Source: a virus. From it: 42,471 bases of DNA. The notes under the pieces are model-generated. The model saw nothing but the letters and a program-made list of their open reading frames with translations, did no database searches and was not told the DNA's origin. Shown here one piece after another: positions 1-42,471 of the stretch; the stretch's first letter is position 1; each line of letters begins with the position of its first letter. A program made the position numbers and the translations under genes. Location: positions 1 through 42,471 of IMG/VR virus record IMGVR_UViG_3300026094_000012; one strand, 5' to 3'.

Positions 1-1
1 T

Positions 2-736
2 ACTGATATCGTAGACGACACTGGATTTGGCAGTCTGTTGCGTAGGGGACCTAGTTCAGAGCCAACACTAAAAACATTTGAAACAGCGTCAGTTACTGGG
101 CTAGACAAAGATTGGAGAGTCAAACTAGGACTGCCTGGAAATATCGCAGGCGGAACAGTTCTTGAACCGCTGATAGATACCCAAGGTCTGGTCTTTCCGT
201 ATACTCCAACTATATTGATACAACACACAGCCAATTACAACGCACTACAACCCATACACAGTAATTATCCATACTACAATTACCAAAACAGCCAAATTGA
301 AGACATGGTAATTACAGGAGATTTTTTTGTCGAAAATGCAGCCGACGCACAGTATTGGATCGCCATGGTGCACTACCTACGGGCTGTTACAAAAATGGCC
401 TACGGCGAGAGCAAATTTCCTGGCTCACCGCCGCCTGTGGTAAGACTGAACGGATATGGGGAATATGTATTTCCTAATGTTCCTGTTGTTGTTAGGAACT
501 TTACTGTTGATTTGCCTGCAGATGTTGATTATATCAAAACACAGGTCACTGGTGAAATAAATCCTGACACAATAGGCCAATATTCTGGCAAAGTAGGATG
601 GGTTCCGACCCAAAGTCAGGTAGCTGTGACTGTTGCACCTATATATTCACGTTCTAAGACAGCTCAATTTAATCTCAGCACCTTTGTGAATGGCGGATAT
701 CTTGGCGAAGGCAACAGTGGCGGAGGATTTATTTAA
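2..736 (+). CDS. Baseplate tail-tube-cap-like structural protein (gp48-like), 5' end missing
   Basis: The reading frame is open from the first bases of the window, so the gene begins upstream and a TTG at 38 is unlikely to be its real start. The visible part ends in a Gly-rich tail (GEGNSGGGFI). It carries the segments VFPYTPTILIQH, ANYNALQPIHSNYPYYNYQNSQ and DYIKTQVTGEINPD, which I associate with the protein placed before gp53 in marine T4-like phages and usually labelled a gp48-type tail tube cap or baseplate protein. Such a protein would join the tail tube to the baseplate hub. Its stop overlaps the gp53 start as TAATG, which supports co-translation and a baseplate role. The family assignment is from memory and position. 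Another baseplate or tube-initiator protein (gp54-like) is possible. Confidence 0.55.
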   Translation, partial: TDIVDDTGFGSLLRRGPSSEPTLKTFETASVTGLDKDWRVKLGLPGNIAGGTVLEPLIDTQGLVFPYTPTILIQHTANYNALQPIHSNYPYYNYQNSQIEDMVITGDFFVENAADAQYWIAMVHYLRAVTKMAYGESKFPGSPPPVVRLNGYGEYVFPNVPVVVRNFTVDLPADVDYIKTQVTGEINPDTIGQYSGKVGWVPTQSQVAVTVAPIYSRSKTAQFNLSTFVNGGYLGEGNSGGGFI

Positions 737-1038
737 TGGCAACATATACAGGCACTTCGCCGTGGGCAGACACTCCCACTGTGCAAAATCAATATCTAGA
801 TATTCTAAGAATTCGTCCTGTGCCTGCAGCAAGCGACGATGTGCTATATACTGTGCAGCCACAATATACGCACAGACCAGATCTACTTGCCTATGATGTA
901 TACGGAACTTCAAAGCTTTGGTGGGTTTTTGCCCAAAGAAACATAGAAAGCCTAAAAGATCCAGTATTTGATCTTGTTCCTGGCCTGGAAATTTATCTGC
1001 CAAAAGAAAGTCAACTAAGACGCTATCTAGGATACTAG
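736..1038 (+). CDS. 53: Baseplate wedge protein gp53 (LysM-like fold)
   Basis: This 100-residue protein has the pattern typical of short gp53 homologues: PDLLAYDVYGTSKLWWVFAQRN at about residues 49-70, then DPVFDLVPGLEIYLPKESQL. The second half is a LysM-like ending in which a tyrosine-leucine-proline stretch follows a hydrophobic turn. T4 gp53 is about twice as long and clamps neighbouring baseplate wedges together, so this is a short form keeping mainly the conserved core. The start overlaps the previous stop (TAATG), and a GGCGGAGG purine stretch about 10 bases upstream gives a strong ribosome binding site. The gene lies directly between the tube-cap-like gene and the hub gene, as expected for this module. 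Confidence 0.85.
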   Translation: MATYTGTSPWADTPTVQNQYLDILRIRPVPAASDDVLYTVQPQYTHRPDLLAYDVYGTSKLWWVFAQRNIESLKDPVFDLVPGLEIYLPKESQLRRYLGY

Positions 1039-1039
1039 C

Positions 1040-3313
1040 ATGCCCGATCCCAAAGACGCTAATCAAAGCAGTTCTAATGTCACTGTAACAGATTCAGGCA
1101 GTGACAGTGTTGCGCAAGATCCTGGTAGTGCTAGCGAGGAAGTTTCTTCACAGTCCTCTGCGCCGAGAATTACATATTCTGTCAACAAACAAGACAACGA
1201 ACTAAGACAATATGCAAGCTACAACACTATCTTTACACTGGCTTGTCTTACGCCCGATGAAATCAATAATCCTGAATCAACATACAGAATAACAGATCCG
1301 CAAGTTACTATTCTACGCAGCGGCGGTGGCGCCAAAAACAAAGCACTGACTGCTTATGAGACTTCAGACAAGAAAGTAGAATATTTTATAGACAACGTAG
1401 AAATACAAAGCATAATAGCACCAACTTCTAACACAAGAACTTCAAATGCAACAAACATCACATTTGAAGTTTCCGAACCCTATAGCATGGGGTTGTTTTT
1501 ACAAACTCTGCTTATAGCAGCAAAAACTGCACAGGGAGAAACTTCCGATTACCTCAAAGCACCCTACGCTCTTATAATGGATTTTGTTGGGTGGACGGAC
1601 GAAAATGCCGTTACAACCACAAGTGTTGCACGTAGAGTGATTCCAATAAAATTTTCTAACATTGAATTTGATGTAGACGCGGGAGGGTCTCGTTACAATG
1701 TTACTGCATTTGCATGGAACGAGCAGTCTCAGAGCGATTCTATTCAAACTATAAATGAGGACACCAACATAAAAGGAACCACAGTACGGGAAGTTCTACA
1801 GACAGGAGCATACAGTCTTACTAACAAAATAAATCAAAAAATACAGGATGGATTGCAGGAAAACACTGCTGTAGTCGCAGACGAATACGTTGTTGTTTTT
1901 CCAGACAGTGCTGCTAATGCATCCCTCACTCGTGTAGACGCCGCTAGAACTGAAGCAAGAAACAATTTTGCTACTATTTTTACTGATACAGAAAACGAAG
2001 AACAAGATGTTATAGAAGCCAGTCGCAGTTTTAAAGCCATAAGTGCAAATTCAATATCTGGAGCAGTAACCGAATCTGGCAATGCGATTGGCAGCAGTAG
2101 GATGTTACTAGATTCTCTCACAGAAGCCGCGACAACTCCTTTTAGTTTGCCTGATTTTACTTTGAAAGAACCAGAGGGCGACGAAGACTTTGCTCCATAT
2201 TACGACAACGGCCGCATACAGATTGACAAAGCTACTGGAGAATTCACTTTTCCAGGAGGTACAAACATAGAAAAAATCATAGAAGAAATTGTAGTGCTTA
2301 GTCAGTACGGACAAGAAGCCGCAACAGTAATCAATGAGGACAAAGAAGGAAATATTCCGTGGTTCAGAGTACAAACTCAAACATACATAATACCAGACGA
2401 AGAAACACTCAACACCACAGGCGAAAACCCCAAGGTATATGTGTACATGGTAGTGCCGTATGCTGTGCACAGTTCTGTGTTTGCACAAGCAAGGAATCAG
2501 TCTGTGGGCATAGAGGAAAGGTCGAGCATAGCAGTCAAAGAATACAATTACATATACACAGGAAAGAACGAGGATGTTCTAGACTTCGAAATCAGATTTG
2601 ACGCAGCATTTTTTAACGCTCTCAGTCCTAATCTAGGAAACACCACAGGCGACGACAAGACACGCACTAGTAGAGGCAGTGCACAAACAGAAAATCTGCA
2701 GAATGTTGTAGGAGAAGGCGAAACCGCAGCGCAAAACGAAACTGTTCCTACGATAAGAGAAAGCAATCAAGCAAACAGCGGACCGCAGGAGGGCGGCGAC
2801 AGTCGATCTAGCGCAGCTATTCAAGCAGCTCGACAGTTCAATGAAGCAATAGTCAACAGCGCAGTAGACATGATTACGCTTGATCTCACTATTATGGGAG
2901 ATCCATATTTTATCGCAGACACAGGAGTAGGAAACTACAATTCCCCTCAAGGAAATTTACCGGCAATTACACGCGACGGCACAATGAACTATCAAAGCAG
3001 AGAAGTTGATGTTGTGTTGAATTTTAGAACACCCATTGATTATAACCCAGACGGCGGCATGGATTTCCCGCAAGACACACTGCCCGTAAAACAATTCAGT
3101 GGTTTGTATAGGGTCAATACCGTTACTAACAAGATTTCGGGAAATGCGTTTGAACAAACTCTTGAAATGATGCGCAGACCAAACCAAGAAAGAGAAGGAA
3201 CGCCCGGCGATGTTACTCCTTTAGAACAGCAAACATCCTCAGAAGGCGCAGTTTCTGGCCAAGGCGCTAATCAATCCAGCGGCAATAGCAATGCCGAGGC
3301 CACAGGAGAATAA
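1040..3313 (+). CDS. Baseplate central hub protein, gp27-like
   Basis: The 757-residue protein begins with a Ser/Asp/Gln-rich linker (about residues 1-45). It continues with the hub signature TFEVSEPYSMGLFLQTLLIAA near residues 145-165 and a DFVGWTD motif near 180, features I associate with the tube-like domains of gp27-type hub proteins in marine T4-like phages. A second low-complexity segment rich in Gln, Glu, Asn and Ser (about 545-600) and a Gln/Ser/Gly-rich C-terminus (about 720-757) flank the final folded part. Hub proteins form the trimeric ring that carries the gp5 spike, and the gp5 gene follows after two bases, which fits. It is clearly longer than T4 gp27 (about 390 residues); the extra length is partly the low-complexity segments. 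The start follows the gp53 stop by one base. The role is firm from context and moderate from sequence. Confidence 0.7.
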   Translation: MPDPKDANQSSSNVTVTDSGSDSVAQDPGSASEEVSSQSSAPRITYSVNKQDNELRQYASYNTIFTLACLTPDEINNPESTYRITDPQVTILRSGGGAKNKALTAYETSDKKVEYFIDNVEIQSIIAPTSNTRTSNATNITFEVSEPYSMGLFLQTLLIAAKTAQGETSDYLKAPYALIMDFVGWTDENAVTTTSVARRVIPIKFSNIEFDVDAGGSRYNVTAFAWNEQSQSDSIQTINEDTNIKGTTVREVLQTGAYSLTNKINQKIQDGLQENTAVVADEYVVVFPDSAANASLTRVDAARTEARNNFATIFTDTENEEQDVIEASRSFKAISANSISGAVTESGNAIGSSRMLLDSLTEAATTPFSLPDFTLKEPEGDEDFAPYYDNGRIQIDKATGEFTFPGGTNIEKIIEEIVVLSQYGQEAATVINEDKEGNIPWFRVQTQTYIIPDEETLNTTGENPKVYVYMVVPYAVHSSVFAQARNQSVGIEERSSIAVKEYNYIYTGKNEDVLDFEIRFDAAFFNALSPNLGNTTGDDKTRTSRGSAQTENLQNVVGEGETAAQNETVPTIRESNQANSGPQEGGDSRSSAAIQAARQFNEAIVNSAVDMITLDLTIMGDPYFIADTGVGNYNSPQGNLPAITRDGTMNYQSREVDVVLNFRTPIDYNPDGGMDFPQDTLPVKQFSGLYRVNTVTNKISGNAFEQTLEMMRRPNQEREGTPGDVTPLEQQTSSEGAVSGQGANQSSGNSNAEATGE

Positions 3314-3315
3314 TA

Positions 3316-5772
3316 ATGGCAATTGATGGAAGATCTGCAAGACCAAACAACGCAAGAAATCCTGGTCCTTATGAGGCGGTAGTAATTTCTCAGCTCGATC
3401 CAAAATACATGGGCAGTTTGGAAGTCGAACTGCTGAAAAATGTATCTTCTGGAAACCAGACAGAACGTTCTGGCCAGATCGTGCAAGTCAAGTATATGAG
3501 TCCTTTCTATGGAGTGACTCCTCTAAGCGGAGTATCTAACAACGACGACTTCAAATCAACACAGCAAAGCTATGGGATGTGGTTTGTACCTCCTGACGTA
3601 GGCACAAGAGTGTTGGTTATCTTTGCTGAAGGAAACTTTAGCCGAGGATATTGGATAGGTTGTGTTCAAGATACATACATGAATTTTATGGTTCCTGACC
3701 CTTGGGCAGGGAGCGAAGTTAACAATTTTGATCCCGATCGACCATTGCCAGTCGGAGAATACAATAAAACCGCACAAGGCACTTCAGGTAACAATCCAAC
3801 TCGCTATACGAAGCCATACAACCCAGATTTTTATGCAGCTCTGGCACAACAGGGTCTAGTAGACGATCCTGTGAGAGGACCTACTACATCGTCTGCTAGA
3901 AGAGAAGTTCCCAGCAGTGTTTTTGGTATCAGCACACCGGGCCCGCAAGACAAAAGAGAAGGCGCTCCTAGAGCCTTTACCGGGCCTTCGGGATCAAGAG
4001 CAAACACATTTACTAGCAGATTGGGCGGTTCTAGTTTGGTTTTTGATGACGGTGACGACAAACTTTTGCGAAAGGGACCTGCTGAAAACACACCCTACGA
4101 GTATGCTGATATTACACAGAACCAAACAGATGGTAATGTAGCCATACCCGCAAATGAATGTGTGAGATTGCGCACAAGAACAGGACACCAGCTTCTCATG
4201 CACAATTCAGAAGACCTAATTTACATAGGCAACAGTTCTGGTAGTACTTGGATAGAAATGACCTCAAACGGAAAAATTGATATTTTTGCAGACGACAGTA
4301 TTTCTATTAGAACCAGTGTGGACGTCAACATCAGTTCAGACAGAGACCTTAATTTTACTGCTGCAAGAGATATTAATTTTAACTCAGGGCGGGACTATAA
4401 ATTAACTGTTGGTAATAATTTTGATACTAAGGTTGGTGTGGATGCAAGATTTGACGTAAAAGCAAACTATGATCAATATGTAGGTGCAACGCAAAAAATA
4501 TACGTAGGCGCAGACAATAATTTAATAGTAAGAGATGCACATAATATCACAAATCAATCTACATTTGATATAAGCACGGATGGCAGCAGAAAGGACACAC
4601 AGGCCAATTTCGATATCAGTACAAGTGGATACAATCACCTCACATCAGGAAAAAATACAGAAATACACGCCGACGAGGATATTATACAGACGGGAGAGGA
4701 GATACATCTCAACGGCCCTGAAGCTGTTACTGCAGAGCAAGCAGACAATGCAGAGCAAGCAGAATCAGCAGCCTCTGCTCTGTGGCCTGCTAGGGTTCCT
4801 GAGTACGAAAGGTGGCTGGGACACGAACATCTAGAACCACAGACTTTCTACCCTGACGGTACACAAGCAAGAGCTAACCCTGCGCCGGCCTTGCGTACCA
4901 CAACTCCATTGATTTCGAGTGCGTCAGATGAAGAAGGCAGCGCAAACACAAATACAGACGTAAGAAGCACGGCCAACCAAAAAGGACCACAAGAAGTTGT
5001 GCCGGGTGAAGTAGGGCCGATTGGCGACCAGCCCGCGAATCCTGTTCCAGTAACTGACCTGCAGCGATATTTCTTAAGCAAATTGATTGAAATCGTAGGA
5101 TTGAATCCCCTTACCTGTCTCAAAAGTGCAAACCCCGCAGATCTAGCAGAAGGCGAAATACCAGGCAATGCGCAAGCACTGGGCATGGCAATGGCGCAAA
5201 TAGAAGCAGAGTGCGGATTCAAACCAAGAAGCGAAAATCTCAACTACAGTGCAGAACGATTAAGAGCCGTGTTTCCTAGTAGAGTGCAGAGCACGTCGTT
5301 CGCAAAAGAACTTTCTGCTGCAGGTCCTGGAGCAATAGGAAACACACTGTATGGAGGTCGGTTTGGAAACGCAGCAAACGAAGGATACAAATATCGAGGA
5401 CGGGGTCTGATTCAGTTGACTTTTAAATCAAATTACCAACAGTACGGTAAATTATCTGGACATCCTGAAATTGTTGCAAACCCTGATCTTGTTAATGATC
5501 CAGAAATCGCTGTGTCAATTGCGGCTGCATACCTTAACAGCAAGTCAATTTCTTGGGATAACTTTGTGTATCCAGCACTAGGACAAGAATTCAAATCTGC
5601 GGTAGGCTATGCGGACCGCGGCGGTGCAGAGACTAGTAAGAGAATTGGCCTAGGCAAAGGTTTTGCAAGTAAGCTGATAACCGGCGAACTTACTCCTCTA
5701 GCTCAAATCACTACAGAACCAGCAGGTACTGGCTACATTGCTGGTGCGGCTAACAGCGGAAATGTAGGGTAA
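3316..5772 (+). CDS. 5: Tail spike and tail lysozyme gp5 with C-terminal GH19 domain
   Basis: This is the needle protein that pierces the outer membrane and cuts peptidoglycan. Domain order in the 818 residues: an N-terminal OB-fold (about 15-120; GPYEAVVISQLDPKYMGSLEVEL and the DVGTRVLVIF strand), a linker, a repetitive beta-helix stretch (about 325-470, with DRDLNF, DINFNSGRDY and VGNNFDTKVG), an Ala/Glu-rich linker, and a glycoside hydrolase family 19 domain (about 590-790). GH19 marks are AQIEAECGF with the probable catalytic Glu632, SENLNYSAERL with Glu640, YGGRFGN, and YRGRGLIQLTFKSNYQQYG. In T4 gp5 the lysozyme is a different family (GH24) and sits between OB-fold and helix. Here it is at the end, after the helix. 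The His usually preceding the first catalytic Glu is Ala in this copy. The gene directly follows the hub gene. Confidence 0.88.
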   Translation: MAIDGRSARPNNARNPGPYEAVVISQLDPKYMGSLEVELLKNVSSGNQTERSGQIVQVKYMSPFYGVTPLSGVSNNDDFKSTQQSYGMWFVPPDVGTRVLVIFAEGNFSRGYWIGCVQDTYMNFMVPDPWAGSEVNNFDPDRPLPVGEYNKTAQGTSGNNPTRYTKPYNPDFYAALAQQGLVDDPVRGPTTSSARREVPSSVFGISTPGPQDKREGAPRAFTGPSGSRANTFTSRLGGSSLVFDDGDDKLLRKGPAENTPYEYADITQNQTDGNVAIPANECVRLRTRTGHQLLMHNSEDLIYIGNSSGSTWIEMTSNGKIDIFADDSISIRTSVDVNISSDRDLNFTAARDINFNSGRDYKLTVGNNFDTKVGVDARFDVKANYDQYVGATQKIYVGADNNLIVRDAHNITNQSTFDISTDGSRKDTQANFDISTSGYNHLTSGKNTEIHADEDIIQTGEEIHLNGPEAVTAEQADNAEQAESAASALWPARVPEYERWLGHEHLEPQTFYPDGTQARANPAPALRTTTPLISSASDEEGSANTNTDVRSTANQKGPQEVVPGEVGPIGDQPANPVPVTDLQRYFLSKLIEIVGLNPLTCLKSANPADLAEGEIPGNAQALGMAMAQIEAECGFKPRSENLNYSAERLRAVFPSRVQSTSFAKELSAAGPGAIGNTLYGGRFGNAANEGYKYRGRGLIQLTFKSNYQQYGKLSGHPEIVANPDLVNDPEIAVSIAAAYLNSKSISWDNFVYPALGQEFKSAVGYADRGGAETSKRIGLGKGFASKLITGELTPLAQITTEPAGTGYIAGAANSGNVG

Positions 5773-5780
5773 ATACTTGT

Positions 5781-6227
5781 ATGAGCACACAAGAGAAAAA
5801 GTTATACGATGAAATTGAAGTGAGAGGCAACAAACAGCCTTCTGCTAGACCTGAAAGTCGTGCTTATAGAGGCATAAGCACAGTAAATCCAGAAAACGAT
5901 TCGTACAATCTCTACGACATTGCTCTTATCAAGCAGGATATTATAAATCACTTTCATATACGTCAAGGCGAAAAACTGGAGAATCCAGAATTTGGTACAA
6001 TTATCTGGGATGTTTTGTTTGAACCAATGACGGAAAACCTACAGCAGGCAATTGCAAGTAACGTTACAAAAATCATCAACTACGATCCTCGGGTTAGAGT
6101 AGACAAAATTACTGTGGGAACATACGAAAGTGGTATTGTTATTGAATGTGAGCTTACCTATTTGACATATAACATTTCTGAATCAATGCGTCTGAAGTTT
6201 GACGAAGATAACGGATTCTTTTCATAG
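5781..6227 (+). CDS. 25: Baseplate wedge protein gp25 (GPW/gp25 family)
   Basis: The 148-residue protein has the GPW/gp25 family pattern: LYDIALIKQDIINHFHIRQGEKLENPEFGTIIWDVLFEP, followed by helices and the terminal strand pair near YESGIVIECELTYLTYNISESMRLKF. T4 gp25 (about 132 residues) sits at the tube-proximal edge of the wedge and helps start sheath assembly. The N-terminal 35 residues are polar and rich in Arg and Lys, probably flexible. The gene starts eight bases after gp5 and is followed by a 57-base gap containing a late-type promoter for gp6. A weak promoter-like GTAAATAC lies just before its start but is too close to be useful. Confidence 0.92.
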   Translation: MSTQEKKLYDEIEVRGNKQPSARPESRAYRGISTVNPENDSYNLYDIALIKQDIINHFHIRQGEKLENPEFGTIIWDVLFEPMTENLQQAIASNVTKIINYDPRVRVDKITVGTYESGIVIECELTYLTYNISESMRLKFDEDNGFFS

Positions 6228-6253
6228 AATTATATACGCACATTTCTACTTCT

Positions 6254-6261
6254 AATAAATA
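6254..6261 (+). promoter_or_regulatory. Late-type promoter box before gp6
   Basis: AATAAATAC sits 31 bases before the gp6 start codon in the only sizeable gap of the baseplate block, with an AAAGGAAAG ribosome binding site between it and the ATG. T4 late promoters carry TATAAATA around -10 with no -35 element. The same ATAAATAC core recurs before three other genes in this window. Confidence 0.65.
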
Positions 6262-6284
6262 CAGTATCACAAAGGAAAGCGTGT

Positions 6285-9200
6285 ATGTCAAGCACCGATA
6301 GACAAAACAGATTATTACTCAACGAAGACTGGAAGCGCGTATATCAAAGCTTTCGTAATGCTGATTTTCAAAGCTACGATTTTGACAATCTGCGTCGCAC
6401 AATGATCAACTATCTTCGTCAGAATTATCCAGAAGATTTCAATGATTATATAGAAAGTTCTGAATATTTGGCACTGATCGATCTTATTGCCTTCTTGGGT
6501 CAAAATCTATCCTTTCGCATCGACCTCAACGCTAGAGAAAACTTTTTAGAACTAGCAGAGCGTCGTGAAAGTGTGCTGCGTCTAGCAAGACTGCTGTCAT
6601 ACAACCCCAAGAGAAATCAAGCCGCAAACGGAATTTTGAAGTTTGATTCTATATCAACCACTGAAGATATTGTTGATTCGAACAACACCAATCTTGCACG
6701 GCAGACAATTGTATGGAACGACTTTTCTAACCCTGATTGGTACGAACAATTTATTAAGATCATGAATGCAGCATTGCCTGCCAATGGTGTTTTTGGGCGT
6801 CCAATAAAAACAGGTACTGCAGAAGGCATCACTGCAGAACAATATAGATTTAATGCACTGAACACTGACATTCCTGCGTATGCATTTACCAAAAACGTAG
6901 ACGGAAGAAGCACGCAATTTGAAGTTGTATCAACAGATATCGCAGACGGGTCAATTATCGAAGAACCACCCTTACCGGGAAACAGCTTTGCATTTTTGTA
7001 TAGAGACGATGGTCAAGGCGCGGGATCGAACAATACTGGATTTTTTGCTCACTTCAGACAAGGCAGGTTAGATCAAGGAGATTTCAACATTACCAATCCG
7101 TCGACTAACCAAGTAGTAGCAATAGACAGTGTAAATGTCAACAATACTGACGTATTTCTATATAAGTTAGATGCCGACGGTTTGGAAAGCGAAATCTGGA
7201 CCAAAGTAGACGCAATCGAAGGCAACAACATTGTCTTTAACAGTCTAAGTAAAAATATAAGAAATATCTATAGTGTTCTGACTAGGGTAGAAGATAGGAT
7301 AAGTTTGATATTTTCCGATGGTGTTTTTGGCAATCTTCCAAAGGGATCATTCAAAGTATACTATAGAACAAGTGACAATAGAAGCTACCTAATAACGCCC
7401 GACGAAATGACGGGCATAACAGTCACTATACCCTACCAAAGTAAGAAAGGAACCAGCGAAACTCTTACAATCGGTCTAGAATTAAATTACACCGTAGACA
7501 ACGCAAGTCCTGCTGAAACCAATGCAAGTATTAAAGCAAACGCACCTGCAACATACTATACTCAAAATAGAATGGTCACTGGAGAGGACTATAACATTGC
7601 GCCACTTGGTGTCAACCAAGAAATTGTCAAAGTAAAAAGCGTTAACAGAACCTCCAGCGGTATAAGCCGTTACTTTGACATTTTAGATGCAACTGGCAAA
7701 TACTCTAAAACCAATCTCTACGGCAAGGACGGCGTAATTTACACGCAACTTCTAGACTCTAAATCCACATTCACATTTAACACCAGGACCGACGTTGAAG
7801 GCGTTATTAGAAACACCATAGAGCCTATACTTGCTGATTACAAAATTAAGAATTTTTTCTATAACCAATTTCCAAAATTTATAGTTTCTGATCTCAACGC
7901 GAGATGGACTCAAGTAACAAGCGATACCAATCAAAGCACAGGATTTTTAACTGACGGAACCGAAACAAGGCTGCGTGTCGGGTCGTTCACAGGATCAACT
8001 CTTCAATATCTTGCACCTAACAGCATGCTAAAATTTGTTGCACCAGACGGATATCACTTCATGGCAGACAACGAACACGGACTAATGCCTGGCGCAGCTG
8101 ACCACCCTAATGCAATTACCTACAAGTGGGTAAAGGTAGTAGGAGTAAATGGTCCAGGAATTGAAACCAACCTAGACGGGCTAGGACCAATAATTTTAAA
8201 TGATGCAATTCCAAGTGCGCCGGCCAACGATCCCGACGCTGCACCTCTCCTACAAGAAATCAAACCAGTTTTTACAACAGAACTGGAACCTGCGATAAGA
8301 ACACAAGTAATAGATCAAATTTTTGCATATAAGACGTTTGGCCTTAGATACGACTTTAATAACTCCTTGTGGCGCGTTGTTACCGAAAACAATTTGGATC
8401 TCAGTTCGGAGTTCAGCACAGGTAAAACTGGCGATCTTAGTAATAGACAGCAAGATGCTAGTTGGTTGCTGTTGTTCCAAACTGACGGCGAAACCTACAC
8501 CGTAACACAGCGTGGGCAAAGGTACGTGTTTGAGAGCGACAGAGAAATTAGATTTTATTTTGATAGCTCTGACAAGGTCTTCGATCCTCTAACAAACAAA
8601 ATTATCAAAGACAAGATAAGCCTACTGTCCATCAACAATCGTCCTGCTGAAGACGGAGACTACGGTTTGATGCCATTTACTGTGCCCTTTGAATGGGAGA
8701 TTTTAAAAGAGTACAGAGACAAAGCAGGCTATGTAGACAGCAAAAAAATAGAAATTGGTTTTTTTGATTCGGATGACGACGGCGTGGTGGATAATCCAGA
8801 AATTTTTGATAATTTTGTTACAGACAATGAAAAGGCTAAATGGATATTTCTTGAGAAGTATACAACAACTGACAATGTGGACGATTTTAGATATGTAAGT
8901 GCTTCGGATGCTAATATCACAGTTGTTGCAGACGAACAAGAAATAGAAGATAATGGCATCATGAGCTATCCTACTAATACCGTGTTTTACATAGTTAATA
9001 AAAATATTTTCAAGCAACAAAATATGGATTCCGAGCAGCTTGAAATTAACGTGAACTATAGAGCATATGAAGGACGCGACAAAATTATATTTCAGTACGA
9101 ACATGCTGCCGACGAGGGCAACCGCATAGATCCCAGCAGCACAAATATTATTGACACTTATCTGTTGACTCGACGCTATGACATTGAATTTAGACAGTTT

Positions 9201-9848
9201 CTCAATGGCACTTTGCCTCAAAGGCCCTTGCCACCTAGCAGTGACTCGTTGTTTGTAAATTTTGGACAAGAAATTAACAAAATTAAATCAATCAGCGATG
9301 AGGTAATTTATCATCCGGTTAAGTACAAAGTATTGTTTGGCAATGAAGCAAGCGAAGATTTGAAAGCAACATTTAAAATCGTAAAAAACAAAGACAGAGT
9401 TGTAAATGACAACGACGTCAAGGCCAGAGTAATAGCTGCAATAGAAGAGTTTTTTGCGATAGAAAACTGGGAGTTTGGTGATACATTCTATTTCACAGAG
9501 CTGAGTACTTATGTAATGAACAGGCTTTCCCCAGATATTTCAGCTTTTGTAATTGTGCCTGTGCAGGACTCCCTTGCTTTCGGTAGCATATTTGAAGTGA
9601 AGTCAGAAGCTGACGAAATTTTTATAAGTTCTGCCACAGTAGACGATATCGAAGTAATAAGTTCTCTTACAGCGTCAAGACTGCGCACAGAAGGTGCTAT
9701 TTTCGTTGACGACACTGGCACACAGGGTGTTACAAGTTCTACTGCAAGTACAATATCGCAGTCTTCGGCTGATTTGCAGTCGTCTGCGGCCGACACAACA
9801 GCGGCAACAAGCACAAATAATAACTCGAGCGGGGGATTCACTTACTAA
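6285..9848 (+). CDS. 6: Baseplate wedge protein gp6 (baseplate J-like), enlarged
   Basis: The 1187-residue protein starts with a conserved opening for this family: NEDWKRVYQSFRNADFQSYDFD, then a DLIAFLGQNLSFRIDLNARENFLE segment near residues 67-90 that matches the N-terminal helical part of gp6/baseplate-J proteins. RMVTGEDYN near 430 and the KYKVLFGNEASEDLKATF plus YFTELSTYVMNRLSPDI region (about 1010-1080) fit the C-terminal wedge domains. The last 60 residues are Ser/Thr-rich. T4 gp6 has about 660 residues, so several hundred residues are inserted, mostly in the middle. An EF-hand-like acidic stretch, DSDDDGVVDNPE, near 828-839 may bind calcium. gp6 forms the inner iris of the baseplate. 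The stop overlaps the giant gene's start (TAATG), so the two are probably made together. Confidence 0.88.
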   Translation: MSSTDRQNRLLLNEDWKRVYQSFRNADFQSYDFDNLRRTMINYLRQNYPEDFNDYIESSEYLALIDLIAFLGQNLSFRIDLNARENFLELAERRESVLRLARLLSYNPKRNQAANGILKFDSISTTEDIVDSNNTNLARQTIVWNDFSNPDWYEQFIKIMNAALPANGVFGRPIKTGTAEGITAEQYRFNALNTDIPAYAFTKNVDGRSTQFEVVSTDIADGSIIEEPPLPGNSFAFLYRDDGQGAGSNNTGFFAHFRQGRLDQGDFNITNPSTNQVVAIDSVNVNNTDVFLYKLDADGLESEIWTKVDAIEGNNIVFNSLSKNIRNIYSVLTRVEDRISLIFSDGVFGNLPKGSFKVYYRTSDNRSYLITPDEMTGITVTIPYQSKKGTSETLTIGLELNYTVDNASPAETNASIKANAPATYYTQNRMVTGEDYNIAPLGVNQEIVKVKSVNRTSSGISRYFDILDATGKYSKTNLYGKDGVIYTQLLDSKSTFTFNTRTDVEGVIRNTIEPILADYKIKNFFYNQFPKFIVSDLNARWTQVTSDTNQSTGFLTDGTETRLRVGSFTGSTLQYLAPNSMLKFVAPDGYHFMADNEHGLMPGAADHPNAITYKWVKVVGVNGPGIETNLDGLGPIILNDAIPSAPANDPDAAPLLQEIKPVFTTELEPAIRTQVIDQIFAYKTFGLRYDFNNSLWRVVTENNLDLSSEFSTGKTGDLSNRQQDASWLLLFQTDGETYTVTQRGQRYVFESDREIRFYFDSSDKVFDPLTNKIIKDKISLLSINNRPAEDGDYGLMPFTVPFEWEILKEYRDKAGYVDSKKIEIGFFDSDDDGVVDNPEIFDNFVTDNEKAKWIFLEKYTTTDNVDDFRYVSASDANITVVADEQEIEDNGIMSYPTNTVFYIVNKNIFKQQNMDSEQLEINVNYRAYEGRDKIIFQYEHAADEGNRIDPSSTNIIDTYLLTRRYDIEFRQFLNGTLPQRPLPPSSDSLFVNFGQEINKIKSISDEVIYHPVKYKVLFGNEASEDLKATFKIVKNKDRVVNDNDVKARVIAAIEEFFAIENWEFGDTFYFTELSTYVMNRLSPDISAFVIVPVQDSLAFGSIFEVKSEADEIFISSATVDDIEVISSLTASRLRTEGAIFVDDTGTQGVTSSTASTISQSSADLQSSAADTTAATSTNNNSSGGFTY

Positions 9849-12800
9849 TGGCCTACGATAACAATCAAAACGAATATCCATTGCCTGCAGACGGAAAAAA
9901 CAATAGAAAGAGTGAATCTCTACTGCCTAGATTTTTTAGGACAGAAGTTAACAAGAAATTTATTCAGTCTACAGTTGATCAGCTTGTACAGCCGGGAGTT
10001 GCTGAAAAACTAAATGGATATTTTGGTCGTCAGATATCAAAGGCTTTTAGCCCAGAGGACAATTATGTAGGAGATATCAGCGCCAGCCGTGAAAACTATC
10101 AGTTCGAACCTGCAGCGGTAATCAAAGACGAGCTTGATAACGTAACTTTCTATAAAGATTACAATGACTATATAAATCAAATTGCAGGTTTTGGTGGGAA
10201 TACAGATAATCACGACGTACTCAACTCACAAGAATATTATGCTTGGAATCCTAATATTGACTGGGACAAATTTGTCAATTTTAGGGAATACTATTGGTTG
10301 CCATACGGGCCCCAAACTGTTAACATAGCAGGACAGAGTCGTGAAGTCCAAAGCACTATAAAGGTAACATTAGACGACAACATAGATAATGTAAGTTACA
10401 AGTTTTCAACAGAACCCTTTGTTCAAAATCCCACTCTTGTTTTATATAGAGGTCAAACTTACACGTTTGATCTCAGTGTCACAGGTACACCTTTTACAAT
10501 AAAAACCAAACGAACTTTGGACTCTAGCTTCGACTTCGATGCAGGAGTTACTGCACAAGGAACAGAATCAGGTAAAATTACCTTTTCTATTGGCGCGTCA
10601 ACACCTGAAATTCTTTACTATGTCGCTGAGAATGATATTAACAACAGTGGCATTATACAAATCAAAGACATAGAAGAAAATACAGAGATAGACGTAGAAA
10701 GAGAAATAGTAGGCAAAACTCAGTACACTACTGAAGCAGGATTTGATTTATCAAACGGCATGAAAGTTGCATTTGTGGGTGAAGTAACCCCTGCCAAATA
10801 TTCTATAGGGCAGTGGTATGTAGAAGGCGTAGGGGAAAGCATCAAACTGGTCTCCGAAGAAGATTTAGAAATACCCGCCTCGTATTCGCAAGACAGAGAA
10901 ATTCCATTTGATTCAAATGCATTTGACAGGTTGCCCTTTGATAATGCCGCAGGATTTGCTGCTACCAAAGACTACATTGTTATTAACAGAGCAAGCCCAG
11001 ATAGAAACCCTTGGTCAAGAATAAATCGTTGGTTTCATCGTGATGTAATAGAGCGTTCTGCAGCAATAAATTCAGAAAGTATAAGCATTGATCAAAGTGC
11101 TCGTGCAACTAGACCTATTATTGAATTTGACCCGGGCTTAAAATTATTTGAATTTGGTACGCAAAACAAACAAAATGTAGATCTTGTTGATAACTTTACA
11201 ACTGATATATTTTCAACAATCGAAGGTTCAGTAGGATATAATGTAGACGGCGTGCAACTTGTAGACGGCATGCGTGTGTTGTTTACAGCAGAAAAAGACC
11301 TACGTGAAACCGGCAAAATATTTAAAGTGAGCTTTATTAATCACAGAGGGGAAAGACAAATCAGCCTAGTAGAAGAACCTGACAGCGATCCATTAGAAAA
11401 TGAAACTGTCTTGGCCCTTGGAGGAGTGGAATTCAAAGGCAAAATGTTTTTCTACAATGGCGTGCGTTGGAATCTCACACAGGAAAAAACATCCACAAAT
11501 CAGCAGCCTCTTTTCGATCTGTTTGACGACAACGGATTTAGCTATGGAGACGAAGCAGAGTATAGCGATACGTCATTCCGAGGCAACAAGGTTTTTTCAT
11601 ATAGGCAAGGATCTGGCGTAGTTGACAGAGAACTAGGATTTCCTATCGCATATAGAAACATCGAAAATGTTGGTGATATTACTTTTGATTTTGACCTCTT
11701 GACGGACAGTTTTACATATACAGAGGGCAACGAGACGATAGAACAATCTACTGACGTCTGTGTGCTTAAGAAATTTTCAATGCGAACCAATTTTGAATTC
11801 TCCAATGGTTGGAAGAAAGCACCTCTTCCTAGCACACAAGATGTTTTAAGACAATACGTAGCAGCGCCTGCACAAACAACATTTGAGATTGATACCTACG
11901 AAGGCGTGCTGGACCTGCAAGATCTGCATGCAAAAATTACTCTAAATAATCAGTTGCAATTTGAGGGCATTGATTATGAAATTACACAAGACAAAAGCAG
12001 AACATTTGTTAGATTCTCTAATGAACTTGCACAAGGCGATGTTGTTGTTCTAAGAACGCGAGCAAGCAATGCAAAAAGCAGCAATGGATATTACGAAATA
12101 CCTGCTAACCTAGAAAAAAATCCTCTGAATAATAACATTGAATCTTTTACACTTGGACAGGTAAATGATCACGTAAGCACTATCGTAACAGAGCTGGAAG
12201 ACTTTAGGGGCAGTTTTCCAGGAAGGAACAATCTACGAGACCTTGGCGACGTAACTCCTTTTGGCAAAAAATTCCTACAGCACACCGGACCTATAAATTT
12301 ATCCTTGTATCATCTGACCAGCAAAGACACGAACATTGTCAAAGCCTTGGATTTTGCACGGAGAGAGTACTCTAAGTTCAAGAGGGTATTTTTACAAAAA
12401 TCTCTCGAACTAGGTTTTGATGGAAATCCAAAAGAACATGTTGATCTTATTTTTAAAGAACTCAACAGAGATAAAAGCATCAACATGCCCTTCTATTTTT
12501 CAGACATGGCACCAACCTCAGGAGAAAAGCGTCTAACCTATAACGTTTTTGAACAAGGCAATGAGTTTTTTGCGTTGTCTGAGACTTTTAGTCTAGATGA
12601 GCCAGGGGCTAAGTCCGTGACTGTCTATGTAAATGACAGTCAGCTTTTATTTGAAAAAGACTATACATTTAATGAAGATGGTTTTTGCGTTATTAATGTG
12701 CCTTTAGTTACAGGTGATAGAGTAGACATCTACGAATACGAAACAACTGACGGATCATATATACCGCCTACTCCTACTAAATTAGGCATGTATCCAAAAT

Positions 12801-15800
12801 ACGAGCCCATGCTGTTTGTCGACAACACATATACTGTTCCTACCAGCGTAATTCAAGGGCACGATGGGAGTATTATCAAAGCGTTCGACGACTACAGGGA
12901 TGCCCTTATATTAGAACTAGAAAAAAGAATATATAACAATCTCAAAGTCAACTACGATAGCAGTATAATAGATATCCATGAGTTTATAGGCGGCGAATAT
13001 CGCAATACAGGAATAGCCAAACAAAACATAGACAACAGCCTACTTAAGGATTTTGCTGCTTGGTTGTCTATAGTTGGCGATGTGGATTACACTGCGTCTG
13101 ATTTCCACCAAAGAGAAAACAGTTTCACCTACAACTATAGCTTTATGGAAAGCCCCAATGGCAAAAGATTGCCTGGTTTTTGGAGAGCGGTGTACAAACA
13201 GGCCTACGACACAGATCGTCCTCACACACACCCCTGGGAAATGCTTGGTTTTTCAGAGCAGCCAACTTGGTGGGTCGATCAGTATGGTCCTGCTCCATAT
13301 ACTAGCAACAACTTGCTCATGTGGGAGGATCTAGAAAAGGGTATACTAGCGCAACCAGGAAAGGCAAAACAAGTACTAGAAAAATACAAAAGGCCAGGAC
13401 TTGTGTCCCATTTGCCTGTAGACACCAAGGGCAACATATTAAGTCCGTTGCAAAGCAAATATGCACGCAATTATGTCAGCAGCTTCACAAACAGCCCGTT
13501 TGTGTTTGGCGACGAAGCACCTACTGAGACAGCATGGAGACGGAGTTCGGAGTATCCGTTTTCGTTGTTCAAGTCCTGGGTACTTAATCAACCAAGCAAA
13601 ATTATTGGTCTAGGCTATGACAGATATAGAAGCGTAAGAAACGCTGCAGGGCAACTGGTTTACAAAGACACCGGAAGAAGAATACGCCTTGCAGATTTGG
13701 TTTTTCCTAACAACAGTCCCAATGCCAGTCAAGGAAACAACTCCGGCACCCCAAATAGATCTCGAGTATTCAATGCAGGATTTGTAAATTTTATTGCGGA
13801 CTTTCTTGCAAGTAACGTGCTTGTAAATTACTCAGAATACCAGCAAAACCTAAAAAGTCTATCTAATCAAATAGGATTTAAAGTTGGAAGTTTTACTGAT
13901 AAAAGTAAGATTAATTTGATACTGGACAGCAGAACTCCCTTGAATCAAGGAAATGTTTTTGTTCCTGAAGAAAACTTTGAGGTGATACTACAAACCAGCA
14001 GTCCTCTAGATATTGTTTCATACAGTGGTGTAGTTATAGAAAAAACACCAGCAGGGTACTTACTGCGAGGATACGACACCAGCAATCCTGTTTTCACATA
14101 TTACGACTATATAGAAACGGACAGAGATCCTCTAGTTAACGTAGGAGGAATAAGCGAAAGTTTTGTAGATTGGAGTGAAAATCAGAGATATGCAAGCGGC
14201 TCCGTCGTAGAATTCAACGGCGCTTATTATAGGGTAACTACTTCTCATACAAGCACTTCTACCTTTGATGCAGAAAAATTTGTGCGTTTGCCTGCACTTC
14301 CTCAGGTAGGAGGAAGAAGCGCTATTTTTAGAAGTACTTTTGATAAGTCAAAGACTGCAGAGATTGCATACGGAACGCTGCTAGACAATATACAGCAAGT
14401 TGTTGACTTTCTTTTAGGTTACGGAGAATATCTTACAGATTTAGGTTTTATATTCGAAAACTTTAACGGCGAAATTGAAGCAGTGGAAAACTGGAGACTA
14501 AGTGCCAAAGAGTTTATGTTTTGGACCACTAACAATTGGTCTGATGGTGCGCTGCTTACTCTCAGTCCTGGCGCACAAAAACTACAATTTAGTGCAGAGA
14601 ACGCAGTTGTAGATAATATATTTGACAACTTCTATGACTACTCGCTTGTAAAAGCAGACGGCACAAAAATACGTCAAGAATTTGTTAATATTGGGCGTGA
14701 CGATGCCAATGGTTTCAACATATCTCTAAAAAACACAGCCGACGGCATTTATGCGTTAAAACTGCCTTTAGTTCAGAAAGAGCACGCAATACTGCTTGAC
14801 AACGAAACTGTATTTAAAGATACTATCTATGATCCCGAACCTGGTTATAGGCAAGAGCGTATAAGAGTTTTAGGTTATAGAGCTGCAGATTGGAACGGTG
14901 GTCTTACAATCCCAGGTTTTATCTATGACGAAGCTGTTGTTACAGAATGGCAAGCTTGGAAGGATTATTCCATAGGTGATGTAGTAAAATACAAAGAATT
15001 TTATTATGCTGCAATCAACAAAATTTCAGGCACTGAACAATTCAATGCTAGCGACTGGTATAGACTAGAGTCCAAGCCTCAGCCAGGGCTGTTAACAAAC
15101 TTAGAATATAAGACAAATCAATTTGCCGATTTTTATGATCTTGATACCGATAATTTCGATGTAGACCAGCAAGAAATAGCTCAGCATCTTATCGGCTACC
15201 AAAAACGGGACTATCTTGCAAACATCATAAATGACGATGTAAGCCAGTATAAATTCTATCAAGGATTTATTCAAGACAAAGGCACACGAAACGCATTAAC
15301 AAAACTGTTTGATGCATTAAGCAGTGCAAACAAAGACAGCCTTGAATTTTACGAGGAATGGGCAGTAAAAGCAGGACAGTATGGTGCAGCAGACGGCTTC
15401 GAAGAAATTGAATTTCTACTAGATGAAAGTCAATTTAGACTAGACCCTCAACCAATATTGCTGACTGACACTGTTCCTGACAATGTGACCGATTTGGTGT
15501 ATAGGCAATTGCCAGGCAATGTATTTTTGGTTCCCCAAGGCTATGATAGTGCACCATTTCCCTCCAAATATACCGATGACACTGTGCTTCGAACAGCAGG
15601 TTTTGTACGACCTGAAGATGTACAATTTATTGTGAAAAACAAAATTGATATTCTTGGGTTGAACAGTACTGAGGTCAAACAAGGTGATTATGTTTGGGTA
15701 ACTTTTGAGGATCAGTCTTGGAATGTCTACAAACACGTCAACACTGGTTTTAACGTAATAGAAGCGCAACCCGATGGTGATACTGCAATATTATTTCTCA

Positions 15801-18800
15801 ACAAGCTATCTAATTTCCAAGCAGGGGATATCATAGGCATATATGACGTCGAGGAACTAGAAGGTTTTTATCGTGTAATATCTAGTTCACTCAACAAAGT
15901 GGTAATTGCTGTTGAAGAACCATTGAGCGACGAAATTACAAATATACAGGGTGCGGTTACTTCTTTTGTAAGCAACAGAATTTCAGACTATAACTCCGCT
16001 AACAAATACGCAGAAAATGATATTGACACAGACGAGTTATTATGGATAGACAACAGTGGTGATGTAGAAAATAGATGGGCTGTTATCAAGCAGGACAAGG
16101 CTTTCGATTTTGCAGACGAATTGTCGAATCCGATAGCAGGACAAGAGCTGTCTTTTGGTAAGAGTATATCGGCCGATGATGCTAATGAATACATTGTTGT
16201 AGGGTCGCCAGATTCTAGTCAGGGCAAAGCATACATATATGAAAGAGAAAACGACGGCAGCACTTTAACAGGCACGCTTAATCTCAAGCAGACTTTGGAA
16301 CCAATTGCTGGCTTTGATCACGGTCAAAGTAAATTCGGATCTAGCGTCACAATAAGCCCAGACGGAAGATATGTAATTGTCGGTGCTCCTAATGCAAGTA
16401 GAGTTAAGAGTGCGTATAAGGACGATTTTGACATATCTGAAGAATATTTGCGAGGGTCAATAGTACAGTTTGAAGAAAATTTATATAGAGCACGTCGCAC
16501 AGTTAAAGGGCAGACTGATAACGTAGTATTTGGCACCCACGACAGCGCCAGTCAAATAAGACAAAGGCTGTTTGATTTGTATGGCGACTATGCAAGCATT
16601 CCTCTTATTACTACTGGCGATTTTCCTTTAAGGGACACTGACACAGATCATATTTTAGTTAGGGCTCCTATAGATGCATATGAAGGTTCCCAACCAGGAG
16701 ACACTGTGTATCTAAATTGGAACGAAATCAGCAGAAATTACTTGCCAGAGGAACCTGTGCCATTTTTTGACGTCGGACTGGGTGACCCTCTGACACTTTC
16801 TATTGCCGGCACAAGATATACGTTTACATTAGATTCAACAGAAGCAATAGAAGTTGTATATGGTGACAGAATCTTCCAAGGAGACAGATCTGGCACTATA
16901 GTCTTTCCTTTGTTTGAGTCTAACAAAGTAAGTGTGATATTAGATTTGGACAGTCAGCCATTTATTGCCACGGAAGATCAGACTGTGATAATAACCGATG
17001 AATCCGAAACTATTACAAAATACGGCAATTCTACAGATGTTACAATATCCGAAATAGAAGGCACAAGTGTTCACGGGCTACAAGACGGTGACGAAGTTGT
17101 GATAACTGATGTGCCCAACGATGGCCTTACAGTGATTGATGAAGAATTTGATAACAGCAATCCTGCAATACCTCGCAATACCGTAGAGCAACAGGGTGTG
17201 AAAGGACTGGAGCCAAACCGCTACTATATAAAATTTGCAAATAATGATCAAATCGAATTATATTTTGACGAAAGCCTTACTAATCCGGTAAATGGAGCAA
17301 TTGGTTTTTCCGGCTCAGCGATCCCCAATGGTGAATTCAACGGCAACATACAAAAACTCAACAAGCCCTTCGACAATTTTCATCCGCAGATAGACAGAGA
17401 CTTTATAGTTAACACTGCGCATACAATTCGAAGAAAAGTAGACGAAGTTTTTTACATTGTAGATCCTCTGAATATACCCAATCCTCAACAAGGGGATAGC
17501 GTCACTACCGCTACTGGCAACGCAACCGTTGTTTACGTTAAAAACGAACTAGGACGTTTAGTTGTTTACGCAAATAATAAAAATGGAGTGTTCGAAGAAA
17601 CAGGCGAACTATTCATTAATGACACATTTAGAATAGGCCGTTATACTCGCCCCCTCCATGATAGTGTAGACAGGGCAACAGTTCTTGGAGGCTATTGGGA
17701 AATAGCAACCTCACAGAATTATAACCCCAACGGCAGAACCACTGACATTGCTGCTGGTTTGGTGATAGAAGACGTAAAAAATGGATACACTAGAACGTCC
17801 AGTGACCCTGCAGAATGGTTTGAGAGCGCTGTTCGTCTGCCTTACAAGAGCAGTATTCAAAATGTCTTAGACAATCCGCCCGAAATACTGCCCGAGACTG
17901 ATAGACCTTTTGAAAAGGAGTCCGATCTAATCCGCAATCTCAGTTACATCAGTCAAGGCATAGGCGGCAATATAACACCAGAAACAGAACTAGACGACAG
18001 ATTTGTTGTTAGGATGCCAAAAAATGTATCTGACAAGGCAGAGGCGGATTTTGCAAATGCAATGTCCCCTGACCCACAAATAGGCATATGGCTCAACACA
18101 ATTCCAGACGCAGATGGTAATCGTTCTGATCTATCTAACAAAGGGTTCGGCAACGATCCTTATGATATTATCACACGTGTCGAAACACCCACAGATATCT
18201 GGGATGGTTATATAGACTATCGTGTGACTGCGCCCGAACTGGATTTCCAACCTGGCGACATCATTCAAGACGGCGGCGGTGCACAGGCCGAAGTTGCATT
18301 CTACCAGCGAGATCTCAACAAAGCCAGAGTCTACATCAAAAATTCAACCGGCAATGACTTTAATTTTGGGTCTAGATATTACGAAGGTGTTGCGCCTACA
18401 GTAACTAGATTGTCGAAAATAGTAAATGGTGTTCCTGTTGAGATTGGCATAACTGAATCAAGACAGTTAGGCGACAATGACATTGGCAAGCTAGCAGTTT
18501 TCAGACACAGTGAAAATTTACCACTGTCTCCTGAGCTTGATTTACCGGTAAGTCCTACTTTTTCAGACGACATCAGCAGTTTTAAAACTGAATTTATAAG
18601 CGGAGTTGAATACCATACATGGATCGAAGAATTCAAACCAGGGCAAGGAAGAAATCCGTTGTTGCCCAGCACTGCTAACAATGATTGGGAGCAAGTGCAA
18701 AATATACCAATCAACACAAACAGAGATGCCAGTGGCTTTACACGCGAAGGCGCATTTTTTGTTTACCAGCTTAATTTAGAAACAGACACATACGATCTAG

Positions 18801-21800
18801 TAAATGGTTATATTCTGCCAAATCGTCAGGATGGGAGAGATCTTGGCTATGACCTAAAACTTGTTCAAGACGGTGATTTATACAAACTTGTAATTGGAAG
18901 CAACGAAGACTATCGTAACGATGTTTCCAACAACCCTGGCAGAGGAAGACTATACTTCGTTCTGCAGGGAATGGATCAAAACGCTTCATACAACTGGTCA
19001 GTCGCAAAAGACCCTAACTACAAAGGCAGCTACAGTGAAACTACTGATTACTATACAAACCAAGTAGTAGTTAATGAAGGTCTTTTTTATAGAGCACTTA
19101 CGAACTTACAAGCAGAACAATTTGATTCCAGCAAGTGGAGAGTTTTGGGCGATCACATAGACTTTGTTGGATATGTTCCAAACACCACAGGCGTGACTAT
19201 TGCTGATGACAGCTTTATTGACAGACTTGACACCTCTGACTTCGGCAATGTTTTTGACATTAGCAGCAACGGCAAAATTCTAGCAACCACTGCAGAATAT
19301 CCTGGACTCACAAGATTAGTTATTTACAGGCTCAAAGATTTTAGGTTTGAGTTGTTACAAGAAATTGACGAACCTGCGGACAGCAGATTATTTGGCTCAG
19401 CGATTGCTGTGTCGAACGACGGAAAACTACTTGCTGTGGGCGCACCCGATAGCGATTCGGACAAAGAATACCAAGGCAAGGTTTATATCTACAAAAACAA
19501 TCAAGGGACTTTCGAACTGTCTCAAACACTCGAAAGTCCAAACAGAGAAACCGGTGAAGGCTTTGGTGCTGTGCTGGGTTTTGATGGGAATCAGCTAGTA
19601 GTTACAAGCGCCAAGGGTGATATACTGCTTGATACAACGTATGACAGATACCAAAATATAGACAACAGTTTTGAAAGCAGCTATGTCAACAATTCAGCAG
19701 GCCAATTATCCGCTGCTGAAACTATTTTTGACAGCGGCTTTACAAGGTTCCAAAAAAGCATAATCGATAGCGGCGTGGTTTTTGTTTATGAAAGATTAGC
19801 AGATAGTTTGGTGTATGGACAGCGCATCGAGTATGATGACTTTGATTCAGTTGACTTTGGAAGAAACATTGTAATCAGTAACAACAACCTATACATCGGC
19901 CTGCCAGGTCTTAATGTAGATACTGCAACGAGCGGCAAAGTTGTTGTATACAACAGAGAAGAAAACGCAAGGTCTTGGACATTACATAGACAGCCTATTG
20001 ACCAAATCGATATTTCTAAATTCAGAGGTTCGTTCGTTTATGACACTGCAGAAAACAATCTCCTGTCTAGACTAGATATTTTAGATCCTGTTGCGGGAAA
20101 AATTTCAGGAATAGCAGAACAAGAAATCACATATAAAACATATTTTGACCCTGCAACTTACAATGTTGGAAGCAGTTATGCAACAGACAAATTTACTACC
20201 TGGGGAGAAAAGCAGGTAGGAGAAGTTTGGTGGGACTTAAGCACAGTCAAATATGTTAACTATTATCAAGGAAGTATCATTTATAGCCAAGCTGTGTGGA
20301 ACACACTAGCAGAAGGCGCAAGCATAGATGTATACGAATGGGTAGAATCTACACTATTGCCCAGTCAGTGGGACAGTCAAGCACTTACTAGCCAGGGCAT
20401 CCGTAGAGGTTTTACCGGCCAAAGCAAATACGGCGACGAACAATATGTTGTAAAACAGGTTTATGACAGCATTTCTGAATCATTTAGAGAAAAATACTTT
20501 TTCTGGGTAAAACAAAAAAGAACTGTTCCTAACATTGAAAATAGAAATAGATCAGTACTAGATATTGAAAACATAATTCGTGACCCCCAATCACAGGGTC
20601 TTAGGTTCGTAACTATTTTAGGAAATGATAGATTTGTTCTATATAACTGCAAGTCTCTAGTAAAGAACAAAGACGTTGCAGTTAATTTCCGTTACTGGAC
20701 TATACAAGACCAAACAATTAACATTCACAACGAATATCAAATAGTGACCGACGGTCTTTCAACCAGCAGACCAAAAGCAGACATAGAACAAAAGTGGTTT
20801 GACAGTTTAATTGGACAAGACAATGCAGGTAGACCTGTACCGGACCCTGAATTAAGTGTAAAACAAAAATATGGCGCACTCAACCGTCCAAGACAGAGTT
20901 GGTTTGTTAATAAAAACGAAGCACTCAAACAAGTTATTGAGCGCGTAAATCGTGTATTGTTGTCTCAGCTTACGATAGATAATTTAGATATATCACGACT
21001 TTTTGAAAATGATCCTATCCCTTCTCAGTTATTGGGACTATACGACGAAAGTGTTGACACTGTCGAGGAACTAGATTTTGTAGGCACAGTCAAAGCAAGC
21101 ACAGCAGAGCTCGAGCCTATAATAGAAGATGGCACTATTGTTGACGTTGTAATTGCAGATGGAGGCAGAGGATACAAACAGGCTCCTGCAATACAAGTAG
21201 ACGGTTCGGGAGAAAACGCCCAACTAACTGCAACAATCAACAACCTAGGCATTGTAACCAATGTTGAAGTTGTGAATGGCGGAACAAATTATGCAAACAA
21301 CACTGCTATCAACGTCCGTCCTCTCAGTGCACTAGTAAGAAATGACAGCACAATCAACGGGGCTTGGTCTATATACAGTTATGACAACAACAGCAGGAGT
21401 TGGAATTTAGCAACCAGTGAAAGTTATAGAGTGGAAGACTATTGGTCATACGTTGACTGGTACGCTGAAGGTTACAGTGAACTTACATCAATAGATTTCA
21501 TTGTAGATGATTTTTATGAACTGAATATCATCAACGATAACATAAATGACATTGTCAAGGTTGAAAATGTGGGATCAGGTGGTTGGATATTGCTACAGAA
21601 AACAGTGAATATAGATACACCTGATTATACAATTAATTATAGGACAATCGGTAGACAAAATGGAACTATTCAATTCCTTCCTGCATTGTATACGGAAAAC
21701 AACAACGAAGTAGAACTGCGTATAATATTAGAAACAATACGCGACAACATTTTTGTAGACGAGCTTGCTCTTGAATACAACAAGTTATTCTTTAGTAGTT

Positions 21801-24800
21801 TGCGTTATGTATTTTCAGAACAGAATTATGTAGACTGGGCATTTAAAACAAGCTTTGTTAAGGCCAAACATAATGTCGGCGAACTAGAACAGCGTACTAC
21901 TTTTAGAAATGATAATCTTCCTAGCTATGAAGAATATATTAGAGAAGTCAAACCCTATAAAACTAGCATACGGGAGTATCTAAGTAGCTATGAAAAATTA
22001 GACAACACTAGAAGCGTAGTTACAGATTTTGATCTCAGTCCATTTTACAATGCTTCATCTGGGCTGATTGAATCGCCAGCACCTAAAATAGAAAATGGTG
22101 TCTTGACAAACATCAATTTTGACATCAACGATTATCCCGACAAGCATTGGTTAGATAATTTTACATATGAAATAGAATCTATAGAGATAGAAGATGGCGG
22201 ATCAGGATTTGCACAATCTCCTCTTGTTGTTATTTCTGGTGGCGGAGGTACCGGAGCACAAGCACGTGCTTTCGTAGGTAACGGTCGAATCAAAGATATA
22301 GAAATTTTAGACTCAGGTTCGGGATATACAAGTGCGCCATCTGTAACCGTAGAGGGAGTGCAGGACGACAACGGAACCGCACCAAAATTCAGTGTTGTGC
22401 TAGGCAACCAAAAAGTAAGGAATTTAATCGTAACGCAAAAGTTTGACCGCATAACTGCACAAAATAACATCACGGACACTAGCGTTGTGGAAGAGTTTGT
22501 AAGCAGCGGCGCTGAACTTAGATTCTATTTGAAATGGCCAATGGATTTAACGCGGGCAAATATCAATGTGTTTTTCGACGACATCGATGCATTAACAAGT
22601 GAATTTAATTACGGCAATGAAAAAAATAATGCCAAAAACCACACCAGATCTGTTGGGTTTGTTGAACTTACACAAGCGCGTCCTGCAGGATCAGTAATTC
22701 GCGTAGAATATAGCAAGAACATAGACTTATTGCATGCTGCAGACCGCATTAACACACTGTATGATGGCGTTGAAGGACAGTACGGAAAAGATCTAGGCCA
22801 GTTGATGGAAGGCGTAGACTATGGCGGCGTCGAAGTTAGAAGTTTTGAGTTTGGACAAGATTCAGGATGGGATAGCGATCCTTGGTACACATCTGCTTGG
22901 GATACCTATGATGAAAATTTTGAAGACGAAACTTTTGTTACCGATGGTAGCACAACCAAATTCAAACTATCTAAGCCATTGGAAGATAACGAACAATACA
23001 ATGTTTATGTAAATGGCATACGTATTGACGATCCTAACTATGACGGCAGCAGCAAAACTTATATTGCCGAAGACGGATCAACTGTTCTTGCGTTAGGCAA
23101 CCCTAACGCAATTATGCCTACAATAACATCGCAAAGCAGCAATTATACTAGCGAAGTCGACGACAGGGGCAACTTAGAATATTTTGTTACCATAGATAAC
23201 ATAGAGGAATTTGAAGAATACTATACGGACAGTATTTCAAATCCTCCAGACGATCAAACTGTGGTAATAAGAAAGTCCAGCTCCGACGGCAGCTTCTTGC
23301 CACAAGGCACGGGTTTTGATACGATTGTAGAAGGCGGAAATATTGCTTACGGCACTGCTACTGGACTTGCTGCTGAGGATATTAACATTGATGGCGCCGG
23401 CTTTGTCACACCTACAACTTCAAAAGGACCTGAAGAACTTGTGCCTGGACAAACACTAGACACACTTGATTTGAAAGTATATGACAGAGCATCTGATGGT
23501 GGGAGTTTAATTGCGTCTAGAAACTTCACTGCCTCAGAGGAACGAAATCAAGTGTTCCCATTAGATGTTCTACCTCACAATGTATCGTCTGTGTTTGTCA
23601 AAGTTGATGGCGTGATAATAGACAATTCAGATTTTACGGTTGATTTCATAGATAGAACAGTAACATTGGATTCTCCTTTGGGTCTAGGACAAAAGGTGAA
23701 TATTTTGTCAATGAGCGGCAATGGGCAGCAGATATTAGATATAGACAATTTTACAGGCGACGGCGAAACACAAACTTTTGTCACAAATGTCCTATACCAA
23801 GATAACATAACTGCGTTTGTTACTGTAGATGGCACAGAAGCAGAAGTTCAGCTGTTTGAAACCGACGACAGCTTTAATGAAAATGCAGGGCTTGTCGGAA
23901 TCAGATTCGTTGTTCCGCCTAGTGCTAACTCTTTTATATACTATGCGGTATACAAGTCACAAGACAAAACCTACAGCGAGGTCAGTATAGACCAGTTTGA
24001 AGGCGACGGCAGCACAACTGCTTTTGAACTAAGTGCGCAGCCTTTTAACAAACTACCTGCTAGTCATAATGTAATTGTAAAAGTCAACAACAAGATATTA
24101 TACCCGGGCTATACACAGAACTTTACAGTCACTAGCTCAAGGGAATATCCTTTGGACACGGATCAATTCGGACCCAGTTCTATCAGTGCTGACAAAATTA
24201 ATGTTTACCTCAACGGGGTTAGCCTAGAGCTATTGCAGGACTACAGATGGGACTTCTCAAACACACAAGTTGTGCTGTTTGATAACATTGGTGTTTCGGG
24301 CGATAACCTAGAAGTATATGTTTTAGATGACGGCGAATACTCTTTTTCAAGAAATACAGTAATCAATATAGCTAATGTATCTGGTATATTCGAAATAGGA
24401 GAAACTGTTGAAATAGGATCTCAAGATAGTACGGTATTGAGCGGCACAGTCAAAACTTTTGATAATAACATTTTAGTTCTTTCTGAGGAAATCCCTGCGC
24501 TGATTGAACTGATCGACAGAGACGACACTGTCAATGTCACGGGTTTGGCTAGTGCAGCTAGTGCTGACAAATTAGTCTCGGTACGTCTGCAGGAGTCTGG
24601 AGATACATTAATACTGTCAGAGACGCCAAATATGGGCGATCTAGTGCAGGTATACAAATTCAGTAACCATGATGTTCAAGACATACAAATGGAGACTAGG
24701 ACAAATGTGTTGCGCACAACACTAACTGTGGGCACGGAAGACTATTTTGATAACCATAGATTGAATAAAGGACTTGTTGCACTTAGAAGGCCAGCACTGG

Positions 24801-25657
24801 ATGTTTCTTACGTTTGGGTTTCATTGAACGGTGAATTGCTAACTCCTAGTATCGACTATAGACTAACAAAATTTGAAAACTTTGTCCATATAACGCGACC
24901 CCTGAACACAAATGATAAAATACAGGTAATACATTTTGCAGCCAACAAGGTAAGCACGAAATTTGGATATAGAATTTTCAAGGATATCTTAAATAGGACC
25001 CACTACAAGAGGTTGAATGAAGATAAAACTTATGTGCTAGCAAACGATCTGTTTATAACAGATAGCGAGATTGAATTGCTAGATGCATCTGGTATAACAC
25101 AGCCAAGCAAAGAGCTTAACATCCCGGGCGTGATCTTTGTTGCTAATGAAAGAATAGAATATTTTGAAGTAAATGGAAATACTATTTCTCAACTGCGTAG
25201 AGGAACACTTGGAACAGGGGCTCCACAAACACATGTTGCTGGAACGGAAGCAATGGATCAAAGCGCAAGTGAAAGCATACCGTATACAGATGAAATGGTA
25301 ACGCTGGTCAAATTAGAAGACGAATCAACTAGAATTCTTCTTGACTTTATGCCTACAGACGGTGTCAACGAATTTGAAGTTTTTGTAGGCGGGCGCCGAC
25401 TCCGAAAAAATAGCATACAAAAATTTAATAGCAGCTTAGATCAAGACAGCCCAGAAGCAGATGAAACGTTACCACCCGAATTTACCATAGAAAATGGCAA
25501 CGAGTTGGTGTTAGCACAACCTCCTGTAGGAAACAGTAGGGTCTTAATTGTTAGGAAATTAGGAAAACTGTGGCAAAATTCGGGCGAACAACTGAGATAT
25601 TCAACTAACAGTATTGCGCAGTTCATCCGCAACGCTACAACCAGTTTACCTAAATAA
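9848..25657 (+). CDS. Giant virion protein (5269 residues), at the position of gp7 in T4
   Basis: One uninterrupted frame of 15.8 kb. It starts with SLLPRFFRTEVNKKFIQSTVDQL, an opening I associate with large structural proteins in this locus of marine T4-like phages. Visible modules: four carbohydrate-binding-like stretches of the form W-x-x-Y-x-x-G-x-x-V-x-(5)-Y-Y-R near residues 1442, 1701, 2192 and 3058; two FG-GAP-like beta-propeller segments with phased D-G-x-x-hydrophobic-x-V-G-A/S-P motifs (about 2102-2190 and 3134-3378); two Gly-rich repeats of the GGSGY..AP type (about 3760-3827 and 4112-4172); and, mainly after 4360, many beta-sandwich-like units with the pattern V-x-V-N-G-x-x-L-(5)-D-Y. 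No catalytic motif or membrane segment was recognised. Gene order (gp6, then this) matches T4 gp7, the wedge protein, but no sequence match to gp7 is claimed. It is probably a peripheral baseplate component with receptor-binding modules. Confidence 0.8.
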   Translation: MAYDNNQNEYPLPADGKNNRKSESLLPRFFRTEVNKKFIQSTVDQLVQPGVAEKLNGYFGRQISKAFSPEDNYVGDISASRENYQFEPAAVIKDELDNVTFYKDYNDYINQIAGFGGNTDNHDVLNSQEYYAWNPNIDWDKFVNFREYYWLPYGPQTVNIAGQSREVQSTIKVTLDDNIDNVSYKFSTEPFVQNPTLVLYRGQTYTFDLSVTGTPFTIKTKRTLDSSFDFDAGVTAQGTESGKITFSIGASTPEILYYVAENDINNSGIIQIKDIEENTEIDVEREIVGKTQYTTEAGFDLSNGMKVAFVGEVTPAKYSIGQWYVEGVGESIKLVSEEDLEIPASYSQDREIPFDSNAFDRLPFDNAAGFAATKDYIVINRASPDRNPWSRINRWFHRDVIERSAAINSESISIDQSARATRPIIEFDPGLKLFEFGTQNKQNVDLVDNFTTDIFSTIEGSVGYNVDGVQLVDGMRVLFTAEKDLRETGKIFKVSFINHRGERQISLVEEPDSDPLENETVLALGGVEFKGKMFFYNGVRWNLTQEKTSTNQQPLFDLFDDNGFSYGDEAEYSDTSFRGNKVFSYRQGSGVVDRELGFPIAYRNIENVGDITFDFDLLTDSFTYTEGNETIEQSTDVCVLKKFSMRTNFEFSNGWKKAPLPSTQDVLRQYVAAPAQTTFEIDTYEGVLDLQDLHAKITLNNQLQFEGIDYEITQDKSRTFVRFSNELAQGDVVVLRTRASNAKSSNGYYEIPANLEKNPLNNNIESFTLGQVNDHVSTIVTELEDFRGSFPGRNNLRDLGDVTPFGKKFLQHTGPINLSLYHLTSKDTNIVKALDFARREYSKFKRVFLQKSLELGFDGNPKEHVDLIFKELNRDKSINMPFYFSDMAPTSGEKRLTYNVFEQGNEFFALSETFSLDEPGAKSVTVYVNDSQLLFEKDYTFNEDGFCVINVPLVTGDRVDIYEYETTDGSYIPPTPTKLGMYPKYEPMLFVDNTYTVPTSVIQGHDGSIIKAFDDYRDALILELEKRIYNNLKVNYDSSIIDIHEFIGGEYRNTGIAKQNIDNSLLKDFAAWLSIVGDVDYTASDFHQRENSFTYNYSFMESPNGKRLPGFWRAVYKQAYDTDRPHTHPWEMLGFSEQPTWWVDQYGPAPYTSNNLLMWEDLEKGILAQPGKAKQVLEKYKRPGLVSHLPVDTKGNILSPLQSKYARNYVSSFTNSPFVFGDEAPTETAWRRSSEYPFSLFKSWVLNQPSKIIGLGYDRYRSVRNAAGQLVYKDTGRRIRLADLVFPNNSPNASQGNNSGTPNRSRVFNAGFVNFIADFLASNVLVNYSEYQQNLKSLSNQIGFKVGSFTDKSKINLILDSRTPLNQGNVFVPEENFEVILQTSSPLDIVSYSGVVIEKTPAGYLLRGYDTSNPVFTYYDYIETDRDPLVNVGGISESFVDWSENQRYASGSVVEFNGAYYRVTTSHTSTSTFDAEKFVRLPALPQVGGRSAIFRSTFDKSKTAEIAYGTLLDNIQQVVDFLLGYGEYLTDLGFIFENFNGEIEAVENWRLSAKEFMFWTTNNWSDGALLTLSPGAQKLQFSAENAVVDNIFDNFYDYSLVKADGTKIRQEFVNIGRDDANGFNISLKNTADGIYALKLPLVQKEHAILLDNETVFKDTIYDPEPGYRQERIRVLGYRAADWNGGLTIPGFIYDEAVVTEWQAWKDYSIGDVVKYKEFYYAAINKISGTEQFNASDWYRLESKPQPGLLTNLEYKTNQFADFYDLDTDNFDVDQQEIAQHLIGYQKRDYLANIINDDVSQYKFYQGFIQDKGTRNALTKLFDALSSANKDSLEFYEEWAVKAGQYGAADGFEEIEFLLDESQFRLDPQPILLTDTVPDNVTDLVYRQLPGNVFLVPQGYDSAPFPSKYTDDTVLRTAGFVRPEDVQFIVKNKIDILGLNSTEVKQGDYVWVTFEDQSWNVYKHVNTGFNVIEAQPDGDTAILFLNKLSNFQAGDIIGIYDVEELEGFYRVISSSLNKVVIAVEEPLSDEITNIQGAVTSFVSNRISDYNSANKYAENDIDTDELLWIDNSGDVENRWAVIKQDKAFDFADELSNPIAGQELSFGKSISADDANEYIVVGSPDSSQGKAYIYERENDGSTLTGTLNLKQTLEPIAGFDHGQSKFGSSVTISPDGRYVIVGAPNASRVKSAYKDDFDISEEYLRGSIVQFEENLYRARRTVKGQTDNVVFGTHDSASQIRQRLFDLYGDYASIPLITTGDFPLRDTDTDHILVRAPIDAYEGSQPGDTVYLNWNEISRNYLPEEPVPFFDVGLGDPLTLSIAGTRYTFTLDSTEAIEVVYGDRIFQGDRSGTIVFPLFESNKVSVILDLDSQPFIATEDQTVIITDESETITKYGNSTDVTISEIEGTSVHGLQDGDEVVITDVPNDGLTVIDEEFDNSNPAIPRNTVEQQGVKGLEPNRYYIKFANNDQIELYFDESLTNPVNGAIGFSGSAIPNGEFNGNIQKLNKPFDNFHPQIDRDFIVNTAHTIRRKVDEVFYIVDPLNIPNPQQGDSVTTATGNATVVYVKNELGRLVVYANNKNGVFEETGELFINDTFRIGRYTRPLHDSVDRATVLGGYWEIATSQNYNPNGRTTDIAAGLVIEDVKNGYTRTSSDPAEWFESAVRLPYKSSIQNVLDNPPEILPETDRPFEKESDLIRNLSYISQGIGGNITPETELDDRFVVRMPKNVSDKAEADFANAMSPDPQIGIWLNTIPDADGNRSDLSNKGFGNDPYDIITRVETPTDIWDGYIDYRVTAPELDFQPGDIIQDGGGAQAEVAFYQRDLNKARVYIKNSTGNDFNFGSRYYEGVAPTVTRLSKIVNGVPVEIGITESRQLGDNDIGKLAVFRHSENLPLSPELDLPVSPTFSDDISSFKTEFISGVEYHTWIEEFKPGQGRNPLLPSTANNDWEQVQNIPINTNRDASGFTREGAFFVYQLNLETDTYDLVNGYILPNRQDGRDLGYDLKLVQDGDLYKLVIGSNEDYRNDVSNNPGRGRLYFVLQGMDQNASYNWSVAKDPNYKGSYSETTDYYTNQVVVNEGLFYRALTNLQAEQFDSSKWRVLGDHIDFVGYVPNTTGVTIADDSFIDRLDTSDFGNVFDISSNGKILATTAEYPGLTRLVIYRLKDFRFELLQEIDEPADSRLFGSAIAVSNDGKLLAVGAPDSDSDKEYQGKVYIYKNNQGTFELSQTLESPNRETGEGFGAVLGFDGNQLVVTSAKGDILLDTTYDRYQNIDNSFESSYVNNSAGQLSAAETIFDSGFTRFQKSIIDSGVVFVYERLADSLVYGQRIEYDDFDSVDFGRNIVISNNNLYIGLPGLNVDTATSGKVVVYNREENARSWTLHRQPIDQIDISKFRGSFVYDTAENNLLSRLDILDPVAGKISGIAEQEITYKTYFDPATYNVGSSYATDKFTTWGEKQVGEVWWDLSTVKYVNYYQGSIIYSQAVWNTLAEGASIDVYEWVESTLLPSQWDSQALTSQGIRRGFTGQSKYGDEQYVVKQVYDSISESFREKYFFWVKQKRTVPNIENRNRSVLDIENIIRDPQSQGLRFVTILGNDRFVLYNCKSLVKNKDVAVNFRYWTIQDQTINIHNEYQIVTDGLSTSRPKADIEQKWFDSLIGQDNAGRPVPDPELSVKQKYGALNRPRQSWFVNKNEALKQVIERVNRVLLSQLTIDNLDISRLFENDPIPSQLLGLYDESVDTVEELDFVGTVKASTAELEPIIEDGTIVDVVIADGGRGYKQAPAIQVDGSGENAQLTATINNLGIVTNVEVVNGGTNYANNTAINVRPLSALVRNDSTINGAWSIYSYDNNSRSWNLATSESYRVEDYWSYVDWYAEGYSELTSIDFIVDDFYELNIINDNINDIVKVENVGSGGWILLQKTVNIDTPDYTINYRTIGRQNGTIQFLPALYTENNNEVELRIILETIRDNIFVDELALEYNKLFFSSLRYVFSEQNYVDWAFKTSFVKAKHNVGELEQRTTFRNDNLPSYEEYIREVKPYKTSIREYLSSYEKLDNTRSVVTDFDLSPFYNASSGLIESPAPKIENGVLTNINFDINDYPDKHWLDNFTYEIESIEIEDGGSGFAQSPLVVISGGGGTGAQARAFVGNGRIKDIEILDSGSGYTSAPSVTVEGVQDDNGTAPKFSVVLGNQKVRNLIVTQKFDRITAQNNITDTSVVEEFVSSGAELRFYLKWPMDLTRANINVFFDDIDALTSEFNYGNEKNNAKNHTRSVGFVELTQARPAGSVIRVEYSKNIDLLHAADRINTLYDGVEGQYGKDLGQLMEGVDYGGVEVRSFEFGQDSGWDSDPWYTSAWDTYDENFEDETFVTDGSTTKFKLSKPLEDNEQYNVYVNGIRIDDPNYDGSSKTYIAEDGSTVLALGNPNAIMPTITSQSSNYTSEVDDRGNLEYFVTIDNIEEFEEYYTDSISNPPDDQTVVIRKSSSDGSFLPQGTGFDTIVEGGNIAYGTATGLAAEDINIDGAGFVTPTTSKGPEELVPGQTLDTLDLKVYDRASDGGSLIASRNFTASEERNQVFPLDVLPHNVSSVFVKVDGVIIDNSDFTVDFIDRTVTLDSPLGLGQKVNILSMSGNGQQILDIDNFTGDGETQTFVTNVLYQDNITAFVTVDGTEAEVQLFETDDSFNENAGLVGIRFVVPPSANSFIYYAVYKSQDKTYSEVSIDQFEGDGSTTAFELSAQPFNKLPASHNVIVKVNNKILYPGYTQNFTVTSSREYPLDTDQFGPSSISADKINVYLNGVSLELLQDYRWDFSNTQVVLFDNIGVSGDNLEVYVLDDGEYSFSRNTVINIANVSGIFEIGETVEIGSQDSTVLSGTVKTFDNNILVLSEEIPALIELIDRDDTVNVTGLASAASADKLVSVRLQESGDTLILSETPNMGDLVQVYKFSNHDVQDIQMETRTNVLRTTLTVGTEDYFDNHRLNKGLVALRRPALDVSYVWVSLNGELLTPSIDYRLTKFENFVHITRPLNTNDKIQVIHFAANKVSTKFGYRIFKDILNRTHYKRLNEDKTYVLANDLFITDSEIELLDASGITQPSKELNIPGVIFVANERIEYFEVNGNTISQLRRGTLGTGAPQTHVAGTEAMDQSASESIPYTDEMVTLVKLEDESTRILLDFMPTDGVNEFEVFVGGRRLRKNSIQKFNSSLDQDSPEADETLPPEFTIENGNELVLAQPPVGNSRVLIVRKLGKLWQNSGEQLRYSTNSIAQFIRNATTSLPK

Positions 25658-25660
25658 ATA
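25653..25660 (+). promoter_or_regulatory. Late-type promoter box at the end of the giant gene
   Basis: AATAAATAC overlaps the stop codon of the giant gene and lies 28 bases before the next ATG. It is identical over the core and the following A to the box before gp6. It would let the fibre genes be transcribed independently of the 15.8 kb gene upstream. Confidence 0.65.
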
Positions 25661-25680
25661 CACTAGCGGGAACAAATAAC

Positions 25681-26298
25681 ATGACAGATAAATTTAAAGA
25701 TCTACACGGTACACTTATACAAGGACATATTAAAATTCATGATCCTGACAGTGGTGAGGTTCTAATTGATAAGCGCAATGCTATACACTATGAGAATATG
25801 AGTATAGCACTTGCGGAAGCCTTGGCTAATGCAGGGCGCGGCCCGATTTACAAAATGGCTTTTGGAAATGGTGGTACATCAGTTGATCCCACAGGAATAA
25901 TTACATACCTCACACCTAATTCGACAGGTGTGAATGCAGGTTTATATAATCAGACTTTTAATAAAGTTGTAGACGACCAAGCAGGAAACAACACTGATCC
26001 TGTGCGCAACAAAATAGAAACACGACATGTAAGTGGTACAAATTTTACAGATATTCTAGTGAGTTGTTTATTAGACTACGGAGAACCCAGCGGACAGGAC
26101 GCTTTCGATACTGCAACAAATACAGAAAATTTATATGTGTTCGACGAACTTGGATTAATAAGTCAAGGGCCAGACGGCACCGACGGTAGACTGCTCACAC
26201 ATGTTATCTTTCATCCTGTTCAAAAATCATTGAACAGACTAATACAAATCGATTATACAGTAAGAGTACAAAGTTTGACAGGTTTTAACGAGGTATAG
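25681..26298 (+). CDS. Virion structural protein, conserved, at the start of the fibre group
   Basis: This 205-residue protein has a compact, non-repetitive sequence, unlike the fibres that follow. Notable stretches are LIQGHIKIHDPDSGEVLIDKRNAIHYENM near the start, YKMAFGNGGTSVDPTGII around residues 58-75, YVFDELGLI near 153 and a C-terminal HVIFHPVQKSLNRLIQIDYTVRV. The last segment looks like the beta-strand-rich end of a connector or fibre-attachment protein. It follows a late promoter box and precedes the first fibre by five bases. The position corresponds to gp8 in T4 order, but I do not see a match to T4 gp8. I regard it as a structural protein of unknown exact role, perhaps linking the baseplate to the fibres. 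Confidence 0.6.
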   Translation: MTDKFKDLHGTLIQGHIKIHDPDSGEVLIDKRNAIHYENMSIALAEALANAGRGPIYKMAFGNGGTSVDPTGIITYLTPNSTGVNAGLYNQTFNKVVDDQAGNNTDPVRNKIETRHVSGTNFTDILVSCLLDYGEPSGQDAFDTATNTENLYVFDELGLISQGPDGTDGRLLTHVIFHPVQKSLNRLIQIDYTVRVQSLTGFNEV

Positions 26299-26303
26299 AT
26301 AGT

Positions 26304-28436
26304 ATGGCATACGAAATAAGATTTTCAGACTTTGTAACAAAAGGCAGTGTTGTAATTGAAGACAATACTATAAATCAAGAGACGTCTCTTAATTTGCCCG
26401 GCAGGAACACCACTGCTTATGGTGCTAGTATAGCCGAAAATTTCTTACATTTATTAGAAAATTTTGCAGCACCAAATGCGCCTACTAATCCTGTTGAAGG
26501 CCAGCTTTGGTATGACAACAGTTTAGGAGTAGACCAGCTAAAGTTATGGGATGGTACTACTTGGGTAGCTGCAGGAGGACTAAAAAAAGCCAACCTACAG
26601 CCTGATGCTGCCAACAGCGTTATTGGAGATTTGTGGGTAGATACAGACAATCAGCAGTTATATCTATTTGCTGGTTCGGGCTGGGTCCTAGTAGGACCAG
26701 AATTTGCCGAGGGACTTGCAACAGGCACTCGTCCTGATCAAATTATAGCTGTCAATAATGAATCATATGATGTGGTTTTTGTAGAAGTTAAAGGACAGCC
26801 TCTTGCAATTATAGCTAGTGATACATTTACACCTAAAGCAACTATAGTCGGCTTTGAGGATGGCATACGCCCAGGAGTGAATTTAAGCAGTTCAAATATA
26901 ACAGGGGACGGAGTACCGCAGTTCAACGGAATCTCTGAAAAGGCACTTTCGCTGTTTATTCCGGGGTCAAGCCCGGCAACTGACGAAACTGTTGACGCAG
27001 CGAATTTCCTGCGTAAAGATTCACAAAACATAACCGATTTCGGCATTCAGATTAAAAACAATGACGGCTTGGGCGTTGGACTCAGCAATCAGTTGCGATT
27101 ACGTATCGATGGCCAAGCAGGTGTTTTGAGCCACAACACCACTGGATCCAACCTCGACTTGCGAGTCAACAACCAAGGGTCTGAAAAGACTGTGCTTAGG
27201 ATCGACAGCACAGAACGAGTAGGAATTAATAATCCTAGTCCGGTTGAATCGCTAGACGTTGGGGGCGTTATACAAACCGATACGCAACTAAAGGTTACTA
27301 GCCTGACAGATAGCAACGGAATAAGCGGCGGCAGTATTGTAACTGCAGGCGGAGTCGGCATTGCAAAAAACCTAAATGTTGGAGGACAGAGCAAAATCAA
27401 TGGCCCGCTTGTTGTAGGAAAGCCAGACCTAGTAAATCCTGACACCGGAGCCGTAAATCCTGTGCAAGCCGCTGTTTTGCCAGACCAAAACAATCTTAGA
27501 ACAATAGGCCAGCCAGACAAGGTATTTTCCTCGGTCTATTCAACAGAATTTGTAGGCAGTCTTCGAGGAGACGTGCAGGGTTCGGTATCGGGTCGAGCAG
27601 GATTTGCTGATAGATTATCTGCACCCACAGTGTTTAGGATGACCGGCCAAGTTACAGCTAACAATATCAGTTTTGACGGCCAGCAAGGCACTGTTACATT
27701 CAACACGCAAATTGCTAATGGTTTTATCAACGATCAGCCTAACACACTGAATGGACAACCTGTTCCATCAGAAGCAACCGACGAATTTATTGTCAACAAA
27801 CCCAGCGGTGTTTTTAGAATGCCTCGATCAAGGGTTTTGGCAGGCGTGAAAGGACGTACTCCTGTAGGCACTGTAGTACCGTATGCTGGCATTATAGATG
27901 ATCCAGATATTCCCATTCCTGAAGGTTGGTTGGTGTGCGACGGAAGCACCTATTTGATATCTGTTTACGGCGAGTTATACGGTGTAATAGGAGATAAATT
28001 CAACGGTTCTGCACAAAATACTGTCCAAGAAGGATTTTTTGCTGTGCCCGATATGCGCGGCAGATTGCCTTTGGGAGCTGACAACATGGGCTCTAGAGGA
28101 TCTTCCAACAGAGTACAGAACAATGCAGCGGACATACTGGGAGCAGCTAGTGGAAACGAATCTCAATCTTTGGACGTACAGAATCTCCCAGAACACGAAC
28201 ACAACATGGTCAACCAAGACGGTGACGGCGATCAGTTTTTTGCAGTAAGCAATGACCCCAGTCCTGCGATAGACGACAAAACAACTGTTGTCGCAGATTT
28301 GATAGGCAACGGCACCGGAGCATTTTATGAAGGAACAGGCGGCGTAGATACAAACAGCAGTTTGGGTCAACCGGTAGATGTTATGAATCCCTTCCTTACA
28401 ATGAACTATCTAATTTATACTGGAGTCGAATCTTAA
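26304..28436 (+). CDS. Tail fibre protein with C-terminal tail-collar domain
   Basis: The 710-residue protein has a shared N-terminal module (about 1-90, with LHLLENFAAPNAPTNPVEGQLWYDN) also present in the next two genes, then a tryptophan-marked repeat (GDLWVDTDNQQLYLFAGSGWVLVGP). Its middle is rich in Gly, Asn and Val (about 250-510) and looks like a beta-structured shaft. It ends in a phage tail-collar domain (about 535-710): VGTVVPYAGIIDDPDIPIPEGWLVCDG, then FAVPDMRGRLPLGADN and NPFLTMNYLIYTG. Tail-collar domains are typical of distal or short fibres that touch the host surface. The last base of its stop is the first base of the next start (TAATG). Confidence 0.82.
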   Translation: MAYEIRFSDFVTKGSVVIEDNTINQETSLNLPGRNTTAYGASIAENFLHLLENFAAPNAPTNPVEGQLWYDNSLGVDQLKLWDGTTWVAAGGLKKANLQPDAANSVIGDLWVDTDNQQLYLFAGSGWVLVGPEFAEGLATGTRPDQIIAVNNESYDVVFVEVKGQPLAIIASDTFTPKATIVGFEDGIRPGVNLSSSNITGDGVPQFNGISEKALSLFIPGSSPATDETVDAANFLRKDSQNITDFGIQIKNNDGLGVGLSNQLRLRIDGQAGVLSHNTTGSNLDLRVNNQGSEKTVLRIDSTERVGINNPSPVESLDVGGVIQTDTQLKVTSLTDSNGISGGSIVTAGGVGIAKNLNVGGQSKINGPLVVGKPDLVNPDTGAVNPVQAAVLPDQNNLRTIGQPDKVFSSVYSTEFVGSLRGDVQGSVSGRAGFADRLSAPTVFRMTGQVTANNISFDGQQGTVTFNTQIANGFINDQPNTLNGQPVPSEATDEFIVNKPSGVFRMPRSRVLAGVKGRTPVGTVVPYAGIIDDPDIPIPEGWLVCDGSTYLISVYGELYGVIGDKFNGSAQNTVQEGFFAVPDMRGRLPLGADNMGSRGSSNRVQNNAADILGAASGNESQSLDVQNLPEHEHNMVNQDGDGDQFFAVSNDPSPAIDDKTTVVADLIGNGTGAFYEGTGGVDTNSSLGQPVDVMNPFLTMNYLIYTGVES

Positions 28437-30595
28437 TGTCTTACAAACTCAACAAAACTGACGGGACGCTTTTAACAGAACTGGTTGACGGACAGCTAGA
28501 TACAACTTCTACTGATTTGACGCTGATAGGCAGAAACTACACAGGTTTCGGCGAATTCCTAAATGAGAATTATATAAAACTTCTTGAAAACTTTGCAGGA
28601 ACTGCAGCACCTGGTACACCTATAGTAGGCCAGCTATGGTACGACACTAGCGAAGGGCGGTTAAAAGTATATGACGGAACAGGATTTAGGTCTAATGGTC
28701 CAATAGTAAGCAATGAACAGCCGCAAATGGTGGCAGGCGACATATGGATAGACAATGCAAATAATCAATTATACTTTTTTGATGGCTCCGATTTACAACT
28801 TGTAGGCCCTGTATACAACGCAGTGCAAGGGTTATCTGGTTTTGAAGTTGACACTGTTCGCGACAGGTCTAGTGTCAATCATACCGCAGTAAAATTATGG
28901 ATAGGGAATGTGCTTGTTGCAATCATAAGCAACGACGAGTATTTGCCAACTGTGGATGAGCAAACAAGATTGAATATTACAACTGACATCCGCAAAGGAA
29001 TTAACATAGTAGACCAAGACAATTTTAGGTTCTACGGTGTGTCTGACTCGGCAAACTCATTGATAACAGACATTATTGATCCTGCTACAGGACTAAGAGA
29101 AAGAAAAACTGCGTCGCAGTTTCTTGCATCGGATGCTGCTTCTGAAACAACTGGTTCTATTGCCATTCGCAATCAATCGGGGTTGACCATAGGGCGTTCA
29201 GGAGAAACGCAGTTTTTTGTGTCGGGAAATTTTACAAATTATAAAAATACAATTGTTAATCACAGCACTAGAATACGGCAACTGAATCTAGACGACAACG
29301 AATATGAAGCTTTAATTTTAAGTGCGGACAACAGGCGCATGGGTGTTAATCTTGATCTAGGTAGCATACCTGCAGCTACATTGGACGTAAATGGAGACAC
29401 AATTATACGTGGGGATCTTACAGTCCAAGGTTCTTCTGTTAAGGTTGAAACTTCAGATTTAACCGTAGATGATTACACTATAGAACTAGGACACACAGAC
29501 ACTGTACTATCTTTGAACAGTGCAGTTGAGTCTAGTATTGCTGCGCTCGTTCAACCAGGAGAGTTGGTTACTCAGCAAAACAGCGGAGCGACCGGAAACT
29601 TTAAGTCTATTTCGGAGGATAGACAAACACTTGTATTAGAGCCTGTGAACGGATCGTTTTTGTCTGGTAGCGGAAATAATCTATCAACTGCTAGTGCAGG
29701 CACGTTATTTGGCACAGACGGTGTTACTGCTGTATATGCTGCATCTGTAGCACAGAGAAGTGATTCTACTGCCGACGGCGCCGGCGTAATTATAAAGGGC
29801 GAAGCTGATTTTTCAGATAGTAACGACAAATATTTAAAATGGATAAATGATACCTCTAATGGAACAAATTGGGAGGTCAGTGATAATCTAAATTTAATCA
29901 GCGGGAAATCCTATAAGATCAACGATACTGTAGTTGTTGAGCAAACATCCTTGGGCACTACTATAGAAACTGCACCAGGACTTAGAGATATTGGAATTAT
30001 GGATAGACTAAGAGTTCATAATTCTATTCTCTTAGACGAGATAACCGGCACTCCTACTATACAGACAAGTTCAGCACTTAGAATCGACAGTGCAGGATCA
30101 ATTGAAGTTACTAATAATTCTAATCCTGTAAAAATCACTGGTCTTGCTACACCTACCACAGACACAGATGCAGCAAACAAAAATTATGTCGATACGTCAA
30201 TAGACAGCGAACCGGTAACTTTCACCTTGGACATCACAGGTATGCCTGATGCTGGTTTTTCTACTGTAGAGTCACAGATATTAGATACTCTAGAATTTCT
30301 ATACCCTGCAGCAGGCAAAGAACTGAACGCACAGGCTAGAATTCTTACTTCAAGTTCTGTTGGTGTTGTCAGCGGTATTGATGTTGAATCCGGTGTGACT
30401 GTTACTTCTATAGGTGTAGACTTCTCTACTATCGATGGCCCAGACGGAGGAAATTCTAACCAGCAGCTAGTAGAGGATGTTGCTTTTCCTGCCAGTGCTA
30501 CTGGCAGCGTATCTCTCAATGTTACAAGACAAAAGCGATATTTTAGAGTAGTTCAAAGCGGTGCTACTAGAGAATGGCAAGCGTACACTCCTTAA
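28436..30595 (+). CDS. Tail fibre protein, paralogue sharing the N-terminal module
   Basis: The 719-residue protein repeats the N-terminal module of its neighbours (about 1-85: LTLIGRNYTGFGEFLNENYIKLLENFAG, then PIVGQLWYDT) and the tryptophan-marked GDIWIDNANNQLYFFDGSDLQLVGP. The shaft is Ser, Thr and Asp rich. A segment near 300-345 (AATLDVNGDTIIRGDLTVQGSSV) resembles self-trimerising fibre repeats. It lacks the tail-collar end of the preceding gene and closes with a different beta-rich domain (about 585-719, ending FRVVQSGATREWQAY). The shared head with a different tip suggests module swapping at the receptor-binding end. It is followed by a 46-base gap holding a late promoter box. Confidence 0.72.
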   Translation: MSYKLNKTDGTLLTELVDGQLDTTSTDLTLIGRNYTGFGEFLNENYIKLLENFAGTAAPGTPIVGQLWYDTSEGRLKVYDGTGFRSNGPIVSNEQPQMVAGDIWIDNANNQLYFFDGSDLQLVGPVYNAVQGLSGFEVDTVRDRSSVNHTAVKLWIGNVLVAIISNDEYLPTVDEQTRLNITTDIRKGINIVDQDNFRFYGVSDSANSLITDIIDPATGLRERKTASQFLASDAASETTGSIAIRNQSGLTIGRSGETQFFVSGNFTNYKNTIVNHSTRIRQLNLDDNEYEALILSADNRRMGVNLDLGSIPAATLDVNGDTIIRGDLTVQGSSVKVETSDLTVDDYTIELGHTDTVLSLNSAVESSIAALVQPGELVTQQNSGATGNFKSISEDRQTLVLEPVNGSFLSGSGNNLSTASAGTLFGTDGVTAVYAASVAQRSDSTADGAGVIIKGEADFSDSNDKYLKWINDTSNGTNWEVSDNLNLISGKSYKINDTVVVEQTSLGTTIETAPGLRDIGIMDRLRVHNSILLDEITGTPTIQTSSALRIDSAGSIEVTNNSNPVKITGLATPTTDTDAANKNYVDTSIDSEPVTFTLDITGMPDAGFSTVESQILDTLEFLYPAAGKELNAQARILTSSSVGVVSGIDVESGVTVTSIGVDFSTIDGPDGGNSNQQLVEDVAFPASATGSVSLNVTRQKRYFRVVQSGATREWQAYTP

Positions 30596-30607
30596 CCAGG
30601 CTAGAAC

Positions 30608-30615
30608 GATAAATA
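30608..30615 (+). promoter_or_regulatory. Late-type promoter box before the third fibre gene
   Basis: GATAAATACT lies 34 bases before the ATG, in the short gap between two fibre genes. It is followed by an AGGGG ribosome binding site. The core ATAAATAC equals the other boxes in the window; only the flanking bases differ. Confidence 0.65.
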
Positions 30616-30641
30616 CTATATCGTAACAGGGGTTTATCAGA

Positions 30642-33212
30642 ATGGCATATACTATTGAGAAAACCAATAATACTATCTTAACTGTAGTAGAAGATGGTAC
30701 TATTGACAATACCACTGATTTAAAATTAGTAGGTAAGAACTATTCAGGCTATGGCGAAATACAAAATGAAAATTTTGTAGCCTTGCTGGAGAATTTTGCA
30801 AGCGCAAATAATCCACCTAGGCCTGTTGCAGGCCAATTGTATTTTGACACCAACGCAAATACATTAAAAGTGTATGACGGCAATGCTGAAAATATTTTTG
30901 TTCCCCTTGCTAACCTCCATCAAGGAGCGCTCCCTACAGGCGTTAACATTGCTGCAAGCAATGTAAAAGAAGGGGACATTTGGTGGGACGATACCAGCGA
31001 ACAACTATATGTTTATAATGGCAGCCAATTTGTTCTAGTTGGTCCAAAAGCAGCACAAGATATTACAACAGACATGGTTGAACGTCTTGTATATGATAAC
31101 CTACTGGCCGATCCCGATCCTAGCCCCGAAGACCATGAACATCGCATATTAATAGCCTTTGCTGATGACAATCCTATCTACATAATTAGTAATGATGAAT
31201 TTACCCTTGATGAAAGCAATAGCATAGCTGGTTTTGACAGAATAAGAAAGGGCATTACGTTAGTTAACACACAGATTGCAAAAAATGGCGTAACTACTGA
31301 TAATTTTCAATTCCACGGAACATCCAGTGATGCTAACAGACTAGGCGGGGTGTTAGCGCAAGAATATGTAGAGCGCAACGGAGCAGTTTTTACAAGTCAG
31401 GTATCTATCGACGACGATGACGGAATCATCATTGGTGAAAATAATAATCTAGCGTTGCGTATCGCAGGTTCCAATCCTGAACTGCTATCTAATCAAAACG
31501 GCGCCTTGATCGACTTTAAAGTTACTGATAACAGCGGCTCTATTGTTTCTTCCATGCAGCTTGACGCTAATGGTATTATGCCAGCAGCTGATGACTCAAA
31601 AAATATTGGGTCTTCATCTAAAAGATGGAACGAAGTACATGCGGTTAATTTCAAAGGCATAGCAGATAACTCAAACCAACTGTTGAGTGACGGCGAATTT
31701 AGAACAGCAACAAAGTCAAACACAAACAATACTATAGTTAGAAGAGACAGTGTCGGGGACATTTTTGCAACAAAATTTCGTGGTGTTGCGGAACAGGCCG
31801 ACGATGCCACACAAGCAGCTACTCTAAGTGTGTCTGATCTCACAGAAACATTTTTTGACGCCAGTGTAGAAATACAGCCAAACAAAATTGCTGCTAGAGA
31901 CTCTTCAGGAAACATAAATGCAAATCAATTTAATGGCCTAGCAACGCGTTCTGCTACTATACAGGTTCCTACAGGGACTCCGAACGTGTTCGATAATAGA
32001 AGCGCAAGCGTAGCTGATCAAAGCATCCAGCCAGATACTGTTGCTGTAAGAGACAATCAAGGAAGATTGCATGCAGCAGAATTTATTGGCACAGTCATAG
32101 GTGGTTCAAGCACAGCACAGCAGTTGGCAACACCCAGAAGCATAACTCTTTCAGGCGACATAGAAGGCACAGCTGATTTTGACGGCAGTGAAAATATAGA
32201 CATAGTAACCACTGCTAGACCGAACAGTGTTGCACTGGGATCAGACACAACAGGAAATTATGTTCAAAAAGTTGAGATAGAGGGTTCAGAAACTTTTCTC
32301 AATATATATGCAAACAGCACCCTTAATGGGCCTGCTGGAGAAGGCACTGTAATAACAATGAATCTAAATGCATCTGCCTCAAACTTAGGTAACACACTTG
32401 TTGCTCGCGATGCACAAGGAAGTGTTAGTGCTGAGAATATTGATGCCAAGGAAATCACTGCGTCCACTCGCCTCAATGGTGCTGTGAATACAGCAGGAAC
32501 CACAAACGATGGTTTCTTCGATAATCTTACTGTTAATTCTCTGTCTTTTGCAGGCGGAGGAAGTGCTCTACCTATATCTGTAGGAGGTACAGGAGCTGTA
32601 ACTGCAGCGGGCGCTAGAACCAATCTCGATGTGTATAGCACTTCTGAAGTAGACAGTGCAATTGGCTCAGCAATAGGCGGTGTGTCCACTACTAGTATAG
32701 TAAATGGGTCTAGCCAGGTATCGATTCCTACTTCGGGCGGAGATATAACAGTAGGCCGAGCAGGAGGACTGCACAGTAGGTTTACTTCCGATGGCATAGA
32801 GCTCAGTCAAGGAAAATTTGTAGGCGACCTCGAGGGCAATGCAGCCAGTGCAAATTACGCTGACTTAGCAGAATTATACACAACGGACAATAACACACCT
32901 TCCGGAACTGTTGTAATGGTAAGCGAACAATCTCAGTATGAACTAGAGCCATGCGATGGTATAGGATATCCTGTAGGAGTAGTATCTACTAATCCTGCAT
33001 TTTTGATGAACAAGGATCTAGATGACGGAACTGCAATAGCACTTAAAGGTCGAGTTCCCACTCGTGTAGTAGGTGCTGTTAGTAAGGGTGATTTGCTATT
33101 CGCAGGAGCCAACGGCTGCGCCCATACACAAGGGGTTTATAAAATAGGCGTTGCATTAGAAAGCAGTGACTCCGATGGAGAGTCTCTCATAGAATGTATG
33201 TTGGTAATGTAA
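30642..33212 (+). CDS. Tail fibre protein, third paralogue, with distinct C-terminal domain
   Basis: The 856-residue protein begins with the same module as the two genes before it (DLKLVGKNYSGYGEIQNENFVALLENFAS and PVAGQLYFDT). Its middle has at least five fibre-type units of the form F-x-G-x-hydrophobic followed by a polar stretch (FKGIADNSNQL, FRGVAEQADDATQAATL, FNGLATRSAT, FIGTVIGGSSTAQQL, FVGDLEGNAASANYADLAELY). The C-terminal 100 residues (YADLAELYTTDNNTPSGTVVM onwards, including VGVVSTNPAFLMN) resemble C-terminal fibre domains of the peptidase-G2 or self-cleaving chaperone type, but I cannot name the catalytic residues, so this is tentative. The gene is the last of the + strand block and ends a few bases before the shared terminator. 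Confidence 0.72.
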   Translation: MAYTIEKTNNTILTVVEDGTIDNTTDLKLVGKNYSGYGEIQNENFVALLENFASANNPPRPVAGQLYFDTNANTLKVYDGNAENIFVPLANLHQGALPTGVNIAASNVKEGDIWWDDTSEQLYVYNGSQFVLVGPKAAQDITTDMVERLVYDNLLADPDPSPEDHEHRILIAFADDNPIYIISNDEFTLDESNSIAGFDRIRKGITLVNTQIAKNGVTTDNFQFHGTSSDANRLGGVLAQEYVERNGAVFTSQVSIDDDDGIIIGENNNLALRIAGSNPELLSNQNGALIDFKVTDNSGSIVSSMQLDANGIMPAADDSKNIGSSSKRWNEVHAVNFKGIADNSNQLLSDGEFRTATKSNTNNTIVRRDSVGDIFATKFRGVAEQADDATQAATLSVSDLTETFFDASVEIQPNKIAARDSSGNINANQFNGLATRSATIQVPTGTPNVFDNRSASVADQSIQPDTVAVRDNQGRLHAAEFIGTVIGGSSTAQQLATPRSITLSGDIEGTADFDGSENIDIVTTARPNSVALGSDTTGNYVQKVEIEGSETFLNIYANSTLNGPAGEGTVITMNLNASASNLGNTLVARDAQGSVSAENIDAKEITASTRLNGAVNTAGTTNDGFFDNLTVNSLSFAGGGSALPISVGGTGAVTAAGARTNLDVYSTSEVDSAIGSAIGGVSTTSIVNGSSQVSIPTSGGDITVGRAGGLHSRFTSDGIELSQGKFVGDLEGNAASANYADLAELYTTDNNTPSGTVVMVSEQSQYELEPCDGIGYPVGVVSTNPAFLMNKDLDDGTAIALKGRVPTRVVGAVSKGDLLFAGANGCAHTQGVYKIGVALESSDSDGESLIECMLVM

Positions 33213-33220
33213 CAGCCACT

Positions 33221-33246
33221 AAAAAAGGCGCAATGCGCCTTTTTTT
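33221..33246. terminator. Bidirectional rho-independent terminator between convergent genes
   Basis: A GGCGC/GCGCC stem with a three-base loop is preceded by six A and followed by seven T. Because the flanks are A-rich on one side and T-rich on the other, it reads as a terminator from both strands. It sits exactly between the last + fibre gene and the convergent - fibre gene, whose stops are 9 and 14 bases away. Confidence 0.9.
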
Positions 33247-33259
33247 ATCGAGTGCTTGC

Positions 33260-34969
33260 TTATAGATTTACCCAAGCACTACCATTGTAATACTGAAGCT
33301 GATTTGTCGCAGCTGGAGAAGTGCCGCTTTCCATTAATATTACCATGCCTTTTTCGGGAGTTGGAACTAGAGTGTTCCTAGCGGTGTCATCTGCCACTAC
33401 TGCAAACTTTGCGGGAACTCCAAACTCTGCTACGTTATTATTTGCGCTAAAATGAACTTCGTAGTTGTTTGGATCTTCTAGCTCTGTGTCGCTGTCTGGG
33501 TCTCCTGTATAAGTCTCCACAACAAAGTTGTTGCCTTGACCGACAAAACTCAGCACTCGGAAATCCGCAGTAGCATTAGTTTGTCCCAACAGTGTCAACT
33601 GCTTTTCAAATGCAGATTTTGAATCGAAAACTAGCTCTACATTGTCTGGATCACCCGTGCCGACTGTTCCTGCGGTTACTCTGTTAACAAGTATTTCACC
33701 AGTATTGCGAAGAATGACATTCGCTGTGCCTGGCCCAGCAAAATCCCCTACACCAACCGTCAGTGATTGATTAGCAATTAAATCTGACTGTGTTTCTAGT
33801 GTAGGTGTTACAATTATTGCCGAACTGTCGGCTGAATCTATACTATTGGTTAAGATGTTACCAGTCACATCGCCTGTAACATTACCTGTGACATCGCCTG
33901 TAACATTACCTGTGACATCACCTACGAAAGTTGCTGTCACCGTTCCTGATATGTTTTCACCGGGTATGTTGTTTGATACAGCGTCCACTAGCAAGGTGCT
34001 GTCATCGCCAAATACACTGCCTTCTAAGTCTCCGTCAACGTTTCCAGATACATTGCCTGTAATGTTACCTGTTACATCTCCTGTAACGCTGCCGGTCAAA
34101 TTACCAGTTACATTGCCTTGCACATCGCTAACAATATTTGCATTTGTGCCGTCTGTGCCTGGATTTAATATTATCGAACCGTCCTCTGATAAGACGTTAC
34201 CTGAAAGTGTTCCTATGTGGCTGCCTCGCAATACTCCTTCTACTGAGTCTACCAGCAGTGTGGAGTCATCTCCAAACACACTGCCTTTGACATCGCCCGT
34301 TACGTTCAATACAGCAGAGCTTTGCGGCATCCAATGGTTCATGCTTGCATGCCATACAAGTGCTTGTCCGTCTAACGGATCGTGACCTGCACCACTTGTC
34401 TTTACATCTAGCAGTGCATCTATAGACTGATTAGAAATATTTACAGTGCCGTTGGTTGCGTCTACCAACAGCGTAGAGTCATTTGCTAATACGTCACTGT
34501 TGATACTAACAGCGGAAACTTCTCCGTCGACAGTCAACCCGTTAGTAAAAATGTTGCGCCACCTGCGTGTCTCGCTGCCTAAATCATATTCGGTATCGGC
34601 TGTAGGAGTTATATTGCTGTCTACCTGCGCAGTAATAGTTACAGTGTCGGCTGTGTTATCACCAATGTCTATGTTGCCTGTAGCTACGACGTTTCCGTCG
34701 ATGTTTATATTACCTGCACCAATAATATTTTTAGAATTTAGGTTTAGGTCTTTTTGGAGTTGTAATTCGTCAGCAATACTGTCTGCTTGTAAAAAACTGT
34801 CTAGCAATCCCAATGTGTCGCTAGTAAGGAATATGCCGCCCTGTGTAACGCCATCTCCTATATAAAGTGCATCCGTGTCTGTAACGTATATGAGTTCGCC
34901 GTCTGCGAAAACTACGCCCCCGCCCGCGGTGCGTTCGGCTTCGGTGCCTCTTCTGATCTGTAAAGCCAT
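33260..34969 (-). CDS. Repeat-rich tail fibre or structural protein with a fibre-attachment N-terminus
   Basis: The 569-residue protein begins with LQIRRGTEAERT, then FADGELIYVTDTDALYIGDGV, an N-terminal module seen in many phage fibre and tropism proteins. The interior carries a four-residue repeat, Gly-(Asn/Asp)-Val-Thr, over about residues 275-385, in two tracts, and three copies of a D-D/N-S-T-L-L-V-D motif. It ends with YYNGSAWVNL, a common fibre ending. The repeat tract probably forms a thin beta-structured shaft. A GGAG ribosome binding site and a CATAAATAC late box lie upstream, so it is likely expressed with the virion genes although it is on the other strand. It converges on the + strand fibres at a shared terminator. 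Confidence 0.7.
   Translation of the reverse strand: MALQIRRGTEAERTAGGGVVFADGELIYVTDTDALYIGDGVTQGGIFLTSDTLGLLDSFLQADSIADELQLQKDLNLNSKNIIGAGNINIDGNVVATGNIDIGDNTADTVTITAQVDSNITPTADTEYDLGSETRRWRNIFTNGLTVDGEVSAVSINSDVLANDSTLLVDATNGTVNISNQSIDALLDVKTSGAGHDPLDGQALVWHASMNHWMPQSSAVLNVTGDVKGSVFGDDSTLLVDSVEGVLRGSHIGTLSGNVLSEDGSIILNPGTDGTNANIVSDVQGNVTGNLTGSVTGDVTGNITGNVSGNVDGDLEGSVFGDDSTLLVDAVSNNIPGENISGTVTATFVGDVTGNVTGDVTGNVTGDVTGNILTNSIDSADSSAIIVTPTLETQSDLIANQSLTVGVGDFAGPGTANVILRNTGEILVNRVTAGTVGTGDPDNVELVFDSKSAFEKQLTLLGQTNATADFRVLSFVGQGNNFVVETYTGDPDSDTELEDPNNYEVHFSANNNVAEFGVPAKFAVVADDTARNTLVPTPEKGMVILMESGTSPAATNQLQYYNGSAWVNL
33867..33914 (-). repeat. 24-base tandem repeat coding for Gly-Asp/Asn-Val-Thr units
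   Basis: Two perfect consecutive 24-base copies (33867-33890 and 33891-33914) are followed by a third, partly matching copy and preceded by a related sequence. On the coding strand they encode eight residues, made of two Gly-(Asn/Asp)-Val-Thr tetrapeptides. A second, more diverged tract with the same coding pattern lies at about 34030-34130. Length changes by whole units would keep the frame. Confidence 0.85.
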
Positions 34970-34999
34970 CGATTAACTCCTGATAACAATTGTTAAAAG

Positions 35000-35007
35000 T
35001 ATTTATG
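35000..35007 (-). promoter_or_regulatory. Late-type promoter box before the minus-strand fibre gene
   Basis: Read on the minus strand this is CATAAATACT, 38 bases from the ATG at 34969, with a GGAG ribosome binding site in between. It matches the + strand late boxes over ATAAATAC. This is the largest non-coding gap near the gene, and no TTGACA -35 box was noticed. Confidence 0.62.
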
Positions 35008-35023
35008 CCAAAAGGAGTATTAG

Positions 35024-35338
35024 CTATCGTCTCAGTTTTAGGAACTTTTGTGTGCGTTTGGTAATATCTTTTTTGACTTTTTCTGTATCTAATCTAAAGT
35101 CAACGTTTTGTATGACGTCTTGATATTCTTCGAATAAGTCGTCAAGAGAATTCTGTAATTCCTCTACAGAAGAATCAGAATTATTTTTAATGTTGATGTC
35201 CCAGACTTTGCCGTCAGTAAATCCCACTCGAACCGAATGAAGGTACTCAAGTGGGACTATACTGATTTCTATGTCTTCGAAGACTTCTGGCCAGTGATCT
35301 ATGACCTCTGGCGGCAGTTTTTTATTCCTCTGCGGCAC
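35024..35338 (-). CDS. Conserved hypothetical protein of T4-like marine phages
   Basis: A small acidic-then-basic protein of up to 104 residues. The core reads LPPEVIDHWPEVFEDIEISIVPLEYLHSVRVGFTDGKVWDINI, followed by a coiled, charged C-terminus (FRLDTEKVKKDITKRTQKFLKLRR). No catalytic motif is visible. The start is uncertain: a GTG at 35338 overlaps the upstream gene by 17 bases and has a poor ribosome binding site, while a CTG seven codons later (35317) is preceded by AGAGGA at good spacing and gives the protein beginning LPPEVIDHW. There is no ATG anywhere in the frame. The gene ends a cluster of four small genes before the late promoter of the fibre gene. Confidence 0.65.
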   Translation of the reverse strand: MPQRNKKLPPEVIDHWPEVFEDIEISIVPLEYLHSVRVGFTDGKVWDINIKNNSDSSVEELQNSLDDLFEEYQDVIQNVDFRLDTEKVKKDITKRTQKFLKLRR

Positions 35339-35915
35339 TGGCTTTTGTTTTTTTCTTGCTAGGTGCTAGATCTTCTGCTTGTTCTCTCAGTCGTTTTGCT
35401 TCTTTGAACATTGCGTCCGCTTGCGATCTATACTGAGCAGCAAGATCCTCGTCGGTCAAAACTTCGTCTGAGCTTGGTGTTTGCGCAGGAACAGTTTCTT
35501 CCTTTGGTGCATTAGGTTCACTGGCAGTTTCTGGCTGTAGAGCAAGATCTGCAACTGTTACACCTTTTTGCTCTGCTATAACATCGTTCAGCTCGGCAAG
35601 ATTAACAACTGATCGTGTGTCTGGAAGCATTTCAACTTCTTGTGTACTTACTTTATTAAATTTGCCATACTTATGTAATCCTGCAAGCATGTTTCTGCCA
35701 TCAGGAAGTGCTGTTCTTGCCATCGCTTCTGCAAGTTCATAGGCGTTTTGGCCTGCGTTTGATTCCACAAGTTTCATAAGAGAATCGTGTTGATCTGCCT
35801 CCAAAGTTTCTGTTGGAACAACCAAACAATGTTCTGGGTCGTCAGGCAATACTCTGTATGCAACAATTACTCTTTTTCCGTTTTTTGCTATTCTGCCTAC
35901 GTGTTTTAGAGACAT
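35322..35915 (-). CDS. Conserved hypothetical protein, possibly virion-associated
   Basis: The 197-residue protein starts KHVGRIAKNGKRVIVAYRVLPDDPEHCLVV and contains SNAGQNAYELAEAMARTALPDG (about 49-70) and a central strand-rich part up to about 135. The last 60 residues are linker-like: Pro/Glu/Thr-rich, then a helical charged stretch (DLAAQYRSQADAMFKEAKRLREQAEDL) and a Lys/Ala-rich end. I recall similar proteins in marine T4-like phages without known function. It has a good ribosome binding site (AAAGGAGAG) in the end of the gene before it, one base separating the stop and the start. It could be a scaffold- or capsid-associated protein, but nothing in the sequence proves this. Confidence 0.65.
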   Translation of the reverse strand: MSLKHVGRIAKNGKRVIVAYRVLPDDPEHCLVVPTETLEADQHDSLMKLVESNAGQNAYELAEAMARTALPDGRNMLAGLHKYGKFNKVSTQEVEMLPDTRSVVNLAELNDVIAEQKGVTVADLALQPETASEPNAPKEETVPAQTPSSDEVLTDEDLAAQYRSQADAMFKEAKRLREQAEDLAPSKKKTKASAAEE

Positions 35916-35916
35916 A

Positions 35917-36144
35917 TTACTCTCCTTTGTCGCTGCTTTCCGGCTCTTGCTGTGCCTGTATAGCAGCTAGAAAATTTTCCAGCTTTGTGTAGGTCTGGCC
36001 AACAGTCATCATTTCGTTTGGCTTAAATGAGCCTCTCTGGCTAGCGACATCAATAATCGTTTTGATTGCATTGAGATCGTTTACGGTAAGCTCTGGCTGA
36101 CCAGTTTCTTCTGTGTTTGCAGTATCTTGAACATCTTCGGACAT
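35917..36144 (-). CDS. Conserved small hypothetical protein
   Basis: Seventy-five residues, acidic at both ends with a helical core (ELTVNDLNAIKTIIDVASQRGSFKPNEMMTVGQTYTKLENFLAAI). No known enzymatic motif. The helical core with flexible ends would suit a small adaptor. An AAAGGAG site lies seven bases before the ATG, and a TATAAT-like -10 box sits about 20 bases upstream, suggesting a transcription start here. The gene is followed, one base after its stop, by the 197-residue gene. Confidence 0.65.
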   Translation of the reverse strand: MSEDVQDTANTEETGQPELTVNDLNAIKTIIDVASQRGSFKPNEMMTVGQTYTKLENFLAAIQAQQEPESSDKGE

Positions 36145-36163
36145 GGTTTTTCTCCTTTCGTTA

Positions 36164-36169
36164 ATTATA
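36164..36169 (-). promoter_or_regulatory. Possible -10 promoter box (TATAAT)
   Basis: On the minus strand TATAAT stands in the 41-base gap upstream of the 75-residue gene. No good -35 hexamer appears at 16-18 bases (the best is TATTGA), so this could be a weak host-type promoter or one needing a phage factor. Confidence 0.4.
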
Positions 36170-36185
36170 TATGCACTTTATGAAC

Positions 36186-36467
36186 TCAATATTTCAAAAG
36201 TGGACAAGCTAACATAAAATACGCTAGTTCTTTTCCGTCCTCGAAACCTACACGTATAACGGATTCTATGCGGTTAGTTTTTGAGGAAATTTCTACAGTC
36301 CTCCCAACGTAGAATCTTCCTCTGAGATTTTGGGAAATCCATTTCACCAAAGCAGCTTCCATGTTGTAGGTTCCGGGCACTGACAAGTATTCAAAATAGG
36401 ATGGAGGCACTGTGCTTTGTCGTGCCTCAAAAAAGTTAAGCGGATTCGGTTCTTTGATTTTTGCCAT
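36186..36467 (-). CDS. Conserved small hypothetical protein
   Basis: Ninety-three residues without a recognised fold. It begins AKIKEPNPLNFFEARQSTVPPSYFEYL and has a second half with alternating strands (FYVGRTVEISSKTNRIESVIRVGFEDGKELAYFMLACPLL). The pattern suggests a small beta-sheet protein. Its start codon overlaps the stop of the VWA/peptidase gene (TAATG), so it is co-translated with it and may work with it. Confidence 0.65.
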   Translation of the reverse strand: MAKIKEPNPLNFFEARQSTVPPSYFEYLSVPGTYNMEAALVKWISQNLRGRFYVGRTVEISSKTNRIESVIRVGFEDGKELAYFMLACPLLKY

Positions 36468-37777
36468 TAGTTGTTGTCGTAATGTGCGGTCACTCCAAAC
36501 GGTGCTTCTAGATTTTTATTATGGTTGCTGTGTATTACAAAGACAGTTTCGCAGTAATCATCTTCTCCCCAGCTGTCCCACGGAAAGCCATCTGTGAACA
36601 TAATGAACTTTTTGGGCTGAATATCATTTTCACGCATGTAGCGCCAGTTTGCCATAAAGTCAGTACCACCGCCGCCGATAATATCATAGTCTAGCAAGTC
36701 TTCGCCGCCGTCTGCACTAAAGTCCTGTTCGTTATATACTTCGGTGTCGAAGCACCACAGCTTGATACTGTAGTCTTTATATTCCTCCATAATACCTTTG
36801 ATTTCGCTTAGGAAGTCGCGCGCCTGCGTATCTCCAATCGACCCGGACATGTCTAAAGCTACACAGATATCAATAGTATCGTCAAAATTCTGCCCAGGCA
36901 GCACTGCACCGGTGTGCCATCCTTTGCGACTGGGACGCTGGAATGTAAAATCATTTTTGATTGTGCTTTGAATCTGCTGACGCAAAAGTTCACGCCAATT
37001 CATCTTTGGCTCAGTAAGTTCTTTGATCATTCTCGCAACTTCGCCTGGAACATTACCTGCTCCAGCACTTTGGGCGGCCTGCAGCATGCCTTCCTTGATC
37101 TCATCCTTGATCTTTTTCATTTCTTCTTCTGAATACTTGGGACGAGATTTACTTACAGTGTTGCCTTTGCCGTCCTTGCCTTCTTCGCCGTCTTTGTTTT
37201 CATCACCGTCGGATTCTAGGTGTTCGTCTAGCATTTCTCCTTCTTGAAGAAGCTGCTCGATCTTCTCTTCTAGACCTTCTTTGGCTTGTTCGAACAGTTC
37301 GTCATATACTTCTTCAGAGGTCCAGCCTTCGTATCTGAAGTCTTGGTAACAGTCAACAATTTTAGGACTTTCACCGATGCGATCTCGCACAAGTGTGTTA
37401 TTTACAATATAATCCGCAGCAATGTTATAGAGCATAGGATGCCTATCGCCCCTGCGATTGAGATGATCAAATACACAATGTAAAATTTCGTGTGCAATTA
37501 CAAACTCGATCTCTTTGTTACCCATGGCATTAAAGAACTGTGTGTTAAAATACAGATTACGTCCGTCTACAGCAGCCGTGGGAATCCAATCATCTGCAGA
37601 TAGAATGCGCAACCGAGTAGCCATGTTACCAAAGAACGGATGGCGTAACAGCAAGCCGACCCTGGCAATAATAATACGGTCATATACGTCATGACGCATC
37701 TCTTCCAGCTCTTTTTCAGTAATGTCTGGATTCGGCTGCCAGTTCTTTAGTTTGCTAGAGGCATCTTTAGTAGACAT
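36467..37777 (-). CDS. VWA-like protein with a metallopeptidase HExxH motif (DUF2201-type)
   Basis: The 436-residue protein carries two motifs. Near the N-terminus, HEILH (residues 96-100), followed by a His/Asn-containing helix, is a zinc metallopeptidase motif. From about 300 the protein has a von Willebrand A fold with a MIDAS: DMSGS (309-313), GGGTD (369-373) and FTDGFP (394-399). Between the two lies a highly acidic, Gly/Lys-rich insert (about 186-210), probably a flexible hinge. Such proteins commonly accompany MoxR ATPases, as here, and the pair may remodel or load metal into a target. It has its own sigma70-type promoter, so it is probably transcribed separately from the MoxR gene 106 bases upstream. 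It is co-translated with the next small gene. The target is unknown. Confidence 0.85.
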   Translation of the reverse strand: MSTKDASSKLKNWQPNPDITEKELEEMRHDVYDRIIIARVGLLLRHPFFGNMATRLRILSADDWIPTAAVDGRNLYFNTQFFNAMGNKEIEFVIAHEILHCVFDHLNRRGDRHPMLYNIAADYIVNNTLVRDRIGESPKIVDCYQDFRYEGWTSEEVYDELFEQAKEGLEEKIEQLLQEGEMLDEHLESDGDENKDGEEGKDGKGNTVSKSRPKYSEEEMKKIKDEIKEGMLQAAQSAGAGNVPGEVARMIKELTEPKMNWRELLRQQIQSTIKNDFTFQRPSRKGWHTGAVLPGQNFDDTIDICVALDMSGSIGDTQARDFLSEIKGIMEEYKDYSIKLWCFDTEVYNEQDFSADGGEDLLDYDIIGGGGTDFMANWRYMRENDIQPKKFIMFTDGFPWDSWGEDDYCETVFVIHSNHNKNLEAPFGVTAHYDNN

Positions 37778-37794
37778 GTGTAATTCCTTGCGTG

Positions 37795-37817
37795 ACGTTA
37801 TATTTTTATTATAACGT
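37795..37817. repeat. Inverted repeat over the VWA-gene promoter -10 box
   Basis: Perfect 8-base arms (ACGTTATA and TATAACGT) with a 7-base spacer cover the -10 box of the promoter and the expected start point. The position suits an operator for a dimeric repressor. A chance palindrome in AT-rich sequence is possible. Confidence 0.5.
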
Positions 37818-37835
37818 ATTTACGGTAAATGTCAA
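37808..37835 (-). promoter_or_regulatory. Consensus sigma70-type promoter for the VWA gene
   Basis: On the minus strand TTGACA (37835-37830) and TATAAT (37813-37808) are both exact consensus, separated by 16 bases. The expected start near 37801 is about 24 bases before the ATG, with an AAGGA ribosome binding site. This is a host-polymerase-type early promoter, unlike the late boxes of the virion genes. Confidence 0.85.
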
Positions 37836-37843
37836 GAGAAAAC

Positions 37844-37864
37844 GGGCGTTTTGGAGGGACGCCC
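37844..37864 (-). terminator. Probable terminator after the MoxR gene
   Basis: On the minus strand a GGGCGT/ACGCCC stem with a 9-base loop is followed by GTTTTCT, 19 bases past the MoxR stop and directly before the next promoter. The T run is short, so termination may be partial. Confidence 0.6.
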
Positions 37865-37883
37865 AAACCCCACACACCGGACG

Positions 37884-38969
37884 TTAAGACTGCTGCGCAG
37901 CCTTAATGTACCTGCCAAAGCGATCGTGGAATTCGTCAAAACACTCGATTTCGTCTGGGTCAATAGGCAGCGCATACTGAGTAAGTGCTAGCTTCATACC
38001 CATTACGACGAGTTCTGTTTCGAAGTTATCCATCGCAAAACGCAAAAAGTTATCAACCTTCTTGTCAAAAGTTTTTTCATTTTTATCTGCGCTTTCCTTT
38101 AGCTCGTAGCAGAGCGAAACAGTCAGGGAATACATAGCACTGATTTCTGCTTGTTTTAACTCTTTAACCTTTCCGTCGAGGATATCGGAGGGGTTAGGCA
38201 TAGACGCCGCTACTTTACGGTGTGCCATGAACTTTACAGCAAGGCCTTCACCAATTGCACCAGACACAAGGTCAGTGGTTGTGGATTCGTCAATATCGTC
38301 TTCGATGAGCTCGCTAACAAACGACCAGGAACGAGGCGTAGCAAACGAACGCGACGGGGACTTTGGATCAAAATCGTATAGATCCTTCTTGGAGAATGTC
38401 AAATAACCTACAACATCCTTGTGTACATTGTTAGTTACTGCCCACTCAAACCAGTCATCAAAGTTCACAGCCATCTCAAGGTGAACGAAACGGTTGGCCA
38501 ACGGAGCAGGCATGCGATAGGTTACACCCTTGTCCGCTTCGCGGTTACCTGCTGCTACAATATAGACATTGTCAGGCAGCGTGTAAGTGCCAACCTTGCG
38601 ATTAAGGATCAACTGATAGGCAGCAGCCTGTACAGCCGGAGCCGCACTGTTCATCTCATCAAGAAACAGCACAATGTTCTCATGCTGAGATGCCATTTCT
38701 TCATCTGGCAGCTCAGACGGCGGTGCCCATGACATAGTGGCCGCGTTTGAATCAAAGTAAGGAATGCCTTTGATATCAGTGGGTTCCCATAGACTCAGGC
38801 GTACATCAATGACGTGAGCGTTCATCTGATCGCCGATCTGATGTACAATGTCAGATTTGCCAATGCCCGGAGGCCCCCAAAGAAAAATTGGACGCTGTTT
38901 GCGCATTGCATGACCAATGCTTTTCTTTGCGCTGTTTGGGCTAATAGTGCGAGTTGCTACATTATCCAT
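37884..38969 (-). CDS. MoxR-type AAA+ ATPase
   Basis: The 361-residue protein has Walker A GPPGIGKS (residues 32-39), Walker B-like IVLFLDEMNSA with the Asp-Glu pair near 104-105, a sensor-1 VAAGN (138-142), and a probable arginine finger in APLANRF near Arg160. MoxR ATPases act as chaperones, often with a VWA-domain partner; the VWA/peptidase gene is the next gene. Domain order and length fit this family. A strong promoter lies 60 bases upstream with a GNRA-loop hairpin at the expected 5' end of its mRNA. Alternative roles, such as a general AAA protease subunit, are less likely because no protease domain is attached. Confidence 0.88.
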   Translation of the reverse strand: MDNVATRTISPNSAKKSIGHAMRKQRPIFLWGPPGIGKSDIVHQIGDQMNAHVIDVRLSLWEPTDIKGIPYFDSNAATMSWAPPSELPDEEMASQHENIVLFLDEMNSAAPAVQAAAYQLILNRKVGTYTLPDNVYIVAAGNREADKGVTYRMPAPLANRFVHLEMAVNFDDWFEWAVTNNVHKDVVGYLTFSKKDLYDFDPKSPSRSFATPRSWSFVSELIEDDIDESTTTDLVSGAIGEGLAVKFMAHRKVAASMPNPSDILDGKVKELKQAEISAMYSLTVSLCYELKESADKNEKTFDKKVDNFLRFAMDNFETELVVMGMKLALTQYALPIDPDEIECFDEFHDRFGRYIKAAQQS

Positions 38970-38999
38970 TTATCAATCCTCGTAGTATTTCAGTGCTAG

Positions 39000-39017
39000 A
39001 TAGTTATTGCTAACTAT
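39000..39017 (-). promoter_or_regulatory. 5'-terminal hairpin with GCAA loop in the MoxR mRNA
   Basis: On the minus strand a perfect 7-base stem (ATAGTTA/TAACTAT) closes a GCAA tetraloop of the GNRA class. The promoter box predicts a start at about 39017, so the hairpin would be the first structure in the mRNA. Hairpins at the extreme 5' end commonly protect mRNA from decay. Confidence 0.6.
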
Positions 39018-39023
39018 GCATAC

Positions 39024-39051
39024 ATAATAACATCTACACGCAGTGTGTCAA
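39024..39051 (-). promoter_or_regulatory. Sigma70-type promoter for the MoxR gene
   Basis: TTGACA (39051-39046, minus strand) and TATTAT (39029-39024) are 16 bases apart, the same spacing as the promoter of the VWA gene. One base of the -10 box differs from consensus. The gene starts about 50 bases downstream and has a GAGGA ribosome binding site. Confidence 0.8.
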
Positions 39052-39067
39052 GTAGATTTTGGCGAGA

Positions 39068-39448
39068 TTATTCTTTGTGTCTCGACATTGCTTTTGTAAT
39101 GCCGTATTTTCGAAGGTCGCCACTGAATAGGCTTAGTTCTAGTGCTTTCTTTTCATTTGTAACATAGATTGATCGAGGTGCTATGTAGTATGGGCAGTCA
39201 ATAAATTGGTCAAGAAAAATAATAACTTGTACGCTCATTGACATGTCCTTTGGATAAGGAATTTCATATGTAGTTATTTCGATCTGATTAAGAACATCAA
39301 ATCCGGCGTCTGTTAGGCGCAAACCGCCGCTCTTTTTATATCGAGTATTCTTCCACCACAGAGGGAGATATTCTTTGACCGCTGTGTCACTTACCGTCTT
39401 CCCGAGCTGTTTCAGGAAAATTTTTGTGTAAGTTTCCTTCCAGCTCAT
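39068..39448 (-). CDS. Conserved hypothetical protein
   Basis: The 126-residue protein has WWKNTRYKKSGGLRLTDAGFDVL (about 31-53), a winged-helix-like basic segment, and then strands and a hydrophobic stretch (VQVIIFLDQFIDCPYYI) before a Lys/Arg-rich end. I see no catalytic motif. A small nucleic-acid-binding role is a guess from the basic character and the phage context. Its start overlaps the previous gene's stop as ATGA, so both are translated together. It is followed after about 17 bases by the MoxR promoter. Confidence 0.62.
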   Translation of the reverse strand: MSWKETYTKIFLKQLGKTVSDTAVKEYLPLWWKNTRYKKSGGLRLTDAGFDVLNQIEITTYEIPYPKDMSMSVQVIIFLDQFIDCPYYIAPRSIYVTNEKKALELSLFSGDLRKYGITKAMSRHKE

Positions 39449-39735
39449 TGTTCGATGTCGAGATCGCCTGAAGTCAATCGATATACTGCAAAGAGTTCAG
39501 TGTTGAACATTTCGTTCAACTTTTTTGCAAGATTATGTGCGTGTCCAGGATTAGAGAAGCTTGTTTTTTTGTATTTCGGCCCTGGATAGTTAGTTATTGA
39601 ATTCAAGCTTTTGAGATTGAATGGTTTTTCATTATAAAACACAGCCCATATAGCTTCTGCGTCTAAAACCTGTTCTGCTCTGTAGGTTTTTTTATCTATA
39701 TGTTCTAACAACACAGTGGGTTTGGGCCTACTCAT
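39445..39735 (-). CDS. Conserved hypothetical protein under a probable translational switch
   Basis: This 96-residue protein begins SRPKPTVLLEHIDKKTYRAEQVLDAEAIWAVFY and has the pattern NYPGPKYKKTSFSNPGHAHNLAKKLNEMF near its middle. A compact alpha/beta fold with a basic patch is likely. I recall similar proteins in marine T4-like phages, without known function. The start is fixed by AGGAG nine bases upstream. This ribosome binding site lies in the loop, and the first two bases of the ATG in the stem, of a 9-base-pair hairpin, while a late-type promoter box lies just beyond it. Early translation is therefore probably blocked and late translation allowed. Confidence 0.68.
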   Translation of the reverse strand: MSRPKPTVLLEHIDKKTYRAEQVLDAEAIWAVFYNEKPFNLKSLNSITNYPGPKYKKTSFSNPGHAHNLAKKLNEMFNTELFAVYRLTSGDLDIEQ

Positions 39736-39766
39736 ATATGCGTGCTCCTATTAACTACGCATATAT
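39734..39766 (-). promoter_or_regulatory. Start-codon-hiding hairpin, T4 early/late switch type
   Basis: Perfect 9-base arms (ATATATGCG at 39734-39742 and CGCATATAT at 39758-39766) enclose a 15-base loop containing the AGGAG site; the downstream arm takes in the A and U of the start codon. Transcripts arriving from upstream genes would fold it. A transcript starting at the late box beside it would begin near 39758 and lack one arm. Confidence 0.68.
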
Positions 39767-39771
39767 TTATC
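39764..39771 (-). promoter_or_regulatory. Late-type promoter box beside the hairpin
   Basis: GATAAATA on the minus strand, 36 bases from the ATG. It overlaps the upstream arm of the hairpin by three bases. T4 late promoters start about six bases after the octamer, here about 39758. The base after the octamer is T instead of the C seen at the four other boxes. Confidence 0.55.
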
Positions 39772-39793
39772 TCTTAACATTTAAATACGTGGT

Positions 39794-40033
39794 TTATTTC
39801 CAGTCGGTTCCGCCGTCTAGCTTTACTTCCACTGTGTCCTGAGTGTTTGAATTTTGCTGGACAAATTTTTCTAAATCGCCCTCTAACCGCGACATCACTA
39901 TGCCTAAGGTATAGGCCAAGTTTTTGGCTTGAGTGATATCTAAGCGAACGTCTTTTGACCGACTGTTATCTGCGCTTTTTACCTGCTGAATAAATTGCTG
40001 TATAGATGACGTATTCAAAGGATCATTTTGCAT
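39794..40033 (-). CDS. Conserved small hypothetical protein
   Basis: Seventy-nine residues from the ATG at 40033. A TTG two codons upstream (40039) is an alternative. The sequence is helical (SIQQFIQQVKSADNSRSKDV, then DITQAKNLAYTLGIVMSRLEGDLEKFVQQ) with a short acidic tail ending in DGGTDWK. Two amphipathic helices suggest a small dimerising protein. It overlaps the previous gene by 11 bases in another frame. Upstream purine content gives only a weak ribosome binding site, so translational coupling is probable. Confidence 0.6.
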   Translation of the reverse strand: MQNDPLNTSSIQQFIQQVKSADNSRSKDVRLDITQAKNLAYTLGIVMSRLEGDLEKFVQQNSNTQDTVEVKLDGGTDWK

Positions 40034-40499
40034 TTGCAATACTCAAAGCTTGTTTCATTTCTATGTCTGTTTTGTAAGGACCCTGTGTTTCATAGCGTTC
40101 TACTGTAATTAATTTAGGACAAAAACTTTTGACCCATCCTTTGTCGAATCGCACAATATAATATCCTGCACAGTATAGACTTTTGCTTTTTGTGCTCTTT
40201 GTGAACAAAGGTAATTTTCTTGATACATCGTACATGGTGTTGTATGGAGTACAACTTGTGGGATAACCATGAACTATTTTTTCTTGTTCTTTTGGAGTTT
40301 TCTCAACCTGCGTAATTAAAAAGTTTTTGCCAAAGGTTTTTTTCAATGCTCTTTCGCTGTCGAAGTATTTGGTTCCTGCAGGCCCGCTGAACATGTATTT
40401 TTCTTCGTTGACGCTTAACGTGCCTACTCTTATGCCTTCATCCTCAACAATCCAAAATTTATTTTTTAGAATTTCTTTTGCTTTTAATTTTCCTGCCAT
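40023..40499 (-). CDS. Conserved hypothetical protein, basic
   Basis: The 158-residue protein starts at the ATG at 40499: AGGG six bases before it is a clear ribosome binding site, and it follows the RNase H stop by one base. A longer version from 40541 would overlap RNase H by 41 bases and is unlikely. The sequence has AKEILKNKFWIVEDEGIRVGTLSVNEEKYMF at its N-terminus and RKLPLFTKSTKSKSLYCAGYYIVRFDKGWVKSFCPKLITVERYET near its middle to end. It is basic, strand-rich, and has cysteines, so nucleic acid binding is possible. No named family recognised. Confidence 0.68.
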   Translation of the reverse strand: MAGKLKAKEILKNKFWIVEDEGIRVGTLSVNEEKYMFSGPAGTKYFDSERALKKTFGKNFLITQVEKTPKEQEKIVHGYPTSCTPYNTMYDVSRKLPLFTKSTKSKSLYCAGYYIVRFDKGWVKSFCPKLITVERYETQGPYKTDIEMKQALSIANAK

Positions 40500-40500
40500 G

Positions 40501-41490
40501 TCAACCCTCCATTGGATATCTTGCCTGCAGTGGCTCAGCATATAACTGTGCTTGATCTGCTATACGCTGCATGTCCCACTTAGCACAGAATTTCATTAGT
40601 CGCATGCCTACCTGTGACACGCTTTTAGGCTCTACTGATTCAACTGTATTGTTAATTATCTCACGAATTTCAGCCGGCTGTGCTGTTAGGTCGCAAAGTG
40701 TAACATTGCGTGTATAGTCATCAAGCACACGATGCTCTATACCTTCGTGGTCAATCCAGCGTTGCAGCATGAGATTGTTCCAATTGAAACCTTTTGTGTC
40801 TTTGTCGTCAAATGCTTCAAATAGGCCCACTTTGTTCTTTGTACCCTTCTTGCGCACGCCGGGGTATGCAGAGAAGACATTATCTGATGTGTCACCTCTC
40901 ATACATTTCTCAAACAGCAGCCAGTCAGGGTTAGGTGCGGGTTTCTCTTGCTTGGTTTTCTTGTCTATAACAGGATTGCCTTTGTCATCAAAGTAACCTT
41001 CGTGTGTTACAGTTGTATTTGTAACTCCGTTATACTGCTTTACATTAGGAGCAATCAGCTGAGCAAAGTCGCCGTCTGTGCTTATAATCACATGATTGTC
41101 GTCTGGGTGGCACTGTACCCATCCAGCTATTAGATCGTCTGCTTCTAGTTGCGGATGTCTAATAACTGTGCAATTGGTTTTGTCTGAGATAAAGTTCTTG
41201 AACTCGTCAAATATTTCCCAAAATACCTTGTCTTCTTCTTCTTCGCGCGGAGTCATCGCAGTTCGCGCGTCTTTTCTATTACGCTTGTATGGCTCGTAGA
41301 AGTCTTTGCGCCATGACCGACCTTCCAAACAAAACACGACATGGCATCCGTCAAAATCTTGCCAAGCTTTTCTAATACTGTTTAAGGTAATGTGCATGGC
41401 CATGCCTACTTTGGTGTCGATATCGCCGCGAACAACATGACGTGCTCTAAAAAAAGTGTTAGCAGTGTCTACTAAAATATATGTGCTCAT
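40501..41490 (-). CDS. rnh: T4-type RNase H (FEN-family 5'-3' nuclease)
   Basis: The 329-residue protein has all FEN-family metal-site motifs in order: VDTANTFFRAR (Asp8), FCLEGRSWRKDFYEPYKRNR (basic, about 53-72), QLEADDLIAGW (Glu116, Asp118, Asp119), IISTDGDFAQL (Asp139, Asp141) and MRGDTSDNV (Asp200, Asp203). T4 RNase H (305 residues) removes RNA primers from lagging-strand fragments and has 5'-3' exonuclease activity. Here it has an extra KKTKQEKPAP loop near 177-186. The start overlaps the stop of a 40-residue micro-gene (ATGA). The neighbouring genes on the same strand are unknown small proteins, so it forms a replication-linked operon with them. Confidence 0.92.
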   Translation of the reverse strand: MSTYILVDTANTFFRARHVVRGDIDTKVGMAMHITLNSIRKAWQDFDGCHVVFCLEGRSWRKDFYEPYKRNRKDARTAMTPREEEEDKVFWEIFDEFKNFISDKTNCTVIRHPQLEADDLIAGWVQCHPDDNHVIISTDGDFAQLIAPNVKQYNGVTNTTVTHEGYFDDKGNPVIDKKTKQEKPAPNPDWLLFEKCMRGDTSDNVFSAYPGVRKKGTKNKVGLFEAFDDKDTKGFNWNNLMLQRWIDHEGIEHRVLDDYTRNVTLCDLTAQPAEIREIINNTVESVEPKSVSQVGMRLMKFCAKWDMQRIADQAQLYAEPLQARYPMEG

Positions 41491-41609
41491 TCTGGATCCA
41501 TTCCTAGGCTTTCGGTGAGATCAAAGATATCTCTACCTTGTAAGTAATATATAGTAGCATCTCGAGGGCACATGAGCAAGAGTTCGCCGTCCAAGAGGAA
41601 TAAATGCAT
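41487..41609 (-). CDS. Micro-gene (40 residues) coupled to RNase H
   Basis: This small frame encodes MHLFLLDGELLLMCPRD, then a YYLQGRDIFDLTESLGMDPE tail. It fits the operon exactly: its ATG shares a base with the stop of the upstream 127-residue gene (TAATG) and its stop overlaps the RNase H start (ATGA). It fills what would otherwise be a 118-base gap. The hydrophobic N-terminus and acidic tail look protein-like. No family recognised. Confidence 0.7.
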   Translation of the reverse strand: MHLFLLDGELLLMCPRDATIYYLQGRDIFDLTESLGMDPE

Positions 41610-41992
41610 TAGGAAACTTCGCTTTTGCCTTTGTCAATAGGAACAACGTTAATATAACCCATGTCTCTATCCTTGTCTAGTCCCTCTTCTTCCAACATTT
41701 GCATAACAATAGTCTTGAACCACGCATCTACTATCTGTTCCTGAGATTCGCCTTGATATCCAGCATCCAAAAGTTGTTCTATAAATTCGTTGTTCCAGTC
41801 TAGCTCAAAAAACCCATTGCGAATATTGTCAGGATTTATCTGAGTATCTAGAACTGCTACCCAAGGTTCACCTTTATCTGTTGCTGCTTGTTTTTCGCGT
41901 TCTAATGTTTCTCTGCGGATGTCTTCTGCTGTTTTTTCTTCCGCAGGCGGCTGCTCTTCATTTGACTTTAGTTTTTTCCAAAAATTTAACAT
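41609..41992 (-). CDS. Conserved hypothetical protein
   Basis: The 127-residue protein has a charged helical N-terminus (LNFWKKLKSNEEQPPAEEKTAEDIRRETLEREKQAATDKG) and a folded rest with PWVAVLDTQINPDNIRNGFFELDWNNEFIEQLLDAGYQGESQEQIVDAWFKTIVMQMLEEEG. I recall similar proteins in marine T4-like phages. A helical acidic fold without a catalytic motif suggests an adaptor or binding protein. The ATG has AAAAGG eight bases before it, and the gene follows the queE stop by 48 bases. It may be part of the same transcript as queE and RNase H. Confidence 0.65.
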   Translation of the reverse strand: MLNFWKKLKSNEEQPPAEEKTAEDIRRETLEREKQAATDKGEPWVAVLDTQINPDNIRNGFFELDWNNEFIEQLLDAGYQGESQEQIVDAWFKTIVMQMLEEEGLDKDRDMGYINVVPIDKGKSEVS

Positions 41993-42040
41993 AATTTTAC
42001 CTTTTAAAATCCACTTTTGCGTAGTCGTTCTGTGGGGTCG

Positions 42041-42469
42041 TCATGTTCCCCAGGCGTTGCCGAAGAGTTCGATATGTAGTCTCGGCGTGTATCTCCATCC
42101 CCTCTGCATTGCGAGTTTGGCAACCCTGTCTGTGTTAAGCTCATACTCCTCAGATCGTCCGCCGAGCGGCATGATGTAGACTGGACACTCGATGCCTGCT
42201 TCTGTAAATTGCGCAGTAGCAGCAGTAACTTCATCAACATCCCTTTCATCAGCAACCACAAACTTAAAGTACTGGTTGCTATTAGGAATGTCATGATATT
42301 GCCCAGCAATCTCAGGCCTAATCGCATCTGACCAAGACTCTCCCGAAACGGTGAGCTTTGGTGAACACGAAAAGGTAACATGTATTCTGTCTTGAGTTCT
42401 GAGCCAATGCTCAAAATCTGGCTGTAACTTCTGTGTTGCATTTGTTTCAATGGTGACATGTTTAAGGTC
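42041..42469 (-). CDS. queE: QueE-type 7-carboxy-7-deazaguanine synthase, 3' part only
   Basis: The visible 142 residues run off the right edge and are the C-terminal half of a radical SAM QueE. Landmarks: VTIETNAT, HVTFSCSPKLTVSGESW, YFKFVVADERDVDEV, YIMPLGGRSEEY and the closing YTPRLHIELFGNAWGT. The cysteine cluster that binds the iron-sulfur centre would be upstream, outside the window. QueE makes the deazaguanine ring needed for queuosine, or for deazaguanine DNA modification in phages. Only a search of the adjoining sequence for queC, queD, folE and a DNA transglycosylase can tell which. A GTG at 42259 is internal and not the real start. Confidence 0.92.
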   Translation of the reverse strand, partial: DLKHVTIETNATQKLQPDFEHWLRTQDRIHVTFSCSPKLTVSGESWSDAIRPEIAGQYHDIPNSNQYFKFVVADERDVDEVTAATAQFTEAGIECPVYIMPLGGRSEEYELNTDRVAKLAMQRGWRYTPRLHIELFGNAWGT

Positions 42470-42471
42470 CT

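Follow-up and report, generated by a model that had tools for sequence, protein, structure and literature searches.

How could a phage leave a gene silent in RNA that reads through it early in infection and express the same gene late? The question is raised by the start of a 96-aa gene on the minus strand of a 42,471-base virus record (the window, meaning the whole stretch of DNA that was analysed), where a perfect inverted repeat encloses the ribosome-binding site and a late-type promoter box lies at the upstream arm. A sequence-only reading had proposed an early/late translational switch of the kind known for T4 gene e. Here, we compare this site with its relatives and conclude that the gene very probably carries a temporal translation lock, a hairpin that would form in read-through RNA and be avoided by a late start.

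Gene and surroundings

Up to about 33.2 kb, the virion genes of the window are on its plus strand; its minus-strand block contains genes for a MoxR-type ATPase, a 5′-3′ exonuclease and a metallopeptidase/VWA-like protein, as well as one that is tail-fibre-like. The features at the site are as follows.

39445..39735, minus strand: controlled gene, 96 aa (MSRPKP...), with its ATG at 39735-39733
39068..39448, minus strand: next gene, 126 aa (phrog_15638), overlapping the 96-aa gene by 4 nt
39794..40039, minus strand: upstream gene, the source of read-through in the proposal, with its stop 58 nt before the ATG of the 96-aa gene
39764..39771, minus strand: T4-type late promoter box GATAAATA, with a predicted RNA start at about 39758
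39757..39766, minus strand: hairpin 5′ arm ATATATGCGT, absent from the predicted late RNA save its last two bases
39745..39749, minus strand: Shine–Dalgarno sequence AGGAG, within the 13-nt loop (39744-39756)
39734..39743, minus strand: hairpin 3′ arm ACGCATATAT, extending into the start codon and co-varying with the 5′ arm

The 126-aa gene is probably co-transcribed with the 96-aa gene. The MoxR-type ATPase gene is preceded by a strong sigma-70-like promoter at 39051-39024 on the minus strand (TTGACA-16-TATTAT, with TG before the second hexamer), which is probably early. For the 96-aa protein, we found no significant match in Pfam, PHROG or solved structures and no homing-endonuclease match. 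Its AlphaFold model has a pLDDT of 91; a fold search with this model returned no PDB match and recognised no DNA-binding fold, and in BFVD only two uncharacterised phage proteins matched.

Hairpin and promoter box

The minus-strand sequence across the site, GAGATAAATATATGCGTAGTTAATAGGAGCACGCATATATGAGT, contains an inverted repeat of 10 perfect pairs, one more than the nine first read there, with the perfection of the repeat upheld. As had been claimed, AGGAG lies in the loop and two bases of the start codon, the AT of ATG, belong to the 3′ arm. The late-type box is present at the hairpin, as had also been noted; rather than lying just beyond the repeat, it shares three bases with the start of the 5′ arm. 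T4 geometry, in which the last A of the box is at −6, places +1 at 39758 as proposed, a position that coincides with the arm edge only roughly, being two bases short of the inner end, so that eight of the ten bases of the 5′ arm would lie upstream of +1.

The 42-nt hairpin segment has a predicted energy of −13.1 kcal/mol (z −5.05), matched by none of 200 shuffles. The window holds five distinct perfect inverted repeats with arms of at least 9 and loops of at most 20, and 12 when nested repeats are counted, compared with 1–6 in block shuffles. A perfect repeat of this size is by itself not rare in the window, and comparison with relatives was therefore needed. A search of Rfam matched no curated family, giving just one sub-threshold chance match, and a DNA similarity search in the phages collection gave no match.

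Conservation and covariation of the leader

Relatives of the 96-aa protein occur in at least 600 candidate stretches of viral contigs and, among cultured phages, in PA5oct and its kin, Phosso, Atu_ph07 and SCTP-2; the gene is conserved in jumbo-phage relatives of PA5oct and Atu_ph07. Eighty relatives (the best of the at least 600) were chosen by protein alone, with upstream DNA playing no part. A leader resembling ...GATAAATATATRCGTA...GGA...TACGYATATG was found in 79 of these best 80, and the 5′ arm is kept as TATRCGTA, again in 79 of 80; the box is unchanged except in two, which have GCTAAATA. Conversely, when viral contigs were scanned with the box-and-arm pattern GATAAATATATRCGTA alone, nearly all of the 80 matches fell at this gene. 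Wider searches gathered 282 distinct leaders. An extra scan, with a query built by eye from several family members, found two loci, used only for their upstream sequences, which carry no box.

The loop varies among relatives in both sequence and length. The observation of the repeat is made certain by where it is placed and by the roughly 200 distinct relatives in which it is conserved. Some relatives have none (L079, L436, L136, L163, L225, PA5oct, Atu_ph07 and Phosso). L079 and L436 keep the late box and have lost the ribosome-site hairpin, and both have a palindrome, AATATACGTATATT, upstream. The cultured phages PA5oct, Phosso, Atu_ph07 and SCTP-2 also carry the box with no hairpin over the ribosome site.

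The sole variable stem position (R/Y) was tabulated in the 192 relatives with the arm, the pairing register being fixed by the other positions with the variable one excluded. It reads GC in 118, AT in 62, GT in 11 and AC in 1, so that the arms agree with each other in 180 of 192 (Fisher p about 1e-37 with relatedness ignored), and the 11:1 imbalance of GT over AC is what RNA pairing tolerates. On protein trees, the R of the 5′ arm changed at least 17 times (128 rows) and, in a later set, at least 30 times. Supported branches give just 6 independent contrasts, of which a mean of 3–5 go the same way and 0 the opposite way (median p not below 0.06); they are few because the 96-aa protein is short and its trees are poorly resolved. 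In an alignment of 61 diverse leaders, 26 cells had changed on both sides, and the covariation score was unmatched in 500 shuffles. MAFFT had put some 3′ arms two bases off because the arms are nearly palindromic, and these counts were re-checked by hand. Further compensation is seen as AGTACGTA/TACGTAC in L387, L388, L391 and L393, with wobbles elsewhere too. A lack of conservation or covariation of the arms had been named in advance as grounds for rejecting the proposed switch; the arms turn out to be both kept and co-varying. Pairing by itself would not require so constant a stem sequence, and something besides pairing may act on it.

Late promoters and sigma factor

The box belongs to a wider set. 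In the window, NATAAATA occurs five times, always 16–37 nt before a same-strand start codon; the other four occurrences, mostly before virion-type genes, are listed here.

6254-6261, plus strand: NATAAATA box
25653-25660, plus strand: NATAAATA box
30608-30615, plus strand: NATAAATA box
35000-35007, minus strand: NATAAATA box

In three long relatives, NATAAATA boxes again precede virion genes, together with some internal chance matches. We interpret the NATAAATA boxes as a set of late promoters of the T4 type. A late sigma factor of the gp55 type (phrog_234, phrog_12791) is encoded in 10 of the 12 long records, among them those of PA5oct, Atu_ph07, Phosso, SCTP-2 and a relative of 146 kb that has the hairpin; the two records with no match, from IMG/VR, are 237 and 135 kb and may be incomplete. 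No sigma gene was identified in the window, a 42-kb fragment. The description of the box as late-type is thus borne out by its membership of this set and by the sigma gene in relatives. As at T4-type late promoters, which use the gp55 sigma, the box stands before the starts of virion genes and relatives encode a gp55-type sigma; the first box base, mostly T in T4, is here free (A, C, G or T).

An approximately 80-aa gene (MSEDK/MSDEN; L099, L024, L026 and other loci) has a late-box leader, AATAAATAAAGTACGCATATATA, with a 3′-arm-like TACGCATATAT; no hairpin of its own was found in this leader.

Predicted folding of read-through and late RNA

Both RNA versions were folded in silico, as the sequence-only reading had suggested, and the start is predicted to be blocked in read-through RNA and free in late RNA. 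Across the leaders of 265 relatives, compared with dinucleotide shuffles, the mean z was −2.63 for read-through RNA (71% with p ≤ 0.05) and +0.42 for late RNA. For other late genes in the same phages, the read-through leaders gave −0.93 (35 tail-fibre-like genes), +0.99 (19) and −0.16 (39). The cost of opening the ribosome footprint was 11.3 kcal/mol in read-through RNA versus 3.9 in late RNA, with a difference above 3 in 94% of leaders, whereas other late genes reached this in 21–46%; the same scoring gave 16.8 versus 4.2 for T4 gene e. For the window itself, opening costs 7–15 kcal/mol in read-through RNA and 0.7–7.5 in late RNA, varying with the length folded because AGGAG is in the loop, and the worst-case gap is 1.5. 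Two cruder measures did not tell this gene from other late genes: opening of the Shine–Dalgarno sequence and AUG only, with values of 4.4 (early) and 2.3 (late) against 3.5 and 1.8 elsewhere, and two-strand duplex energy against shuffled flanks (mean z −0.37, no signal), for which segments were cut at +1 and the arms truncated.

These results bear on whether the arms might be kept by chance, or merely as parts of the promoter and the ribosome site. The 5′ arm does overlap the box, the arms are AT-rich and about five such repeats occur in the window; against this, TATRCGTA is not carried by other late promoters of the same phages, the arms co-vary and the predicted folding contrasts with that of other late genes. 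Barring an alignment artefact, the covariation refutes this explanation, to which we give almost no credence.

As a possible origin of read-through RNA, a same-strand ORF lies upstream in 281 of 282 relatives, usually with a gap of 31–63 nt, and no terminator-like site was found on the minus strand within 38900-42471. Such RNA might start from a candidate sigma-70-like minus-strand promoter at 41679-41651, although promoter-like matches are no commoner than in shuffles.

A second leader architecture

A second group of leaders has no TRCGTA arms. In these, a segment just before the box pairs with the stretch that starts at the end of the box and continues through the Shine–Dalgarno sequence, which puts the 5′ arm ahead of the box and leaves the box within the loop. 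In L247, ATACTCCTACATTT pairs with AAATGTAGGAGTAT around CATAAATA; other such pairings are CGTAGTTT/AAACTACG, CCTATATTTT/AAAATATAGG and TCCTACAT/ATGTAGGA. The contigs are, by our impression, presumably mostly freshwater. A script classed 62 leaders as lacking the first architecture, a few first-type variants among them, and 23 of these reached p ≤ 0.05 in the shuffle test. A chosen set of 21 second-type leaders, from a group picked partly by eye, had a mean z of −2.9 for read-through RNA and +0.9 for late RNA. The second architecture appears to keep the same logic, with late RNA starting after the 5′ arm, a weaker claim than that for the first.

The neighbouring tail-fibre-like gene (MALxxRRGT) sometimes also has an anti-Shine–Dalgarno arm before its late box, ACTCCT/AGGAGT in the window (34969-35025, minus strand) and CTCCTAGGTG/CACCTAGGAG in L183. 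Such leaders may represent the second architecture at a gene other than the 96-aa one.

In L027 and other class I leaders, a third site that resembles the arms, YRCGYAG (for example TGCGTAGATAACT), lies 16–20 nt before the box. It is present in 49 of 203 leaders, about a quarter, versus 0.6% in shuffles, and is only loosely tied to the arms (24 of 49 discordant). Such a repeated site invites the reading that the inverted repeat serves as an operator in the DNA, at which a phage or self-encoded protein would bind TRCGTA over the late promoter and repress transcription. I-TevI offers a precedent, with an operator over its own late promoter (PMC2988022), and the unusual constancy of the arm sequence points the same way. 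The evidence on pairing points elsewhere: the arms are concordant in 180 of 192 relatives whereas the third site is discordant in about half, GT far exceeds AC, and the freshwater clade loses TRCGTA yet retains pairing over the ribosome site; nor was a DNA-binding fold recognised in the 96-aa protein model. We therefore consider an operator in place of the lock unlikely. An operator might exist alongside the lock, given the over-constant stem and the upstream arm-like site.

The constant stem could also reflect recognition at the RNA level. In T4, GGAG in a loop is a RegB-type target, and GGAG is found in the loop here; the hairpin might then be what a translational repressor protein or a nuclease recognises, whether RegA/RegB-like or autogenous, and early RNA would be affected no less than late RNA. 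That explanation would sit poorly with a loop that varies in sequence and length, with a promoter whose position leaves late RNA without the stem and with an alternative architecture that has no similar loop, and we hold it to be more doubtful still than the operator.

A tentative interpretation of the variety among leaders, which we put forward with low confidence, is that the 96-aa gene is time-critical enough to have independent lock designs (the arm fused to the box, the freshwater box-in-loop form and an extra upstream element perhaps serving as a second lock or operator), the lock being rebuilt or replaced while the timing is kept.

Proposed mechanism

Sequence and comparison show the box, the arms and the way these co-vary, the gap in predicted folding between the two RNAs, and a sigma gene encoded by relatives; all of these favour the temporal translation lock. 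Early and middle RNA polymerase would arrive from same-strand upstream genes and copy both arms; we infer the existence and the timing of this read-through RNA, as well as the strength of the resulting repression and the reason for which the gene must be late. The hairpin of this RNA would hide the ribosome site, with AGGAG in the loop and the AU of AUG in the stem, so that little 96-aa protein would be made. Late in infection, polymerase with a gp55-type sigma would initiate at the GATAAATA box overlapping the 5′ arm. The resulting RNA, whose start we infer at about 39758, would keep only two bases of the ten-base 5′ arm, could not fold and would be translated. In the literature searched, we found no published infection transcriptomes for PA5oct-like phages.

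Comparison with known systems

In T4 gene e, the long early RNA folds over the ribosome site, and the late RNA is without the 5′ arm (PMC3014915). The hairpin and late-box layout found here matches that of gene e, as the sequence-only reading had proposed for an unrelated gene. In the T4 e leader, TTTTATAAATACCTTCTATAAATACTTAGGAGGTATTATG, the first of two boxes overlaps the 5′ arm, like the main layout here, and the second is in the loop, like that of the freshwater relatives; because this one leader shows both layouts, the finding belongs with the known mechanism. There are differences: gene e encodes lysozyme and has two boxes, whereas the gene studied here has one box, encodes an unrelated 96-aa protein that is not a lysin and belongs to a different phage lineage, in which hundreds of uncultured phages keep the arrangement and its arms co-vary.

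The same mechanism operates at T4 soc, 49, I-TevI, I-TevII, I-TevIII and segB and at Aeh1 mobE (PMC3014915, PMC2988022), where the ribosome site is likewise sequestered in read-through RNA and freed by a late promoter; the genes concerned there serve the capsid, recombination or homing as endonucleases, whereas the 96-aa gene shows no homing-endonuclease match. Thus, the gene e-type mechanism is already known, and what appears to be new is its occurrence at the 96-aa gene. A trick of a handful of T4-group genes would thereby be shared by uncultured jumbo phages, a very large group, and the comparisons behind this go deeper than any we found described for T4; a conserved, unnamed protein is also flagged as one that phages would avoid making early, a lead to its function.
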